A stretch of DNA of 64,000 bases from Halosimplex litoreum (GTDB lineage Archaea; Halobacteriota; Halobacteria; Halobacteriales; Haloarculaceae): positions 186,001 through 250,000 of the forward strand of contig NZ_CP065856.1 of the NCBI RefSeq assembly GCF_016065055.1. Reading direction: 5' to 3'. Numbering within the stretch: position 1 is the first letter of the stretch; each line of letters starts with the position of its first letter. Made by a program: the position numbers and the translations under genes. Below are positions 1 through 64,000 of the stretch, one piece after another. The notes below the pieces were generated by a model. It was not told the DNA's origin and did not search any database. It saw only the letters and a list, made by a program, of their open reading frames with translations.

Positions 1-104
1 GCCCACGGGGGCGACCGGACCGAGACCGATCCCGCCCAGCGGGCGCGAGATCCACACCCTCTGAACTGGGGTGACGAAGCGGCAATCGGCCGACCGAATC
101 ACGG
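1..104. other. left edge, no supported gene
   Basis: Downstream flank of the asparagine-synthase-like gene. One plus-strand frame is open from the edge to a TGA at 62-64 and could be the last 20 codons of a gene lying to the left, but nothing recognisable can be read from it. Confidence 0.3.
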
Positions 105-1895
105 TCAGTCGAAGTGCCGTTGCAGCCAGAGCTCGATCGTCGTGATCGAACAGAGCGCGCTCGACTCGTCGCTCTCGCCGTCGAGGTGGCGCTGGCGGCG
201 GTCCTCGACGGCGACGCCGTCGAGGAACCAGCGGTCGCGCGCGTCGTCGATCAGGTCGTCGAGCCGCGACTGAATTTCGTCGTGATCCCTGTACCACTGG
301 CCGGCCATCGAAGTGCCGCCGTAGGTCGGGTCGCCGAGCAGGTGCGAGAGGCCGGTGCTGGCGAAGAAGCCGGCGACGTGGAGCGGGTACGGGAGACTCG
401 GCTTCAACCGCGACCGTTCGTAGGGGATCTCGGCGAGGTCGGCGTCCAGCAAGCGTATCATCCCGATTTTCGGCTTGACGACGCCGAAGATCAGCTCGCC
501 GTCGGAGCCGGGAAGCGCGCCCATCCGCCACGAGGGCGGGAGCCGCGCGGCGCTCTCGAGGAAGTCGCCGTCGGCGTAGGCGACGCGGGTCCCGCTCCGG
601 CCGCGGGCGACGGGGTTGCTCGCGTGCGCGAGGCGAGGATAGTAGTTCTGGAAGTGGGCGTCCACGACCGCCTGTTCGAAGTCGGTCTCCTCGGTTCGGG
701 CCGCTTCGCGTCGATACGAGCCCATCGGGTCCACGTCGGCGTCGACGATGTCCGTCACCTCCTCGGCCGGCAGCGACGCCTCGCTGTGGTACATCGAGTC
801 GACGAGCGACGACGCCTCCTGCAGGTGATACCGGCTGAGGTGCTGGCCCAACAGTTCGCCGACGATCCCCTCCATGAGGACGTTCGGCTCGCGGCCGTCG
901 ATGTTGTCGGTCGCGGTCAGGTTGAGCGCGAAGTTCCAGTTGACCAGCCCGTCGGTGGCGTCCACGGTCTTCTCCAGCGTCGGGAGGAATCGGTCGGGCG
1001 TCAACGGGACCGTCTCGTTGGGCAGTTCCAGCGTCTCCGCGACGTCCTCGGCGAGGCGGACGTTGATGCCGCCGCCGGGGTTGGCGTCGTACGTGTAGGT
1101 GGTCAGCGAGTCGAAGGCGTCACGCTCGCGCTGGACGCGCGCGAACTCGCTCACCGTCGCGCGGCTGTCGAGCCCCCCCGAGAGCCAGATCCCCACGTCG
1201 CCCGAGACGGTGTTGGCAGTCCGGTCGACCGTCCGCTTGAACTCCGCGGTCAGGTCGTGGAAGTACTCCGTCGTCGGTTCGGCGGGGTCGTAGTCCGGCC
1301 GCCAGTAGCGTCGCCCGGTCACCTCGCCGCCGTGATACTCGACGACAGTCCCCGGGTGAACCGACTTGACCCCCTCCAGCAGCGTCGTGTCGCTCCACAT
1401 GTGGCCCATCAGGATCAGGTCGCTCACGCCCTGGGGGTCCACGCTGGGGTCGTCGAGCGCGGGCATGAGCTGTGAGGTCCCTGAGGCGAAGGAGAATCCG
1501 TCGTCGTGTCGGTACACCGGCGGCCGGCTGCCGATCTTGTCGGTGGCGAGCAGGACCCGGTCCTCGCTCGCGTCGACCGCGGCGATCGTGAACGGCCCGT
1601 CCAGCGTTTCGAGCGTCGGGTCGGGCGCCTGGAGCAGCCGCTCGAAGATCGTCTCCGTGTCCCACCCGAGTTCGGCGCGGTTCGAGACCGCACCGTCGAT
1701 CACGCCCGCGGCCTGTCCGTCGCGCCAGAACGTATGCCCCTCCGGGTCCTTCTCGCCGTGGTGGCGGATCCCCACGCCGTGGGACCCGGTGTCGAAGCGG
1801 TCGGTCCCGTACCAGGACTCCCGGGCCATGGTGTCCAGCATGTCGTCGAGGACCGACTCGCCGACGGTGCCGCCGACGATCCCCGTCAGTGCCAT
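105..1895 (-). CDS. asparagine synthase-like protein without the glutaminase cysteine
   Basis: A 596-residue protein with an N-terminal Ntn-type glutamine amidotransferase-like domain (about 1-190) and a C-terminal asparagine synthetase/PP-loop ATPase domain, where the AMP-binding motif SGGLDS lies at 239-244. AsnB enzymes amidate a carboxylate using glutamine through Cys2. Here the chain starts MALTGIVGG, so Cys2 is missing and glutamine hydrolysis is unlikely. It may use free ammonia or another amine, or make an amide or lactam on a cell-surface polymer (inference). ATG 1895 is chosen because the upstream in-frame stretch is arginine-rich and unlike the family. It is divergent from a sulfatase-fold gene at the left edge of a surface-polymer cluster, where AsnB-like genes are common. 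Confidence 0.85.
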   Translation of the reverse strand: MALTGIVGGTVGESVLDDMLDTMARESWYGTDRFDTGSHGVGIRHHGEKDPEGHTFWRDGQAAGVIDGAVSNRAELGWDTETIFERLLQAPDPTLETLDGPFTIAAVDASEDRVLLATDKIGSRPPVYRHDDGFSFASGTSQLMPALDDPSVDPQGVSDLILMGHMWSDTTLLEGVKSVHPGTVVEYHGGEVTGRRYWRPDYDPAEPTTEYFHDLTAEFKRTVDRTANTVSGDVGIWLSGGLDSRATVSEFARVQRERDAFDSLTTYTYDANPGGGINVRLAEDVAETLELPNETVPLTPDRFLPTLEKTVDATDGLVNWNFALNLTATDNIDGREPNVLMEGIVGELLGQHLSRYHLQEASSLVDSMYHSEASLPAEEVTDIVDADVDPMGSYRREAARTEETDFEQAVVDAHFQNYYPRLAHASNPVARGRSGTRVAYADGDFLESAARLPPSWRMGALPGSDGELIFGVVKPKIGMIRLLDADLAEIPYERSRLKPSLPYPLHVAGFFASTGLSHLLGDPTYGGTSMAGQWYRDHDEIQSRLDDLIDDARDRWFLDGVAVEDRRQRHLDGESDESSALCSITTIELWLQRHFD

Positions 1896-2118
1896 CGCCG
1901 CCCCTCGGTCGTCGCGCCGCCGGCCTGTCTCCTGTCCCGCTCGTACGCAGTTCCCGTCATCGCCCCGAAGGTATCCGGCAGTGGGCTTTGGTATACGCCT
2001 CCTAAGCGGCGAGCGTGGGGATCGGGCGGCTCGAACGGGCGCCGCCGTGAGCCGGCGTCGACGGGTCGAGCTCCCGGTCGGCGTCGCCCGCATCGGGCAG
2101 CCGGCCAGGGTACAAGCC

Positions 2119-2127
2119 TTATAACAA
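2119..2127 (+). promoter_or_regulatory. TATA box with the TTATAACAA motif
   Basis: TTATAACAA lies 38 nt before the ATG at 2165, which leaves a short leader of about 12-15 nt. A similar ATAACAA box recurs before four other genes of this cluster (5411, 8229, 9957 and 5264). Confidence 0.55.
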
Positions 2128-2164
2128 TTCGGCTACGCAGGAAGGCTTACTCGACAGCGAAACG

Positions 2165-3115
2165 ATGCTCTCGAAACGCCAACTGCGACGAGTCGCGACG
2201 TGGGCCGTCGACAGCCCGAACCTGCTCGCCCGACAGGTCAACCGGGCCTATCACACCCGGGCGTTCAACCGCGAGTTCAACCACGACGGAGTGTCCGTCG
2301 TCGACGAGGACTGGGACACCCTGATCGTACTCGACGCCTGTCGGTACGACCTGTTCGAAGAACGCCACGACCTCCCAGGGACGCTCTCGGCCAGGGAGTC
2401 ACGGGCCGCCCACACCTCTGAGTTTATCCTCGGGAACTTCCACGAGCGGGACCTGACCGACACCGTCTACGTGACGGCCAGCCCGATCCTCGAACGGGGC
2501 TACCAGCACAAGTACGACCCGTCGTTCCACGCGGTCGTCAACGTCTGGCAGGAGGACGGGTGGGACGACGAGTACAACACCGTGCTGCCGGAGACGATGG
2601 CCGAGTACGCGCTGGAGACCGCCGAGCGCTACCCGAACAAGCGGCTGATCGTCCACTTCATGCAACCGCACTACCCGTTCGTCGGCTCGGGGCTGGCCCT
2701 GGACAAGGAGACCGTGCCCGATCCCGAGGAGATCGAGACCGACGTCTGGCACGAGATGATGCGCGAACGGGCGTCGATCACCCGAGAGGAGATCACCGAG
2801 GCCTACCATCGCAACTTCGACGTGGTCCAGCCCCACGTGCGGGAGTTGCTCGACGAACTCTCCGGCAAGAGCGTCGTCACCTCCGACCACGGCAACATGC
2901 TTGGCGAACGGGCCCGCCCGATCCCGATCCGCGAGTGGGGCCACCCCGACGGCGTCTACACCCCGGAGCTGGTGACGGTCCCGTGGCTCGAATACGAGAG
3001 CGGCCCGAGGCGAGAGGTCGTCGCCGAGGCGCCCATCGACGAGACCGAGGGCGACGACGCCGTCGAGGACGACGTGGTGACCGAGCGACTCAGGAACCTC
3101 GGCTACGCCGAGTAG
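2165..3115 (+). CDS. short sulfatase-fold (alkaline phosphatase superfamily) protein
   Basis: A 316-residue protein of the alkaline phosphatase/sulfatase superfamily. Metal-site motifs are visible: LDACRYD (Asp57), FMQPHYPF around residue 169, and SDHGNMLGE (Asp241, His242). The segment that carries the formylglycine Cys/Ser in true sulfatases reads AHTSEFILGN, with Thr84 as the best nucleophile candidate and no C-x-P-x-R. This favours a phospho-transfer or phosphodiesterase role, as in LtaS/EptA-type enzymes, over sulfate ester hydrolysis (inference). No signal peptide or membrane span is seen, so it is probably cytoplasmic. Short proteins of this type are common in haloarchaeal polysaccharide clusters. 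Its own TATA box is at 2119. Confidence 0.8.
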   Translation: MLSKRQLRRVATWAVDSPNLLARQVNRAYHTRAFNREFNHDGVSVVDEDWDTLIVLDACRYDLFEERHDLPGTLSARESRAAHTSEFILGNFHERDLTDTVYVTASPILERGYQHKYDPSFHAVVNVWQEDGWDDEYNTVLPETMAEYALETAERYPNKRLIVHFMQPHYPFVGSGLALDKETVPDPEEIETDVWHEMMRERASITREEITEAYHRNFDVVQPHVRELLDELSGKSVVTSDHGNMLGERARPIPIREWGHPDGVYTPELVTVPWLEYESGPRREVVAEAPIDETEGDDAVEDDVVTERLRNLGYAE

Positions 3116-3153
3116 GGGCGCGGTCGAGACGTGATCGAAGCCGGCCTCGCCGT

Positions 3154-4047
3154 TCAGTCCGAGAGCCGACGTTTGACGCGCCGGTAGTTGTTCTTCAGGA
3201 GGAACCGGCCGACGAAGCCGGGCTCCTCGCGCTGTTTCGTGTGGCTGTGGTAGGTCCCGAGTTCGTCTGGCTCCCACGGTTCGAAGTCGGGCGAGCGGAG
3301 CTTCTCGACGCCGGTGGCGAAGATCTCCCGCTGGATGGCCGCGGTCGCTTCGCCGATGTCGGCGTACGTCGGGTCGGGCGGGAGTTCCCGGGAGTCGATC
3401 TCGACGATCCGCCCGCCGTCGATGTCCTCCGTGAGCCGCTGGAGCGTCACGGCGACCCTGTCGTCGTCGTTGACGAAGGTGATCTTCGGTCCCATCCCGC
3501 GGTAGTCGCGGATGTCGCAGCCGTGCGTGCTGAGGACGCCGTGTTCGGGCGCGTCGAGGACCGGCCCCTTGAGGAGGCCGAACCCGAATCGGACGAGCAC
3601 GTCGCACTCCTCGCCGAGGGTCTCGGTGACATCCTCGGGGAGCGTGTTCCAGGCGCCGCCGGCCGGGACCGGGTCGACCTCGTGGGTCCGCACGTCGGAG
3701 AGGACGTCGACCGACTCGATAGGCTTGGACTGGCGCGCCTCCATCTGCTGGCGCTCGTCGAACAGCATCCACCCCAGCTTCCGGTCGGCGTAGATGAACG
3801 CCTTCAGTTTCTCGTCGCGCAGCACGTCGAAAAAGAGGCCGACGTCGGACGGGGCGACGCTGGCGCCGCGGTTGATCGCGTTGGCGCCCTGTTTGACTAC
3901 CGAGGAGTCGTCCCTGACCGACGCGTCGACGACGACGCGTTCGATGCTCGCGCCGTCGACGGCGTCGACGTTTTCGAGGGCCGCTTCCTGCCAGTGCAGT
4001 ACCATGGGGTTCGCGAGAACCCCGACTCGGATCGTGTTCTCAGTCAT
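3154..4047 (-). CDS. formyltransferase-fold protein (sugar N-formyltransferase-like)
   Basis: A 297-residue protein with the core of the methionyl-tRNA/ArnA formyltransferase family. The signature region reads LSTHGCDIRDYRG (from about residue 172), followed by EDIDGGRIV (Asp210). In characterised members the triad is Asn-x-His ... Asp. Here His175 and Asp210 are kept but the Asn is Ser173, so activity may be altered. It is not the housekeeping tRNA enzyme: archaea start with unformylated Met, and the neighbours are surface-polymer genes. Formylation of an amino sugar or related precursor is the likeliest role (inference). It lies 25 nt after the Asp-box gene in the same orientation, probably as an operon. 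Confidence 0.75.
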   Translation of the reverse strand: MTENTIRVGVLANPMVLHWQEAALENVDAVDGASIERVVVDASVRDDSSVVKQGANAINRGASVAPSDVGLFFDVLRDEKLKAFIYADRKLGWMLFDERQQMEARQSKPIESVDVLSDVRTHEVDPVPAGGAWNTLPEDVTETLGEECDVLVRFGFGLLKGPVLDAPEHGVLSTHGCDIRDYRGMGPKITFVNDDDRVAVTLQRLTEDIDGGRIVEIDSRELPPDPTYADIGEATAAIQREIFATGVEKLRSPDFEPWEPDELGTYHSHTKQREEPGFVGRFLLKNNYRRVKRRLSD

Positions 4048-4072
4048 GGGTTCGGTCCAGTCGTGGGTTGGG

Positions 4073-5236
4073 TCAGTCGTTCCCGGCGGCGCCCACCGCC
4101 GGGACGGCCGCCGGGTCGTCGTCGAACAGCAGTCGTTCGAGGTCGCTCGGCGGAACGCGGAGTATCTCGCCGTGGTGGCGGCTCGTGTTGTACGGGTTGA
4201 TCAGCACGCCCAGGTCGTCGTCGGCGCGGACGAACACGTAGGCGCTGGCGGCCGGGAGCGCCGCCAGCGCCTCGCCGAGGGCGGACCGACGGGTGAACGT
4301 GCACAGCTCGTGCCACTCGCGGTAGTCGGTCGCCGACGTAGTCGCGAGCACGCGGGCCGTCCGACTCCCGGAGTCGTCCCGGTCGGCGGTCGGCGCCGTG
4401 CTGTCGTAGCCACACTCGGCGGCCGTCGCGGCGACGACGACCGACTCGCCGCCCACCGACAGCGTCTCGACGTAGTAGACCGACTCCGCGGTCGTCCCGA
4501 CCGTCACGGGTTCGGGCTCCTCGTCGCCGATCCGCTCGCGCGGCAGCGCGAGCAGTTCGACTGTGTCGACGTACGGACAGTCCATCCCCCAGAGGACGGC
4601 GTCGGGCGTGAACGCCAGCCCGACCGCGCGCCAGCGCTGGCTTCCGGTCCCCACGGACCGAAACTCGCCGTCGACGAAGTAGCCGACCGCACTCTCGTCG
4701 TCCGTGTCGCCGGTGGTCCCCCAGAGCCGTTCGCCGTAGGGGTCGTGGAACAGCCCGTGGAAGTGCCGGGCGTCCGCCCGGACATGATACGTCGACCACG
4801 AGTGCCCCGCATCGTCACTGTGGAGGACGCGCGCGTCGTCGTCACCCAGCGGGTACTCCGCGAGATACAGACCGCCCTCGTGTTCGCACAGCGACGTGGG
4901 GAGTACGCCCATCGGGCCGGATGGGTCGGGCAACTCGTGGGCGACCGACCACGACCGCCCGCCGTCGGCGGAGGCGAACACCCACTGCCCGACGGTGGCG
5001 ACCAGGCCCTCGGCGCCGACCGGCCAGACGTTCGTCGTCGTGTACGCCCCGACGAGCGGTCCGAGCAAGCGCTTGGTCCGTCCCGCGTTCAGGACGCGGA
5101 ACCGAACCCCGTCCAGCCCGCGACCGGGACTCGGAATCGTCCCGCGGTCCGTAATCTCACTCCCTGGCCGCCACGCCGAGACGCGACGACCGTCCGCGCA
5201 GTAGCCGACCTGATTCCGGATCCCACCGAGTTGCAT
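4073..5236 (-). CDS. BNR/Asp-box beta-propeller protein
   Basis: A 387-residue protein with two clear Asp-boxes, SADGGRSWS (about residue 90) and SDDAGHSWS (about residue 140), in the spacing of sialidase-type beta-propellers. No signal peptide or transmembrane segment is visible, so it may be cytoplasmic or leave by an unrecognised route. The catalytic Arg triad and Tyr of sialidases cannot be identified, so I call only a propeller, possibly binding or processing a glycan. ATG 5236 lies 28 nt from a TTAACAA box; a GTG at 5254 would add six residues. It is probably co-transcribed with the formyltransferase-fold gene that follows. Confidence 0.7.
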   Translation of the reverse strand: MQLGGIRNQVGYCADGRRVSAWRPGSEITDRGTIPSPGRGLDGVRFRVLNAGRTKRLLGPLVGAYTTTNVWPVGAEGLVATVGQWVFASADGGRSWSVAHELPDPSGPMGVLPTSLCEHEGGLYLAEYPLGDDDARVLHSDDAGHSWSTYHVRADARHFHGLFHDPYGERLWGTTGDTDDESAVGYFVDGEFRSVGTGSQRWRAVGLAFTPDAVLWGMDCPYVDTVELLALPRERIGDEEPEPVTVGTTAESVYYVETLSVGGESVVVAATAAECGYDSTAPTADRDDSGSRTARVLATTSATDYREWHELCTFTRRSALGEALAALPAASAYVFVRADDDLGVLINPYNTSRHHGEILRVPPSDLERLLFDDDPAAVPAVGAAGND

Positions 5237-5263
5237 CGGTGTTCCGTACCCCACGGTCGCCCT

Positions 5264-5270
5264 TTGTTAA
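5264..5270 (-). promoter_or_regulatory. TATA-like TTAACAA box
   Basis: On the minus strand TTAACAA is followed by AGGG and lies 28 nt before ATG 5236, consistent with leaderless transcription. It resembles the ATAACAA boxes of neighbouring genes. Confidence 0.4.
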
Positions 5271-5410
5271 CGACTCAATACAGGGTCGGCCGTTCGTCTC
5301 ACCCGACCGCCAGTCCAGCGTCGTCCGGCGCGATCCGCCGCGTCGAGGCCAGCGACACTCGACCACAGCGAACGAGCCCATAGACTCGGGACGGTTCGTT
5401 TAAGCTGAAA

Positions 5411-5417
5411 ATAACAA
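5411..5417 (+). promoter_or_regulatory. TATA-like ATAACAA box
   Basis: AAAATAACAAG in an otherwise GC-rich stretch, 36 nt before GTG 5453 and 51 nt before ATG 5468. It is the only plausible promoter element for the DUF1616 gene. Confidence 0.45.
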
Positions 5418-5467
5418 GACCACCACGGGTCGATAGCTCGAACAGCATCTAGGTGACCACTCCAGCA

Positions 5468-6490
5468 ATGTCATTCATCACCGACGCGGGCGGCGCTCAC
5501 AGCGAAGCGAAATCCCTTCTGAAGGCAGCCGTGAGCCACCCGACAGCGTTGGCCGTGTTCGTCACCACCGGCGGGCTCGTCGTTCAGCTCGACGGGGTCC
5601 CGGGACCCGTCCGGACGGTCGTCGCGCTGCCGCTGGTGTTTTTCGCCCCGGGCTACATGCTCGCGGCGACGATATACCCCGAGCGGTACACTGGATCGCA
5701 CGGCGACGACGCGCTGCTGTCCGGCGGCGGGCGGGACCGCCACGGGCTCCACCCGCTCGAACGGATCGCCCTCTCCATCGGCCTCAGCGTCGCGATCGTT
5801 CCGCTGCTCGGCGTGGCCGTCTGGGCCGCCTTCGGCGAGTTCACTCGCGCACTCGTTCTCGCCGGTCTCGTGAGCGTCGTCGGTCTGCTGCTCCCGGTCG
5901 CGCTCGCTCGCCGCTACGGTCTCGCCCCGGACCGACGACTGGTCACCCGGCCCCGGACCCAGATCCGGCGTTTCGGTCGATGGCTCTCCGGGTCGTCGAC
6001 CGCGGAGACAGCGACGAACGTGGTCCTCGTGGCCAGTATCGTCCTCGCGGCGGGCGCGTTCACGTACGGGGTCGCGGTCCCCGTCGACGGCGAGTCCTAC
6101 TCTACCGCCGCGCTGCTCACGGATCAGGACGGCGGCCCGACCGCCGAGGGCTATCCGACGAACTTCACCGCCGGTGAGCCGGAGTCGCTGACGATACAGG
6201 TGACCAACAGCGAGAACGCGGAGACGAAGTACACGATCGTCGAAACGGTCGAACGGGTGACGATACGGAACTCCGGGATCGACGTCGTCGACCGGTCGGA
6301 ACTCGGTCGCGAACGGGTCACGCTCCGGGAGGGAGCGACCGCACGGCTCGACCGCGAAGTCGCGCCCGATTTGACGGGCGAGTCGCTCCAGCTCTCCTAC
6401 TACGTGTACAAGGGATCCGCACCGGAGCAGCCGAGTCGATCGACCGCGTACCGCGATCTCCACCTGTGGATCACCGTCGAGCCGGCCTGA
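5468..6490 (+). CDS. DUF1616 family membrane protein
   Basis: A 340-residue membrane protein. There are hydrophobic segments at about residues 20-40, 45-65, 105-125 and 130-150, a basic arginine-rich cytoplasmic loop, a further span near 190-205, then an external beta-rich domain (PTNFTAGEPESLTIQVTN, with an NFT sequon) ending in SYYVYKGSAPEQPSR. This matches DUF1616 proteins, which are found in archaeal cell-surface and polysaccharide clusters without a known reaction. An alternative GTG start at 5453 would add MTTPA. It is flanked by divergent and convergent cluster genes and is transcribed alone. Confidence 0.7.
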   Translation: MSFITDAGGAHSEAKSLLKAAVSHPTALAVFVTTGGLVVQLDGVPGPVRTVVALPLVFFAPGYMLAATIYPERYTGSHGDDALLSGGGRDRHGLHPLERIALSIGLSVAIVPLLGVAVWAAFGEFTRALVLAGLVSVVGLLLPVALARRYGLAPDRRLVTRPRTQIRRFGRWLSGSSTAETATNVVLVASIVLAAGAFTYGVAVPVDGESYSTAALLTDQDGGPTAEGYPTNFTAGEPESLTIQVTNSENAETKYTIVETVERVTIRNSGIDVVDRSELGRERVTLREGATARLDREVAPDLTGESLQLSYYVYKGSAPEQPSRSTAYRDLHLWITVEPA

Positions 6491-6541
6491 GAGACCACCG
6501 GTTCGGCGCTCCGGCGGAATCGCCTCCCGTTCCCTCCCCGG

Positions 6542-8197
6542 TCACGGCTGGGCGTATTTGAGATACTCCGGCGACCGGTCCAGCACCCGCCCGAAGTAGG
6601 TTCCGCCCTCGTTGCGGGTAGAGGCGACCGAGTACGGCGCGGTCGCGGACATCTCGACGCAGACGTTCGAGTCGGTTCCTGATTCGTCCGTCCCGAACAC
6701 CTGTGTCTGGTCGGCGCCGGCCGATGCCTCGGTCGCGATGGAGATCCGCGGCCCGAGACAGAGCAACTCTTCGGCGCTGTCCGACGAGTCGTCGGTGTAC
6801 ACCCAGAGCGGGTACCGGCTCGATTCACAGGCGTAGCGCGTCACTCGCGACCCGGCGGAGTTCGCCAGAAAGAGCCCGTCTCGCCCGCGGGCGTCCCGCT
6901 GGGTGATCGTCAGCCCGTCTATCTCCGACCCCGGCCGACCGTTGACGAGCACGTCGACGGCCTGCGACGCGGTGGTGTCGATCTCGATGTCCCGGAGCGT
7001 GATATCCCAGGGCCGCTCCGGGGCTCCGCCCATCTCACTGGCGCCCGGCGGCGCGACCTGTATCGCTCGGAAGCCGTCTCGGTCGATATCGAAGGTGCAG
7101 TCGCGCACGGCCAGCCGCCCCGCGGTCCCGTCGACCTCGACGAGTCCGCGGGCGTATTCGGCCGATCTGACCGCGAACTCGCAGCTCTCGATGGCACCGC
7201 CGGTCTTCCCCTGCCAGCCCGACTCCCACCAGATACCACGGACGGCGTTGTAGTCGCCGGCGACGCGGTCGGCGGCGTCCGTGTCTATCTCGATGGTCGC
7301 GTCCCTGACGAACGAGTCCTCGCCGCAGACCCTGATCTGGGAGACCGCGTTGTTCCTGAACGTCCCGCCGGTGATCTGGACCGGACCGTTGGTTCTGCTG
7401 GCGTAGACGCCGTTGCTTCCGCACTGTTCGATGTGACAGTCGAGCAGCTGCAGCGTGCCGTAGTGATGGGGGCCGCTGAAGAACGCGACGAACGCGTCGG
7501 GGTACACGCCCACTTCCCCGCCGCCTCTGTTCACGTACCGTTCGACCGTGCCCCGTCCGGACGAGTCGGTGACCTGGACGATGAGATCCTTCGTGCCGTT
7601 CTCGGTCGGGGAGAATCCCCCGACCTCGACGTCGCGGACGACGAGCCCGTCTCGCTGGTGTATCAACAGCCCGGAGTTGGTCACCCTGTCGTCGGTCTGG
7701 TCGGCAGTGAAGTTCTCGAACAGCGAGCCGCTGCCGGAGGTGACGTGTAGCAGCCGACTGCTGTACCCCTCCGGGTGGACGAACCGCACGTCACGCCGGC
7801 TGTCGCCCGTGCCTCGCATACCGAAGGAGATGTCGCCGTCGACCTCGATCGGTCTGGTCACCAGGTACTCGCCCGGCGGGAACTCGATCAACGTCCCGTC
7901 GGCGATCGCCGCCTCGATGGCGTCGTCGCAGGGCTCGGAGCCGTCGGGCGCACACCCGCTGTCGGCCACGGCGTCGACCACCGTCCGGAATTCGGGTTCC
8001 GGCGTCGGCGTCGGTGACGGCGTGGACGACGCCGTCGAGAGGGCGCGCGCGTCCGTCTCTGCCGGAGGGGACCGCGTCGCGGTCGGAGGGGTCGCCCGCG
8101 ACCGCTCCGGCCGCTCGTCGGATCCCAACCAGTTACACCCCGCGACGGAGCCCGTCGCGCCGACACTCACGAGTCCGAGGAACTGACGCCTGTTCAT
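6542..8197 (-). CDS. Tat lipoprotein with right-handed beta-helix domain
   Basis: A 551-residue secreted lipoprotein. The N-terminus MNRRQFLGLV is a twin-arginine signal, followed by lipobox SVAGC, so it should be folded before export and anchored by lipid. A Thr/Pro/Ser-rich linker (to about residue 70) leads to a pectate-lyase-like right-handed beta-helix. Signs are FPPGEYLVTRPIEVDG near the start and many repeated short strands (LLHVTSGS, LLIHQRDGLVVRDVEVGG, ITGGTFRNN, IESCEFAV). Proteins of this fold bind or cleave polysaccharides, but no catalytic residues could be assigned. ATG 8197 begins exactly at the Tat signal, so the ten upstream in-frame codons are probably leader. Confidence 0.8.
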   Translation of the reverse strand: MNRRQFLGLVSVGATGSVAGCNWLGSDERPERSRATPPTATRSPPAETDARALSTASSTPSPTPTPEPEFRTVVDAVADSGCAPDGSEPCDDAIEAAIADGTLIEFPPGEYLVTRPIEVDGDISFGMRGTGDSRRDVRFVHPEGYSSRLLHVTSGSGSLFENFTADQTDDRVTNSGLLIHQRDGLVVRDVEVGGFSPTENGTKDLIVQVTDSSGRGTVERYVNRGGGEVGVYPDAFVAFFSGPHHYGTLQLLDCHIEQCGSNGVYASRTNGPVQITGGTFRNNAVSQIRVCGEDSFVRDATIEIDTDAADRVAGDYNAVRGIWWESGWQGKTGGAIESCEFAVRSAEYARGLVEVDGTAGRLAVRDCTFDIDRDGFRAIQVAPPGASEMGGAPERPWDITLRDIEIDTTASQAVDVLVNGRPGSEIDGLTITQRDARGRDGLFLANSAGSRVTRYACESSRYPLWVYTDDSSDSAEELLCLGPRISIATEASAGADQTQVFGTDESGTDSNVCVEMSATAPYSVASTRNEGGTYFGRVLDRSPEYLKYAQP

Positions 8198-8228
8198 TTC
8201 GTCGGCGGACGTTTCGGCGGTACGCACA

Positions 8229-8237
8229 TTGTTATAC
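8229..8237 (-). promoter_or_regulatory. TATA box with the GTATAACAA motif
   Basis: Minus-strand GTATAACAA ends 32 nt before ATG 8197. It is a member of the recurring ATAACAA promoter set. Confidence 0.5.
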
Positions 8238-8472
8238 CCAGAGTCACTCGCCGGTAAGGCCCGTTTTCGCCGCGCAGTACGGCCGTTTCCGGCCCGCTCG
8301 CGCGTTCCGGCTCGACTCGTGGCGCCGACTCGGGACCCGGCTCGCGCCCGGGCCGAGCGTCGGCGATCGAGCGGTGGAGTCGGTCCCGGACCGCGTCCGG
8401 TGTCGTCTCGACGCGCTCCCCGCCGGTAGTATGGATTACATTACATTGGCGGTGGAACGCGCGTCCCCACGC

Positions 8473-9861
8473 ATGAGCCAACAGGACGTGGTCTGGGTGA
8501 CGCTCGAAAGCGTCCGGTGGGACCACACGTCGCTGTCGGAACACGCCCGGGACACGACGCCGACGCTGTCCCGACTCGCGGCGGAGGGCCGGGGGTACGA
8601 CGACTGCTTCTCCCACGACATCTGGACGCGGGCCTCGACCGCGTCCATCCTCACCGGCCGGGCGTCGTCGGCCCACCGAACCTGGTCGAACGACGCGGGC
8701 CTCCCCGACCCCATCGAGACGATCCCCGAGGCCTTCCGCGAGGCGGGCTATCGGACGGTCGGGATCTCGCCCAACGGCCAGTTCGGGCCGGGGACCGGAC
8801 TCGACCGCGGCTTCGACGACTTCCACTATCTCACCAGGTCGACGCTGTCGAGCGAAGTCGGACTCGTCTCGCTCGTGCGGTGGGCCGCGAACCTCCGCCG
8901 GCACTCGGGCGGGTTCACCCGCGACGGGAACCAGCACTGTCTCGGCTACCTCAGCACGAACGTTGCCAAGCGACACGTCCGCCGGGCCGCGACGGACGAC
9001 CGACCGCTCTTTCTCTACGTCCACTACGGCGACTCTCACCACGCGTACGTGCCGCCGATCGCCTGGCGCGAGCGGTTCGCCGACGACCTCCCGATGCCGG
9101 TCGACGAGGCGGTCGACGTCGCGCTCGACATGTCCGACCGGATGTACGAACACATCGCCGACGGGGTCCCGTTCGACGACGACGAGTGGACGGCGCTCCG
9201 GACGCTGTACGACACCGCCGTCGCCTACGTCGACCACCTGACCGGGGAGCTGGTCGCCGCGGCCCGACGCGACCTGGCGGACCCGGTCATCGTCGTGACC
9301 GCCGACCACGGCGAGCTGTTCGGCGAGCGGGGGCTGCTCGCGCACATGCTCGTCAACAACGCCGCCGTCTCGAACGTCCCCCTGGTCGTCGCCGGCGGGA
9401 CGGACTTCCCCGAGACGGGGCCGATACAGCACGCGGACGTGATGAAGATGCTCTGTCGCGACCTCGGCGTGGACCACCCGGTCCCGGTCGGTCGCGACCT
9501 GCGCGAGCGAGACAGGGAGTTCGCCGTCGTACAGCGGAGCGGCGCTCGAACGCGGCACAAGCTGGACCAGATCACGAGGCACAATCCGGAGTTTCCACAG
9601 GGAGAGTACCACACCGACGACGTCACCGCACTGTTCACGTCCGAGTGGTGCTACCGACGCACCGACGACGACGAGGAACTCGTCGCCCGGGGCGGAGAAT
9701 CGGTCGACGCGAGCGCCGACCGACCGGCGGTGACGGCCGAACTGCGGGCCGAGTGCCAGCGATGGCTCGAAGAGCACGGCCGACCCGTCGGCGAGACCGA
9801 GCGCGTGGACTTCGACGAGAACACCGAGGCGCAGCTCCGCGAGCTCGGATACCTGCAGTGA
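8473..9861 (+). CDS. sulfatase-fold hydrolase/transferase with Thr at the nucleophile position
   Basis: A 462-residue alkaline phosphatase-superfamily protein. Metal-site motifs are LESVRWDH (Glu12, Asp17) near the start and TADHGELFGERG about two thirds along. The activation segment reads WTRASTASILTG (51-62). Aligned with the sulfatase signature C/S-x-P-x-R-ASLLTG it puts Thr52 at the nucleophile site and lacks Pro and Arg, so it cannot be matured by a formylglycine enzyme. A phosphoglycerol- or phosphoethanolamine-type transferase or phosphodiesterase is more likely (inference). No signal peptide. ATG 8473 lies about 25 nt after the AT-rich TTACATTACATT; an in-frame ATG at 8431 is possible. 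Confidence 0.8.
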   Translation: MSQQDVVWVTLESVRWDHTSLSEHARDTTPTLSRLAAEGRGYDDCFSHDIWTRASTASILTGRASSAHRTWSNDAGLPDPIETIPEAFREAGYRTVGISPNGQFGPGTGLDRGFDDFHYLTRSTLSSEVGLVSLVRWAANLRRHSGGFTRDGNQHCLGYLSTNVAKRHVRRAATDDRPLFLYVHYGDSHHAYVPPIAWRERFADDLPMPVDEAVDVALDMSDRMYEHIADGVPFDDDEWTALRTLYDTAVAYVDHLTGELVAAARRDLADPVIVVTADHGELFGERGLLAHMLVNNAAVSNVPLVVAGGTDFPETGPIQHADVMKMLCRDLGVDHPVPVGRDLRERDREFAVVQRSGARTRHKLDQITRHNPEFPQGEYHTDDVTALFTSEWCYRRTDDDEELVARGGESVDASADRPAVTAELRAECQRWLEEHGRPVGETERVDFDENTEAQLRELGYLQ

Positions 9862-9935
9862 CCGACGCGGGCACCGTCCGTCGACCGGGCGGAACCGGAC
9901 ACGACCGGCCGGGGACGGAGACCGGGTATGCGTGG

Positions 9936-9964
9936 TATAATACGGGATCTACGGGCTATAACAA
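9936..9964 (+). promoter_or_regulatory. double TATA box (GTATAATAC and TATAACAA)
   Basis: Two AT-rich boxes lie about 20 nt apart, GTATAATAC at 9935-9943 and TATAACAA at 9957-9964. The second is 26 nt before ATG 9990, the leaderless spacing, and belongs to the ATAACAA set. Confidence 0.5.
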
Positions 9965-9989
9965 AGGGCCGAGTCGCTGATGTCCCGAT

Positions 9990-11789
9990 ATGCTCACGGG
10001 GACCGGATCGGTTCGACATCGGTCCGATACGGCATCGAAGGGCGCACTCGCCGTCGGGTATCTCGCGTTGCTGGTCGCGGTCGTCGCCGCCCACACGTCC
10101 CCCGCGACCGGGTACGAGCTCTCCGTCTACGCGCGGACGCCGACCGCGTTCTGGATCGGCGTCGGCGTGGCGACGGCCGTCGGACTCGTCACGGCGCTGT
10201 TCGCGAGGACCGTCGCGAGTCGAGTGCTCGGGCTCGGACTGGGCGTGGGTTCCTACGCCGCGCTCGTCTGCCTCCCGCTGTTGCGAAACTACCACTACTT
10301 CGGACGCGGCGACGGCCTGACTCATCTGGGCTGGACCCGGGGGATCCTCGCCGGCCAGAAGGAGGTGCTCTCGATGCTTTACCCCGGGATCCACACGTTC
10401 GCGATATTCGTCGGCGAGTCCGCCGGCCTGCCGCTCACTCGGTCGCTGCTGTACGTCGTCTCCGCGTTCGCGGTGGTGTTCGCGCTGTTCGTCCCGATGT
10501 GCGCCTGGGCACTCACCGGGGACCTGCGGACGACCACGATCGCGGCGTTCTCGGCGTTCCTGCTGTTGCCGATCACCAACGTCAGCACGCAGCTCGCGCC
10601 CCACACCACGACGCAGACGGTGTTGTTCCTGCCCGTGGTCGTCTATCTGTTCGTCCGGTACCTGCGCTCGGACCGGGACGGAACGCTCGTCCCGACCGGC
10701 GTCGGGGCACTGTTCGCGCTCGTGCTCGCCGCGCTCGTGGTCTATCACCCGCAGCAGGCGCTGAACTTCCTGTTGATGCTGGCGACGGTCTGCGGTCTGC
10801 AACTGGTCGCCCGTCGATGGACCTCGCACCCGTCGGTCACCGAACCGCGCCGGGTGTACGCCCCGACGGGATTCCTCGCGGTGTTCTGGATCGCCTGGTC
10901 CCGAGGCCACGAGCGATTCCAGTCGGGCGCGACCAACGCCCTGGGGGAAATCGTGACGGCGCTTACCGGCGGCGGCGGGGTCGCGGCCGACACGGCCCAG
11001 CGAGGCGGGTCGCTGGCGGCGATCGGCTCGGGTCTGGTCGAGATCTTCCTGAAGATCTTCTCGGTCGCGAGCGTCTACAGCGCCGTCACCGCCGCCGTGC
11101 TACTCCTCGCCCTGTTCTGGAAACTCGGCGGCGACGACCCCGTCGAATCGTCGTTTCACCGCTACGTGGCGGCTGCGCTCGTCCCGGTGACGGCGCTGTT
11201 CGGCCTCTACCTGGTCGGGAGCGTCAGCACGCAGGCGTTCCGTCACCTCGGATTCCTGCTGGTCTTCGTCACGCTGCTCGGAGCGGTCGGGCTCGGCCGA
11301 GGGTGGGACACGCTCTCCGACCGGCTGCCGGGGGCGCCGGTGGGGTCGGCGATCGCGGCCTTCCTCGCGGTCGCACTCGTCGTCTCCGCCCTGACTGTCT
11401 TCCCGTCGCCGTGGATCTACCTGCCCTCCCAGCACGTCTCCGAACAGAGCATGTCCGGGTACGAGACGACCTTCGAACACGCGACCGTGAGCGATGGAGT
11501 GTACAGCGTCCGGGGCGGTTCCGACCGCTTCGCGGACGCATACTACGCCCGGAAGGTGCCCAACACGCCGTTCGGGTCGGTCAACGAGACCGCCATGCGG
11601 ACTGACCTCTCGACCTATCACGGGACTGGGTGGTACTTCGCCGTCAGCGAAGCCGACCGCAAACGCGAGGTGTCTGCCTACGACCAGCTGCGGTACTCCC
11701 GCGAGAGCTTCGCGCTCGTTCGCACCCAACGCGGCGTGAACAGTATCGTCGACAACGGCGATTTCGAGCTGTACTACGTGACCGGGTGA
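9990..11789 (+). CDS. polytopic membrane protein, glycosyltransferase-C or O-antigen-polymerase-like topology
   Basis: A 599-residue integral membrane protein with about 11-13 predicted spans up to residue 480, then a soluble external C-terminal domain of about 120 residues. A conserved-looking loop after the third span reads YFGRGDGLTHLGWTRGI; acidic first loops of this kind occur in GT-C glycosyltransferases and polymerases, but no exact family could be named. It lies 7 nt before the flippase gene and is certainly co-transcribed with it. It probably polymerises, ligates or transfers a lipid-linked surface glycan (inference). Confidence 0.65.
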   Translation: MLTGTGSVRHRSDTASKGALAVGYLALLVAVVAAHTSPATGYELSVYARTPTAFWIGVGVATAVGLVTALFARTVASRVLGLGLGVGSYAALVCLPLLRNYHYFGRGDGLTHLGWTRGILAGQKEVLSMLYPGIHTFAIFVGESAGLPLTRSLLYVVSAFAVVFALFVPMCAWALTGDLRTTTIAAFSAFLLLPITNVSTQLAPHTTTQTVLFLPVVVYLFVRYLRSDRDGTLVPTGVGALFALVLAALVVYHPQQALNFLLMLATVCGLQLVARRWTSHPSVTEPRRVYAPTGFLAVFWIAWSRGHERFQSGATNALGEIVTALTGGGGVAADTAQRGGSLAAIGSGLVEIFLKIFSVASVYSAVTAAVLLLALFWKLGGDDPVESSFHRYVAAALVPVTALFGLYLVGSVSTQAFRHLGFLLVFVTLLGAVGLGRGWDTLSDRLPGAPVGSAIAAFLAVALVVSALTVFPSPWIYLPSQHVSEQSMSGYETTFEHATVSDGVYSVRGGSDRFADAYYARKVPNTPFGSVNETAMRTDLSTYHGTGWYFAVSEADRKREVSAYDQLRYSRESFALVRTQRGVNSIVDNGDFELYYVTG

Positions 11790-11796
11790 GTCCCGA

Positions 11797-13284
11797 ATGA
11801 GCGAGCAAACGACGGTCCGACGGCTGCTCGTCGGCCTTCAGGCGAAGCTGGGCGCCGATATCCTCCGTACGGGATCCAAGGGGCTGCTGTTGTTGGTACT
11901 CACGCGATATCTGTTGGCCCCGGAGGAGTTCGGGCTCCTGTTTTTCGCGATATCCGTCCTGGCGGTGGCGCGGCTGGGCGCGAACCTCGGCTTCGCCAAG
12001 TCCACGGCACGGTACGTCTCCGACTACATGCAGAGCGACGAGTCCCAGATCCGACACATCGTCCGCACCGGTGTGGCGTACAATCTGGTTGCGATAACCG
12101 TCGTCGGTCTCGCCCTGGCGGGCTTCCATCGCGAGATAGCGGCGCTACTGAACGAACCCGCGCTGGCACCGTTCCTGCTGCTGGGTCCGTTGTTCGTCAT
12201 GTTCACGTCCCTGCGGGTGTTCGCGCGGTTGATCTTTCAGGGGTTCAACGAGGTGTGGTGGAGCGCGCTCGTCTCGACGGTCTCCAGCGTGGCACAGCTC
12301 GCACTCGTGGTGGGGTTCGTCCTGCTGGGCTACGACGCGGTCGGCGCCTTCCTCGGGTACATCGGCGCGGCCGCACTCGCGTCACTGGCGGGGTTCGCCG
12401 TCCTCTACTGGAAGTTCTATCGACGGCTCCCGGAGACCGACGCCGTCGACGAGAGCCTGAGAGGGAGGATCCTGCGATACAGCTTCCCGCTCGCCGGGAC
12501 CCGCGGGGCCGGCGTGCTCACGAACAGAGTCGACCAGCTCCTCATCGGATACCTCCTCACGCCGGCGGCCGTCTCGTTCTACACGCTCGGTAAACAGATC
12601 TCGGAGTTCGTCATGACGCCCGCGATGTCGCTCGGGTTCGTCGTCTCGCCGGCGTACAGCAGCGAGAAAGCCGACGACCAGCTCGGGCGCGCCAGCCGGA
12701 TGTACGAGAAGAGCTTCGAGAACATCGTGTTGCTGTACGTGCCCGCCGCCACCGGGCTCGTCCTGGTCGCGAGGCCCACCATCCGATTCGTCGTCGGACA
12801 GGAGTACCTGGGCGCGGTCCCGGTCATTCAGGTGCTCTCCGTGTTCGTCGTCGTGAAGTCTATCGACAACATCACCAACGACGGGCTGGATTACCTCGGT
12901 CGAGCGCGCGAGCGCGCGGTCGTCAAAATCTCCGGTGCGGTGGCCAACTTCGTCCTGAACGTCCTGTTCATCCCGGTGATGGGGGTCGTGGGGGCCGCGG
13001 TCGCAACGGTCCTGACGACGTCGGCCGTCGTCGCCGTCAACGTCTACATCATCGGGCAAGAGCTGGAGATCTCGCTGTGGGCGCTCGGTGCGGCCACGGT
13101 CCGGATCGCCGCGATCGCGGCCGTGATGGGGGGTATCGTCTGGGCCGCCCTCCCGTTCGTCTCGGGGATCCCGTCGCTGCTCGCCGTGATCGCCGCCGGC
13201 GCGATCGCCTGGGCGGTCATGGCGACCGTCGGCGGGTTCATCGACCCGGACGATGTGGAGACGGTTCTGGCGAACATCACCTGA
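11797..13284 (+). CDS. polysaccharide flippase (Wzx/MOP superfamily)
   Basis: A 495-residue protein with about 14 predicted membrane helices. Its N-terminal pattern (GSKGLLLLVLTRYLLAPEEF and the YGR-like region after it) is typical of the polysaccharide transport branch of the MOP superfamily, which includes Wzx and haloarchaeal AglR-type proteins. It should flip lipid-linked oligosaccharide across the membrane. It follows the polytopic gene by 7 nt and is the best functional anchor for calling the whole 0-13 kb region a surface-glycan cluster. Confidence 0.85.
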   Translation: MSEQTTVRRLLVGLQAKLGADILRTGSKGLLLLVLTRYLLAPEEFGLLFFAISVLAVARLGANLGFAKSTARYVSDYMQSDESQIRHIVRTGVAYNLVAITVVGLALAGFHREIAALLNEPALAPFLLLGPLFVMFTSLRVFARLIFQGFNEVWWSALVSTVSSVAQLALVVGFVLLGYDAVGAFLGYIGAAALASLAGFAVLYWKFYRRLPETDAVDESLRGRILRYSFPLAGTRGAGVLTNRVDQLLIGYLLTPAAVSFYTLGKQISEFVMTPAMSLGFVVSPAYSSEKADDQLGRASRMYEKSFENIVLLYVPAATGLVLVARPTIRFVVGQEYLGAVPVIQVLSVFVVVKSIDNITNDGLDYLGRARERAVVKISGAVANFVLNVLFIPVMGVVGAAVATVLTTSAVVAVNVYIIGQELEISLWALGAATVRIAAIAAVMGGIVWAALPFVSGIPSLLAVIAAGAIAWAVMATVGGFIDPDDVETVLANIT

Positions 13285-13334
13285 CCGCGGGACCGAGCGA
13301 GCCGCTCCGACCGCCCCGCCGCGCGACGACCGTC

Positions 13335-14831
13335 TCAGAGCCAGCCGACCAGCGGCGCGAGCAGCAGGGTGACCCACAGTAGGGTGCCGGCGGCGACGAT
13401 CCGGTCGACCGTCTCGGTCGACGCGCGCGGACTGACCGATCCCGCCGCGAGGAGTCCGATCGCGACGACGATCCCGACGCGGTGGACCACAACGTCGAGC
13501 GACAGCACGGTGACGCCGAGGCTCTGGTAGTCGACGACGATAGCCGAGCCCACGCCGAGGGCCGCGACCGCGAAGCTCCGGATGGGGTCCAGATTCCGCC
13601 CGAACACCTGTGCGGCCGCCGGGAGCCCGAGCGCCAGAATCGGGTACAGCAGGGCGGCGATGACCTTCGGCGAGGTGTCGGCGAATCGGTGTTCGAGCGC
13701 GATCCCACCGAACCTGACCGCCAGGTACAGCCCGAACAGCGCCGCGAACAGCGAGAGGTACGACAGTCCGCGGACGGCCAGGATCGACCGCTCGCGGTCG
13801 AGCCAGCCGCGCGTGACCAGCCCGGAGACGAGCGCGCGCCGTGCGGTCCCGACGGGGCCCGTCTTCAGGCGTCCGGATCGGCCAGCCCCGCCGGACCCGG
13901 TCGCCAGCGCGCCGTCGGCGGACGCGCTTCCCCATCGGCGCCGCCGGGTCAGCGCGGCCGCGTCCCGGCCGGCGACGAGCCCCATCGCGGCGAGTCCCGA
14001 CCCGAGGTTCGGAACGCCGACCAGGCCGGCGAAGTCGACGACCGTCGCCCAGCCGTCGGAGCCCAGCGCCCGCCTGTTCCCGAGATACATCCGCCAGACG
14101 GTGTCGACCGAGGGCTCGCCCATGAACTCGGCTTCGAGTCGGTCGCGCGTCCCGTCGGTCGAGTGGACGGTGTGACGCAGCCGGAACCAGTCCCAGTGGT
14201 CGCTGTGGGCCTGGACGGCGACCCACTCGTCGGACTCGAACGGTGACTCGTAGATCCGGAGGTGGTCGCGAGCGCCGAAGTAGGTCCCGTCGTGTAACTG
14301 GTAGGTCTCGTCTATCCACCGCCCGCCCGGATTGGGGTCGAGGTGGCCGGTGAACGGCGCCGCGCGGTAGGGTCGGCGCGTCTCGTTGGGACCCGGTTCG
14401 GTCAGCGCGTAGTTGTGAACGTAGAGATACCGGGTCGCGCCGCGCGCCCCGGCCCACTCGACGACCGTGCCGTTCGCCGCCTCGACCGGCGGCCCACCGG
14501 TGTCGGGGCCCACGTCTTCCCACTCGGCGGCCGTCTCGTTCCAGGTAGCGCCGCCCCGTTCGGCCAGGAAGTACCGGACGGTCTCGGCGTCCGCGTAGAC
14601 GACGAGGTTGATCGCGAGGGTCCGCCCGCCCGCCGACTGGCGGGTGCTCGTGTACGGCCAGAAGACGTTCTCGCCCGGCCGGGGTTCGACCAGTGTCGCC
14701 GGCGTCGTCCCGACCGCGGGGTCGGCCGGGCCCGCCGCCGAGAGCACGAGCGATCCCGCGCCCGCGACCAGCACGACGGCGACGAGCAGGCCCAGCGCGG
14801 TCGACGTCTTCGGGGGCCACGACTGCTTCAC
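13335..14831 (-). CDS. haloarchaeal membrane protein with external domain, unknown function
   Basis: A 498-residue protein. It has a signal anchor at about residues 12-32, an external domain to about residue 265, a basic Arg/Gly-rich loop (about 285-330) and five or six C-terminal membrane spans. The external domain has an aromatic stretch RDHLRIYESP ... AHSDHWDWFRLRHTVHSTDG ... that loosely resembles LssY C-terminal domains (low confidence). Sequons are present (NET, NGT). ATG 14831 lies 25 nt after a GTAAACG box. It is convergent with the flippase gene and separated from the Trk genes by 133 nt, so it belongs to neither operon clearly. Confidence 0.6.
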   Translation of the reverse strand: MKQSWPPKTSTALGLLVAVVLVAGAGSLVLSAAGPADPAVGTTPATLVEPRPGENVFWPYTSTRQSAGGRTLAINLVVYADAETVRYFLAERGGATWNETAAEWEDVGPDTGGPPVEAANGTVVEWAGARGATRYLYVHNYALTEPGPNETRRPYRAAPFTGHLDPNPGGRWIDETYQLHDGTYFGARDHLRIYESPFESDEWVAVQAHSDHWDWFRLRHTVHSTDGTRDRLEAEFMGEPSVDTVWRMYLGNRRALGSDGWATVVDFAGLVGVPNLGSGLAAMGLVAGRDAAALTRRRRWGSASADGALATGSGGAGRSGRLKTGPVGTARRALVSGLVTRGWLDRERSILAVRGLSYLSLFAALFGLYLAVRFGGIALEHRFADTSPKVIAALLYPILALGLPAAAQVFGRNLDPIRSFAVAALGVGSAIVVDYQSLGVTVLSLDVVVHRVGIVVAIGLLAAGSVSPRASTETVDRIVAAGTLLWVTLLLAPLVGWL

Positions 14832-14964
14832 GCGCGCCGTATGCGGCCGACGCGTTTACGCGTTCCGGGCGACCGCGCGCGGTTCGCCGACCGAACGGAC
14901 TCCGGTGTGAGGCGGGGGCCGACCGGCCGACGCGGCGGGCACCGAGCAACGGGGTGCCCAGCCG

Positions 14965-16467
14965 TCACGACCGCCAGAACGCCGGCGTCAACAGGACGAG
15001 CACGGGGATTATTTCGATCCGGCCGATCCACATCAGGAGGATGAACGCCGCCTTCGTCGTCCAGGGGAAACCCACGTAGCTCCCGTAGGGCCCGGCGTCG
15101 CCGAAGGCGGGACCGACGTTGAGGAACGTCGCCGCCGACGCGCCCATCGCCTCGAACTCGCCGATCCCGTTCCCGACCCTCGCGGCGTCGGTGACGACGA
15201 ACACCGTCAGCAACACGAAGATGATCCCGCTCAGGAGGACGTAGGCGTACACGTCGCGGACGACCTCCTCGTCGACGACCTGCCCGGACAGCCGCACCGG
15301 CCGGATGGCGTCGGGGTGGACCTCCCGGAACAGGTCCCGGCGGAACGACTTGACGACGACCAGCCAGCGCAGCGTCTTGATCGAACACGTCGTGCTCCCG
15401 GCCATCCCGCCGGAGAACATCGCGAGAAAGAGCATGTGCTTGGCCGCCGGCGACCAGTCGACGAAGTCGACCGTCGCGTACCCCGTCGTCGTCAGGATCG
15501 AGACGACCTGGAACAGTGAGTGGCGGGCCACCTGCTCGATCCGGGTGAACTGGTCGGAGGCGACCAGGAAGCCCGCGGTCAGTCCCGTCAGCCCGAGCAC
15601 CACCGCGAGGTAGAAGCGGAACTCGTCGCTGTCGACCAGCCGCGAGAGGTTCCCACGCGTCAGGTGATACAGCAACACGAAGTTCGTCGCACCGAGGAAC
15701 ATGAAAGGGATCGTCGCCCACTGGACCGCCGGCGAGAACGCGCCCAGGCTCTCGGCCCGCGGCGAGAACCCGGCCGTCGAGACGGCGGTGAAGGCGTGGG
15801 CCACGGCGTCGTAGAGCGTCACCTCCGGCCCCAGCCCGACCGCGCCGAGCGCGAGCCACGTCGCGACCATCAGCCCGGTCAGCCCGGCGTAGAGCCACCC
15901 GAGCAGTCGAGCGGTCGCCTCGATCGACGGGGTCAGTTTGTTCACGTCCTGGGTCTGTGACTCGGTCTCCATGAGCTGGGCACCACCGATCGACAGCTGC
16001 GAGAGGACCGCGACGGCGATCACGAGGATGCCCAGCCCGCCCATCCACTGCAGCAGCGACCGCCAGAGGTGGATCGACCGGCCGTGTGCGTCGAAGTTCT
16101 CGACGACGGTCGCACCCGTCGTGGTGACGCCGCTGGTCGACTCGAACAGCGCGTTGACGGGGGTCGCGAGGTTCCCCTCGCTCGCGATCAGGAACGGGAC
16201 CGCGCCGACGACGGCGATCGCCAGCCACGTCAGCGCGACCATCAGGAACCCCTCGCGGATGCCGAGATCGTCCCGGTCGAGCCGTTCGAGCGCGACGCCG
16301 GCCGCGAGCGTCAGGACCGCAGTCGCCAGGAAGGGAGCGAGCGGCTCGCGGTACCACAGCGCGACGAGCGCCGTCCCGACCAGCGGCACGGTCAACGCCT
16401 TCAGCACGGTCCCGACGAGGCTCAAGCTGGTGGCCCAGTCGACCCTGAGTTCGCCGGCGAAGCTCAT
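14965..16467 (-). CDS. trkH: TrkH-family potassium uptake channel subunit
   Basis: A 500-residue membrane protein of the TrkH/KtrB family. The four pore-loop repeats are visible as FESTSGVTTTGAT, HAFTAVSTAGFSP, VSILTTTGYATVD and ATFLNVGPAFG, each carrying the selectivity-filter glycine, with M1-P-M2 repeats between. It forms the K+-conducting pore and is gated by the cytosolic RCK protein TrkA, encoded 7 nt upstream in the same operon. K+ uptake is central to the salt-in strategy of haloarchaea. It ends in LTPAFWRS, almost the same as the second TrkH at 19735 (LTPAYWRS). Confidence 0.93.
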   Translation of the reverse strand: MSFAGELRVDWATSLSLVGTVLKALTVPLVGTALVALWYREPLAPFLATAVLTLAAGVALERLDRDDLGIREGFLMVALTWLAIAVVGAVPFLIASEGNLATPVNALFESTSGVTTTGATVVENFDAHGRSIHLWRSLLQWMGGLGILVIAVAVLSQLSIGGAQLMETESQTQDVNKLTPSIEATARLLGWLYAGLTGLMVATWLALGAVGLGPEVTLYDAVAHAFTAVSTAGFSPRAESLGAFSPAVQWATIPFMFLGATNFVLLYHLTRGNLSRLVDSDEFRFYLAVVLGLTGLTAGFLVASDQFTRIEQVARHSLFQVVSILTTTGYATVDFVDWSPAAKHMLFLAMFSGGMAGSTTCSIKTLRWLVVVKSFRRDLFREVHPDAIRPVRLSGQVVDEEVVRDVYAYVLLSGIIFVLLTVFVVTDAARVGNGIGEFEAMGASAATFLNVGPAFGDAGPYGSYVGFPWTTKAAFILLMWIGRIEIIPVLVLLTPAFWRS

Positions 16468-16474
16468 CGCGCGC

Positions 16475-17806
16475 TCAGAGCTTCTCCGTCACTTCGCTCA
16501 GGACCTCGGTGTCGACGAAGACGACGACGTGGTCGCCCTCGCGGACGATCGTGTCACCACGGGGCGTGATGTGTTCGTCGCCGCGCGTGATCGCGCCGAT
16601 GACGACGCCCTCCGGGATGTCCGCCGCCACGTCTCGGATCGACCGGTCGACGAGGACGCTGTCGGGGTCGACCTCCAGTTCGAGCACTTCGGCTTTGTCG
16701 CCCTCGATGATCGAGACGTTCTCCGCCCGGCGGGCGCGGGTGAACCGGGTGATCTCCTCGGCGGTCGCCTTCCGCGGGCTGACGGCCACGTCGACGCCGA
16801 CCGCCTCGAACAGCTCCGCGAAATCGCCCGTGTTCACCACGGTGATCGCCCGGTCGGTCCCTTTCCGTTTGGCCAGCAGCGTCGCCAGGAGGTTCTGCTG
16901 GTCGTTTTCCAGCGCCGCGACGACCACGTCCGCCATCCCGACGTTCTCTCGTTCGAGCAGCTCCTGGTCGGTCGCGTCGCTGTTCAACACGGTGGTGTTC
17001 GGCAGCTTCTCGGCGAGCCAGCGGGCCCGCTCCTCGTCCTGTTCGATGAGTCGCGGGGAGAACCCCCGTTCCTCGAGCAGCCGGGCGGTCTGGTAGCCGA
17101 TCTCGCCGCCGCCGACGATCACCACGTCCTCGGGCCCCTGTTCCTCGGGTGCGATCTCGGAGCTAAAGGCGCGGATACTGTCGGGGCTGCCGATCGCGAT
17201 GACCTCGTCGCCGGCCGTCAGACGGGTGTCCCCGCGGGGGATCACCACGTGGTCGTCGCGGATGATCGCCGCGAACGTCAGCGAATCGAAGCGGTCGGCC
17301 TCGGCGACGGTCTGGTCGGCCACCGGGCTCTCGGCCGGGATCTCGAACTCCGTCATCTGGACGAGGCCGTCGGCGAAGGTGTCCACGTCCTGGGCGGTCG
17401 GCAGGCCCGCCAGCCCGACGATGGCCTCCGCGGTGAGCAGGTCCGAACAGACCATGAAGTCGACCCCGAAGGCGCCGCGGGCGCGCTGCCACGCCTGGAG
17501 GTACTTCGGACTCTTGACCCGGGCGATGGTGAAGGCGTCACTGACGACGTTCGCGGCGCCGCAGGCGACGATGTTCGTCTCGTCGTCGTCCGTACTGGCG
17601 ATGAACAGGTCGGCGTCGGCCACGTCGGCCTCCTCCAGCGTGTCGATGTCGCTGCCGTCGCCCTCGATCGGGAGCACGTCCAGCGAGTAGGTGAGCGACT
17701 CCACGCGGTCGCTGTCGATGTCGATGACGACCACGTCGTGGGACTTGGCGAGGCTCTCTGCGATCGTCGAGCCGACCTCGCCGGCGCCGACGATGACTAC
17801 CCGCAT
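16475..17806 (-). CDS. trkA: TrkA potassium uptake regulatory protein (double RCK)
   Basis: A 443-residue cytosolic protein with two RCK_N-RCK_C halves. The Rossmann motifs are VIVGAGEVGSTIA at residue 4 and VIVGGGEIGYQTA at about 230. Each RCK_C ends with the expected pattern (RGDTRLTAGDEVIAIG and RGDTIVREGDHVVVFV). It binds NAD(H)/ATP and gates TrkH. ATG 17806 was chosen because a Shine-Dalgarno GGAGG lies 7 nt upstream and the chain begins directly with the Rossmann strand; the longer frame adds 38 non-conserved residues. First gene of the trkA-trkH operon. Confidence 0.93.
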   Translation of the reverse strand: MRVVIVGAGEVGSTIAESLAKSHDVVVIDIDSDRVESLTYSLDVLPIEGDGSDIDTLEEADVADADLFIASTDDDETNIVACGAANVVSDAFTIARVKSPKYLQAWQRARGAFGVDFMVCSDLLTAEAIVGLAGLPTAQDVDTFADGLVQMTEFEIPAESPVADQTVAEADRFDSLTFAAIIRDDHVVIPRGDTRLTAGDEVIAIGSPDSIRAFSSEIAPEEQGPEDVVIVGGGEIGYQTARLLEERGFSPRLIEQDEERARWLAEKLPNTTVLNSDATDQELLERENVGMADVVVAALENDQQNLLATLLAKRKGTDRAITVVNTGDFAELFEAVGVDVAVSPRKATAEEITRFTRARRAENVSIIEGDKAEVLELEVDPDSVLVDRSIRDVAADIPEGVVIGAITRGDEHITPRGDTIVREGDHVVVFVDTEVLSEVTEKL

Positions 17807-17963
17807 TGGCTGCCCTCCGCGTGCATGGAGTCGGGTTTTCGCGGCGCGCGTAAGTGGATTTCCCTCCGCCGTGGGATGTGGACCCGGAAGTGAGGGGTTC
17901 CCTCCGAAACGAGGGGCCATCTCGGAGGCGACGCCACCGACGACCCCCGCGCCACCGATCGGC

Positions 17964-19160
17964 TCAGTCCCGCGTCGGGGCGACCGGTACCAGCGTGTCG
18001 GTCACCCGGTCGGAGTACTGGATGAGGACCGTGCCGACGACGCTCATGACGAGGACGTACCCGACCGCGAACGGCGGAACGACGTCGCTGATCGGTGCCG
18101 GAGCGGTCAGCGCCAGCGCCGCGATGACCAGCGAGAACTCCCCGCGAGGGACCAGTCCGATCCCGGTCCGGAGCGACCGCAGCGGGGAGAGATCGTAGAA
18201 CCGTCCGGAGACGGTCCCGCTGAGGAGCTTGGTCCCCGTCGACAGGACGACCGCGGCCCCGAGCAGCCCCGCGACCGACGGGAGGACCGTCACGTCGATC
18301 GTCAGCCCGATCGAGAAGAAGAAAAACGCCGCGAACAGGTCGCGGACGGCGGCGACCTGATGCTCGATCCGGTCGACGTGGTCGGTCTGGCTGAACCCGG
18401 CGCCGACGAAGAAGGCGGCGACGGCCTCGCTCAGTCCCAGCGTCAGCGCCGCGCCCGCGACGAGCGTCGTCGTCGCGAGTACGCCGATGAGGAACAGTTC
18501 GTCCGAGTCGACGGCGAACACCCGGTCGAGGACCGCCGTCCCGCCCCACGCGCCGACGGCCAGGACCGCGAGGAACGCGAACGCGACGCCCACGTCGCGT
18601 GCGACCGTCGCAGCGTCGCCCCCTCCGGCTGCGAGCGCGGCCAGGACCGCCAGATAGACCGCGATGAAGAGGTCCTCGTAGACGAGCGTCCCGAGGATCG
18701 GCCCGCTCTCGGGGTTGGCGATCCACCCCTGTTCGATCAGCGACTTCGTGACGATGGCCGACGAGGAGATGTACACCACTCCCGCCACGAACAGCGTCGG
18801 CACGACGCCCAGCCCGAACACCAGACCGATCGCGATCCCGACGCCCAGGTTCAGAGCGAGGTCGACGGTTCCCGCCGCCAGGATCCGCCGGCGGTCGGCG
18901 AGCAACTGGTCGACGCTGAACTCCAGCCCGAGAAAGAAGAGCAGGAGGACGACGCCGAGTTCGGCCAGCACGTCGACGAACTCCGTCTCCGAGACGAGCG
19001 TGAGCGACATCCCGAACAGCGCCGTGGGCTCGTGGGGCCCGACGACGATCCCAGCCACGATGTAGGCGGGGATGACCGACAGCGAGACTCGGTGGGCGAG
19101 ATAGCCGGTCAGCGCGAGGGCGGCGAGCCCGATGCCGACCTCGACGAGCGCCGCGCTCAT
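17964..19160 (-). CDS. khtU: CPA2-family K+(Na+)/H+ antiporter, KhtU-like
   Basis: A 398-residue protein with about 12 membrane spans. CPA2 motifs are visible: AELGVVLLLFFLGLEFS, SSSAIVTKSL in the fourth-span region, LVYEDLFIAVYLAVLA (the conserved acidic residue), and GLVPRGEFSLVIA near the end. Its start overlaps the stop of the KhtT-like gene by 4 nt (ATGA), so the two are translationally coupled. By analogy with Bacillus KhtTU it would release K+ in exchange for H+ under control of the RCK_C subunit; Na+ cannot be excluded. It opposes the two TrkH uptake systems on either side. Confidence 0.88.
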   Translation of the reverse strand: MSAALVEVGIGLAALALTGYLAHRVSLSVIPAYIVAGIVVGPHEPTALFGMSLTLVSETEFVDVLAELGVVLLLFFLGLEFSVDQLLADRRRILAAGTVDLALNLGVGIAIGLVFGLGVVPTLFVAGVVYISSSAIVTKSLIEQGWIANPESGPILGTLVYEDLFIAVYLAVLAALAAGGGDAATVARDVGVAFAFLAVLAVGAWGGTAVLDRVFAVDSDELFLIGVLATTTLVAGAALTLGLSEAVAAFFVGAGFSQTDHVDRIEHQVAAVRDLFAAFFFFSIGLTIDVTVLPSVAGLLGAAVVLSTGTKLLSGTVSGRFYDLSPLRSLRTGIGLVPRGEFSLVIAALALTAPAPISDVVPPFAVGYVLVMSVVGTVLIQYSDRVTDTLVPVAPTRD

Positions 19161-19639
19161 TCGTCCCCGAGCAGGGTCTCGAACTCCGACTGCTCCTCCC
19201 GAGTGCCGAGCGTCACCAGGGTGTCACCGGACCGGACTCGCGTGTCGGGCGTCGGATTCGGGATCGTCTCCGCGCCGCGCTGGATGGCGATGATCGACGC
19301 GCCCGTCTCTTCCCTGACCGACGCAGTCTCCAGGGAGACGCCCGCCAGCTCCGCGTCGTCACCGACCTCGTGCCACTCGATGATCGCCTCGCCCAGCGGC
19401 ACCGCGACCTCGTCCAGCTCGACCGGCTGGAAGTACGCCCCCTCCAGGATCGACCCGAACTTGCGCGCCTGGTCGCCCGACAGCGTGAACAACTGTTCGC
19501 TGTCGGCGTCCTCGTCCGGTCGCAGATACACGTCGCGCTTGCCGTCGTGGTGGAGCACGACGACCAGTCGCTGCCCGCCGTCGATCTCCATCTCGAACTT
19601 CCGGCCGACCCCGGGCACCTCCGTCTCGTAGATAGTCAT
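19157..19639 (-). CDS. khtT: KhtT-like RCK_C regulatory subunit of the antiporter
   Basis: A 160-residue cytosolic protein. The N-terminal half (IYETEVPGVGRKFEMEIDGG) matches KhtT/YhaT N-domains. The C-terminal half (about 72-155) is an RCK_C/TrkA_C nucleotide-binding domain (LAGVSLETASVREETGASII, then RVRSGDTLVTLG). It should sense cyclic-di-AMP or another ligand, or pH, and gate the antiporter encoded directly downstream. The ligand cannot be read from the sequence. Confidence 0.88.
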   Translation of the reverse strand: MTIYETEVPGVGRKFEMEIDGGQRLVVVLHHDGKRDVYLRPDEDADSEQLFTLSGDQARKFGSILEGAYFQPVELDEVAVPLGEAIIEWHEVGDDAELAGVSLETASVREETGASIIAIQRGAETIPNPTPDTRVRSGDTLVTLGTREEQSEFETLLGDE

Positions 19640-19734
19640 GGCCCGACGTTGGACCGGAGGACCATTAAGTGGTACCGCCCGCCGCTCCGCAGAGCCCCCG
19701 ATACGCCGGCACTCTCACGGTCGGTGCGCCGCGC

Positions 19735-21294
19735 TCACGACCGCCAGTACGCCGGCGTCAGGATGACGAGCACCGAGAGGATCTCCAGGCGGCCGATCCA
19801 CATCAGGAAGACCATGTACAGCTTCGCCGGGGCCGAGAACAGCTCGAAGCTGTTCATCGGCCCGACCGCGCCGAAGCCCGGGCCGACGTTGCCCAGCGTC
19901 GCGATCGCGACGCTCATCGCCTGGAGCCCGGTCAGGTCGATCCCGTCGACGAACAGACTGTCGACGTACAGCAGGACCGTCGAGACGACGAACAGCGTCA
20001 GGAATATCATGATGAAGACGAACACGTCCCGGAGCGTCTCCTCGGCGACGGCCTCGTCGCCCACTCGGACCGGCTCGACGGCGTCGGGGTGGACCGACGT
20101 GAACAGCGAGCGATACATCGCCTTCCGGACGAGCACCCACCGGACGATCTTGATCGACCCCGCGGCGGAGCCGGCCGACCCGCCCAGGAAGAAGGCGAAC
20201 AGGAGGACCGTCTGGGCGACGGGGTGCCAGCTGTTGAAGTCCATGCTGGCGTAGCCCGTCGTCGTCACGATGGCCGCGACCTGGAAGGTCGCCTGGCGCA
20301 ACGAGTGCTCGATGTTCCCCGGGATGGTGCCGACGTTCGGCGTGGCCCCCGAAATTCCCAGCCCGGTGAACAGCAGGGCGGTGAGCGCGGCGGTGACCAG
20401 GCCCATCACGGCGAGATAGGACCGGAACTCCGCGTTGCCGGTCAGCTTGTCGACCCGGCCGTCCAGGGCGTACCAGAACAGCGCGAAGTTCGTCCCCGCG
20501 ACGACCATGAACGGGACGAACGCCCACTGGATGGCCGGCGAGAACGCCTCGACGCTGCGTCCTTCCGGCGAGAACCCGCCCGTCGGAAGCGTCGTGAGCG
20601 CGTGGGCGACGGCGTTGTAGGCGCCCATGTTCGTGCCGAGCCCGACGGCGTCGAGGCCGAAGTACACCAGCGCCGCCAGGACGGTGAGTCCGACGTAGAT
20701 CTTCCAGAGCGCGCGGGCGGTCTCCTGGATCCGCGGCGTGAGCTTCTCGATGGAGATGCCGGGCGCCTCCTCGTTCATGATCTGGGCGCCACCGACCGAC
20801 AGTTCCGGGAGGATGGCGACCATGAGGACGAGGATGCCCATCCCACCGAGCCACTGGGAGAGCTGGCGCCACATGAGCAACGCGCGGGAGTGGGTGTCGA
20901 AGGAGATGCTCCCCATGACCGTCGACCCGGTGGTCGTGAACCCGCTCATACTCTCGAACAGCGCGTTGACCGGGCCGGCGACCGGGCCCGTGAACACGCC
21001 GTTCCCGGCGACGAGGTAGGGGACGGTCCCGAGGATCGGGATCACGAGCCACGAGAGACTGACCAGCAGGAACGCCTCGCGGTGGCCCAGGTCGGAGTCG
21101 TCGGAGAGCTGCTCGAGGAGGAGTCCGACCGCGACCATGACCGCGCTGGTCGCGACGAACGGGACTACGCTCTCGCCGTAGTAGATTGCGACGAGCACCG
21201 GGAAGAGGGGAGCGGCCGCCAGGTACTTGACGACCGTCCCGACCAGCGAGAGGCTGAGACGATAGTCGACGTACCGATCGGTGGCGACCGCCAT
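19735..21294 (-). CDS. trkH: second TrkH-family potassium uptake protein
   Basis: A 519-residue TrkH paralogue. Filter regions include FESMSGFTTTGST, HALTTLPTGGFSP, AIVTTTGYASMDF and ATLGNVGPGFGAV. It shares the gene order of the first copy but has no adjacent trkA, so it may use the TrkA at 16475, or the local KhtT-like or Lrp-RCK proteins, as partner (inference). ATG 21294 gives an N-terminus (MAVATDRYVDYRLSLSLVG) that aligns with copy 1; the 28 upstream in-frame residues look like leader. It is divergent from the usp operon across 315 nt. Confidence 0.92.
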   Translation of the reverse strand: MAVATDRYVDYRLSLSLVGTVVKYLAAAPLFPVLVAIYYGESVVPFVATSAVMVAVGLLLEQLSDDSDLGHREAFLLVSLSWLVIPILGTVPYLVAGNGVFTGPVAGPVNALFESMSGFTTTGSTVMGSISFDTHSRALLMWRQLSQWLGGMGILVLMVAILPELSVGGAQIMNEEAPGISIEKLTPRIQETARALWKIYVGLTVLAALVYFGLDAVGLGTNMGAYNAVAHALTTLPTGGFSPEGRSVEAFSPAIQWAFVPFMVVAGTNFALFWYALDGRVDKLTGNAEFRSYLAVMGLVTAALTALLFTGLGISGATPNVGTIPGNIEHSLRQATFQVAAIVTTTGYASMDFNSWHPVAQTVLLFAFFLGGSAGSAAGSIKIVRWVLVRKAMYRSLFTSVHPDAVEPVRVGDEAVAEETLRDVFVFIMIFLTLFVVSTVLLYVDSLFVDGIDLTGLQAMSVAIATLGNVGPGFGAVGPMNSFELFSAPAKLYMVFLMWIGRLEILSVLVILTPAYWRS

Positions 21295-21523
21295 GAGACA
21301 ACTGTCACGGTCCGAGCCGTACAAGATGTGTGTTTCGGAACGACCACGCCGGCTCGGACCGGAGTTCTGTGTGACCACGCCGGTTCGAACCGACTACGAT
21401 CGACTCCCGAGACCGCCAGTTTCCGTCGCTGAAGCGCGGTATCGGCTGTACTGACGGATCGGCGACACCACCGAGCCGTCGTCGGTCACAGCGGTTAAGT
21501 CGGGTCGGGCGTACAGACCGAGC
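21295..21523. other. divergent intergenic region between trkH2 and usp1
   Basis: It holds two imperfect direct repeats, GACCACGCCGG at about 21340 and 21373, each followed by a TTCGAACC- or CTCGGACC-like stretch. TTAAGT at 21495-21500 lies 24 nt before the ATG of the micro-ORF at 21524. I see no RNA gene here. The repeats could be operator sites for the Lrp-RCK protein (inference). Confidence 0.35.
21495..21500 (+). promoter_or_regulatory. TATA-like TTAAGT box of the usp1 operon
   Basis: TTAAGT is 24 nt before ATG 21524, the usual spacing for leaderless haloarchaeal transcripts, and 110 nt before usp itself. Confidence 0.4.
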
Positions 21524-21613
21524 ATGCAACGGTTCGTCTCCCCCGGTAGCGCTCTCGCTTCGACCGCCGGAGCGGAATCGAACTGCCGCCGACCGCCGGA
21601 GCGGCGCCGATGA
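21524..21613 (+). CDS. possible 29-codon upstream micro-ORF of usp1
   Basis: The ORF starts MQRFVSPGSALASTAG and ends in an Arg-rich tail. Its TGA overlaps the ATG of usp1 as ATGA, the classic arrangement for termination-reinitiation coupling in haloarchaea, and its own ATG sits at leaderless distance from a TATA-like box. About 70 percent of third codon positions are G or C, weaker than real genes here. It could be a regulatory leader peptide or chance in GC-rich DNA. Confidence 0.3.
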   Translation: MQRFVSPGSALASTAGAESNCRRPPERRR

Positions 21614-22158
21614 GCGACCTCCTGAACCGGGTCGTCCTCCCGGTCGCCAGCGACGACGACGCCGAGGCCACCGCCCGCGCGCTCGACGGCCACGAGTTCG
21701 GCTCGATGCTGGCGGTCCACGTGGTCGAGAAGGCCGGCGGCGCCCCCGACAAGGCCGGCGTCGAACAGCGCGAGGCGGCCGCCGAGGAAGCGTTCGCGAT
21801 CCTCGAATCCCACCTCGGCGACGCCGACCTCGACACCGAGATCCGCTACGACACCGACGTGGCCGACGCTATCTTCGCGGCCGCAGACGAGTTCGACGCG
21901 TCGGCTATCGTCATCACGCCCCGGGGCGGCAGCCGGTGGATCCAGCTGCTGACCGGCGACGTGGCGCTGTCACTCGTGACCGAGACCGACCGCCCGGTGG
22001 TCGTCCTGCCGGACGTCCCCCACCCAGACGGCGGCGAACCGGCGGCCGACGCGACCGACGGAAGCGAACCGGCGGCCGACGCGACCGACGGAAGCGAACC
22101 GGCGGACGACGCGACCGGCGAATCGGCCCACGACACCGGAGGATCCGAGAGTGAGTGA
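21610..22158 (+). CDS. universal stress protein (UspA family)
   Basis: A 182-residue single Usp domain. The first strand is NRVVLPVASDDDAE, and the C-terminal ATP-loop region reads VITPRGGSRWIQLLTGDVALSLVTETDRPVVVLP, a variant of G-x2-G-x9-G. A 45-residue acidic tail follows, made of three decapeptide repeats GSEPAADATD. It overlaps the permease-Usp gene downstream by 8 nt, so the two are coupled and probably act together. Confidence 0.88.
   Translation: MSDLLNRVVLPVASDDDAEATARALDGHEFGSMLAVHVVEKAGGAPDKAGVEQREAAAEEAFAILESHLGDADLDTEIRYDTDVADAIFAAADEFDASAIVITPRGGSRWIQLLTGDVALSLVTETDRPVVVLPDVPHPDGGEPAADATDGSEPAADATDGSEPADDATGESAHDTGGSESE
22030..22119 (+). repeat. three tandem 30-bp repeats in the usp1 tail
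   Basis: The units at 22030-22059, 22060-22089 and 22090-22119 are near-identical and encode an acidic decapeptide (consensus GSEPAADATD). Absent from the paralogous usp at 25400. The length may vary between strains through slippage. Confidence 0.85.
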
Positions 22159-24388
22159 CGAGGACCTTGCCAAAGACCTCGGGCCGCTCGCGGCGCTGAC
22201 GATCGGCGTCGGGACGATGATCGGCGCCGGGATCTTCGTCCTCCCGGGCGTCGCCATCGAGGAAGCCGGGAGCCTCGCCATCGCTGCGTTCGTCCTCGGC
22301 GGGGTCATCGCGCTGTTCACGGCGATGTCCGCCAGCGAACTCGGGACGGCGATGCCCCGCTCTGGCGGCGCGTACTTCTACGTCAACCACGCCCTCGGAC
22401 CGCTCTTCGGCTCGGTCGCGGGCTGGGCGAACTGGCTCGGGCTCGCCTTCGCGAGCGCCTTCTACATGTACGGGTTCGGCGACTACATGAGCCAGATAAT
22501 CGGGGTCGAGGGCACGTTCGGCGTCGGCCCGATTCAGATAACCGCGATCAAGCTCATCGCGCTGGTCGGCGCCGCCTTCTTCACCATGGTCAACTACGTC
22601 GGCGCCAAGGAGACCGGCAAACTCCAGAACGTCATCGTCGTCGTCCTCGTCGCTATCCTCACCGTCTTCACCATCTTCGGGTCGCTCCGGGCCGACCCCG
22701 CGAACCTCCCGACGGCGGAGGGCTACGGGCCGATGATGGCCACCACGGGCCTGATCTTCGTCTCCTATCTGGGCTTCGTCCAGATCACGAGCGTCGCCGA
22801 GGAGATCAAAGAGCCCGGCAAGAACCTCCCGCGGGCGGTCATCGGAAGCGTCCTCATCGTGACGACCATCTACGCGCTCGTCCTGCTGATCATGAGCGCG
22901 GCCGTCCCCGAGGGGTTCGTCGCCCAGGTGTCCGCCCGGGGCGACACGGCGGTCGTCGAGGTCGGTCGCCAGATCCAGGGGACGATCATGGCCGGCGCCC
23001 TGCTGTTCGGCGGCCTGCTCGCGACGGCCTCGTCGGCCAACGCCTCCATCCTCGCCTCCTCGCGGATCAACTTCGCGATGGGCCGTGACAACATCGTCAC
23101 GCCGAAGCTCAACGAGATCCACGACCGCTTCGCGACGCCCTATCGCGCCATCGGGATCACGGGGCTGCTCATCCTCGTGTTCATCGTCACCGCCGACCTG
23201 GAACTGCTCTCCTCGATCGGCTCGGCGCTGCACCTGATCATCTACGGGCTGCTCAACATCGCGCTCATCGTCATGCGGACGGCCGACCCCGACGAGTACC
23301 AGCCCGACTACACCGTCCCGCTGTACCCCATCGTCCCGATCGTCGGAACGTTGAGCTCCTTCGCGCTCCTGTATTTCATCATCGGGACCGCGAAGGTCGT
23401 CAGCGCCGTCCTCGTCGTCGGCGCGATGGTCTGGTACGTCTTCTACGCCCGGACGCGCACCGAGAAGCAGGGCATCCTCTCGCAGTACATCCTCGAACGC
23501 TCCGACGAGATGCCCGAACCGGCCGTCTCGGCCGCGGCCGGCGTCGCCCCCGACGGCGGCGACTACCGCGTGATGGTCCCGCTCGCCAACCCCGAGCACG
23601 AGGAGGAACTCATCACCCTCGCCAGCGCGATGGCCAAAGCCAGGGGCGGGACGGTCGTCGCGACCCACATCGTCACCGTCCCCGACCAGACGTCGCTGGC
23701 GAGCGCCCGCGACCGCGCCGACGACATCGACGCCACCTCGGAGACGCTGCTCGACCACGCCCGGACGAACGCCGAGACGTTCGGCGTCCCCGTCGAGACC
23801 CACACCATCCTCTCCCACCGCGGGTTCGAGCAGATCTTCGACGCCGCGCGCACCCACGACGCCGACCAGGTCGTCATGGGTTGGGGCCCGGACTCCCACG
23901 GCTCGCCCGGACGCGCCGAGTCGGCCTTCGACGAGATGGCCGGCGACCTCCCCGCCGACTTCCTCGTCCTGCGCGACCGCGGGCTCGACACCGAGCGCGT
24001 GCTCGTCCCGACCGCCGGCGGCCCCGATTCGGACCTCTCCGCCGAGATCGCTACCGTCCTCCGCCGGGAGTTCGGCTCTGAGGTGACGCTGCTGTACGTC
24101 GCCGACGAAGGCGAGAGCGCCGAGGGCGCGGACTTCCTTGCCGAGTGGGCCAGCGACCACGACCTCGGCGACGCGAACATGCGCGTCGAGACCGGCGACG
24201 TCGAGACCGCCATCGAAGCGGCGGCCGGCGACGCCACCCTCGTGATACTCGGCGCCAGCGAACGCGGCCTGCTCCAGCGGCTGATCGGCGGGTCCGTGGT
24301 CATGGACGTCGTCGACGACGTGGACTGTTCGGTCCTCCTCGCGGAGAAACGCACCCAGCGGTCGCTGCGCGAGCGGCTGTTCGGCTGA
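22151..24388 (+). CDS. APC-family amino acid permease fused to two Usp domains (copy 1)
   Basis: A 745-residue fusion. The permease part (about 1-445) has 12 spans and APC signatures (TIGVGTMIGAGIFVLPG at the start, SASELGTAMPRSGGAY, SSANASILASSRINFAMGRD). Two Usp domains follow, about 473-610 and 615-735, the second with GASERGLLQRLIGGSVVMDV. The substrate is unknown, and such fusions suggest stress- or nucleotide-gated transport. It starts at GTG 22151 inside the end of usp1. Its Usp tail is far more like copy 2 (25888) than its permease part, pointing to gene conversion. Confidence 0.88.
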   Translation: MSDEDLAKDLGPLAALTIGVGTMIGAGIFVLPGVAIEEAGSLAIAAFVLGGVIALFTAMSASELGTAMPRSGGAYFYVNHALGPLFGSVAGWANWLGLAFASAFYMYGFGDYMSQIIGVEGTFGVGPIQITAIKLIALVGAAFFTMVNYVGAKETGKLQNVIVVVLVAILTVFTIFGSLRADPANLPTAEGYGPMMATTGLIFVSYLGFVQITSVAEEIKEPGKNLPRAVIGSVLIVTTIYALVLLIMSAAVPEGFVAQVSARGDTAVVEVGRQIQGTIMAGALLFGGLLATASSANASILASSRINFAMGRDNIVTPKLNEIHDRFATPYRAIGITGLLILVFIVTADLELLSSIGSALHLIIYGLLNIALIVMRTADPDEYQPDYTVPLYPIVPIVGTLSSFALLYFIIGTAKVVSAVLVVGAMVWYVFYARTRTEKQGILSQYILERSDEMPEPAVSAAAGVAPDGGDYRVMVPLANPEHEEELITLASAMAKARGGTVVATHIVTVPDQTSLASARDRADDIDATSETLLDHARTNAETFGVPVETHTILSHRGFEQIFDAARTHDADQVVMGWGPDSHGSPGRAESAFDEMAGDLPADFLVLRDRGLDTERVLVPTAGGPDSDLSAEIATVLRREFGSEVTLLYVADEGESAEGADFLAEWASDHDLGDANMRVETGDVETAIEAAAGDATLVILGASERGLLQRLIGGSVVMDVVDDVDCSVLLAEKRTQRSLRERLFG

Positions 24389-24421
24389 CCGGCCACGGGT
24401 TTCCCCCTCGCGGACCGAGGG

Positions 24422-25171
24422 CTAGTGCCCCGTGAACACGCGGAGCGTCTCCTCGGCGAGGCCCGTTCTGGAGAACAGCGTCACCGTCTCGCCGCCCGAT
24501 ATCGCGGTCGTCCCGTCCGGCGTCACGCCGTCTTCCCCCTCGCCGCTGTCGACCGACACGACGAGCACGTCCCGGTCCAGCAACCCCTCCTTCGCCGCGT
24601 TTTCCAGCGTCTTCCCGACGATGGGCGCGTCCTCACCGACCTGCAGTTCGACCACGTCCGCGTCGTCGCTGATGTCCGCGATGCCCGTCACCGGCGGCGC
24701 GGGGTCGGTGCCGTCGGAGCCGAACGCCTCGTAGGGCTGGAAGTGCTCGCGGTGTAGCAGGTCCTCGTCGTCGATGTGGACCCCGATCGCGGCGATCTCC
24801 CGCGAAATCCGCCTGATGTCGGCCATATCCCTGCCGACCACGGTCACGTGGAGGTCTTCGTCGCCCGTCATGATCTCCCGGACGTTGACGACGCCGGGGA
24901 TGTCGAGGACCCGCTGGGCGAACCGCTTGCGGTCCGTCGCCGACGCCGTACAGAGAAACAGGTTCGTCAATCGACCGCCGAGTTTCTCGTAGTCGATCTG
25001 GGCGTGGTACCCCTCGATCACTCCCTCCGCTTCGAGACGGCGGATCCGGTTCCGTATCGTCGCCGGCGACACGTCGACCTCGGCGGCGATGTCCGGCGCC
25101 GACGTGTGTCGCGCGTCCTCCGCGAGCATGTAGACGATCCGCCTGTCTATCTCGTCGAACCGATCGCTCAT
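24422..25171 (-). CDS. Lrp/AsnC regulator fused to an RCK_C (TrkA-C) domain
   Basis: A 249-residue protein. An AsnC-type winged helix (about 3-50, APDIAAEVDVSPATIRNRIRRLE) is followed by a RAM-like ligand domain (about 60-130), a linker, and an RCK_C domain (about 160-245, VGKTLENAAKEGLLDRDVLVV then ISGGETVTLFSR). The fusion links transcription to a ligand sensed by the same domain type that gates Trk and Kht. It sits on the opposite strand between two usp/permease operons and is a strong candidate for controlling both (inference). ATG 25171 fits a TATA-like TTATTTTC about 25 nt upstream. Confidence 0.88.
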   Translation of the reverse strand: MSDRFDEIDRRIVYMLAEDARHTSAPDIAAEVDVSPATIRNRIRRLEAEGVIEGYHAQIDYEKLGGRLTNLFLCTASATDRKRFAQRVLDIPGVVNVREIMTGDEDLHVTVVGRDMADIRRISREIAAIGVHIDDEDLLHREHFQPYEAFGSDGTDPAPPVTGIADISDDADVVELQVGEDAPIVGKTLENAAKEGLLDRDVLVVSVDSGEGEDGVTPDGTTAISGGETVTLFSRTGLAEETLRVFTGH

Positions 25172-25200
25172 ATTTATACCAACGACCGGATCGAAAATAA
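25172..25200. promoter_or_regulatory. overlapping TATA boxes at the Lrp-RCK start
   Basis: Minus-strand TTATTTTC (25193-25200) lies 22 nt before ATG 25171 and probably drives a leaderless lrp mRNA. A second, nearly perfect box (25172-25180) abuts the ATG; on the plus strand it reads ATTTATACC and could fire towards usp2 with a leader of about 200 nt. Binding of Lrp here would allow autoregulation. Confidence 0.45.
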
Positions 25201-25371
25201 GCACCCCTGTTTCGTCGGCGTTCGTTCCACGAACGGGGGTTTCACGCCGGTATCACTCGCTACCGAGGTCGGAAACGTCGAAAACGAGCGGATAGCGAGG
25301 CCCTCGCCCCTTCCAAACGATTACTTAGAAAAGGTGCAAATATTTTCTCGATAGCCAACTTATCGGAACGT

Positions 25372-25379
25372 ATTTTACG
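25372..25379 (+). promoter_or_regulatory. TATA-like TATTTTAC box of usp2
   Basis: It sits in a clearly AT-rich stretch (25320-25392) and ends 21 nt before ATG 25400. TAGGAG also lies just before the ATG. Confidence 0.5.
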
Positions 25380-25399
25380 GATTCGGTTAATCTAGGAGT

Positions 25400-25891
25400 A
25401 TGACAGCGTCGATAGACGGGGAACGGGACGTGATGGCACACGCGCTCGTCCCGGTAGCCGACGATTCGGATGCGAGGGCGACGGCCAGGGCGCTCGCGCC
25501 GCACGATCCCGACCGGGTGACCGTCGCGTACGTCGTCGAGAAGGGCGGCGGCGTGCCGGACAAGACCCCGGTCGAACAGAGCGAGGAAGTCGCGAAGGCG
25601 GCGTTCGAGGCCTTCCGTGAGGAGTTCGGCCCGGCGGACGACCGAGTGCTGTACGACCGCGACGTGGTCGACGCGATCGTCCGGGTGGCCGAGGAGGTCG
25701 ACGCGTCGGTGATCGCGTTCCGCCCGCGCGGGGGCAACCGGATCGTCCAGTTCCTGGCCGGCGACAAGACCCTCCGGCTCGTCACCGAGTCCGACCGACC
25801 GGTCGTGACGCTCCCCGATCCCGAGACGGACGCGGCGGTCACGGAGATCACTCCCGACGACACGACCGAGACGGGAGACGGGACGGAATGA
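25400..25891 (+). CDS. universal stress protein (UspA family), second copy
   Basis: A 163-residue Usp domain paralogous to the one at 21610 (ALVPVADDSDARATARALAP and FRPRGGNRIVQFLAGDKTLRLVTESDRPVVTLP), without the tandem acidic repeats. ATG 25400 follows TAGGAG and a TATA box at leaderless distance; an in-frame ATG at 25433 would remove 11 residues and begin directly at the first strand. It overlaps the permease-Usp gene by 4 nt (ATGA), so the unit is again usp then permease-Usp. Confidence 0.87.
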   Translation: MTASIDGERDVMAHALVPVADDSDARATARALAPHDPDRVTVAYVVEKGGGVPDKTPVEQSEEVAKAAFEAFREEFGPADDRVLYDRDVVDAIVRVAEEVDASVIAFRPRGGNRIVQFLAGDKTLRLVTESDRPVVTLPDPETDAAVTEITPDDTTETGDGTE

Positions 25892-28137
25892 GCAGCGACG
25901 AGGACCTCGCGAAGGACCTGGGCCTGCTCTCGGCGATGACGATCGGGATCGGGACGATGATCGGCGCGGGCATCTTCGTCCTCCCGGGGGTCGCCGCCCA
26001 GGAGGCGGGCCCGGTCGTCGTCGCTTCCTTCCTCGTCGGCGGCGTCGTCGCGATGATCAACGCCTTCTCCGTGTCGGAACTCGGGACGGCGATGCCCAAG
26101 GCCGGCGGGGGCTACTACTACATCAACCGCTCGCTCGGTCCCCTGTTCGGCTCGATCGCCGGGATGGGCGACTGGATGGGGCTGGCGTTCGCTTCGGCCT
26201 TCTACTGCATCGGGTTCGGCCAGTACCTCGCGACGCTCGCGCCGATACCCGGCTTCCTGTTCCTCGCGGACATCCAGGTCGGCGCGCTGATAGCCGGCGT
26301 CATCTTCGTCGGCGTCAACTACATCGGCGCCAAGGAGACCGGCGGCATCCAGACGGTGATCGTCCTCACGCTCCTGTCGATCCTGAGTGTCTTCGCCGTC
26401 TTCGGCTGGCTCTCCTTCGACTACGCCGTCCTCGTCGGCGACGGGGGTCTCACCCCGATGGGCTACGGCGCCATCCTCCCGGGGACCGCGGTCGTGTTCG
26501 TCTCCTTCCTCGGCTACGCCAAGATCGCGACCGTCGCGGAGGAGCTGAAGAACCCGGGGCGGAACCTCCCGATCGCCGTCATCGGAAGCGTCGCCCTCGT
26601 GACCGTCGTCTACGGGATCCTCGTGACCATCATGCTGGGGGTCGTCCCATGGCCGGACCTGAGCCGAGACGCCCCCGTCGCCCAGGTGACGAGGATCGCG
26701 TTCCCCGGCGGACTGACCGGCATCGCGGTGACGGTCGTCACGCTCGCGGCGCTGCTGGCGACCGCGTCGTCGGCCAACGCGAGCATCCTCGCGTCGGCGC
26801 GGATCAACTTCGCGATGGGCCGAGACGGGATCGTCACCGACTGGCTCAACGATATCCACCCCTCATTCGCCACGCCCTACCGGTCGATCCTCGTCACGGG
26901 AGCGGTGATCCTCGTGTTCATCGCCGCGCTGGGCCAGCAACTCGAAGTGCTCGCGAAGGCCGCCAGCGTCCTCCACCTCGTCGTCTACGCGCTGATCAAC
27001 GTCGGACTCATCGTCTTCCGGGAGGCCGACGTCGAGGAGTACGACCCCGACTTCACGGTGCCGTTCTACCCCGTGACGCCGATCCTCGGGGCCGTCGCGT
27101 CGCTGGCACTCGTGACGTTCATGGACCCGATCGAGATCGGCCTCTCGATGGCGTTCGTCGTGACCGCCGTGGTCTGGTATCTCGTCTACGCCCGGCGCCA
27201 CACGGTCTACGAAGGCGCGCTCGGCGAGTTCGTGACCGAACGTTCCGAGGAGATGCCGGACATCGCGGTCTCGGCGGCGGAGACGGTCGCACCGGACGGC
27301 GGCGACTACCGCGTGATGGTCCCGCTCGCCAACCCCGAACACGAGCAGGAACTCATCACCCTCGCCAGCGCCGTCGCGAAACAGCGCGGCGGGACGGTCG
27401 TCGCGACCCACATCGTCACCGTCCCCGACCAGACGCCCCTGGACCGCGCCCGCGACCGCGCCGACGACATCGACGCCACCTCCCAGGGCCTGCTCGACCG
27501 CGCCCGAGCGAACGCCGAGACGTTCGGCGTCCCCGTCGAGACCCACACCATCCTCTCCCACCAGGGCTACGAGGCCGTCTTCGACGCAGTCCGCACGCAC
27601 GAGGCCGATCTCGCGGTGATGGGCTGGGGGCCGGAGGCCCACTGGTCGCCGGGCCGCACGGAGTCGGCTCTCGACGACGTGGCCGGCGACCTTCCGTGTG
27701 ACTTCCTCGCCCTGCGGGACCGCGGGTTCGACCCCTCGCGAGTCCTCGTCCCGACGGCCGGCGGCCCCGACTCAGAACTCGGCGCGGAACTGGCGACAGA
27801 CCTGCGCCGGGAGTTCGACGCCGAGGTGAGCCTGCTGTACGTCGCCGACGAGGGCGAGAGCGCCGAGGGAGCGGACTTCCTCGCCCAGTGGGCGAACGAC
27901 CACGACCTCGGCGACGCGGACCTCCACGTCGAGACCGGCGACGTGGAGGCCGCCATCGAATCCGCCGCACGAGACGCTACGCTGGTCGTCCTCGGCGCCA
28001 GTGAGGAGGGGCTGCTCCAGCGCCTGCTCGGCGGGTCGCTCGTCATGGACGTCGTCGACGACGTGGACTGCTCGGTCGTCCTCGCCGAGAAGCCCACCGA
28101 GCGCTCGCTCCGTCAGCGCCTGTTCGGCAATCAGTAG
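25888..28137 (+). CDS. APC-family amino acid permease fused to two Usp domains (copy 2)
   Basis: A 749-residue paralogue of the fusion at 22151: permease about 1-445 (TIGIGTMIGAGIFVLPG, SVSELGTAMPKAGGGYYY, SSANASILASARINFAMGRD), then two Usp domains ending GASEEGLLQRLLGGSLVMDV. The permease halves have diverged through much of their length, but the Usp tails are nearly identical at DNA level, including silent sites. It ends inside the convergent dam gene with a 7-nt overlap. Confidence 0.88.
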   Translation: MSSDEDLAKDLGLLSAMTIGIGTMIGAGIFVLPGVAAQEAGPVVVASFLVGGVVAMINAFSVSELGTAMPKAGGGYYYINRSLGPLFGSIAGMGDWMGLAFASAFYCIGFGQYLATLAPIPGFLFLADIQVGALIAGVIFVGVNYIGAKETGGIQTVIVLTLLSILSVFAVFGWLSFDYAVLVGDGGLTPMGYGAILPGTAVVFVSFLGYAKIATVAEELKNPGRNLPIAVIGSVALVTVVYGILVTIMLGVVPWPDLSRDAPVAQVTRIAFPGGLTGIAVTVVTLAALLATASSANASILASARINFAMGRDGIVTDWLNDIHPSFATPYRSILVTGAVILVFIAALGQQLEVLAKAASVLHLVVYALINVGLIVFREADVEEYDPDFTVPFYPVTPILGAVASLALVTFMDPIEIGLSMAFVVTAVVWYLVYARRHTVYEGALGEFVTERSEEMPDIAVSAAETVAPDGGDYRVMVPLANPEHEQELITLASAVAKQRGGTVVATHIVTVPDQTPLDRARDRADDIDATSQGLLDRARANAETFGVPVETHTILSHQGYEAVFDAVRTHEADLAVMGWGPEAHWSPGRTESALDDVAGDLPCDFLALRDRGFDPSRVLVPTAGGPDSELGAELATDLRREFDAEVSLLYVADEGESAEGADFLAQWANDHDLGDADLHVETGDVEAAIESAARDATLVVLGASEEGLLQRLLGGSLVMDVVDDVDCSVVLAEKPTERSLRQRLFGNQ

Positions 28138-29066
28138 TCCTCGATCGACCGCTGGTCCGGCCCGCCCCGCTCGTCGCCCGGCACGTTCGTCGCGATTATC
28201 TCGTCGACCTCGCCGCGAGCGCTCGCGTCGCTGTTTATCGCCCGCGTGGCACCCTCTCGCTCGACGGAAAAGCCCGCTTCGTCGTAGCGGTCGTACGTGA
28301 CGCCGCTGTTCGACAGGACGACCCACACCCCCCGCTCGTCGAGTTCGACGGCCACCTCCAGCAGCCGCTCCTGGTCGTCGCGGCCGAACCCCGCCGCGCT
28401 GTACTCCGCGAAGTCCGCCGTCGGACTCATCGGCTCGTAGGGCGGGTCGAAGTAGACCAGATCGCCCGGCTCTGCGGCGTCGAGGACGTACGCGAAGTCG
28501 CCGTTCCGCACCTCGGTCCCGGCGAGCGCCTCGCCCGCCGCGCGCACCCGTTCGGCCTGCACCCAGTCGGGATCGGCGTACCGGCCGATGGGGACGTTGA
28601 ACCCGCCGTCGCCGTTCTCGCGGTAGAGCCCGTTGTAGCACGTCCGATTCAGATACAGCAATAGCGCCGCCTCTTCGAGCCGTTCGTCGTCGCTCGCGGG
28701 CCACCCCTCCCCGTAGGCGCGCTCGTTGAACCGCGCGCGCTGCTGGTAGTAGTACTGCTCGACCGCCTTGCCGCGCCGCGTCTCCCCGTCGAACGGCAGA
28801 GACGGGTCCGGGTCGGCCTCGGGATCACGAAAGTCTCGTAACCGTTCGATCAGCGCCTCCGGTCGGTCGCGGACCTGCTCGTAGAAGTTCACGAGCCTGG
28901 GATTGGTGTCGTTGACCGTCGCTCGGGCGGGTTCGAGGTCGAAAAAGACCGCGCCACCGCCGAAGAAGGGCTCGTGGTAGCGGTCGAACGACGTCGGGAA
29001 GCGCGTGTACAGTTCCCCGAGCAACTGTCGCTTGCCGCCAGCCCACTTCAACACCGGTTTCGCCAT
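28131..29066 (-). CDS. dam: D12-class DNA adenine N6-methyltransferase (Dam-like)
   Basis: A 311-residue protein. The AdoMet motif I region reads VLKWAGGKRQLL ... YHEPFFGGGAVFF, and the catalytic motif IV is GDLVYFDPPYEP. These define the D12 class, which methylates adenine, often in GATC; the exact target cannot be told from sequence. No restriction endonuclease gene lies nearby, so it looks like a solitary methylase with a role in expression or repair (inference). Its 3' end overlaps the convergent permease gene by 7 nt. Confidence 0.88.
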   Translation of the reverse strand: MAKPVLKWAGGKRQLLGELYTRFPTSFDRYHEPFFGGGAVFFDLEPARATVNDTNPRLVNFYEQVRDRPEALIERLRDFRDPEADPDPSLPFDGETRRGKAVEQYYYQQRARFNERAYGEGWPASDDERLEEAALLLYLNRTCYNGLYRENGDGGFNVPIGRYADPDWVQAERVRAAGEALAGTEVRNGDFAYVLDAAEPGDLVYFDPPYEPMSPTADFAEYSAAGFGRDDQERLLEVAVELDERGVWVVLSNSGVTYDRYDEAGFSVEREGATRAINSDASARGEVDEIIATNVPGDERGGPDQRSIEDY

Positions 29067-29144
29067 TGACCGGACGGTCGTCGGTCACCGTCTTAAGCCC
29101 GACTATCGCTCGCGCCCGCGACCGGAGCCCGCCCGGTCGGCGAG

Positions 29145-31652
29145 TCAACCGACGGACGAGTCACCGTCGAAGATCCGCGCGTACAGCGTCTGCTCGGCGC
29201 GGCGCAGGTGGTCGTTGAACGTCGATTGACTGATCCCGAGCGATTCGGCGACCTCTTCGCCGGTCCGGTCCCGAGGCCGTTCGAAGTATCCACTCAGGTA
29301 CGCGGTCCGGAGTACCTCCCGCTGGCGGTCGGTGAGGCCTTCGAGCGTCTCCGTCGGGTCCGACGCCGGCCGGTCGAGCCGTTCGCCGTCGTGTCTTGCG
29401 ACCAGTTCCGTCTCCGGGAACGCGGCCTTGACCCGGCCGACGAACTCGCGCACGTCGGTCGACCGGGAGAGTTCCGCGGCGACCGTGGCCACACCGTCGT
29501 CGATCCGAACGCGTCGGGCGCGCGCGCCACTCCGAGCGAGCGCCGTCGGGATCGTCACCCCGCTGACGGTCGCCTCGTAACGCGTCCGGTCACCGAAGCC
29601 GCTCCCCGGCCCGAGGCGCTCGAACGACTGCATGCTCGTCGTGGCGACCGCGTCTCCCAGCGCCGCTTCGAGGTCGTCGTCCGACGAGAAGAACACCCGG
29701 ACCTCCCCCTCACCCGCAGGGACAGCACCGTGGACGTCCAGTCGCGTGTCGGCCTCGGTCGCGAACCGACCGAGCGCCGTGTCGACCGCCCGGATATCGA
29801 GTTCGACCTCGACGACCGCGTCCGACCCGAGCGCCAGTCGGATCTCCGCAGCGTTCAGTGCCCGCGCGACCGTATCCGACAGCTCGACCAGGACCTCCTT
29901 GGTGAGCGGACCGAAGGCGTCTGCCTCGTGGTCGTACACCGCGAGGACACCGTAATCGACTCCGTCGTAGCGGACCGGTGTGGCGATGATGGACCGGTAG
30001 CCACGCGCCAGCGCAGTCCTGCGCCAGCGGTCCGCTCGGGTGGTCTCGACCACGTCCGCGACGTGGGTCACGTCCCCGCTCGCGACCGACTCGACTGCCG
30101 GATCACCACCGTCCGCGGACAGTTCGAGCGAGATGTCGTCGAGATACCCCGCCCGGTCGCCCGCCCGGGCACGTGGCGTGACTACTTCGCCGTCGCGTTC
30201 GCCGAGCCAGGCGAACGCGAACCGACCCTCGCGGGTCAGCCGCTCGCAGACGGCTGCCTCTATCTCCTCGACGCTCGTGGCGCGGACGAGTTCCCGGTCG
30301 ATCTCCCGGATGATATCGTTGATCCGTCCGAGCCCCTCCAACCGACGGTTCTGTTCGGCCAGCTCCCGTTCGCGCGCCTCGACGGCGGCCTCGCGAGCGA
30401 TCCGATCGAGCGTCGCCTCGGCGGTCGCCGCCAGATGTTCCGCTACCCGCCTCGTTTCCTCGTCGAACGCCTCGCGCTCGCCGGCCGCGAGGGCGAGGAC
30501 GCCGTGAGCGGCCAGCGGGATCCAGAGCCCGCTCTCGACGGAATCGGGAACGCCCCCGCGACCCGCCGACCCGCCGAGCGAGACCGTCTCGTCGTTCGCG
30601 AACGCGCGCCAGACCATCGGTGACCCGCCCGGCGGCTCCGGAGCCACCTCACCACGGAGGTCGTGGAGCCCGTCGGTCGGAGCGACCGGGCGGAGCACGT
30701 TGTCGGCCTGGTCGAGTAGGTAGACGACCGCCGCGTCGATCCCCAGCGCGCCGACGGCGGCCTCGACGACCCGTTCGGCCACAGTCGTCGCGGTCGCCGC
30801 CGCCACGATATCGCGACTCGCCTCGTGGAGACGGACCAGCGTCCGCTCCAGGCGCGTTCGCTCGGTGATATCCAGTGCCGCACAGGTCAGTCCGATCACC
30901 TCCCCGTCCTCGCGCAACGGCTCGACCGTGAGGTCGTATGTGACCGATCCACTGGGTAACTCGTAGGTGACCACCTCTCTGACCGCCTCGTCCGCCTCGA
31001 GGGCACGTCGTTTGGGCTCCATGATCTGCTCGGCGGGCTCGGGCGGAAGCACCTCGTCGTCTCGTTTGCCGATCACCGCATCCGGGTCGAAGTCGTCGTG
31101 TGCGCCACCGATCCACGTGTATCGGAGGTCGGTATCGAGACGGAACGCGGTAAACGGCGAGTTCTCGAGGGCGACGCGGAGGTGTTCTCTCTCGGTCCGA
31201 AGGTCCCGGTCGAGCCGCCTCCGGTCTGTCACGTCCCTGACGGTCCCGACCGCCCGCCTCGGCGTCCCGTCGTCGTGAGCGATCACACCGTCGGCGGCGA
31301 GCCACCGCTGGTCCCCGTCGGCGCGCTGGATCCGGAACTCGCACGACCACTCGCCGCTCGCCAGTGCCGCCTCGTAGCTCTCCTCGACGCGCTCACGGTC
31401 GTCCGGGTGGACGTGGTCGAAGAAGCGCTCGACGCTCCACGTGTCGGGCGGATCGTCGTAGCCCAAGAGCCTGTCGTGTTGGGACGACCGCATCGAGACG
31501 GTGTCGTCGCGTACGTCGAACTCCCAGACACCGATCGCACCCGCCTCGAGAGCGAGTTCGATCTGACCCCCTTTATCGCCGTGCTCGGTGCCACCCCCCG
31601 CCGGATCCTCACCATCGTCCGTCGAGTCAGTCGAACCCTCGAACCCACTCAT
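29145..31652 (-). CDS. PAS-GAF sensor regulator with bacterio-opsin activator (Bat) HTH
   Basis: An 835-residue haloarchaeal regulator. Two PAS domains come first (one around VWEFDVRDDTVSM to RWLAADGV, the next around ENSPFTAFRLDTDLRYTW), each ending in a TVRDVTDRRRLDR- or DITERTRLER-type junction. Two GAF domains follow, the second with GYRSIIATPVRYDGVDYGVL. Then come the Bat-specific domain and a C-terminal HTH_10 (LTDRQREVLRTAYLSGYF ... ISQSTFNDHLRRAEQ). It probably senses light, redox or a small molecule and binds DNA; targets are unknown. The frame is open to 31790. ATG 31652 and GTG 31694 are both possible starts, and the earlier part is low complexity. Confidence 0.85.
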   Translation of the reverse strand: MSGFEGSTDSTDDGEDPAGGGTEHGDKGGQIELALEAGAIGVWEFDVRDDTVSMRSSQHDRLLGYDDPPDTWSVERFFDHVHPDDRERVEESYEAALASGEWSCEFRIQRADGDQRWLAADGVIAHDDGTPRRAVGTVRDVTDRRRLDRDLRTEREHLRVALENSPFTAFRLDTDLRYTWIGGAHDDFDPDAVIGKRDDEVLPPEPAEQIMEPKRRALEADEAVREVVTYELPSGSVTYDLTVEPLREDGEVIGLTCAALDITERTRLERTLVRLHEASRDIVAAATATTVAERVVEAAVGALGIDAAVVYLLDQADNVLRPVAPTDGLHDLRGEVAPEPPGGSPMVWRAFANDETVSLGGSAGRGGVPDSVESGLWIPLAAHGVLALAAGEREAFDEETRRVAEHLAATAEATLDRIAREAAVEARERELAEQNRRLEGLGRINDIIREIDRELVRATSVEEIEAAVCERLTREGRFAFAWLGERDGEVVTPRARAGDRAGYLDDISLELSADGGDPAVESVASGDVTHVADVVETTRADRWRRTALARGYRSIIATPVRYDGVDYGVLAVYDHEADAFGPLTKEVLVELSDTVARALNAAEIRLALGSDAVVEVELDIRAVDTALGRFATEADTRLDVHGAVPAGEGEVRVFFSSDDDLEAALGDAVATTSMQSFERLGPGSGFGDRTRYEATVSGVTIPTALARSGARARRVRIDDGVATVAAELSRSTDVREFVGRVKAAFPETELVARHDGERLDRPASDPTETLEGLTDRQREVLRTAYLSGYFERPRDRTGEEVAESLGISQSTFNDHLRRAEQTLYARIFDGDSSVG

Positions 31653-31869
31653 ATCCGACGCTACGTCTCGGATGGGTGAATCTGTGTCGCTCACCTCGCC
31701 GACGCCGCCACCGGGTCCGATCCACGCGCCGAGTTCGCCCACGAACGTGACCCTCGGGTCGATACCTCGGTGCGTCCCGGTGTGGCCCACGGCCAGAGAC
31801 CCGGCGGCGCCGCTGGTCGGGCTGGCCTGGACGTCGAAAAATTGGGTCGCGAACGGATAGTCGGCGGTT
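31653..31869. other. spacer between the Bat-type gene and secY
   Basis: It holds the possible N-terminal extension of the Bat-type gene and the region downstream of secY. No poly-T terminator is obvious for the ribosomal operon on the minus strand. Confidence 0.3.
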
Positions 31870-33354
31870 CTACCCGAACATCTGGCGCATCATGGGGTGC
31901 ATCTCCATGAGCTGCTCTTCGGCGATCTCCTCGTAGATCTTGTAGGTGATCGAGACCGTCAGCAGCAGGCCGGTCCCGGAGACGTTCCCGATGGTGCCCA
32001 TCATGTTGGCGAGGACGGCCAGGAGGCCGACCAGCGCGCCGCCGATGACGGTCACCTGCGGGATGTAGCGTTCGAGCACCTTCTCGATGACGCTGGTGTT
32101 GCGGCGGAAGCCGGGGATCTCCATCCCGGAGTTGTGGATCTGCTGGGCGGTCGCTTCGGGGCCCATGTCGGTGGTCTCGACCCAGAAGATGGCGAAGATG
32201 GCGCCACCGATGACCATGAAGGTCAGGTCGACGCCGACCCGCAGCATGATCTGCCACGGTTCGGCGTTCGTTTGGCCGAGCCACCACATCCACTGTTCGG
32301 GGTTCCGGACCGGGGCCATGTAGTAGAACAGACCGCCCACCGGGTTGGCGATGCCGCCCTGAGTGGACTGGTAGGTCCCGAGCCACGCGGGCAGGCTCCC
32401 CAGCTGGGCGTTGAGGATCCGGCCCAGGAACTGGAGGTTGGCCTGCAGCGCGCGGACGAGGATCATCGGCAGGACACTGGCGTAGATGAGCTTCACGGGG
32501 AAGCGACCGCGGGCGCCCTTGACGCGCGTGTTCGACAGCGGGATCTCCACACGGACGCTCTCTGCGTAGACGACCACGACGAAGATCATGACCGTCGTGA
32601 TCAGCGCGAGGATCTGCCCCTGGCCGAACACGAGCGTCTGGAGCCCGCTCCCGAGGATCGGTCCCACGTCGGTACTACCGCTGAGGATACCGATCCATAT
32701 CGGGATGATACCGAGCTCCTGGGGGTTGCCGATGAAGCTCGTCGAGACGAGCCCGCCGATCAGTCGCTGGCTGACGCCCGCGATGATGAACAGGCCGATC
32801 CCGGAGCCGACGCCCCACTTGGAGATGACCTCGTCCATGTAGAGGATGAGGACACCGCCGACGAAGATCTGCGCGAACAGCAGCCACTGGACGCCGAACG
32901 TCCCGCCGGGGAACGACTGGGCGAGCGACTGGCTGGCCGGCAGGAACGAGCCGGCGAAGACCATCGGCAGACCCGTCAGGCAGATCATCACGAGCACCAG
33001 GAACTTCTGGAGACCCTGGTAGAGGATCTGGTCCCGGGGGTTGTTCTGCGTGTCGAGGCCGAGTAGGTCGGCACCGCCGAGCAACTGCAACACGATGCTC
33101 GCCGTGACGATCGGCCCGATACCGAGTTGCAGTATCGTCCCCTGGCCACCGGCCAGGATCGAACGGAACTGTCCGAAGACGTCGCCACCCTGTCCGCTAC
33201 CGAGGCCGAACAGGAAGACGTTCGTCAGGAAGAAGTACAGCACCAGCACGCCGGCCGTCCAGCCCAGCTTGCGCTTGAAGGGAACGTGCCCCTCGGGTCG
33301 CTGGACGGTGGGCATGCGGGTGAGTACCGGTTCGGCGGTGTCCTTCCAGCCCAT
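31870..33354 (-). CDS. secY: SecY protein-translocase channel subunit
   Basis: A 494-residue membrane protein with ten predicted spans. The N-terminus MGWKDTAEPVLTRMPTVQRP and the first span are typical of archaeal SecY/Sec61-alpha, as are the cytosolic loop ending in SNTRVKGARGRFPVKLIY and the final YEEIAEEQLMEMHPMMRQMFG. It forms the Sec translocon with SecE and Sec61-beta. As the last gene of the spc-type operon it follows uL15 after 2 nt. Confidence 0.97.
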   Translation of the reverse strand: MGWKDTAEPVLTRMPTVQRPEGHVPFKRKLGWTAGVLVLYFFLTNVFLFGLGSGQGGDVFGQFRSILAGGQGTILQLGIGPIVTASIVLQLLGGADLLGLDTQNNPRDQILYQGLQKFLVLVMICLTGLPMVFAGSFLPASQSLAQSFPGGTFGVQWLLFAQIFVGGVLILYMDEVISKWGVGSGIGLFIIAGVSQRLIGGLVSTSFIGNPQELGIIPIWIGILSGSTDVGPILGSGLQTLVFGQGQILALITTVMIFVVVVYAESVRVEIPLSNTRVKGARGRFPVKLIYASVLPMILVRALQANLQFLGRILNAQLGSLPAWLGTYQSTQGGIANPVGGLFYYMAPVRNPEQWMWWLGQTNAEPWQIMLRVGVDLTFMVIGGAIFAIFWVETTDMGPEATAQQIHNSGMEIPGFRRNTSVIEKVLERYIPQVTVIGGALVGLLAVLANMMGTIGNVSGTGLLLTVSITYKIYEEIAEEQLMEMHPMMRQMFG

Positions 33355-33356
33355 GG

Positions 33357-33854
33357 TTATGACTCGTCTTGCTCGTCAGGTGTATCCTTGTCGGTTTCCT
33401 CGGCGCGGGCCTGGCCGGCCTCGGTCAGCTCGACCGACCCGCCAGCGTCCGCGACTTTCTCCTCGGCCGCGTCCGAGAAGGCGTCGGCGACCAGGTGCAG
33501 CTCGTTGCGGACCTGGCCGGCACCGAGCACCTTCACCACGTCGACCTCGTGGCCGTCTTCGGCCACGTCGCGCGCGTCGATGGCGTAGCCGTCGCCGTCC
33601 TCGTCGGCGACGCCCTCGGCCGCCAGCAGCGCGGCGTCCTCGTCGAGCTCGCGGACGTCGACCTCCGCGACCTCGTCCTGGACGCCCTCGGGTCGTTTGA
33701 ACCCGTGTTTGTCCCACGGGCCGTGGTTGTGCATCTCGTGTTTGCGGCTGCCCGCGTTGCCCCGACCGCCGCGATGGCCGGCGCCGCGGCGGTTCTTGTG
33801 CGTACCGCCGCCGTGCGTGCGGGAGCCGCGCTGTCGTTTCTTCTTGGATGTCAT
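33357..33854 (-). CDS. rpl15: 50S ribosomal protein uL15
   Basis: 165 residues. The basic glycine-rich N-terminus (KKKRQRGSRTHGGGTHKNRRG, then GAGHRGGRGNAG) binds 23S rRNA, and the acidic C-terminal domain is halophilic. ATG 33854 overlaps the end of uL30 by 4 nt. It ends in an acidic tail (EETDKDTPDEQDES). Confidence 0.95.
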   Translation of the reverse strand: MTSKKKRQRGSRTHGGGTHKNRRGAGHRGGRGNAGSRKHEMHNHGPWDKHGFKRPEGVQDEVAEVDVRELDEDAALLAAEGVADEDGDGYAIDARDVAEDGHEVDVVKVLGAGQVRNELHLVADAFSDAAEEKVADAGGSVELTEAGQARAEETDKDTPDEQDES

Positions 33855-34315
33855 CGCATCGCCTCCAGGAGGTCGTCGATAGCCTCGGTGTCGTGCTTGC
33901 CGAGCTGGCCGCCCTCCTTGGTGGGGTGTTTGATACCGTCGTGGCCGCCACGGGGCGGGTGCAGGCGCAGCGTCGGCGCCAGCCCCTGCTCGCGCAGCGT
34001 CGTCTCCTCGTCGGCGAGCGCCTCTGCGAGCTCCTCGACGCTCATGTAGTCGGTGTTGGCGACGACCCACGAGTCGTCGATGTCGGCCTCGCCCTCCAGC
34101 GGCTCGCCGCGCCGCTCGATGAGCAGCGCGACCGTCTCGACGCTGGGCTCGCCGTAGGCCACGTAGTCGTTGACCTTCGTGACCATCCCGCGGTAGGCCT
34201 CCGTCTCCGGGACCAAGGCGGCGTGGTTGACGCTGTGGACGTTGAGCATCTCCAGCGTGTCCGCGACGTCCTGGTTCATGTTGACCTCGCCGCGGAGCTG
34301 AACGAGCGCTTGCAT
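33851..34315 (-). CDS. rpl30: 50S ribosomal protein uL30
   Basis: 154 residues, the long archaeal form (bacterial L30 is about 60). It starts [20 protein letters not shown] and ends with the conserved LHPPRGGHDGIKHPTKEGGQLG region. The start shares one nucleotide with the uS5 stop (TGATG-type junction), so translation is coupled. Confidence 0.95.
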   Translation of the reverse strand: MQALVQLRGEVNMNQDVADTLEMLNVHSVNHAALVPETEAYRGMVTKVNDYVAYGEPSVETVALLIERRGEPLEGEADIDDSWVVANTDYMSVEELAEALADEETTLREQGLAPTLRLHPPRGGHDGIKHPTKEGGQLGKHDTEAIDDLLEAMR

Positions 34316-34947
34316 CACTCGATCACCTCGCGCTTCTCCCAGGTCTCCTGGGGGACGCGGGCCTCGGCGGTGTTCTGGAGCGCGTTGAAGGTAGCCTTCG
34401 CGAAGTTGACCGTCGTGCGCGTGTTGCCCGACGAGCGCGTCCAGATGTCCTCGATGCCCGCGAGTTCGAGCACGTGGCGGACCGTCTCCCCGCCCGCGAG
34501 CCCGAGCCCGCGCGGCGCGGGCTGCAGTTCGACCTCGACGCTCCCGGCCTTGCCGGTCGTCCGGAGCGCGACGGTGTGGGCGCGCCCACAGCCACACTCC
34601 CAGGACCCGCAGCCCCGCGAGACGTCGATGAGGTTCAGCTTCGCCACCTCGATGGCCTTCTGGATGGCGCCGCCGACCTGGTCGTCACGTCCTTCCGCGT
34701 AACCGACGAGGCCGTCGCGGTTGCCCACGACGACCACGCAGCGGAACTTCACGCGACGACCGGAGTCGGTCATGCGCTGGACCATGTTGATGTCGAGCAC
34801 CTCGTCCTCCAGTCCGGGGACGAGCTGGTCGACGATCTCCGGTTCCTTGAGCGGCAGGCCGGAGTTGAGGGCGTCCTGCATGTTGTCGATCTCGCCCTCG
34901 GCGACCGCGTTGCCGAGCCGTGTCCGCGGCTCCCAGCCGCTACTCAT
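34315..34947 (-). CDS. rps5: 30S ribosomal protein uS5
   Basis: 210 residues with the N-terminal double-stranded RNA-binding domain ([21 protein letters not shown]) and the C-terminal GHMP-like fold ([20 protein letters not shown]). An archaeal Cys-rich insert [12 protein letters not shown] lies between them. Overlaps uL18 by 4 nt. Confidence 0.96.
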
Positions 34948-35504
34948 AGTTCATCCGCCTCCAGCAGTTGTTCTCGCATGTCGTCGAAGTGCTCCGGTAG
35001 GTCTGTTGCGTCGAAGTCCCCGCCGTAGAGCCCGTCGTCGAGCTGTTCGGCGTAGTCGGCGATGTGCTCGCCGCGCGTGCGCGACCAGTCGGCGAGCACG
35101 CTGTCGTTGTGGGGAACGTCGAGTCCGGCGTCGATTGCGCCTTCCTGTACCGCGAATACTTTGCTACCCGGTGTCGGGGTGTTGAGACCGATGTCGAGCA
35201 CGGCCTCGTCGAGGCCGGCTTCGACCGCGCGCAGCCCCGCGAGGACGCCGGTCAGGTACGCCGCGGGCATGTTGCCCGTCGGCGCCTCCCAGCCGTACTC
35301 CTCGAGGTCGCTCGAATGCGCGCTCGCGATAGTCTCGTCGCCCTCGGCTCCGGTGATGATCAGCTGCGCCGTGACGTGCCGGTTGCTCTTTCGAGCGACC
35401 AGGCGCGGTTTGCCGGATTTCAGCAGGCGCAACCTCTGATGGTAATCGGTCCGGGCCTCGCGGCGACGCCGCATCGGCACCGTGTAGCGTGGTCCTGTCG
35501 CCAT
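34944..35504 (-). CDS. rpl18: 50S ribosomal protein uL18
   Basis: 186 residues, starting [20 protein letters not shown] after Met, with the archaeal/eukaryotic uL18 core that binds 5S rRNA ([21 protein letters not shown]). Its start overlaps the eL19 stop by 1 nt. Confidence 0.96.
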
Positions 35505-35941
35505 TAGTTGTCCTCCAGTGTCCGCTCGATGTCCGCGACGCTGTCGAACTCCCCACCGCTCGCGCGGTCGTAGAGATCGCGGTAGCGCGACGTCGAGATC
35601 TCGCCCGAGTCACGCAGCTCGCGGAGTTTCGCGCGCTGTGCGCGGATCTTCGATTCCCATTTGTCCTTCTGGTTCTCGCGGCCGCCCGCGGTCCCCTTCC
35701 GGGAGCCCTGGCCCTTCTGGTGGCCGTAGGCGCGTTTCTCCTGGCGCTCGCGGGCGCGACCGCGCGAGTTGCCTTTCGGCGACTCGGCGCGGATGGCACC
35801 CTCGTCGACGAGTTCGCGGATGTCCTCGCGGGTGATCGCGTCCGCGAGCTCGCCCTGGCGTTCGGGGTCGAGCCAGATCTTGTTCTCGCCGACGTCGAGC
35901 ACGTCCGACGCCATTCGCTTCTGTGCGCTCAGGTCAGTCAT
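35504..35941 (-). CDS. rpl19e: 50S ribosomal protein eL19
   Basis: 145 residues of the archaeal/eukaryotic L19e family, starting [20 protein letters not shown]. The basic arm includes [20 protein letters not shown]. This family has no bacterial counterpart at this operon position. Overlaps eL32 by 8 nt. Confidence 0.96.
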
Positions 35942-36677
35942 CGACTTCGACCTCCTCGTAGGTGGGGTTGAGGACGCGGATCTCCCGGTCCTCGGCCTCG
36001 TCCTCGATACGCTCGCGCTTGCGACCGCCGACCTTCGAGGCGATGCGGACGGCTTCCGTGTCGCCGTCCACGCCCTCGAGGTCGTCGAGGTTGTGCACGC
36101 GAACCTCTTCGAAGCCCGACGGGTGCAGGTCGCGCACCGCTTTCGGCGAGCGAAAGCCCGCCTGAACGGTGTCGCCCTTGCCCTTGATGCCGATCCGCTG
36201 CTTCGAGAGCTGGCCCCGGGGCTTGCGCCACGAGGTCGAGACGCGCTTTTTCTTGTGGTAGTCCTGGCGGTTGAACTGCGGCACGCTCGTCGTCCGCCGC
36301 TCGGTGAGCAGCCGCTCGGTGTTCTCGTCCAGGTCCGGCTCGAAGTCGACTTCGATGCGCGGACGCATCTCGGTCTCGACGTCCTCGGCCGGTTCCTCTG
36401 CTTCCTCGGCTTCCTCGGTCTCCTCTTCCTCGACCTCGGCCTCGGTCTCCTCGGCGACCTCGAGGCCGCCCACGTCGGCTTTGATGCGGGCCGCCAGGGC
36501 GTTGCCCACCACGTCGGCGAGCTCCTCCTGACTGGCGCCGCGCACGTCGTCGACGGTGTCGTAGCCGGCGTCTTCGAGGTCGGAGGCTCGGGACGGCCCG
36601 ACGCCGCTGATGTCCTCCAGCTCCTCGAACTCTTCGTCGGCCGCGGCCTCCTCGGTGTCTTGGTCGTCGTCTGCCAT
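35934..36677 (-). CDS. rpl32e: 50S ribosomal protein eL32 with acidic HhH N-terminal extension
   Basis: 247 residues. The L32e core is the C-terminal half ([21 protein letters not shown]). The first 110 residues are an acidic extension: a helix-hairpin-helix-like segment ([20 protein letters not shown]) followed by a Glu-rich linker. This extension is known from haloarchaeal eL32, and its role is unclear. The start is coupled to uL6 by a 1-nt overlap. Confidence 0.95.
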
Positions 36678-37213
36678 CAGGCGTCACCTCGGGTCGGTTT
36701 CTGTGTGATGTAGACCCCGTCCTGGAAGATGCGGACGTCCTTGTCCGTGACGCGGGTCAGCTGTTCGATGTCCGCCGCCGTCTGGCCGACGGCTTCCACG
36801 TCGGGACCGGACAGCGTGATCTGCTCCTCGGAGACCGACACGTCGGTGTCCCCGTGGATCTCGGTGCGGCGCGGCGCGCGCTCGCCGAGGAAGTTCTCGA
36901 TGACGACTTCCTCGCCCTCGACGTCGACCTGCATCGGGAAGTGAGAGTAGAAGACCTCCATCTCGTACTCCCAGCCCTCGGTGACGCCGTGGAACATGTT
37001 CCGAACGTGACTCTCGAAGGTCCCCAGTGTCGACATCGTCTTGGCGTCGTCCTCGTCGCTCTCGATGACGACGCTGTCGCCGTCGGCCGAAACCGACACG
37101 TCGGGGTACCAGAGCCGTCGGGTCACGCTGCCGTTGGGCCCCTCGACTGTGAGTTCGAGGTGGTCCATCTCGGCGCTCGCCTCGTCTGGAATCTGTAGTT
37201 CTGTGCGTGGCAT
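36677..37213 (-). CDS. rpl6: 50S ribosomal protein uL6
   Basis: 178 residues with the duplicated uL6 fold. It starts [20 protein letters not shown], and the archaeal signature near the middle reads [20 protein letters not shown]. It lies 2 nt after the uS8 stop. Confidence 0.96.
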
Positions 37214-37215
37214 TG

Positions 37216-37608
37216 TCAGTATACGTACGCGATGACCTGGCCACCGACGCCCGCCTCGCGGGCCTCGTAGTGGCTCATGATCCCGTGGCTGGTCGTGACG
37301 ACGAGCGTCCCGTAGTCACGGGCGGGGAGGAACCGCTTCTCCCACTTCTCGAACTCGTCGGCGCCCGCCGAATAGCGGGGCAGGACCGGGCCACATTCGT
37401 TGATCGCTCCTTTCAGTTCGACCTCGAACTGACCGGCTTTGCCGTCGTCGACGAACTCGAAGCCGTCGATGTACCCGCGGTCGTAGAAGACCTCGAGCAC
37501 GCTGCCGATCTCGTTCGAGGCGGGTGATACCTCGTGGTCGAGATGCCCGACGCTCTCGGCGTTGTCGATGCCCGAGAGCGCGTTGGCGAGTGGGTCGTTT
37601 CCTGTCAT
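37216..37608 (-). CDS. rps8: 30S ribosomal protein uS8
   Basis: 130 residues. It starts [20 protein letters not shown] and ends with the conserved [23 protein letters not shown] 37608 overlaps the uS14 stop by 4 nt and matches the family length, so the in-frame 18-codon extension is rejected. Confidence 0.96.
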
Positions 37609-37784
37609 GAGTACTTCCTGAAGCCCATGCTTCGCGAGATCTCTCGGAAGCACTGGCGACACAGCCAGATGTCGTACTTGCCGACCAGTCCCTGTTCGCG
37701 CCCGCAGCGCTGACAGGACTCCAGCTGGCCGGTCCGCTTTGCAACCTGCTCGCCGGTTTCGGACTCGGATTCGCTCTCGCTCAT
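37605..37784 (-). CDS. rps14: 30S ribosomal protein uS14 (zinc-binding type)
   Basis: 59 residues with four zinc-ligand cysteines in [22 protein letters not shown] (C-x2-C ... C-x2-C). A short Ser/Glu N-terminus (MSESESESE) is the acidic halophilic extension. Both ends overlap neighbours by 4 nt. Confidence 0.96.
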
Positions 37785-38311
37785 TCGCTCACCTCCACGT
37801 CGAACGCCCCCTCGACGAACGCGACCGCGTCCGCCACGTCCAGCCGGTGGCTCGACGGGATCTGTCGGGACGCCTTGTCTCGCTTCGATACGCGGTAGCC
37901 CGGCCGGACCAGGTTGACCGTCACGTCCAGCCCGTAGATACCGGTGTTCGGGTCGTACTCCTGGCTCGGGAAGTCGGTGTGTTCCTCGACGCCGAAGCTG
38001 AAGTTGCCCGTGTCGTCGAACTGCGACTCCGAGAGGTCGGCCAGACCGAGCGCGGTCTCGAGGAACTCGCGGGCGTCCTCGTCGCGCAGGGTGACCTTCG
38101 CACCGATGGGGTCGCCCTGGCGGACGCCGAACTCGCCGACGGTCGCCTGGGCCTGCGTGCGGACGGGCTGTTGCCCGGCCACGTCCTCCAGGATCTCCTC
38201 GGCGTCCGCGAGCTCGCGGCCGCCTTCGCCGACGCCCATGTGGACGACGACCTTCTCGACGCGCGGTTCGCGCATCTCGTGGAAGCCCGAATCGGCGCTC
38301 TCCGAGCTCAT
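37781..38311 (-). CDS. rpl5: 50S ribosomal protein uL5
   Basis: 176 residues. The core includes [20 protein letters not shown] near the start, and QARATVGEF-like and [20 protein letters not shown] segments follow. It binds 5S rRNA with uL18. Overlaps eS4 by 4 nt. Confidence 0.96.
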
Positions 38312-39075
38312 TCGTCGTCACCTCCGTCTTCGACGTCGGCCGCGGCCTCCTCGGTCACGTCCTCGGGGCCTTCGCCCTCGTCGTCGGTGAAGTTCTCGTC
38401 GATGACGACGACGTACTCCTCGACCGTCTCGAAGCCATCGGCGTCGTCCTGCTCGACGAGCACGTTGTTGGAGGCGCTGCCGGGCGTGACCTGGATGGTC
38501 TCGACCGTGCCGACCTCGCCAGCGTGGGCGCCGTCGACGGCCGTCACCAGCGCGCCCTCCTCGTACTCGAAGTGCGCGACGATCTCGCCGTCGTCGTTCG
38601 AGACGACCACGGAGTCACCGCCGTCGTAGGGGTCGCCCTCGTCGACGACCAGCGTCTGGCCGTCGTGCAGGGTCAGCTGCACGTCCCCGCCGGGGACGTG
38701 CTGTTTGTTCACGATCTTGCCGAGCGCCGAGTCCGCGGCCTCGGCGTCGATCGGGGTCAGCGCGAGCCGACCGCCGTCGCCGGGGAACACGCGGTAGTAC
38801 TCGTCGCGCTCGACGAACGCGAGGATGTCGAACATCCCGACCGGACGCTCCTCGTCGGAGACGGCCTTGCCGTTGATCAGGACGCTGTCCTGGTCGAGGG
38901 CGTAGCGCGCCTCTTTGCGGGTGTCCGCGTAGCCGAGCACGTCCCGCAGGACGATGAGCAGGGGAACCCCCGCCTCGCCGTGGGGACCGGCGTCGGCCTT
39001 GACGGTGAACGTCTCGGTCTTGCGCTCGATCGGCCAGCTGTTCGGCACCGAGAGTCGCTTCTGATGTTTCGTCAT
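38308..39075 (-). CDS. rps4e: 30S ribosomal protein eS4
   Basis: 255 residues. It starts [20 protein letters not shown] after Met and has an S4-like RNA-binding domain, a central S4e domain, and a KOW-like segment near [16 protein letters not shown]. The C-terminal 25 residues are almost all acidic, which lengthens it beyond other archaeal eS4. Overlaps uL24 by 4 nt. Confidence 0.95.
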
Positions 39076-39434
39076 GCGCTGTCCTCCTCAGATTCGAGAC
39101 GCTTCTGGCGCAGGTCGTCCTCGAGTGTCAGGTCCGTGACCCGCAGGTTCGAGGCGTCGACCGGACGGGGAACCTCCTCGCCGTCCGCGGCCTCGACGGT
39201 CACGTCCTCGACGCGAACCGCGGTCTCGGAGAGGTCCACGTCGACCACCTCGCCGGTCTCGCCGGCGAAGTCGCCGCGCAGCACCTCGACCGTGTCGCCC
39301 TCGTTGACGCGAACCGACCGCTGCCCGTACTCGTCACGGAGGTCCCCCGACAGGGTCGCCCGGACCTTCTCGTGGCGTTCGTGCAGCGGCGCCGAAGCGT
39401 CGTCGTTCCGCTGTTTGCGTGGTTGCTTGCTCAT
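39072..39434 (-). CDS. rpl24: 50S ribosomal protein uL24
   Basis: 120 residues with a KOW motif in [20 protein letters not shown]. It starts [20 protein letters not shown] after Met, the archaeal L24/L26e form. Overlaps uL14 by 4 nt. Confidence 0.95.
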
Positions 39435-39829
39435 ACTATCATCGTCGCCGTCGAGGCGACCGATCCGAATCGCTCCGCGACCTCGCGGGCGATGGGTCCT
39501 TTCAGTTCGGTACCGCGGGGGTCCTCGTTGTCGTCGACGACGACCGCCGCGTTGTCCTCGAACTTCACGCGGGTGCCGTCCGGACGGCGGATCGGCTTGC
39601 GCTGGCGGACGACGACCGCCTCCAGCACCTGCCGCCGCATCTCCGGGGTCCCCTTCGTGACCGAGACGGTGATCTTGTCACCGATGCCCGCCTTCGGATG
39701 GCGGTTCTTCGCTCCCGAGTAGCCGGCGATGGAGATGACCTTCAGTTCGCGTGCGCCGGTGTTGTCGGCGCAGTTGATCAGCGAGCCCTTCTCCAGGCCC
39801 TGGGTCACGTCCGCCTTCATCGCCTCCAT
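39431..39829 (-). CDS. rpl14: 50S ribosomal protein uL14
   Basis: 132 residues. The signature is [20 protein letters not shown]. It lies at the subunit interface. Its start overlaps the uS17 stop by 1 nt. Confidence 0.97.
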
Positions 39830-40155
39830 CAGTCGTCACCTCCCTCGCGGGAAACGACCACGTGGCTCTTCGTCTTCGAGAGCGGTCGACACTCCGCTAT
39901 CGTCACTGTCTCGCCCTCGTCGAGGTCGAGGCACTCCGGTGCGTGGGCCGGAACACGACTCCGCCGTTTCATCAGGCGGTCGTATTTCGGCACCGGCACG
40001 TCGTACTCTCGCTCGACGACGACGGTCTTGTCCATGTCGGTCGACGCGACTGTGCCCTCGATCGTCTGCCCGCGGACACTCAGCGTGCCGTGGAACGGGC
40101 AGTTATCGTCGTCACAGACCGCGTCGGGTTCTTGTACGTTCAATCCTAGCGCCAT
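39829..40155 (-). CDS. rps17: 30S ribosomal protein uS17
   Basis: 108 residues with an archaeal N-terminal extension holding a [10 protein letters not shown] segment, then the OB fold ([20 protein letters not shown]). Its start overlaps the end of rnp1 by 10 nt. Confidence 0.96.
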
Positions 40156-40430
40156 TTGCTATCACCAGATTTCTCCGTTCGTCGTGCTGGTCGCGCGACC
40201 AGCCTGCGCCCTTCGACAGTCACGAGCTCACCCGACGCGAGCTCGAACTCGAAGGTGGTCCCCGCTTTGGGGACCGTCGCGACCCGAGACGCGCGCTCGA
40301 TTCCGAGGGTGTTCGTCGTCTCCGCGACGACGCGGCCCTCGATGCCGAGCAGGTCGGGGTTGTCGCTCGCGCGAACGCGAGCGGACAGCCCGACCAGTTC
40401 GTGTCGTGTGAGCGTCTCGGGTGTCAGCAT
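40146..40430 (-). CDS. rnp1: RNase P protein component 1 (Rnp1/Pop4/Rpp29 family)
   Basis: 94 residues. It starts MLTPETLTRHELVGLSARVR and contains IEGRVVAETTNTLGIERASR, the Sm-like barrel of archaeal Rpp29, which supports RNase P RNA in 5' maturation of tRNA. The place between uL29 and uS17 is standard in archaea. ATG 40430 was chosen because the longer frame runs antisense-like through the uL29 gap. Upstream lies an unusual insert (see 40433-40498). Confidence 0.94.
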   Translation of the reverse strand: MLTPETLTRHELVGLSARVRASDNPDLLGIEGRVVAETTNTLGIERASRVATVPKAGTTFEFELASGELVTVEGRRLVARPARRTEKSGDSKWR

Positions 40431-40432
40431 CG

Positions 40433-40498
40433 TTACTCGGACTCCTCGAGGTCGCCTTCTGCTTCGCGGCTGACGCCGCTCAGCTGTCGGGACCTCAT
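40433..40498 (-). CDS. 21-codon micro-ORF between uL29 and rnp1, probably from an insertion/duplication
   Basis: The ORF begins [10 protein letters not shown] and ends EGDLEESE. Its ATG overlaps the uL29 stop as ATGA, and its TAA is 2 nt before rnp1. Its end repeats the uL29 end, and GACCTCGA occurs at both 40499-40506 and 40446-40453. Removing the 53 nt between the copies restores a uL29 ending EGDLEESE, with rnp1 2 nt later. Whether the peptide is made is unknown. Confidence 0.4.
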
Positions 40499-40701
40499 TC
40501 GAGGTCCCCCTCTTCGCGCTGGATCGTCTTGATCCGCGCGATCGCCTTCCGAAGCTCCTTGATGCGACCCGGGTTCTCCGGGGCGCCACCGGCGGCCTTG
40601 ACCGCGCGGTCGTTGAGCAGCTCCGTCTCCAGCTCTTCGAGTTCCGACTCCCGCTCGGCGGGCGTCATGTCGCGGATCTCCTCGGTGTAGAGGACGGTCA
40701 T
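40495..40701 (-). CDS. rpl29: 50S ribosomal protein uL29 (C-terminus shortened)
   Basis: 68 residues: [20 protein letters not shown] at the start and [20 protein letters not shown] near the end. It ends in GDLE. The next gene segment repeats this tail and continues ESE, and the Haloarcula protein, as I recall it, ends in a similar longer acidic tail. So about four residues appear to be lost by a downstream insertion. The globular part is intact. Overlaps uS3 by 4 nt. Confidence 0.95.
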
Positions 40702-41645
40702 TCGTCGTCACCCTCCTCGTCGTCGGCGTCGGCCTCGTCGGCCTCTTCCATCTCCTCGACGAGTTCCTCGGCTTCCGCCTCGGTCTCCTCGTCGAGTTCC
40801 TCGTCGACGGCCTCGTCGAGGTCCTCGAGTTCGTCCTCGATCTCGTCGTCGTCGGGCACGTCCACGTCGTCGAACTCCTCGGTCTCCTCGGCGGCCTCTT
40901 CGATGACCTCCTCGTCGACGTCGGGTTCGGCCGACTCCTCGTCGGCCTCGGACTCGGCCGCCGACTCGCCCTCGCCGTCCTCGGGCTCGCCCTCGAGGAG
41001 CTCTTCGACGGACTCGTCGTCGACGTCGGCGACGTAGTCCTCGACTTCCATGTCCTCGTAGACCTCGAAGTCGTCCGGAAGCTCGGCCTCCGGCGGGATG
41101 ATCTTGACCTGCACGCCGATGGTGCCGAGCTTCATGACCGCGGTGCCGACCCCGTGGTCGACGATGTCCTCGGCCGGCTCACCGTTGTGCTTGATGTAGC
41201 CGCGGTTAAACTTCTCCACGCGCGAGCGGGCGCCCGTGACCTTCCCCGAGAGGACGATCTCGGCGCCCTTCGCGCCGGACTCCATGATCCGGTCGATCGT
41301 GGTGTGACCGGCTTTGCGGAAGTACCAGCCGCGTTCGAGGGCGTTTGCCAGGCGGTCGGCGACGATCCGGGCGTTGAGGTCCGGCTCGTCGACCTCCTGG
41401 ACGTCCACCTGCGGGTCCTCCAGGTCGAAGCGGTCCTCGAGCTCCGTCGTGACCTTGCGGATGTTCTTCCCGCCCTTGCCGATGACCATCCCGGGCTTCT
41501 CGGCTTTCAGGACGATCTGGGTGCCCATCGGGGTCTTGGCGACCTCCATGCCGCCGTAACCCGCGCGGCCCAGCTCGTCGGCGAAGAACTCGTCGATCTG
41601 GGTGCGCTGGAGGCCGTCCTCGATGAACTGCTGTTCGTCGGCCAT
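40698..41645 (-). CDS. rps3: 30S ribosomal protein uS3 with long acidic C-terminal tail
   Basis: 315 residues. The KH domain [20 protein letters not shown] and the C-terminal S3 domain end near residue 200. The last 115 residues are almost only Glu, Asp, Ala, Ser and Val, an extreme halophilic tail that bacterial uS3 lacks. It forms part of the mRNA entry site. The 1-nt overlap with uL22 couples their translation. Confidence 0.95.
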
Positions 41646-42112
41646 CAGTTCTCACCCTCCGGCTCTTCGAGGATCAACTCGACGTCGACCTGCGGGGAGT
41701 TCCAGGGGGATGCGCGCCCCATCGCGCGGGGCTTGCGACCCTGGGACTCGCCGACCTTGTGGGCGGCGACGTGCATGATCTCCATGTTCTCGCCGTCGAA
41801 GCCCTGCTCGTCGGCGTTGCCGACTGCGTTCTCGAGCAGGTCGAGGAAGCCTTTACTGGCCTTCTCTGGGTAGCGACCGGCGTCCCAGCCGTCGATGTCG
41901 TTTCGGTGACCGACGCCCGAGTTGTGCTGGCGGAACGGCACCGACTGCTCCTCGTCGATGACCGCCTGCAGGTACTCGACGGCGTCGCCCGCCGTCTTGC
42001 CCTTGATCTCGCGGGCGATGGCCTTGCTGTGCTTGTGGCTCATCTGACGCTCCCGAAGCATCGCTTTCGCCGTGGTCTCCGGGTCGGCGTCGACTGAGTA
42101 GCTGATTCCCAT
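41645..42112 (-). CDS. rpl22: 50S ribosomal protein uL22
   Basis: 155 residues. It starts MGISYSVDADPETTAKAMLR and has the loop HNSGVGHRNDIDGWDAGRYP, which lines the exit tunnel region. It lies 1 nt after the uS19 stop. Confidence 0.96.
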   Translation of the reverse strand: MGISYSVDADPETTAKAMLRERQMSHKHSKAIAREIKGKTAGDAVEYLQAVIDEEQSVPFRQHNSGVGHRNDIDGWDAGRYPEKASKGFLDLLENAVGNADEQGFDGENMEIMHVAAHKVGESQGRKPRAMGRASPWNSPQVDVELILEEPEGEN

Positions 42113-42113
42113 G

Positions 42114-42536
42114 TTATTTGAGCGGTACGAACTTCGAGGAGCGCGTGGCCCCGATGCCGGCCTGGCCGTGCTCGACGGAGGTCCGTGTCAGCTGGAACTC
42201 GCCGAGGTAGTGGCCGAGCATCTCCGGCTCGACGTTCACTCGCTCGAAGCTCTGGCCGGTGTAGACGGCGAAGGTCAGCCCGACCATCTCCGGCACGATC
42301 GGCATGTCGCGCAGATGCGTGCGGATGGGGTCGTTGGCGGTCTCCTCTTCGCCGGCCTCGCGGGCCTCGTCGAGCAGCTTCTCCTTCTCCACGGAGAGGC
42401 CGCGCGTGATACTTCGCCGCTGTCGAGCGGGCAGCAGTTCCGCGACGTCCTCCAGGCTCATGTCCTGCAGCTCGTCGAGCGTGTGACCACGGTAGGTGAA
42501 CTCACCTTCGTGGCCGATCTGGTATTCCGAACTCAT
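42114..42536 (-). CDS. rps19: 30S ribosomal protein uS19
   Basis: 140 residues, the long archaeal form. The core includes [20 protein letters not shown] and [20 protein letters not shown]. It ends FVPLK. Overlaps uL2 by 4 nt. Confidence 0.96.
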
Positions 42537-43255
42537 TTGTTGCCACCTCGGCCGGTACGGCGCGAGGAGATGTCACCCACTTTCCGGCCCGGCGGGGCGT
42601 CCCGCGAGACGGACTTGGGCTTGCCGGGGTGCTGGCGACCGCCCCCACCGAAGGGGTGGTCGACCGCGTTCATGGCCACGCCGCGAACGTTGGGCCACTT
42701 CGTGCCCCGCGCTTTCATCTTGTGGTGCTTGTTGCCGGCCTTGACGAACGGTTTCTCCGTCCGGCCACCGCCGGCCACGACGCCGATCGTCGCGCGGCAC
42801 TCGGGGTCCAGCCGCTTGGTCTCTCCCGACGGGAGCGTGACGACCGCGACGTTGCGGTCGTGAGTCAGCAGCTGGGCGTTGACGCCCGAGGCGCGGGCGA
42901 ACTTCCCGCCGTCGCCGGGGTTGGCCTCGACGTTACAGACGGGGATCCCCTCGGGGATCTCCGCCAGCGGGAGCGTGTTGCCCGGGGCGATCTCGGCGCT
43001 GACGCCGACCTGGATGTGGTCGCCGACGCCGACGCCCTCGGGCGCGAGGACGAGACGCTGGTCGCCGTCCTCGAACTCGATGGCCGCGACGGGCGCCGAG
43101 CGGGCCGGGTCGTGTTCGATGTCGACGACCGTCCCGTTGACGACGTCGCCGTCCTCGACCGTCCGGTGCGACAGTTCCGCCTTGTAGCGGTGCGACGGCG
43201 CCCGGAACGTCGAGGTGCCGCGACCGCGTCGTTGTCCCTGGATTCGTCGTCCCAT
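42533..43255 (-). CDS. rpl2: 50S ribosomal protein uL2
   Basis: 240 residues. It starts [20 protein letters not shown] after Met and holds the peptidyl-transferase-proximal segment [20 protein letters not shown]. It lies 2 nt after the uL23 stop. Confidence 0.97.
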
Positions 43256-43257
43256 GG

Positions 43258-43512
43258 TCAGAACACCCCGATCCGTGAGGCCACGTCCTCGGCCTCGTCG
43301 TCTTCAGAGAGCTCGACGTACGCCTTCTTCTCGCCGTCGGGCTGGACCTGCGTCGTCACGTTCACGACGGTGACGTCGAACTGCTCGGAGACGGCGTCGG
43401 CGATCTCCGGCTTGCTCGCGTCGCCGGCGACGACGAACTGGAGCTTGTTCTGGAAGTCCAGGTCGTCCATCGCCTTCTCCGTCATGTTCGGGTACTTGAT
43501 GACGGAGTTCAT
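43258..43512 (-). CDS. rpl23: 50S ribosomal protein uL23
   Basis: 84 residues. It starts MNSVIKYPNMTEKAMDDLDF and has the C-terminal strand VVNVTTQVQPDGEKKAYVEL. It sits at the tunnel exit and docks SRP and SecY. A strong GGAGGTGA lies 7 nt before the ATG. The upstream gap to uL4 is filled by a 21-codon ORF (43509). Confidence 0.96.
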   Translation of the reverse strand: MNSVIKYPNMTEKAMDDLDFQNKLQFVVAGDASKPEIADAVSEQFDVTVVNVTTQVQPDGEKKAYVELSEDDEAEDVASRIGVF

Positions 43513-43574
43513 CGGCTCTCACCTCCGGTGAGAACGATGAGCTCGTCGCGCGCTCCGCGTGCGACGGTGTTCAT
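43509..43574 (-). CDS. 21-codon micro-ORF between uL4 and uL23
   Basis: The ORF MNTVARGARDELIVLTGGES plus Arg overlaps the uL4 stop at its ATG (ATGA) and the uL23 ATG at its stop (ATGA), so a chain of coupled starts runs through the gap. The Shine-Dalgarno of uL23 lies inside it. It may exist only to preserve coupling and may not give a stable peptide; it could also be chance. Confidence 0.35.
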   Translation of the reverse strand: MNTVARGARDELIVLTGGESR

Positions 43575-44314
43575 CGGTCGGCCACCTCCGAGACGGCCGA
43601 TTCGGTCCAGATCGTGAGGCGACCGGCGTCGCCGCCGGGCGCCAGGTCCTCCGCGTTGACCTCGCGCGCGGTCGTCACGTCCGCGCCCGCGAGGTTGCGG
43701 GCGGCCGTCGAGGGCTCCTCGCTCGTCACGAAGAGGATCGACTTCGCGCGGTTGTACTTGCGCCCGCGGGTCGTCCCGCGGCCGGCGCGAACCGTCGCCT
43801 CGTCGGCGCGTTCGATGTCGGCGTCGACACCGAGGGTCTCGAGAACGTCGACGACCTCCTGGGTCTTGACCAGGTCCTCGAAGTCGTCGGAGACGACGAG
43901 CGGGAGCTCCGCGTCGTCGTCGAAGTCGTGGCCGCGGTCGGCGACGACTTCGGCGTCCGTCGTGGCCGCGAGGGCCGAGCGGACGGCGAGCTTCTTCTCT
44001 TTCGTGTTGATGTCGAGGCCCTGGTCTTTCTCCTCTTTCGGCGGATGGGCCTTGCGACCGCCGACGGTCTGGGGCACGCGCGCCCCCTGACCGTTCTCCC
44101 GGGGGACGTGGGCCATGCCGCGGCCGCTCCCCTGGGACTCGGCGGGCGTGCGCATCCCGGCGTAGTCGTCGGCTCCGTAGTCCTGCTTGCGGTTGGCCTG
44201 CGCGGCGTGGACGGCTCGCCGGATCAGGTCCGGGCGGAGGTCCGTCTCGAAGACGGCGGGGAGCTCGACGCTCCCGTCGTCGTCGCCGTTCAGGTCTCGT
44301 ACTGTAGCTTCCAT
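43571..44314 (-). CDS. rpl4: 50S ribosomal protein uL4
   Basis: 247 residues. It starts MEATVRDLNGDDDGSVELPA, the tunnel loop includes GSGRGMAHVPRENGQGARVP, and it ends TIWTESAVSEVADR. It lies 3 nt after the uL3 stop. Confidence 0.97.
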   Translation of the reverse strand: MEATVRDLNGDDDGSVELPAVFETDLRPDLIRRAVHAAQANRKQDYGADDYAGMRTPAESQGSGRGMAHVPRENGQGARVPQTVGGRKAHPPKEEKDQGLDINTKEKKLAVRSALAATTDAEVVADRGHDFDDDAELPLVVSDDFEDLVKTQEVVDVLETLGVDADIERADEATVRAGRGTTRGRKYNRAKSILFVTSEEPSTAARNLAGADVTTAREVNAEDLAPGGDAGRLTIWTESAVSEVADR

Positions 44315-44317
44315 ACG

Positions 44318-45367
44318 TTAGTCCTCCTGTGTGGTCGCGGCGGTCCCGCGCCCGCCCTGGTTGGACTGGGTCGAGACGTACCGGACCTCGGGGTCGAGGC
44401 GCGGCTGGTCGTTCGGGCGGACCGCCGGTCGGAAGCGCACGACGCGCTGGTCCGGACCGGGGACCGAGCCCTTGACGAGCGTGTACGGCCCGTCGACCTC
44501 GCCGTAGTTGACGAAGCCGCCCTCGACGGTGGCGTCGGTGCCCTCACCGATGTCGATGAGGCGCTTGTTCAGCTCGGTGCGCTGGTGGTACCCGGTCTGG
44601 CCCTGCTGGGGGACCGTCGAGCGCACGCGCGAAGGGTTCCACGGACCGAGGTTGCCGATGCGTCGGCGCCAGCCCTGGCGGGCGTGTTTGCCCTTCCGCT
44701 TCTGGACGCCCCAGCGCTTGACGGGACCCTGGGTCCCTTTCCCCTTGGTGACCGCGGCCACGTCGGCGTACTCGCCGGCGCGGAAGACGTCGGTCATCGA
44801 GTGCTCGCCGCCGTCGGCGACCAGATCGAGACCGAAGTCGAGGCGGTCGTCGAGCGAGCCGCCGCCGACTCGGGTCTCCATGACCTCGGGCTTCTTGCGC
44901 GGGACGCCGGCGATGTCGTTGGGGACGGTGTGCGTGATGACGCGCACGTCGCCCAGGTCGCCGGCCTCGTGTGCTTGTCGGATCTGTTCCTCTGCGGCGT
45001 CAGCGTCGTGGTCCTCCGGCACGTCGATGGTCCGGTCGAGCTCACCGTGGAACTCGTCGGCCCACACTTCCGTGAGGGGACGCTGGCCGTACGGCGTCGA
45101 TTCGTAGGCTCGGAGCGCGACCGCGCGCATCGGCGGCGTCTCGATGACCGTCACCGGGACGGTCTCCTCCATCCCCTCGCGGGGGGAGTCGGGCTCGTCG
45201 TTGATCAGCACGACGTGTGTCATGCCGGCCTTGTAGCCGGCGAAGCCCTGGAGACCCGGCTGGCCGTCGTCGTCGGGCCAGCTGTTGAACCGCGGGGTCT
45301 CACTCGCCGCTCGCGTACGCGGGCCGAAGCCCAGCGAGCCTTTGCGTGGTCTGTTCGTTCCTGGCAT
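44318..45367 (-). CDS. rpl3: 50S ribosomal protein uL3
   Basis: 349 residues, the archaeal/eukaryotic long form. It starts PGTNRPRKGSLGFGPRTRAA after Met and includes VTKGKGTQGPVKRWGVQKRK, the segment reaching the peptidyl-transferase centre. It lies 5 nt after the SPOUT gene stop. Confidence 0.97.
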   Translation of the reverse strand: MPGTNRPRKGSLGFGPRTRAASETPRFNSWPDDDGQPGLQGFAGYKAGMTHVVLINDEPDSPREGMEETVPVTVIETPPMRAVALRAYESTPYGQRPLTEVWADEFHGELDRTIDVPEDHDADAAEEQIRQAHEAGDLGDVRVITHTVPNDIAGVPRKKPEVMETRVGGGSLDDRLDFGLDLVADGGEHSMTDVFRAGEYADVAAVTKGKGTQGPVKRWGVQKRKGKHARQGWRRRIGNLGPWNPSRVRSTVPQQGQTGYHQRTELNKRLIDIGEGTDATVEGGFVNYGEVDGPYTLVKGSVPGPDQRVVRFRPAVRPNDQPRLDPEVRYVSTQSNQGGRGTAATTQED

Positions 45368-45372
45368 GTGTC

Positions 45373-46284
45373 TTACCTCGTCAGCCTGAGGGGCGAGAGC
45401 GTGGCGAACACCGCTTCCTCCGTTCGCACGACCTCGCTACCCTGGTCTGGAACCGTATTGAGCCAGAGGTCGAACCTTTCGTCGCCTGTCTCCGCCGCGA
45501 CGGTGTCCGGGTCCTCGCCGAGGATAGGGGGCAGCCCCCGCTCGGGCGCACCGAAGGCGACCGTCAGGTCGCCCAGGGGCGCCGCCTCGCCGTCGGATGC
45601 GTCAGATTCGTCGGATCCGCTCGTCTCGGCACCGGATGCGTCGCCATCGCCGCCACGAAGCCGTCCGACCAGCTGGTCGAGCTTCGTGACGGTCAGCTCC
45701 TCGCCGTAGCGAGAGGCCGCGATGGTCAGCCCGGCGTCCGGACGCGCGAGTGCGTCGTCGATATCGGTCGAGTCGACGACGAACCCTGCCGCGGGCTCGT
45801 CGACGAGCTTCGCCCGAACCGGTCGTCGCGAAGAGACCCTGACGGAGACGCGCTCCCCCTCCCCGACCTCCATTCCGGAGGGCACGGGCAGGGAGACTGG
45901 GTGTTGCAGGCCGCAATTGACCCGTACGCGTCCATCAGCACCGACCTCGGTCACGATTCCCTGTCTTAACGACCCCGATTCGTCCGAACCGGAGCCGGTC
46001 CATGAGCGGACCCGGAGCGCCGGCAGGACCCCCGCGTACTCCAGTTCGCCCCGCCTGTCCCATACTTCCTTTCGGAGGTAGGGGGGTGTGGCGGCGTACC
46101 GCAGCACCGTTTCGACGAACCCGGCACCTCGCTTCTCGACCCCGTCGGGGTCGGGATAGACCGTCAGGCGGTCCACCCGGAATATCGCGGCCGCACGGGC
46201 CACGTAGCCGACTTTGCGAGTCGCCTCGCGTTTGTCTTCGGCTTCCCGGGTGAGGGATGCCGGCACGAGCACGCTGGTGGTCAT
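45373..46284 (-). CDS. SPOUT-type RNA methyltransferase (DUF171 family), first gene of the operon
   Basis: 303 residues. The C-terminal AdoMet knot is recognisable: LTVAFGAPERGLPPIL, then FDLWLNTVPDQGSEVVRTEE, as in DUF171/C9orf114-like RNA methyltransferases. A central OB-like insert is present. Homologues precede uL3 in many haloarchaea. The substrate is probably rRNA or another RNA; the site is unknown. Its TATA-like poly-T element at 46342 drives the ribosomal operon. ATG 46284. Confidence 0.85.
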   Translation of the reverse strand: MTTSVLVPASLTREAEDKREATRKVGYVARAAAIFRVDRLTVYPDPDGVEKRGAGFVETVLRYAATPPYLRKEVWDRRGELEYAGVLPALRVRSWTGSGSDESGSLRQGIVTEVGADGRVRVNCGLQHPVSLPVPSGMEVGEGERVSVRVSSRRPVRAKLVDEPAAGFVVDSTDIDDALARPDAGLTIAASRYGEELTVTKLDQLVGRLRGGDGDASGAETSGSDESDASDGEAAPLGDLTVAFGAPERGLPPILGEDPDTVAAETGDERFDLWLNTVPDQGSEVVRTEEAVFATLSPLRLTR

Positions 46285-46341
46285 GCCGTGACGCTTCCGC
46301 GCCGCGCCACTAGACTGTAGCGATACATCCCCAGCCCACCC

Positions 46342-46350
46342 TTAAAAAAA
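46342..46350 (-). promoter_or_regulatory. TATA-like T-run of the ribosomal operon promoter
   Basis: Minus-strand TTTTTTTAAG, about 58-66 nt before ATG 46284; a start 25 nt downstream gives a leader of about 35 nt. The same T-run forms the tail of a hairpin (46351-46367). Confidence 0.45.
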
Positions 46351-46367
46351 GCGCGCTTCACGCGCGC
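46344..46367 (-). terminator. hairpin plus T-run terminator after the zinc-ribbon gene
   Basis: On the minus strand GCGCGCGTGAAGCGCGC (46351-46367) can fold into a GC stem, followed by seven T. It lies 145 nt after the stop of the zinc-ribbon gene, in its orientation. It overlaps the TATA-like element of the next operon. Confidence 0.5.
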
Positions 46368-46384
46368 GGAGGAGAGGCTTTCAC

Positions 46385-46511
46385 ATGGCCACCGTTCACA
46401 CATACACCGTTCGAAGCGCTTCGATACGTACCGGGTGGTCTCCGGTTGCCGTCGGGGTAGATATCGCCGCGATCGGCAGTCGAGCGAGCCGGCGGTCGAG
46501 CGCCACGCCGA
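46385..46511. other. spacer downstream of the zinc-ribbon gene
   Basis: No gene is supported. A plus-strand ORF here is antisense to the zinc-ribbon gene and has an Arg/Ser-rich shadow composition. Confidence 0.3.
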
Positions 46512-46634
46512 CTAGTCGTGGCTCGGTATCGTCTCGTCGCAGACCGGACAGCTACCGCGGCCCTGTCCGGCGTCGAGGTCGTTCGGCTGGCCTGTCCACC
46601 CGCAGACTGGACACTGAACTGGGTCGCCCGGCAT
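46512..46634 (-). CDS. 40-residue double-CPxC zinc-ribbon protein
   Basis: The 40-residue chain has two ligand pairs, CPVCGW at residue 8 and CPVCDE near the end, separated by a glycine-rich loop. This is the architecture of the small haloarchaeal zinc-finger micro-proteins, most of unknown function; some affect biofilm or stress responses. It was too short for a usual gene call, but the tight Cys pattern, the start ATG 46634 and a terminator after it support it. A weak CTTTTCC box lies about 30 nt upstream. Confidence 0.75.
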   Translation of the reverse strand: MPGDPVQCPVCGWTGQPNDLDAGQGRGSCPVCDETIPSHD

Positions 46635-46765
46635 AACGCGTATCGACACGCGTCGCCGGCCGGAAAAGCGTGGTGCCGGTCGGCCGACCGGGCGGGCGCC
46701 GTTCACCGTCGCGAATCGACAGGGGGCACGCCGGTTCCGTCGGCCACTCCGCCCGTTTCGGAAGT

Positions 46766-46773
46766 CTTTTATC
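46766..46773 (+). promoter_or_regulatory. TATA-like CTTTTATC box of the tRNA-Gly transcript
   Basis: It lies in the only AT-rich stretch upstream of the tRNA. A start about 25 nt on (near 46796) would give a leader of about 93 nt, long for a haloarchaeal tRNA. Confidence 0.45.
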
Positions 46774-46799
46774 CCTATCCGCCACTCCGTTATGATGTG

Positions 46800-46888
46800 A
46801 GGCGCGCCGGGTCGACCGGTGGGCGCCGAGCGTGCGTGCGACGGTGTTGAGCGGACGAAGTCCGCGATGCACGTCGCGAACGAAGTGA
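46800..46888 (+). other. structured leader with a tRNA-like fragment
   Basis: It can form hairpin GGCGC...GCGCC (46801-46827) and a second stem GCGACG/CGTCGC (46838-46843 with 46872-46877), enclosing GCGGAC-GAA-GTCCGC. GCGACGGTG at 46838 repeats the first nine bases of the tRNA at 46889. CGTCGC could pair with either copy. Confidence 0.4.
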
Positions 46889-46959
46889 GCGACGGTGGTG
46901 TAGTGGTATCACAGGACCCTGCCACGGTCCTAACGCGAGTTCAAATCTCGCCCGTCGCA
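46889..46959 (+). tRNA. tRNA-Gly (anticodon GCC)
   Basis: A 71-nt cloverleaf. The acceptor stem is GCGACGG with CCGTCGC, the discriminator is A, the D arm is GTG...CAC around TAGTGGTAT, the anticodon stem is GGACC/GGTCC with loop CTGCCAC, and the T arm is GCGAG/CTCGC with TTCAAAT. No intron. CCA is not encoded. Confidence 0.95.
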
Positions 46960-47151
46960 CTCCTTTCGCGAACTACTCCGCGAGCGACCGCTTCCCGTCT
47001 CTCGGACCGACGGGTCTGAGTTCTCTTTCCGTCTCTCGGACGCGTAGCCTCCCTCTTGCGGTCTCGGTCCGAGATAGCGGATCGCCTCCGAGAATCGATT
47101 ATGATTAATCGTTGCTTTCCGGCCGCAGAGTGCGCGGGAGCGAGAACGGTC
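46960..47151. other. spacer after tRNA-Gly
   Basis: 192 nt without a supported gene. TCTTTCCG and ATTATGATTAATCG are AT-rich spots. The latter (about 47098-47111) could be a promoter or terminator, but it matches no start. Confidence 0.3.
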
Positions 47152-47325
47152 TCAGTTCGCGGGCCGAGAGGCGGGCGCCTCACGCCGGATCTCCGCTTTC
47201 CGATCCTCGATGGCGCCTTCGAGCGCGGCGCGCATGTCGACGCCAGTCGCGTCGTCCAGCGCCTGCTGTAGTTTCGCGAGCGTCTCGTCGTCCTCGTAGG
47301 ACGGCGAGTCCGGTAAGCCGGTCAT
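47152..47325 (-). CDS. small acidic helical protein, unknown function
   Basis: 57 residues, mostly helical and acidic (YEDDETLAKLQQALDDATGV, then MRAALEGAIEDRKAEIRREA). No family recognised. Support comes from a TATA-like TTAAGTAT ending 23 nt before ATG 47325 (leaderless spacing) and typical halophilic composition. Transcribed towards the tRNA. Confidence 0.6.
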   Translation of the reverse strand: MTGLPDSPSYEDDETLAKLQQALDDATGVDMRAALEGAIEDRKAEIRREAPASRPAN

Positions 47326-47347
47326 ACCACAGGGACGGCGGAGTTCG

Positions 47348-47355
47348 ATACTTAA
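47348..47355 (-). promoter_or_regulatory. TATA-like TTAAGTAT box
   Basis: Minus-strand TTAAGTAT, 23 nt before ATG 47325. Confidence 0.5.
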
Positions 47356-47574
47356 CGTTTCGGTCTGAGTATCTCGTTTGAGAACCGTGCAACCAGTGGG
47401 CAGCCGAGCGGCATCGAATCGCGTGCCCGGCCGCGAGCCGCCTCCGTTACCCACAGACTCTCCCACCTCGACAGAGCGACCGTCGAACTCGACGTGCTCG
47501 AGCGGTTCCGACGGCGCGGCTCGAGCGTCGACCCGACCGATAGCCACTTGTGGCCTCGGCCCAGAGTACTGCCG

Positions 47575-48399
47575 ATGCAGTGTGACCGGTTGGCACACTC
47601 GCTCGCGCTGGCGCTGTTAGTCCTGCTCGCCGGCTGTGGCGCCCTCGCTGGAGGGGAACCGACCGTCGACGAGACGGTGTCTCCGGCCCCGGTTCCGACG
47701 GACGCCCCGGAGTTCTCCCCGGGGATCGCCCGTGACGACGTGGCCGCGGAGGTCGTGGCGGGCACCCACGAGCGGCGGCTGAGCGAGACGAACTACACGT
47801 TCGTGAGCAAACAGCGCGTGGTCGGTTCGAACGGGACGATGTGGGTGACCAATCGGACCCGGGCGATCGCCAACGACCGGGGGGCGTACTCGGGGCGGAT
47901 CGACCGGCGGGTGAACGAGTTCCCGCTGGGGCGGTTCGCGGCCCCTATCGAGTACTGGGGCAACGAGAGCGTCTACGCGAGCCGGCGGATCCTCTCCGAG
48001 CGGACGAGCTTCTACGGGTGGTCCCGGTCCGACGAGACGGAGGAGTTCACGTCGCTGCCGCTCATCGAGCGCACGCTCTCGGCGACGCGCCTCTCCGTGG
48101 TCGAGCGTCCCGACGGGGTGACGCTCGTCGGCAGTTCGCTCCGGGACCCCGCGGCGCTACCGAGCCCCCCCTATCTGGAGAACCCGCGGAACGTCTCGCT
48201 GACGGTGGTGCTCTCCGAGCGAGGCGTGATCTCGCGGTGGCGGCTGACCTACGACGCGACGCTGGACGACCGGACGGTCCGGGTGCGGCGAGACGCGCGA
48301 CTCACCGACATCGGTTCGACGACGGTCCGTCGACCGGACTGGGTCGACGCCGCCAGGGCCGAGATGCTCGCTCGAGGGGAAGCCGACCCGGAGGAGTGA
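47575..48399 (+). CDS. secreted lipoprotein of unknown function
   Basis: 274 residues. ATG 47575 gives a signal peptide (LALALLVLLAGC, lipobox LAGC at residue 20-23). There is no twin-arginine, so export is by Sec. A Thr/Pro-rich linker is followed by a beta-rich domain with several sequons (NYT, NGT, NRT, NES, NVS), similar in layout to haloarchaeal LolA-like or DUF-type outer proteins; no family assigned. The 27 upstream codons are rejected because the signal would then be internal. Confidence 0.7.
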   Translation: MQCDRLAHSLALALLVLLAGCGALAGGEPTVDETVSPAPVPTDAPEFSPGIARDDVAAEVVAGTHERRLSETNYTFVSKQRVVGSNGTMWVTNRTRAIANDRGAYSGRIDRRVNEFPLGRFAAPIEYWGNESVYASRRILSERTSFYGWSRSDETEEFTSLPLIERTLSATRLSVVERPDGVTLVGSSLRDPAALPSPPYLENPRNVSLTVVLSERGVISRWRLTYDATLDDRTVRVRRDARLTDIGSTTVRRPDWVDAARAEMLARGEADPEE

Positions 48400-48512
48400 C
48401 GACCGGATCGTCGTTTCGGGGGAGCGAGCGGCGCGAACGGCTGTGGCCGAACGCGGCGCGAACGTCCGTGACCGAGGAAAGAACTACCAGCGTCCGCTCG
48501 TAGGGTAGGGGT

Positions 48513-49322
48513 ATGACGGACGACCGACTCCCGCCGATCGGGCTCGGGACCTGGGAGAACGACGACCCGGAGCAGTGTGCGCAGACGGTGACCGACGCCC
48601 TGGAGATGGGGTACCGCCACGTCGACACCGCGCGGTTCTACGGGAACGAGGCCGCGGTCGGCGAGGGTATCGCCGCCGCGGACGTCGCTCGCGAGGACGT
48701 GTTCCTCGCGTCGAAGCTCCACCCGATGGCTGAGGGACTCGCCTCCGACGAGGTGTACGACGGCATCGAAGAGAGCCTGTCGCTGCTCGAGGTGGACCAC
48801 CTCGATCTGGTGTACGTCCACTGGCCGGTCGGCAACTACGACGCCGCCGAGACGCTCTCGGCGTTCGACGACCTCGTCGACGACGGGTTGGCCCGCCGCG
48901 TCGGCGTCTCGAACTTCGACATCGAACTCCTCGAGGAGGCTCGCGACCACCTGGGCGCGCCGCTGTTCGCCAACCAGGTCGAACGGCACCCGATGCTTCC
49001 GCGCGAGGAACTCGTCGCTCACGCCCAGTCCCACGACTATCACCTCGTCGCCTACTCCCCGCTGGGTCGCGGCGAGGCGCTCGACCTGCCGGCCGTCGAG
49101 GCGGTCGCGGAGAAGCACGGCGTCTCACCGGCGCAGGCGTGTCTCGCGTGGGTCACTCACCCCGACAACGTCGTGGCCGTTCCGAAGGCCACCGGACCCG
49201 ACCATCTCGAGGACAACCTCGCGGCCACGGACCTCGAACTCGACCCGGACGACGTCGAACGCATCGACGCCGTCACGACGCGGGAGCGATTCGTCGACCG
49301 CGAAGGCGCACCCTGGAAGTGA
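48513..49322 (+). CDS. aldo/keto reductase
   Basis: 269 residues, the AKR barrel. The catalytic tetrad is visible: Asp and Tyr in YRHVDTARFYGNE, Lys in LASKLHP, His in VYVHWPVG. The NADPH-binding end is VAVPKATGPDHLEDNLAATD. It reduces aldehydes or ketones of sugars or xenobiotics. It precedes the sugar ABC cluster in the same orientation by 78 nt and may belong to it functionally. Confidence 0.88.
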   Translation: MTDDRLPPIGLGTWENDDPEQCAQTVTDALEMGYRHVDTARFYGNEAAVGEGIAAADVAREDVFLASKLHPMAEGLASDEVYDGIEESLSLLEVDHLDLVYVHWPVGNYDAAETLSAFDDLVDDGLARRVGVSNFDIELLEEARDHLGAPLFANQVERHPMLPREELVAHAQSHDYHLVAYSPLGRGEALDLPAVEAVAEKHGVSPAQACLAWVTHPDNVVAVPKATGPDHLEDNLAATDLELDPDDVERIDAVTTRERFVDREGAPWK

Positions 49323-49370
49323 CAATCGTCTCCCGTGCCGAGGGTTCGTAGACGCTCGGCCCGCCGAAGC

Positions 49371-49378
49371 ATATATTA
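49371..49378 (+). promoter_or_regulatory. TATA box ATATATTA of the sugar ABC gene
   Basis: ATATATTA lies 22 nt before ATG 49401, with a weak TAGGGT near the start. A leaderless or near-leaderless transcript is expected. Confidence 0.6.
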
Positions 49379-49400
49379 CCTTCTCCCCATACGGTAGGGT

Positions 49401-50558
49401 ATGGCAGACCTTACCTTGAATAAAATTACCAAGGTGTTCCAGGACGGCGACGACGAGATCGTCGCGGTAGACGATCTGGATCTCGACATCGAGGACGGCG
49501 AGTTCGTGGTGCTCGTCGGACCGTCCGGGTGTGGGAAGTCCACGACGCTGCGGATGGTGGCGGGCCTGGAGACGCCGACGGACGGGGAGATATCGATCGG
49601 TGGAGACCCGATCCAGGACAAACGTCCTCAGGAACGGGACATCGCGATGGTGTTCCAGTCCTACGCGCTGTATCCGCACATGACCGTCCGAGAGAACATG
49701 TCGTTCGGGCTCGAGGAGTCGACGGAGATGTCCGGCGACGAGATCGGAGAGACCGTCGAGAAGGCGGCGGGGACGCTGGATATCACCCAGTTGCTCGACC
49801 GGAAGCCGAGCGCGCTGTCGGGCGGGCAACAGCAGCGCGTCGCGCTCGGCCGGGCGATCGTCCGGAGTCCGGCGGTGTTCCTGATGGACGAACCCCTGTC
49901 GAATCTCGACGCCAAGCTGCGCGCGGAGATGCGTACGGAGCTCCAGCAGCTCCAGGAGGACCTCGACGTGACGACTATCTACGTGACCCACGACCAGACG
50001 GAGGCGATGACGATGGGCGACCGCATCGCCATCCTGGACGGTGGGGAACTCCAGCAGCTCGGGACCCCGATGGAGTGCTACCACGAGCCCGCGAACGTGT
50101 TCGTGGCCGGCTTCCTCGGGGAGCCGTCGATGAACTTCTTCCAACTCGAACGTGACGGCGAGACCCTGACCAGCGAGGCGTTCGACTATCGCCTCTCCCC
50201 GGAAGCGGCGACTGCGGTCGACGGCCACGCGGAGATCACCCTCGGTGTCCGGCCGGAGAGTGTCGAAATCGCCGACGAATACGACGAGACCGACGCCGAT
50301 CTCGTCCCGGCGACGGTCGACGTTGTCGAGCCCCACGGCGACGAGAACGCCGTCCACCTCCGGCTCGGCGACGCCGACACCCGCCTCACCGTCATGGTCG
50401 ACGGGATGCGATACCTCGCGTCCGGTCAGGAAGTCGGCGTCCACTTCCCCGAGGAAGCGATCCACCTCTTCGACTCCGCGACCGGCGACGCGCTCCACAA
50501 CCGCCAGCTCACCAACGTCGAACAGGTAGAAGATATCGGGACGGCCCAATCGGCCTGA
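49401..50558 (+). CDS. ABC sugar importer ATPase (MalK/UgpC type)
   Basis: 385 residues. Walker A GPSGCGKST, signature LSGGQQQR, Walker B VFLMDEPLSNLD, H-loop TVYVTHD-like (IYVTHDQTEAM). A C-terminal TOBE/OB regulatory part (about 250-380) marks CUT1 importers. It energises uptake through the two permeases at 52165 and 53129. It is separated from the binding-protein gene by 221 nt with its own regulatory region, so it is a separate transcript. Confidence 0.95.
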   Translation: MADLTLNKITKVFQDGDDEIVAVDDLDLDIEDGEFVVLVGPSGCGKSTTLRMVAGLETPTDGEISIGGDPIQDKRPQERDIAMVFQSYALYPHMTVRENMSFGLEESTEMSGDEIGETVEKAAGTLDITQLLDRKPSALSGGQQQRVALGRAIVRSPAVFLMDEPLSNLDAKLRAEMRTELQQLQEDLDVTTIYVTHDQTEAMTMGDRIAILDGGELQQLGTPMECYHEPANVFVAGFLGEPSMNFFQLERDGETLTSEAFDYRLSPEAATAVDGHAEITLGVRPESVEIADEYDETDADLVPATVDVVEPHGDENAVHLRLGDADTRLTVMVDGMRYLASGQEVGVHFPEEAIHLFDSATGDALHNRQLTNVEQVEDIGTAQSA

Positions 50559-50662
50559 GGATCCGACCGCCGTCCCTCGAGAGCCGACCGACGGCCCCGC
50601 CTGTCACGACTCGTCTCGTCTCTCGGCCCACCCCGGTCTGGTTCGCCTACGCAAATTCCTCG

Positions 50663-50756
50663 TTAATTAATATTTAACGACCGAAAGTATGCGGAGCATA
50701 GGGCCTAAAACGCCTGTTTTGTATCAATAGGCGATAAACTTCCCAAATGATTATGT
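50663..50756 (+). promoter_or_regulatory. promoter/operator region of the sugar-binding protein gene
   Basis: Three symmetrical elements stand in a row: TTAATTAA (50663-50670), TATGC-GGA-GCATA (50688-50700) and AAAAC-GCCT-GTTTT (50707-50720). Then comes a TATA-like TTATGTA (about 50751-50757), 22-28 nt before ATG 50780. They are likely sites for a sugar-responsive regulator; the TrmB consensus (TACT-N7/8-GAGTA), as I remember it, is not seen. Confidence 0.55.
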
Positions 50757-50779
50757 AGGTAGAATCGTTAGCAGGGTGC

Positions 50780-52132
50780 ATGTCACGAGATGGCAGTTCC
50801 GACAGTGACAGAGTGGATCTGACGCGACGTCGCATGATACAGATGAGTTCGCTAGGTGTCGGTGCTCTCGTCGCGGGCTGCAGCGGTGGTGGTAACGGTG
50901 GCGACGGTGGCGACGGCGGTGACGGCGGTGACGGTGGCGACGGCGGAGGCACCGCCACGATGTCGGACAACGCCATGGAGGCGCTCCACGGCTGGACCGG
51001 CGGCGACGGCGCCGCCGCCGTCGGCAGGCTCGTCGAAATGTTCGAGGAGCGACACCCCGACGTCGAACACGACATCAAACCCATCGGTGGCGACGCGAAC
51101 GAGAACCTCAACGCGACGGTCGCACGGCGCCTCGCCAACCGCAACCCCCCGGACGCGTTCGCGTCCTGGCCCGGCAAGACCATGGAGCAGTACGGCGGGC
51201 GACTGCGGAGCATGGACGACGTGTGGGAGGAGAACGACTACACCGAGACGATACACCCGAAGGCGCGGGAGGCGAGCCGGCTCAACGACGCGTACCGCTC
51301 GATCCCGCTCGGTTCACATCGACTGAACAACCTCTTCTACAACGTGAGCGTCCTCGAAGACGCGGGGGTCGACCCCGCGTCGATCACCTCCTACGACGCG
51401 TATATCGACGCGCTCGACGCCGTCCAGAGCGAGACGGACGCGATCCCGATGACGATGACTACGCGCGGGTCGTGGGCGCCGCTGCAGTACTTCGTCCAGG
51501 TCATGCTCGGCACCGAAGGGCAGGAGGCCTACGAAGCGTGGCTCGACGGCGAGGGCGACCGCGCGGCGCTCGTCCGCTCGCTGGAGAAGACGGCGAACAT
51601 CATCGAGAACTACACGAACGAGGACAAGTCCTCGATCAGCTTCCCCGAGGCCAACGACAAGCTCATCGCGGGCGACGCCGCGTTCTTCACGATGGGCAAC
51701 TGGGCCTACGGGATGTACCGTAACACCGACGGCTTCGAGTACGAAGAAGACTGGGGCTGGGTCGCCTGGCCGGGCACCGACGACATGTACGTCTGGCACC
51801 TCGACAACTTCCTGTTCCCCCGGGACGGCAACGCGCCGCGGAAGGCCGAGGTGTTCGCCGAGTTCATCGGCACCAAGGACGTGCAGGTCGAGTTCAACAA
51901 CCTCAAGGGATCGATCCCGCTGCGCACCGACGTCGACGGTAGCCGATTGACCGACTTCCTCAACCTCAACGTCGAGGACCTGAACAACTTGGAGAAGTTC
52001 CCCCCGACGCTCGCCCACGGGCTTGCGGCCACCGCCGACGAACTCAGCGCGTGTAAAGACGCCATCGCCTCGAACTTCATGGGCCCCTACGAGCCCGAAC
52101 CCACCGCCGATAGCCTCATGCAGGTCTTCTGA
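50780..52132 (+). CDS. sugar ABC transporter substrate-binding lipoprotein (Tat exported)
   Basis: 450 residues. Twin-arginine signal LTRRRMIQMSS and lipobox ALVAGC, then a flexible linker of Gly-Gly-Asp repeats (about residues 36-57), then a type 1 extracellular binding fold (family 1 SBP): FEERHPDVEHDIKPIGGDAN and FPEANDKLIAGDAAFFTMGN. The substrate is not known; neighbouring kinase and aldolase genes point to a sugar or polyol. It is the first gene of the importer-catabolic run. Confidence 0.92.
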   Translation: MSRDGSSDSDRVDLTRRRMIQMSSLGVGALVAGCSGGGNGGDGGDGGDGGDGGDGGGTATMSDNAMEALHGWTGGDGAAAVGRLVEMFEERHPDVEHDIKPIGGDANENLNATVARRLANRNPPDAFASWPGKTMEQYGGRLRSMDDVWEENDYTETIHPKAREASRLNDAYRSIPLGSHRLNNLFYNVSVLEDAGVDPASITSYDAYIDALDAVQSETDAIPMTMTTRGSWAPLQYFVQVMLGTEGQEAYEAWLDGEGDRAALVRSLEKTANIIENYTNEDKSSISFPEANDKLIAGDAAFFTMGNWAYGMYRNTDGFEYEEDWGWVAWPGTDDMYVWHLDNFLFPRDGNAPRKAEVFAEFIGTKDVQVEFNNLKGSIPLRTDVDGSRLTDFLNLNVEDLNNLEKFPPTLAHGLAATADELSACKDAIASNFMGPYEPEPTADSLMQVF

Positions 52133-52164
52133 GCGGTCCTGGCGACCACCATTATCTACAATTT

Positions 52165-53127
52165 ATGGCAAGCTCACAAGACACAGTGTCCGGATCCCGG
52201 AACGTGGAGAGCGCCAGCGAGGCCGACTGGCGTGCCCGGCTCGTCGCGTTCTCGAAGAGCGACTTCGTCCGTTCGTTTCCCTTCTGGTTCGTCCCCTTCT
52301 CGGTCATGGCCCTCGGCGTCTACGGCGGGATCGGCTACAACACGCTGATCTCGCTGACCGACTACGAGGGATTCAACCAGGGCCCCGACTTCACCCAGCT
52401 GGACTTCGAGATGTACGTCCAGGCGATGAACGACCCCTGGGTCTGGACCACCGGCAAGAACACGTTCGTCCTGTTGATCGTCTTCACCACGGTCACGATG
52501 CTGCTCGGGCTGTTCCTGGCGATCATGCTCGACCGTGGGATCCGGTTCAAAGAGCAGATACAGACCATCTACCTGCTGCCGATGGCGCTGTCGTTCGTGG
52601 TGACCGCCCAGTTCTGGCTCTGGATGTACAACGTCAACAACGGGCTGGTCAACACGCTGTTGGGGGTGGTCGGGCTCGGTCCGTTCAACTGGATCGGCAA
52701 CCCGGATCTCGTCCTGGGCGCGGTCATCTTCGCGTTGATCTGGCAGTTCAGCGGGTACGCGATGATCGTCTTCCTCGCCGGGCTCCAGTCGCTGCCCGAC
52801 GACCAGTTCGAGGCCGCACAGGTCGACGGCGCGAGCATCCTCAAGACCTACTGGCGAGTGATCATTCCCCAGCTCAAGTCCTCGTCGGTCAGCGCCGCGG
52901 TCGTGTTGATGATCTTCGCGCTGAAGGCGTTCACCTTCCTGTTCTCGATGTTCGGGCAGTACCGCGTGCCGAAGGCGACGGACATCCTCGCGACGCTGAT
53001 GGTCCGCGAGGCGTTCAAACTACAGAACTGGGCGTACGCCGCCGCCATCGCCACCATCCTGCTGCTGATGGCGCTGGCCGTGATCGCCCCGTACCTCCAC
53101 TATCAGCACAAGCAGGGGAGTCTCTAA
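52165..53127 (+). CDS. sugar ABC transporter permease (MalF type)
   Basis: 320 residues with six predicted spans. The EAA loop EAAQVDGASILKTYWRVIIP couples to the ATPase. The N-terminus is cytosolic and polar. It lies 32 nt after the binding-protein gene, with an AT-rich TTATCTACAATTT between, and 1 nt before the second permease. Confidence 0.95.
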   Translation: MASSQDTVSGSRNVESASEADWRARLVAFSKSDFVRSFPFWFVPFSVMALGVYGGIGYNTLISLTDYEGFNQGPDFTQLDFEMYVQAMNDPWVWTTGKNTFVLLIVFTTVTMLLGLFLAIMLDRGIRFKEQIQTIYLLPMALSFVVTAQFWLWMYNVNNGLVNTLLGVVGLGPFNWIGNPDLVLGAVIFALIWQFSGYAMIVFLAGLQSLPDDQFEAAQVDGASILKTYWRVIIPQLKSSSVSAAVVLMIFALKAFTFLFSMFGQYRVPKATDILATLMVREAFKLQNWAYAAAIATILLLMALAVIAPYLHYQHKQGSL

Positions 53128-53128
53128 G

Positions 53129-54061
53129 ATGGCCAAAGCAACCCAATCCCAGGACGAGTCGTTCGCAGACATCCTTCCGGAGCTCGACTACTGGAAGATA
53201 GGCCTGTCGCTGATCATCACGATCTTCTTCGCCTTCTTCATCGCGCCCATCTGGACGGGACTGGTCACTTCGCTGAAAACGAGCCAGGCCGTCACGTTCA
53301 CGACACCGTTCGTACCGCCGGGGCCCGACGGGTTCACCACGGGTAACTGGGCCCGAGCGTACCAGAACCTCGCGACCGGGTTCGTCAACTCGCTGGTCAT
53401 GACGGTCCCGTCGACGATCGTCTCGGTGTTTCTGGGGAGCACGGCCGCCTACGGCCTGACGCTGGTCGACTGGGGCGACCGCGCGCAGTTCACCGTGTTG
53501 ATCCTGTTCCTCATCGGGATTTTCATCCCCTACCAGGCGGTGCTGGTCCCGCTGTCGGACTTCTGGATCAACATCTTCCCGCTCGTGGAGATCCTCGCCC
53601 CGGTCTGGGAGCTGTCGTTCATGCAGCGCGAGCACGCGCGACTGCTGTCGCTGACGATCACCCACGTCGTCTACGGCATCCCACTGTGCATGCTCCTGTT
53701 CCGCGGCTACTACCTGACCCTGTCCGACGAACTCGTCGAGGCGGCGAAGATCGACGGCGCGTCGATCGCCACGATCTACCGACGGATCGTGTTGCCGCTG
53801 TCGAAACCGATGATCGGCGTGGTGTTCATCTACCAGTTCACCGCCATCTGGAACGAGTTCCTGTTCAGCCTCACGCTGATCGGGAGCTCCTCCAGCCCGG
53901 CGGCGACGGTCACGCTCGTCCTCTCCGGACTGGGTGCCGACCTCTCGGGCATCGACTACGGGCTGCGCATGGCCGGCGCGCTGTTCGCCGCCCTGCCGAC
54001 GCTGATCATCTACGCGCTGTTCGCCGAGCAGTTCGCCAAGGGGCTCGCGTCGGACGCCTGA
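53129..54061 (+). CDS. sugar ABC transporter permease (MalG type)
   Basis: 310 residues, six spans, with the EAA loop EAAKIDGASIATIYRRIVLP. It ends in ...FAKGLASDA. Forms the transmembrane heterodimer with the product of 52165; the genes are 1 nt apart. Confidence 0.95.
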   Translation: MAKATQSQDESFADILPELDYWKIGLSLIITIFFAFFIAPIWTGLVTSLKTSQAVTFTTPFVPPGPDGFTTGNWARAYQNLATGFVNSLVMTVPSTIVSVFLGSTAAYGLTLVDWGDRAQFTVLILFLIGIFIPYQAVLVPLSDFWINIFPLVEILAPVWELSFMQREHARLLSLTITHVVYGIPLCMLLFRGYYLTLSDELVEAAKIDGASIATIYRRIVLPLSKPMIGVVFIYQFTAIWNEFLFSLTLIGSSSSPAATVTLVLSGLGADLSGIDYGLRMAGALFAALPTLIIYALFAEQFAKGLASDA

Positions 54062-54181
54062 CCGACGGGCCCAGCGGCGATTTTCCGCGTCTCGAAACCA
54101 TTACGAATGCGTCCGTCGAACTCGAGGGACGATGGAACGGACCACCGGACCGATGGCTGAAGCCGGCGGGAGGCGGTCGGC

Positions 54182-54598
54182 GTGGCGGTGAACTTCGGAC
54201 ACCCGGCGTCGTGGGCGCTGGGACTGGGCGTGCTCGGCGGCGCCATCGCCGGGTCTATCGTCCCCGCCGGCAGCGACGCCGAGGAACTACGCCACGTCCT
54301 CGGGTTCGTCCTCCTGTTCGGACCGGCTATCTACGTGGCTATCGAGCACCGACCCGAGCGGTGGGAAGCGAAGCACCCGTATCTGCGATTTTCCGTGTTC
54401 ACGATAACGATGATCGTGGCGGCGATCGCCATCGTGCAGTTCGTCGTCTTCCTCCCCCTCGGCACGGGAATAGTCGCGCAGGCCGCCGGGTTTCTGGCCG
54501 GGGTCGCCGCGTTCGCGGTGACGGCGTGGATGACGTTCTACGGCGGCGCCGAGTCGATCTGGGCGCAGCTTCTCGAGCGGACCGACACGGAGTGGTGA
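54182..54598 (+). CDS. small membrane protein of the sugar cluster, unknown function
   Basis: 138 residues with four predicted spans (about 10-28, 36-53, 70-92, 100-120) and a polar C-terminal end. GTG start; a second GTG at 54188 is overlapped by the stop of a possible short upstream ORF. It is tucked between the permeases and the aldolase, so a role in the same pathway is possible, but no family was recognised. Confidence 0.6.
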   Translation: MAVNFGHPASWALGLGVLGGAIAGSIVPAGSDAEELRHVLGFVLLFGPAIYVAIEHRPERWEAKHPYLRFSVFTITMIVAAIAIVQFVVFLPLGTGIVAQAAGFLAGVAAFAVTAWMTFYGGAESIWAQLLERTDTEW

Positions 54599-54673
54599 CG
54601 CCGCGGCGCCCGCGAACCCGACCGATTCGCCGCGGGCGGCACGTATAGGTGAACGGCGTGCTATCGTGAGCCT

Positions 54674-55687
54674 ATGCCATACAAGGACGGGGCGGCTCTC
54701 TCGTCGGTGTACGCGGCGGCGCGCGAGGCTGGGTACGGCTTCTTCGCGAGCAACGTCACGCAGCTCGACATCCTCGTCGGTTTGCTCCGGGGCGCCGACC
54801 GCGTCGGGGCCGACGCGGTTTTCCAGGTGAGCCGCGAGTCCGCCGCCTTCTACGGCGACGGCGACCCGGCCGTCGGTCTCGACGCCTTCGGCGCCTACCT
54901 CGAACGCTTCGCCGAACGCACCGACGTGGGCGTGTTCTGCAACGTCGACCACGTTCGTCTGCCCGACCAGCGCGACTTCCTCGACACCGTCGTCGGGACC
55001 GGCGTCGCTTCCTCGGTGATGGTCGACGCCTCGGACAGACCGTTCGAGGAGAACGTCGACCTGGTGAGCGAGGCCGTCGAGCGGGTGCGAGAGAGCGAGC
55101 GTGAGACGCTCGTCGAGGCCGAACTCGGCCGGGTGGCCGGCACCGAGAGCGGCGTCGAGACCGCCGCGGAGGACGCCTTCTACACGGACCCCGAGCAGGC
55201 CGTCGAGTTCGTCGAGCGGACGGGTGTCGACCTGCTGGCGATCTCGGTGGGGACCCAACACGGCGTGGCGTCGGGCGTGGATCTGGACGTGCGTCCCGAC
55301 GTGGCGCAGGAGGTCGACGACGCGCTCCGCGAGGCCGGTCACGATATCCCGCTGGTCGTCCACGGCGCCTCGGGCCTCTCCGACGAGCAGATCGCATCCT
55401 TCCTCGACGCGGGCGTCCCGAAGTTCAACAAGAACACCCGCTACCAGTACGAGTACGCGCGCACCGCGGCGGACTTTTACCACGAGCACGACGACGCCGT
55501 CCGCCCGCCCGAAGGCGCCGCCGACGACCGCGGGTCGATGTTCTCGGGCGCGGAGTGGTCGCCCGACAAGACGTACTTCCACCCGCACGTCGTGGGCGGC
55601 GAGGTCCGGGATCGGTTGGCCGACGTGATGGCCGACCTCGCCGAGGTGACCGGCTGCGCCGGCGAGAGCCTGTACGCCGAGCGATGA
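54674..55687 (+). CDS. class II ketose-bisphosphate aldolase-like protein
   Basis: 337 residues of the class II (zinc) fructose/tagatose-bisphosphate aldolase family. The start region AREAGYGFFASNVTQLD and the Zn ligands are present: His in NVDHV, His in SVGTQHG, His in VVHGASG. The usual HLDHG has become NVDHV, but the catalytic Asp stays. VEAELGRVAGTE is the conserved Glu segment. Its C-terminal part is longer than usual and ends in a DKTYFHPHV-type motif. It probably cleaves a phosphorylated ketose made by the coupled kinase. Overlaps that gene by 4 nt. Confidence 0.85.
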   Translation: MPYKDGAALSSVYAAAREAGYGFFASNVTQLDILVGLLRGADRVGADAVFQVSRESAAFYGDGDPAVGLDAFGAYLERFAERTDVGVFCNVDHVRLPDQRDFLDTVVGTGVASSVMVDASDRPFEENVDLVSEAVERVRESERETLVEAELGRVAGTESGVETAAEDAFYTDPEQAVEFVERTGVDLLAISVGTQHGVASGVDLDVRPDVAQEVDDALREAGHDIPLVVHGASGLSDEQIASFLDAGVPKFNKNTRYQYEYARTAADFYHEHDDAVRPPEGAADDRGSMFSGAEWSPDKTYFHPHVVGGEVRDRLADVMADLAEVTGCAGESLYAER

Positions 55688-57198
55688 GCGAACCGCTACT
55701 GCTCGGGGTCGACGCCGGGCTGACGAACGTCAAGGCGGTCGCGTTCGACCGATCTGGGACCGCGGTCGCTGGATCGTCGACCGACACCCCCGGTCGCTCC
55801 CCCGCGCCGGGCCGCGACGAGCAGGACCACGACGACCTCTGGGCGGCCGCGGTCGACGTGATCGACTCGGTACTGGCAGAGGGAGCGGTCGACTCCGAGG
55901 CAGTCGCAGGCGTCGGGCTCTCGGGGCACGGGCACGGGCTCTACGCGCTCGACGAGGCCGGCGACCCGGTCTGCGGTGTCAAGTCCACCGACGACCGCGG
56001 GGCCGCGGTGCTCGACGCCTGGGCGGCCGACGGACGGCTCGACGAGGCGGCCGACCTGTTGGGCTGGCGCCCGTTCGGCGCGGACCCGTACTGTCTACTG
56101 GGGTGGTTCGACCGCGAACGCCCGGCCGTCGCCGAGCGGATCGATACCGTCCTGTTCTGCAAGGACGTGCTGGCCAACCGGCTCACGGGCGCGCGCAGTA
56201 CCGACGCGATGGACGGCTCGGCGCTCGTGCCGCCGGACGGAGACACCGAGGCCGTCTTGGACGCGCTCGACCTCGACGAGTACGCCGGCGCGGTGCCCGA
56301 CGTGATCGACAGCACCGACGCCTGCGGGACGGTCACTGCCGACGCTACGGCCGAGACCGGACTTCCGGAGGGCGTGCCCGTGGCTGCCGGCCTGCACGAC
56401 GTGGGTGCCTGCGCGCTCGGCGCGGGCGTGACCGGGCCCGGCGAGGCGACCGTCATTCTCGGTACCTGGGGCCAGAGCGTCGTCGTGACCGACGGGCCGG
56501 ACGCGGGCTCGGGCGGGCTCCCGCGGCGCTATCTCGACGGGTGGCTCCGGTATCGCGGAACCAGGGCAGGCGCGGCTTGCCTCGACTGGTTCGTCGACGA
56601 GTTCGGCGACGAGTGGCGCGCCGAGGCCGACGAGCGTGGCGTCGACCCCTACGAGGTGTACGAGGAGCGCGCCGCGAGCGTCCCCGCCGGGGCCGAGGGG
56701 GTGCTCTTCCATCCCTATCTCAACGGCTCGACGGACCACCCGGAGGCGCGTGGCGGGTTCTACGGGCTGGACCTCGACGCGTCGCGGGACCGGATGCTCC
56801 GCGCGGTCTACGACGGCGTCGCGACGGCACTGGCGCTGGGTGTCGAGGACTTCGACGTGGCGGTCGACGACCTGCGAGTCAGCGGGGGTGGCGCGCAGAG
56901 CCACCTCTGGACCCGAACGTTCGCGGACCTGCTCGACGACACGGTTCGCGTGCCCGACGGGACCGAGATGGGCGCCCGCGGCGCGGCGGTCTGTGGCGGC
57001 GTCGCCGCGGGCGTCTACGCCGACGTGGACGGGGCGGTCGCAGAGACGGTCGGAATCCAGCGACGCCACGACCCCGACTCCGAGCGCGCAGAGCGCTACC
57101 GGACCGTGGCGGCGGCGTTCGAGGAAGCCCGCGACGCGATGGGGCCGGCCTGGGGAACACTAATGCGACTCTCGGGGCAAAGAGGAGGAAGAGAATGA
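55684..57198 (+). CDS. FGGY-family carbohydrate kinase
   Basis: 504 residues. The ATP/sugar fold shows VDAGLTNVKAVAFD at the start, VGLSGHGHGLYALD, a CKDVLANRLTG segment, the mid-domain GLHDVGACALGAG, and near the end SGGGAQSHLWTRTFADLL and GTEMGARGAAVCGG. These fit FGGY kinases of the xylulose/L-xylulose-like group. The substrate is not predictable. ATG 55684 overlaps the aldolase stop (ATGA). The following dehydrogenase also overlaps by 4 nt. Confidence 0.9.
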   Translation: MSEPLLLGVDAGLTNVKAVAFDRSGTAVAGSSTDTPGRSPAPGRDEQDHDDLWAAAVDVIDSVLAEGAVDSEAVAGVGLSGHGHGLYALDEAGDPVCGVKSTDDRGAAVLDAWAADGRLDEAADLLGWRPFGADPYCLLGWFDRERPAVAERIDTVLFCKDVLANRLTGARSTDAMDGSALVPPDGDTEAVLDALDLDEYAGAVPDVIDSTDACGTVTADATAETGLPEGVPVAAGLHDVGACALGAGVTGPGEATVILGTWGQSVVVTDGPDAGSGGLPRRYLDGWLRYRGTRAGAACLDWFVDEFGDEWRAEADERGVDPYEVYEERAASVPAGAEGVLFHPYLNGSTDHPEARGGFYGLDLDASRDRMLRAVYDGVATALALGVEDFDVAVDDLRVSGGGAQSHLWTRTFADLLDDTVRVPDGTEMGARGAAVCGGVAAGVYADVDGAVAETVGIQRRHDPDSERAERYRTVAAAFEEARDAMGPAWGTLMRLSGQRGGRE

Positions 57199-58232
57199 GC
57201 ACAACAGTGCTACTATGTGGCGACCCCCAACAGCCGAGCGAGTACATGTACGAGGCGCTCGGCCACCTCGAGGACCGCGGCGTCGAGTTCCGCCGGATGG
57301 ACTGGATGGGCGACGCCACGCCCACCGCGTTCCGCGACGAGACGATGAGCATGGAGGCCGAGGGACCGGGCTCGTTCGACGACGGCGACATCCGTGAGGG
57401 GGTCGTCGGCGCCGACGTCCTCGTGGTCCACAAGGCGCCGGTCTCGCGGGGACTGGTCGAGTCGACGGAATCGCTGGATCTGGTCGCGGCCGCGCGCGGC
57501 GGCACGGAGAACGTGGACGTCGAGGCCTGCCGCGAGCGCGGCGTCGAAGTCCTCCACGCACCAGGTCGGAACCGCGACGCCGTCGCCGACTACGCGGTCG
57601 CCATGCTCCTCTCGCGGTTCCGCGAGATACCGTTCCACCACGACGCGCTCTCGGGCGGCGAGTGGGACCAGGTGTTCGACCCCGAGCGGTTGCCCCCAGA
57701 CGTTCGGACCACGGAGATCGGCGTCGTCGGTTTCGGCAACATCGGCCGCGGCGTCGCCCGGCGGCTCTCCGGCTTCGAGCCGACGGTCCTCGCCCACGAC
57801 CCCTACGTCGACGACGCGGCCATCGAAGAGACGGGCGCCGAGGCGGTCGGCCTCGACGAGCTCCTCGACCGCGCCGACGCCGTGACCCTGCACGTGCGCC
57901 TCTCCGAGGCGACCGAGGGGCTCGTCGGCGAGGACGAACTCGCCCGGATGAAGCCCTCGGCGTTCCTCGTCAACACCGCCCGCGGCGGGCTGGTCGACGA
58001 AGACGCGCTCGTCGAGGCGGTCGAGTCGGGCGAACTCGCCGGCGCCGCCCTCGACGTGTTCCGCGAGGAACCGATCGCCGAGGACCACCCGCTGCTCGAC
58101 TGTGAGGGGGTCGTCCTGACGCCCCACGTCGCCGGGTCGACCCGCGACGCGGTGTTGGGCGGCCCGCGCATCGTCTCCGAGGATCTGGCCCGCTGGCTCG
58201 ACGACGAGGCTCCCGTGAACACCGTCGAGTAG
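57195..58232 (+). CDS. D-2-hydroxyacid dehydrogenase (SerA-like)
   Basis: 345 residues. The Rossmann core GVVGFGNIGRGVARRL, the Arg segment LVNTARGGLVDEDAL and the catalytic His in LTPHVAGSTRDAV mark the family. Its coupling to the FGGY kinase (ATGA) suggests it oxidises or reduces a sugar acid or phosphate in the same pathway, not serine synthesis (inference). GAGGAGGAAGAG before the ATG is a strong Shine-Dalgarno. Confidence 0.9.
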   Translation: MSTTVLLCGDPQQPSEYMYEALGHLEDRGVEFRRMDWMGDATPTAFRDETMSMEAEGPGSFDDGDIREGVVGADVLVVHKAPVSRGLVESTESLDLVAAARGGTENVDVEACRERGVEVLHAPGRNRDAVADYAVAMLLSRFREIPFHHDALSGGEWDQVFDPERLPPDVRTTEIGVVGFGNIGRGVARRLSGFEPTVLAHDPYVDDAAIEETGAEAVGLDELLDRADAVTLHVRLSEATEGLVGEDELARMKPSAFLVNTARGGLVDEDALVEAVESGELAGAALDVFREEPIAEDHPLLDCEGVVLTPHVAGSTRDAVLGGPRIVSEDLARWLDDEAPVNTVE

Positions 58233-58280
58233 CGCGCCGACTATCCGCCCCTCCCGGAGAGAACGCCGGGCTCCCCCTGT

Positions 58281-58288
58281 CTTTACGG
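58281..58288 (+). promoter_or_regulatory. TATA-like CTTTACGG box
   Basis: 24-31 nt before ATG 58312, at leaderless distance. Confidence 0.4.
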
Positions 58289-58311
58289 TCGTTCCGGCCG
58301 TGGAGCAGCCC

Positions 58312-59289
58312 ATGCGATTCGGAATCATCAGTACCGCTGACATCGGGGTCGAGTCCGTCATGCCGGCGATCGCCGCGAGCGAACACGAGATCGGCGCGGT
58401 CGCCTCGCGCGACGAGTCGGCCGCCCGGGCGCTGGCCGACGACTTCGGCGTCGACGCGGCCTACGGGAGCTACGAGGCGATGTTCGAGGACGACAGCCTC
58501 GACGCCGTCTACAACCCGCTCCCGAACGGACTCCACGGCGAGTGGACGAAGAAAGCCGCCGACGCCGGCCTGCACGTCCTCTGCGAGAAGCCCTTCACCG
58601 GGACCGCCGCCGAGACACGCGAGGTCTTCGACTACTGCGAGGCCCGGGGCGTCACGGTGATGGAGGCGTTCATGTACCGTTTCCATCCGCTGACCGAACG
58701 CGCCGCCGAGATCGTCGACGAGGAACTGGGCGAGGTGCGCGCGGTCACCTCGGCCTTTACCTTCCGGATGGCCGACGGCGCCGCGGACATCCGGCTGGAC
58801 CCCGATCTCGACGGCGGCTCGGTCTACGACGTGGGTACCTACGCCGTCAGCGCCGCACGGCTGTTCCTCGGCGAGCCCGACCGCGTCTACGCGACCACCC
58901 ACGACGGCCGCGACTGCGGCGTCGAGACGGAGATGGCGGGCGTGCTGGAGTACGACTCGGGCGCGGTCGCCCGCGTCCAGTCGGGCTTCGAGACGCCGCT
59001 GACCCAGTACTACCGCGTCGAGACGACCGACGGCTGGCTCAGAGCCGAGCCGACCTTCGACGTCGACGTCGAGGGCGAGACCTCGCTGACCTACGGCGTC
59101 GGCGGCCGCGAGGTCACCGAACGGTTCGACCCGACCGACCACTACCGGCTGGAGGTCGAACACTTCGCCGACTGCATCGAGGCGGGTGAGACGCCACGGA
59201 TCGACCGCGAAGAGAGCGTGAACCAGGCGCGCGTCCTCGACGCCGTCTACGAGAGCGGTGCGACCGGCGACCGCGTCGATCTGGACTGA
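58312..59289 (+). CDS. Gfo/Idh/MocA-family oxidoreductase
   Basis: 325 residues. The N-terminal Rossmann region FGIISTADIGVESVMPAI and the family motif CEKPFT (with the conserved Lys) are clear. The C-terminal domain is the usual beta-sheet (DPDLDGGSVYDVGTYAVSAA). It oxidises or reduces a sugar or inositol-type substrate with NAD(P). ATG 58312 fits the TATA-like box; the GTG 12 nt earlier is possible. It lies 79 nt after the hydroxyacid dehydrogenase and extends the catabolic island. Confidence 0.9.
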   Translation: MRFGIISTADIGVESVMPAIAASEHEIGAVASRDESAARALADDFGVDAAYGSYEAMFEDDSLDAVYNPLPNGLHGEWTKKAADAGLHVLCEKPFTGTAAETREVFDYCEARGVTVMEAFMYRFHPLTERAAEIVDEELGEVRAVTSAFTFRMADGAADIRLDPDLDGGSVYDVGTYAVSAARLFLGEPDRVYATTHDGRDCGVETEMAGVLEYDSGAVARVQSGFETPLTQYYRVETTDGWLRAEPTFDVDVEGETSLTYGVGGREVTERFDPTDHYRLEVEHFADCIEAGETPRIDREESVNQARVLDAVYESGATGDRVDLD

Positions 59290-59416
59290 TACGGATTGTT
59301 GCAAGCGGTTCTCGGGTCGAGCGACGACTGCGTGCGGTCGATCCCGACTGTCTCGCAACGATCCGTACGAGCGGCCCTCGGACCGGTTCTCCCGAGCGGA
59401 TCGGTCCCGACCCGAC

Positions 59417-60178
59417 TCAGAAGTGCGAGAGTTTGTCGCGGCGGTAGAGGTCGAGCGAGGTGATCGAGTTGGGCGACTCCTGGCGGACCATGTAGGCGAC
59501 GGCGTCGGCGACCTCGATCGCTTCGGTCACCTCGCCCGGCTCGAAGGCGTCCTTCGAGGGCGTGCCGCTCTCGGACCCGAACTCCGTGCGGACCTCCGTC
59601 GGGTTGACCGTCGAGACGGCCACGTCGTCTTCGCCGAGGCTGGCCTGCAAGCTGATCGCGAACCCGCGAGTCCACCACTTCGTCGCCGCGTAGACGGGGT
59701 TCGCGGGCCGGGGGTGGTTGCCCGACATACTCCCCATGAACACGAGGTGGCCCGCCGTCTCGGTCAGGTGGGGGATCGCCTCCCGGGCGGTGTAGAACAT
59801 CCCGTCGACGTTGACGCCGCGCATCAGTCCGTACTCCTCGTCGGTCAGGTCGGCGACGGGCTCGTCGACGGCGAGCCCGGCGTTACAGACCGCGATATCG
59901 AGGCGGCCGAACCGCTCGACGGTCGCCTCGACGAGCGCGGCGACCGCGTCGGAGTCGGTCACGTCGGTCGGGACGACCTCGACGCCGGCGCCGTATTCCT
60001 CGCGGATGTCCTCGGCGAGCGCTTCGAGTTCGTCGGTCCGACGGGCGGCGACCGCCACGTCCGCGCCGTCCTCGGCCAGCACGCGAGCGATCTCGGCGCC
60101 GATCCCCGAACTCGCCCCCGTGACGAGCGCTGCCTGTCCGTCGAGCGGGTCCGTCCGTCGGCTGGGTCTCTCTGCCAT
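59417..60178 (-). CDS. short-chain dehydrogenase/reductase (SDR)
   Basis: 253 residues. TGASSGIGAE (cofactor), CNAGLAVDE, the catalytic Ser in GSMSGNH, and YAATKWW (YxxxK) are all present, as in classical SDRs. The opposite strand from the oxidoreductase puts it outside that transcript. ATG 60178 removes 17 non-conserved upstream residues; a CTATATTTG box lies upstream. Confidence 0.9.
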   Translation of the reverse strand: MAERPSRRTDPLDGQAALVTGASSGIGAEIARVLAEDGADVAVAARRTDELEALAEDIREEYGAGVEVVPTDVTDSDAVAALVEATVERFGRLDIAVCNAGLAVDEPVADLTDEEYGLMRGVNVDGMFYTAREAIPHLTETAGHLVFMGSMSGNHPRPANPVYAATKWWTRGFAISLQASLGEDDVAVSTVNPTEVRTEFGSESGTPSKDAFEPGEVTEAIEVADAVAYMVRQESPNSITSLDLYRRDKLSHF

Positions 60179-60226
60179 ACCCACACTCGCGGCGCATCGA
60201 TTGTACGTGTTTCCCCGTTTCGACCA

Positions 60227-60235
60227 CAAATATAG
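60227..60235 (-). promoter_or_regulatory. TATA box CTATATTTG of the SDR gene
   Basis: On the minus strand, 49-57 nt before ATG 60178, giving a leader of about 25 nt. Confidence 0.5.
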
Positions 60236-60347
60236 AATTCACGACACTACTCGGCGGGTCGACGAGCACCGAACGGACGCGCCGAACCAGCCGGTAGCGG
60301 CCGATCTCTCCGGGATCGGGTATCACAGATGATCGATGGGGCAGAAA

Positions 60348-60354
60348 TTATATA
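60348..60354 (+). promoter_or_regulatory. TATA box TTATATA of the epimerase gene
   Basis: 27 nt before ATG 60381. A GGAGGA also abuts the ATG. Confidence 0.6.
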
Positions 60355-60380
60355 CTCGATGCTACCGTACCGACGGAGGA

Positions 60381-61310
60381 ATGTCACGAGCAGTGGTCAC
60401 TGGCGGTCTCGGCGGTGCGGCGAGTTGGGTCGTCTCGTCGCTGGCACGACAGGGCTGGGACGTGCGGAGCATCGACTTCCGGCGCCCGAGCGACCCGGGT
60501 GCCGGCCCGGCGAACGTCGACTTCCGCGCCGCGGACCTCACGGATCAGGGACAGACGTGGGAACTCATCTCCTCGTTCGACCCGGACTACGTGATCCACT
60601 TCGCCGCCTACCCGAACCCGCTGGGTCACGGCGGCGCCCACGTCTACGAGAACAACACGATCAGCACGTACAACGTCCTCTCGGGCGCGGGGAGCGTCGG
60701 CGCGGACGTCGTGTGGGCCTCCAGCGAGACGGTGTACGGCACCGTCTTCGCCGAGCCCTCCTTCCTCCCGGACTACTTCCCGATCGACGTCGACCACCCG
60801 CTGCGTCCGGAGGACCCCTACGGGACCTCCAAGGTCTCCGGCGAGGAGATCGCGAAGATGGTCACCCGGCGACACGGCGTCAAAGTCGCCTCGATCCGTC
60901 CGTCGTGGATCAACTACCCCGGCAACTACGACGCGACCACAATCCGCGAGAACTTCGACTTCGAGAAGGCGAGCCTCGAGGAGGACTTCGGGATCACCTT
61001 CCACAACGCCGCGGGGAACTTCTTCTCGTACGTCGACATCCGCGACGTGGTGTCGCTCGTCGAGCGCGCCATGGAGGTCGACTTCGAGGGCCACGAACCG
61101 TTCATGGCCGTCGCGAAGGAGAACCTGCTGGGCGTCGACACCGCCGAGGCCGTCGAGGCCACCTACGGCGAGTTGCCCCCCGAGGTCGACCTGGAGGGCG
61201 ACCAGTCGGCCATCGACTACAAGAACGCCCGCGAGGTCCTCGACTGGGCGCCCGAACACTCCTGGCAGGAGGCCGAGGACGAGCAGGTCGACGGTCCGAG
61301 CTTCGTCTGA
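60381..61310 (+). CDS. NAD-dependent epimerase/dehydratase family protein
   Basis: 309 residues, extended SDR. The cofactor motif is VTGGLGGAASWVV, and the catalytic YxxxK is in DPYGTSKVSGEE. ASSETVYGT supplies the Ser/Thr. It could epimerise or oxidise a sugar nucleotide or uronate; the exact reaction is not clear. It is the last gene of the sugar island, with its own leaderless promoter. Confidence 0.85.
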   Translation: MSRAVVTGGLGGAASWVVSSLARQGWDVRSIDFRRPSDPGAGPANVDFRAADLTDQGQTWELISSFDPDYVIHFAAYPNPLGHGGAHVYENNTISTYNVLSGAGSVGADVVWASSETVYGTVFAEPSFLPDYFPIDVDHPLRPEDPYGTSKVSGEEIAKMVTRRHGVKVASIRPSWINYPGNYDATTIRENFDFEKASLEEDFGITFHNAAGNFFSYVDIRDVVSLVERAMEVDFEGHEPFMAVAKENLLGVDTAEAVEATYGELPPEVDLEGDQSAIDYKNAREVLDWAPEHSWQEAEDEQVDGPSFV

Positions 61311-61409
61311 GCGGCGTTCGAGACACGCGGCTTTCTCGGTCCGCGCTCGGGATGCGACGTCGCGAGCCCGAGCGCGGGACCTTTGAGGCGCCCGGTCGTG
61401 GGGACAGGT

Positions 61410-61727
61410 ATGACTGTCATCGGGTTCCTGAGCGTCGCACCGGTCGTCGAGGGGAGCATGTCCGAGGAGGTCGCCAAAGCCGTCGCCGCCCTCGACGAGT
61501 TCGACGTGGGCTACGAGACGACGCCGATGGGGACGATAATCGAGGCCGACGACTCCGCGGAGCTGTTCGCCGCGGCCGGGGCCGCTCACGAGGCGGTGGA
61601 CGGCGACCGCGTGAGCACGTTCCTGAAGGTCGACGACAAGCGGACCGTCGACCAGGCGGCCAGCGAGAAGGTCGACGCCGTCGAGGAGCACCTGGGTCGC
61701 GAGGCCAGGCGGGAACGGTCCGAGTGA
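61410..61727 (+). CDS. thiamine-binding family protein (MTH1187/YkoF-like)
   Basis: 105 residues. MTVIGFLSVAPVVEGSMSEE at the start and YETTPMGTIIEAD define the MTH1187 family of small, dimeric thiamine- or HMP-binding proteins. ATG 61410 was chosen because the core begins there; nine upstream codons are not conserved. Confidence 0.8.
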   Translation: MTVIGFLSVAPVVEGSMSEEVAKAVAALDEFDVGYETTPMGTIIEADDSAELFAAAGAAHEAVDGDRVSTFLKVDDKRTVDQAASEKVDAVEEHLGREARRERSE

Positions 61728-61817
61728 GGCGAGTGCGGGCCGAGCGAGTCGGCCCGACACGGAACGCGGGGAGCGCCGAACCGAAGACCGAAGTCCCAGC
61801 GGCGTGGATGGCGGGGT

Positions 61818-62750
61818 ATGGAGAGTCTCAACCGGACCGCGACGGATCTGGTCGACGAAGCCCTGGACTTCGCCGACGAGCTGAACGTCGCGGCCCACCA
61901 GCTGGACAGCGAGGCGCTGGTCGTCGACTTCGGCGTCGACGTGCCGGGCGGCGTCGAGGCCGGGATGATGCTCGCGGAGATCCAGACCGCCGGGCTCGCG
62001 ACCGTCCAGAGTTCCCTGGCGGAGGTAGCGGGCGCGCCCCTCACCCACGTCGAACTGTCGACCGACCACCCCGCGATGGCGCTGCTCTGTTCGCAGAAAG
62101 CCGGCTGGGAACTCAGCGTCGACGGCTTCGAGGGACTGGGCAGCGGCCCCGCTCGCGCCCTCGTGGCCGAGGAGGACGAGTTCGGACGCGTCGGCTACCG
62201 CGACGACTTCGAGTTCGCCGTCCTCGCGATCGAGACGGAGACGCTCCCGGACGAGGCCGTGATCGAGCACGTCGCCGAGCGCGCGGGCGTCGCCGAGAGC
62301 GGCGTCTTCGCCCAGGCGTTCTCGACGGCCAGCCTCACCGGCAGCGTCGCGATGGCCGCCCGCGCGGCGGAACTGGCGACGTTCCGGCTCTCGGAGCTGG
62401 GCTACGACCCGCTCGATATCCTCTCGGTGACGGGGTCGGCGCCCGTGGCGCCCGTCGCCGACGACGAAGAGGAGGCCATCGCCCGGACGAACGACGCGCT
62501 GGCCTACGGCGGGCAGGCCCACCTCGTCGTCGACGAGCCGTTCGACCGGTTCGACGAGGTGCCATCGAGTGCGACCGACGAGTACGACACCCCCTTCGCC
62601 GAGATCTTCGCCGACGCCGACTGGGACTTCTTCGAGGTGCCCGAGTCCGTGTTCGCGCCCGCGCAGGTGACCATCGACGTGGTCGGCGGCGACACGCACG
62701 TCCTCGGCGACGTGAACGACGAGCGCCTCGCCGAAAGCTTCGGTCTCTGA
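61818..62750 (+). CDS. mch: methenyltetrahydromethanopterin cyclohydrolase
   Basis: 310 residues. LNRTATDLVDEALDFADELN near the start, and further family segments such as DFGVDVPGGVEAGMMLAEI and FAQAFSTASLTGSVAMAARA, identify Mch. In methanogens it opens methenyl-H4MPT; in haloarchaea, which do not make methane, it serves folate/pterin one-carbon metabolism. It is followed after 1 nt by a conserved-type unknown gene, so they share a transcript. Confidence 0.92.
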   Translation: MESLNRTATDLVDEALDFADELNVAAHQLDSEALVVDFGVDVPGGVEAGMMLAEIQTAGLATVQSSLAEVAGAPLTHVELSTDHPAMALLCSQKAGWELSVDGFEGLGSGPARALVAEEDEFGRVGYRDDFEFAVLAIETETLPDEAVIEHVAERAGVAESGVFAQAFSTASLTGSVAMAARAAELATFRLSELGYDPLDILSVTGSAPVAPVADDEEEAIARTNDALAYGGQAHLVVDEPFDRFDEVPSSATDEYDTPFAEIFADADWDFFEVPESVFAPAQVTIDVVGGDTHVLGDVNDERLAESFGL

Positions 62751-62751
62751 C

Positions 62752-63240
62752 GTGCGCTACAAGATCGTGCCCCCGGTTCGGGATCGAGCGTTCCTCGCCG
62801 ACGCCCAGCGGGCCGTGCCGCTGGTCCCGGGGACGGTCGAGGACTGCTGTCTCCGGATCGTCGACGAGACGACGGCGCCCTCGCGGGACGCCGCCCGGGA
62901 GTATCTGACCTTCCTCGAAGCGCTCGAACTCGTCGCGGAGACCTCGCGCGGGTTCGAGCGACGGCGCGTCGACGCGGCGGAAGCCGACCTCGCCGACGCC
63001 TTCGAGCGCCGCGTGTTCGGCGCGAGCGAGTTGCTCGACGCCCTCCGCGAGGCGGATTCGCTGACCGTCGAGGAGGCGTTCGACGCGCTCCGCGAGCACG
63101 TCCCCCGGTGGGAACGCGACCGACACACCGACTGGGAGGCCGAGTGGCGCGAGCGAACGGAGCGGCTGCTCGACTGGAGCGTGACCCTCGGACTCGCCGT
63201 GAACGACGGCGACCGCTACCGCCCGGCCGAACGCGAGTGA
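62752..63240 (+). CDS. unknown protein encoded directly after mch
   Basis: 162 residues, acidic and mostly helical, with a GTG start (62752). The segments CCLRIVDETTAPSRDAAREY and RHTDWEAEWRERTERLLDWS are visible. No family was recognised. The 1-nt distance to mch suggests a shared mRNA and perhaps a role near one-carbon metabolism. Confidence 0.65.
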   Translation: MRYKIVPPVRDRAFLADAQRAVPLVPGTVEDCCLRIVDETTAPSRDAAREYLTFLEALELVAETSRGFERRRVDAAEADLADAFERRVFGASELLDALREADSLTVEEAFDALREHVPRWERDRHTDWEAEWRERTERLLDWSVTLGLAVNDGDRYRPAERE

Positions 63241-63302
63241 ACGGCCGAGTCCGTCGAGTTACGTGCCGGCGAGCCACTCGCGCGCCTCGGCCACGTCCGC
63301 CG

Positions 63303-63635
63303 TCAACAGCGGTTCGACCGGTGAATGGCCCCGTCGTCCACCATGTTTTCCACGTCCATTTCTGAGATCACGCTGTCGGGGTGGACCGTCGCTACGTACC
63401 CCATACCCGTCTCGTGCGCTCTCGGCATCCAGTCGGTCTGCATCCGTCGTTGGTCCTCCGCATCGTGTGCGTTGATCCCGCGCGTGTCTACCAGCGCCTT
63501 CGTCGCGTTTCGGCGTCGGATCGCGTCGAGCAGTGCCTCACACCCCTCGCGGAACGGAGCTCCCGACACGTAATTATCCCACGTAAAAACTACCGCCTCG
63601 ATCTCGTCGCCCCACTCGATCGTGAAGTTTTTCAC
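63303..63635 (-). CDS. SpoIIAA/STAS-like protein with frameshifted C-terminus
   Basis: 110 residues from GTG 63635. The segments FREGCEALLDAIRRRNATKALVD and WMPRAHETGMGYVATVHPDS fit the SpoIIAA-like (SEC14/STAS) families. The chain then ends after DDGAIHRSNRC. In another frame the sequence goes on with EPLLTADVAEAREWLAGT to a TAA at 63259-63261, a normal family end. One missing base near 63325 would explain this. The gene may be inactive, or the tail dispensable. Confidence 0.6.
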   Translation of the reverse strand: MKNFTIEWGDEIEAVVFTWDNYVSGAPFREGCEALLDAIRRRNATKALVDTRGINAHDAEDQRRMQTDWMPRAHETGMGYVATVHPDSVISEMDVENMVDDGAIHRSNRC

Positions 63636-63658
63636 CGTTAGTGATGATTTCAGCGACT

Positions 63659-63686
63659 ATCTCTCGACAATTCGGATCATCTCTCG
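63659..63686. promoter_or_regulatory. direct repeat ATCTCTCG upstream of the STAS-like gene
   Basis: Two copies at 63659-63666 and 63679-63686, 20 bp apart (about two helix turns), in an AT-rich stretch. Possible regulator site; not tested against any known motif. Confidence 0.3.
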
Positions 63687-63731
63687 TAAACTGATCTGCT
63701 GTAGTTTCGATTTTGATACTGGAGCTACCGA

Positions 63732-64000
63732 TCACGGTCTGCCGGTCCGAGCCACCTGCGCGGCCGCGGAAACGGGACGATCGGGAGTGGGCGAAGTCCG
63801 CGTCGCCGGATCGGCTGAGGATCCGCCAGAAAGAGCGCCAGCCCCGGATCCACCGGTCGACGCGTTCGAGCCGTCGGTGGCCTCGCCGCGTCCGGTCGCG
63901 TTCCGGTCGATCCGGGTCGCGTTCGCCTCCTGGACGACCGAGAGCGTTGCGTTCGGTCCCACGACGACTCGGTCGGCCGTCAGGTCCTCCGTGACTCGCA
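63732..64000 (-). CDS. C-terminal end of a sequon-rich, probably secreted protein (partial)
   Basis: The frame is open to the window edge and ends at TGA 63732-63734. The last part reads TADRVVVGPNATLSVVQEAN, then a Gly/Ser/Ala-rich low-complexity tail. Four N-glycosylation sequons (NAT three times, NAS once) lie within about 30 residues, suggesting an external glycoprotein. Function unknown; the N-terminus is outside the window. Confidence 0.45.
   Translation of the reverse strand, partial: RVTEDLTADRVVVGPNATLSVVQEANATRIDRNATGRGEATDGSNASTGGSGAGALSGGSSADPATRTSPTPDRPVSAAAQVARTGRP

Follow-up and report, generated by a model that had tools for sequence, protein, structure and literature searches.

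The genes at 105-13284 of the window, the whole 64-kb stretch of Halosimplex litoreum DNA that was analysed, raise the question whether enzymes with seemingly altered active sites mark an undescribed surface-glycan system, as an earlier note had proposed, or belong to a locus of wider distribution. The cluster is well supported as one copy of a surface-polysaccharide locus common to many haloarchaea; the locus is larger than the cluster, having its second half in the window and extending for about 9.3 kb upstream of it. Every gene named in the earlier note is present, and the assignment to a surface-glycan cluster holds, the gene set co-occurring far above chance. The expectation of amide, acyl or phosphate chemistry instead of the annotated reactions is also supported as the best reading, namely that an amino-sugar acid undergoes amide and acyl chemistry and probably phosphate chemistry as well. 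We infer the individual reactions and the structure of the polymer from the gene content, the conserved residues, the co-occurrence and the predicted folds of two proteins, SulS and GH88L. To the whole pathway, a flippase-exported polymer of the Wbp/Vim type in which an amino-uronic acid is deacetylated, re-N-acylated and amidated, with Thr-type phospho-chemistry in addition, we assign a probability of about 0.55.

The AsnB-like protein (105-1895, minus strand, 596 aa) consists of a degenerate glutaminase domain and a kept ATP-pyrophosphatase domain. Its N-terminus reads MALTGIVGG, with Thr at the Cys2 position (codon at 1884-1886, minus strand), and the NGE glutamine-binding motif is changed to DGA; the N-terminal Cys nucleophile and the NGE motif of glutamine-dependent asparagine synthetase are therefore both absent. 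Sixteen close relatives show 14 Thr, one Ser, one Val and no Cys at this position. The pyrophosphate-binding loop SGGLDSR of the synthetase domain (1161-1181, minus strand) is kept and is invariant in the family alignment. The nearest solved relative is 7ylz, and against the NCBIfam family WbpS/eps_aminotran_1 (TIGR03108) the protein scores 45 bits, far below the cut-off of 817. Thr2 as an N-terminal nucleophile was considered and rejected, because the NGE motif is lost too and one relative has Val. Relatives without the Cys are already known in beta-lactam synthetase and the lasso-peptide cyclases, which likewise keep the synthetase loop and have lost Cys2; the AsnB-like protein differs from them in its polysaccharide gene context.

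SulS (2165-3115, plus strand) is a short soluble enzyme of the alkaline-phosphatase superfamily with a predicted Thr nucleophile, and SulL (8473-9861, plus strand) is a sulfatase-fold protein without signal sequence or transmembrane segment. Thr84 of SulS (2414-2416, plus strand; Thr in 29/29 short sequences and invariant in the family alignment) and Thr52 of SulL (8626-8628, plus strand; 28 Thr, 2 Ser and no Cys among 30 long sequences) occupy the formylglycine position. The C/S-x-P-x-R formylglycine motif is absent from both proteins, with Thr in first place and neither P nor R, and the metal site of the superfamily (N-terminal Asp, DHG) is present in both. Residues D57, T84, H169, D241, H242 and H260 of SulS are invariant and match the EptA site when paired by motif order, not by coordinates, the residue roles in EptA being taken from PMC10525099. 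SulS thus has the Thr nucleophile and the Asp/Glu, His, Asp-His and His metal ligands of the EptA/LtaS type. It has no hydrophobic segments and so lacks the membrane domain that goes with an exported catalytic domain.

A PDB sequence search with SulS gave no match even at E 5 and its profile gave only weak matches, so that a fold search was needed. The predicted structure (pLDDT 86.7) matches EptA and MCR-type folds with Z 14.7, and sulfatases and phosphonate hydrolases match it nearly as well (Z about 14). SulS shares its fold, its Thr nucleophile and its complement of metal-binding residues with EptA, MCR-1, LtaS and LtaP, whereas SulS and SulL are without membrane domain or signal and about 15% identical to these proteins. 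Thr is the usual nucleophile in the phosphoethanolamine-transferase and LtaS branch of the fold (PMC10525099, PMC7576196). In the H. litoreum genome, too, the majority of sulfatase-domain proteins are of the non-Cys kind.

FmtL (3154-4047, minus strand) is a formyltransferase-fold, N-acyltransferase-like protein. Its Ser173 (3529-3531, minus strand) falls at the alignment position of the catalytic Asn in Fmt and ArnA, which is held by Ser in 25, Gly in three and Asn in none of 28 FmtL-like sequences. FmtL retains His175 and Asp210 and has lost the HxSLLP motif; it carries neither the full Asn-His-Asp site nor the HxSLLPxxxG of 10-formyl-THF formyltransferases. In FDH the formyltransferase Asn is naturally Ile (PMC4388273). 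Fold and active-site His and Asp agree with methionyl-tRNA formyltransferase and the ArnA formyltransferase domain, from which FmtL differs by the change of Asn to Ser, the loss of HxSLLP and its pairing with deacetylase-fold genes, one of which directly precedes FmtL in 11/28 cases, often overlapping it. The plasmid FmtL genes of Natrialba magadii, Halorubrum lacusprofundi and Natronorubrum aibiense sit outside such loci, so FmtL is not confined to this locus type. A search of plasmids and phages for a bacterial home of Ser-type formyltransferases gave only weak matches outside the haloarchaea.

The putative deacetylase-fold gene PDA1, the candidate for a VimE-like deacetylase, lies just upstream of the window; it has no Pfam match itself, and its relatives are named polysaccharide deacetylase family. 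A route like that of ArnA and ArnD would have a formyl group placed on the sugar amine ahead of its transfer to the lipid carrier and taken off afterwards, leaving the mature polymer free of formyl groups. One of the best solved relatives of FmtL is the formyltransferase domain of ArnA, ArnD shares the deacetylase fold, and the 11 cases of pairing also speak for such a route, but we consider it unlikely: PDA1 occurs without FmtL beside FemAB-type transferases in three genomes (G024, G004, G101), where re-acylation fits better.

The unusual residues reported earlier for AsnB, FmtL, SulS and SulL are thus confirmed, but a view of the sites as altered is not supported, as the same residues are what these families normally carry. 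Their conservation across each family excludes chance or sequencing error. Nor is it supported that they mark an undescribed system, Thr-type and Cys-less relatives being already known. An ordinary polysaccharide locus in which these residues mean little would make a plain uronamide from ammonia by AsnB, use FmtL as a normal N-formyltransferase and employ the sulfatase-fold proteins as housekeeping phosphodiesterases. Precedents exist for each of the variants (PMC4388273, PMC7576196, PMC13060819), and SulS occurs in 104/116 genomes and SulL-type proteins in 102/116. Close members of the AsnB and SulS families are strongly linked to the locus, however, which suggests a locus-specific role and makes the ordinary locus a rather improbable explanation.

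Modular versions of the locus occur in three haloarchaeal families. GH88L lies within 25 kb of SulS in 21/25 genomes against 0.95 expected, AsnB co-occurs with SulS in 7/8 genomes, and the BNR protein with GH88L in 14/17. Clusters keeping these genes together, which the earlier note had proposed to look for, therefore exist in other haloarchaea, and the absence of conserved co-occurrence that the note named as a refutation does not apply. AsnB and FmtL are accessory to the locus. The window, a Haloterrigena plasmid and H. carlsbadense (there on two contigs) have both genes; most versions of the locus have one or neither. A scan of genome contigs gave only H. carlsbadense. For GH88L no meaningful PDB sequence match was obtained; its predicted model resembles cellobiose 2-epimerase and the barrels of GH76, 88 and 105, a likeness that fits an epimerase as well as a hydrolase.

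The window further encodes a BNR/Asp-box propeller protein without signal sequence (4073-5254, minus strand), a beta-helix protein with twin-arginine signal and lipobox (RRQFLG...VAGC; 6542-8227, minus strand), and a polysaccharide flippase (11797-13284, plus strand; PF01943, PF13440) of the Wzx type, as expected in a Wzx/Wzy polysaccharide locus. The protein at 9990-11789 (plus strand), formerly described as a polytopic transferase, is indeed polytopic with about 11 transmembrane segments; it has no assigned family, and a profile search gave no match. Two of its relatives match DUF6541 weakly, it recurs in related haloarchaeal loci, and it is a candidate polymerase or GT-C transferase.

In this protein an early loop contains a conserved Asp and the tail is soluble, as would suit a GT-C or oligosaccharyltransferase-like enzyme placing the glycan onto S-layer or secreted proteins, in which case the locus would serve protein glycosylation and contain no polymerase at this place. 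DUF1616 and flippase genes are also frequent near archaeal glycosylation genes. We regard this function as doubtful, as profile searches gave no AglB or STT3 signal in the polytopic protein and the presence of secreted beta-helix proteins points to a polymer.

Evidence for the Wbp/Vim-type polymer comes from related loci. Complete Wbp-type sets (WbpD-, E-, B-, A- and I-like) together with PDA1, a FemAB-type gene and GH88L adjoin AsnB in genome G037, in Haloferax mediterranei, where the copy is on a megaplasmid, and on H. gibbonsii plasmids. A Salinigranum plasmid carries the same locus type, and in G034, G101, G024, G004, G027 and G008 the locus has Wbp-type genes as neighbours. In H. litoreum, a group of genes at 568-579 kb comprises WbpA/B/D/E-like genes (568-576 kb) together with a paralogue of AsnB and a deacetylase-like gene of the ELxWG type. 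The Wbp-type genes are 384 kb from the window, so that within this genome their link to the window locus is by analogy. A search of the H. litoreum genome (G000) for a VimA-type FemAB homologue gave no match at 1e-8, and none is present in G034 and G087, the genomes whose FmtL type is nearest to that of the window. H. carlsbadense has both FmtL and FemAB; replacement of FemAB by FmtL is therefore not strict.

The precedent is the Wbp/Vim system of Porphyromonas gingivalis (WbpA/B/E/D, VimE, VimA and the AsnB-type WbpS; PMC7468200), which shares with the haloarchaeal loci the Wbp-type enzymes, a deacetylase-fold enzyme, acyltransferases of the FemAB/GNAT type and an AsnB-type gene. The haloarchaeal locus differs in being archaeal and in its AsnB without Cys2 and with the low TIGR03108 score, and the window copy in having FmtL and no FemAB; added are the Thr-type alkaline-phosphatase-superfamily proteins, the GH88-like barrel, BNR and beta-helix proteins. 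The acidic exopolysaccharide loci of Haloarcula hispanica and Haloferax mediterranei (PMC5467301, PMC9943897) also serve a haloarchaeal acidic polysaccharide, and the H. hispanica cluster likewise holds an 'arylsulfatase A family' gene. So far as the two papers were searched, they describe no AsnB-like, formyltransferase-like or Wbp-type genes for these clusters. The H. mediterranei exopolysaccharide reported to date contains Man and 2-amino-GlcA, not a diamino-uronamide, which speaks against the Wbp/Vim-type pathway.

In the preferred pathway, the cytoplasmic Wbp-type enzymes of the second locus, near 569-577 kb, would make a 2,3-diamino-2,3-dideoxy-uronic acid, which PDA1 would then de-N-acetylate. 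The freed amine would receive a formyl or other acyl group from FmtL, which would here stand in for the FemAB/VimA-type enzyme found in related loci. The AsnB-like protein would activate the C6 carboxylate with ATP and, having no glutaminase, couple free ammonia or another amine. SulS and SulL may attack phosphodiesters with their Thr nucleophile, by which the lipid-linked unit would either gain or lose a phospho-substituent. Once the flippase has exported the unit, the polytopic protein would polymerise or transfer it, and the polymer would be bound or trimmed by the secreted beta-helix proteins. We suggest only tentatively a more specific archaeal counterpart of Wbp/Vim, in which the C6 carboxylate of a 2,3-diamino-uronic acid is joined by the Cys-less AsnB-type ligase to an amine not derived from glutamine, such as an amino acid, the Ser-type formyltransferase homologue replaces VimA, and soluble EptA-like enzymes add phospho-substituents in the cytoplasm.

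That the annotation is literally true, with real sulfatases, a glutamine-dependent amidotransferase and a formyltransferase, is very hard to credit: the Pfam domains match and the genome has an FGE gene, but C-x-P-x-R, Cys2 and the NGE motif are all absent, and the three C-x-P-x-R sulfatases encoded elsewhere in the genome are different proteins. Many haloarchaeal 'sulfatases' of the SulS and SulL kind cannot be formylglycine sulfatases, and a likely mis-annotation is thereby corrected. The assembly of acidic surface polymers in haloarchaea is little understood, and the locus type offers a concrete gene list with predicted chemistry. Its presence in Haloferax mediterranei and H. gibbonsii makes the chemistry of the Cys-less AsnB and the Ser-type formyltransferase homologue directly testable, as Haloferax can be genetically modified.

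The BNR homologues of genomes G067 and G011 are located outside such loci. One gene of the cluster, for a DUF1616 membrane protein (5468-6490, plus strand; E 3.5e-76), had been overlooked in the earlier note.

The locus lies on the single 4.16 Mb contig of a member of the genus Halosimplex and encodes, in the window (G000:C1:186001-250000), an AsnB-like protein (105-1895, minus strand), a short sulfatase-fold protein, SulS (2165-3115, plus), a formyltransferase-fold protein, FmtL (3154-4047, minus), a BNR propeller (4073-5254, minus), a DUF1616 protein (5468-6490, plus), a beta-helix lipoprotein (6542-8227, minus), a long sulfatase-fold protein, SulL (8473-9861, plus), an 11-TM protein (9990-11789, plus) and a flippase (11797-13284, plus). 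It starts upstream of the window at G000:C1:176662; this part (extracted as L043) encodes the deacetylase-fold protein PDA1, an ATP-grasp protein, the GH88/epimerase-like (alpha/alpha)6 protein GH88L, a GT4 glycosyltransferase, a Tat beta-helix/PKD protein and a second polysaccharide deacetylase. The gene order is conserved in Halosimplex carlsbadense (75-95% identity). There, PDA1 and the ATP-grasp gene are separated by about 6.4 kb (phosphodiesterase, FemAB, GH88L, FemAB) that is missing from the window's genome, where the corresponding parts lie about 0.2 kb apart (L043:10662-12948 versus L239:1488-10100), reflecting either a deletion here or an insertion in H. carlsbadense. The membrane protein encoded at window positions 13335-14831 (minus) combines about six hydrophobic segments with a large soluble domain; it has no match in Pfam and is 89% identical to its counterpart at the same position in H. 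carlsbadense. Directly upstream of the locus (L043:8670-9989) lies a gene for a TnpB-like protein (Cas12f1-like TNB domain), adjoined by a small ribbon-helix-like gene.

The earlier note had proposed a surface-glycan cluster, and clusters keeping these genes together were found in other haloarchaea. In a sample of 116 genomes, locus gene pairs lie within 25 kb far more often than expected by chance (4 Mb genome size, kinship ignored): GH88L-SulS in 21 of 25 genomes (0.95 expected), GH88L-BNR in 14/17 (0.22), AsnB-SulS in 7/8 (0.20), GH88L-AsnB in 7/9 (0.22) and FmtL-SulS in 7/21 (0.56). The first contigs of G024 and G084 are of equal length with identical matches at identical coordinates, so the counts probably include one redundant genome. 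Loci of this kind also occur on plasmids, namely in Salinigranum, Haloferax, Haloarcula, Natronorubrum and Haloterrigena. The accessory genes AsnB and FmtL co-occur in the window, on one Haloterrigena plasmid and, spread over two contigs, in H. carlsbadense. A shared surface-polysaccharide locus is very likely.

The altered active sites noted earlier in four enzymes were all confirmed and are family-wide. SulS, whose family occurs in 104 of the 116 sampled genomes (same taxonomic family), has Thr at the formylglycine position in 29/29 sequences; SulL has 28 Thr, 2 Ser and no Cys (n=30). The AsnB-like protein, counted in the window copy plus ten relatives from genomes and five from plasmids, has 14 Thr, 1 Ser, 1 Val and no Cys at position 2 (n=16), with the SGGxDSR loop retained. 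Of the sulfatase-domain proteins in the window's genome, which also encodes an FGE homologue, three have C-x-P-x-R and almost all the rest have Thr or Ser at the formylglycine position (one of the twelve was scored solely from its own motif, TPSSVPVLFTG). This makes the Thr type, as judged from sequence, a distinct and common branch rather than a decayed sulfatase.

In fold, the predicted SulS model (pLDDT 86.7) matches EptA (Z 14.7, rmsd 3.0, 203 residues) and MCR-1/ICR (Z about 14.5), phosphoethanolamine transferases with a Thr nucleophile, level with phosphonate hydrolases and sulfatases (Z about 14). Paired by motif order, the invariant SulS residues D57, T84, H169, D241, H242 and H260 fit the EptA site (Glu240, Thr280, His383, Asp452, His453, His465; PMC10525099). 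A Thr nucleophile is also used by LtaS and YejM (PMC7576196), and one SulS homologue is annotated as 'LTA synthase family protein'. No TM segment or signal was found in the SulS and SulL sequences, so that both, unlike EptA, probably act in the cytoplasm. The GH88L model (pLDDT 74.6) is similar to cellobiose 2-epimerase (Z 29) as well as to GH76, 88 and 105 barrels.

FmtL has 25 Ser, 3 Gly and no Asn at the catalytic-Asn position (n=28), with His and Asp retained. Since FDH has Ile at this position (PMC4388273) and HypX works with a modified triad (PMC6802093), this loss alone does not exclude formyl chemistry, and the main rival to an acyl step is transient formylation of the ArnA/ArnD type. 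A deacetylase-fold gene directly precedes FmtL in 11 of 28 cases (nine PF01522, two PDA1-type); in several of them the two reading frames overlap, and the arrangement recurs in Natronorubrum bangense. PDA1 is followed by a FemAB-type gene in G024, G004 and G101 and by FmtL in G034 and G087; no FemAB homologue was found in the latter two or in the window's genome. As H. carlsbadense encodes both, replacement of FemAB by FmtL is a tendency and no strict rule. This gene order and the position after PDA1 support an acyl step that FmtL would carry out once deacetylation is done.

Full versions of the locus encode a hexapeptide acyltransferase, a DegT aminotransferase, a Gfo/Idh/MocA oxidoreductase, a nucleotide-sugar dehydrogenase and a UDP-GlcNAc 2-epimerase. 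In the sampled genome G037 and on H. mediterranei and H. gibbonsii plasmids this Wbp-type set adjoins PDA1, GH88L and FemAB-type transferases, the same composition as the bacterial Wbp/Vim pathway. In that pathway the Wbp enzymes form a 2,3-di-N-acetylated uronic acid. VimE and VimA are believed to remove an acetyl group and to attach an amino acid, respectively, and the uronamide is the product of WbpS, an AsnB-type enzyme (PMC7468200). In the window's genome, WbpA/B/D/E-like genes cluster at 568-579 kb with one for an AsnB paralogue and one for a deacetylase-like protein. Amino-uronic acid chemistry of the Wbp/Vim-like type is favoured by a modest margin.

In published work, the EPS gene clusters of Haloarcula hispanica include an 'arylsulfatase A family' protein alongside glycosyltransferases (PMC5467301, PMC9943897). 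Neither this locus type nor the Wbp/Vim parallel was found described in the haloarchaeal literature, a weak absence as subscription journals lay largely outside the search.

The H. mediterranei megaplasmid pHME505 (339496-381289) carries a full version with a Cys-less AsnB, and an EPS structure has been published for this host, a laboratory strain. The cluster at 568-579 kb spans G000:C1:568244-578663 (L232:8245-18664); its AsnB paralogue starts MTGLIG and its deacetylase-like gene is of the ELAWGF type. In other Halosimplex genomes the loop of the synthetase domain is altered in the paralogues (FPGDGDSR or similar), which makes it doubtful that they are active. Two more clusters of the SulS and SulL type lie in the window's genome at G000:C1:1413000-1432900 and 3722000-3741900, one with another AsnB-like gene; such proteins thus recur in several glycan loci.
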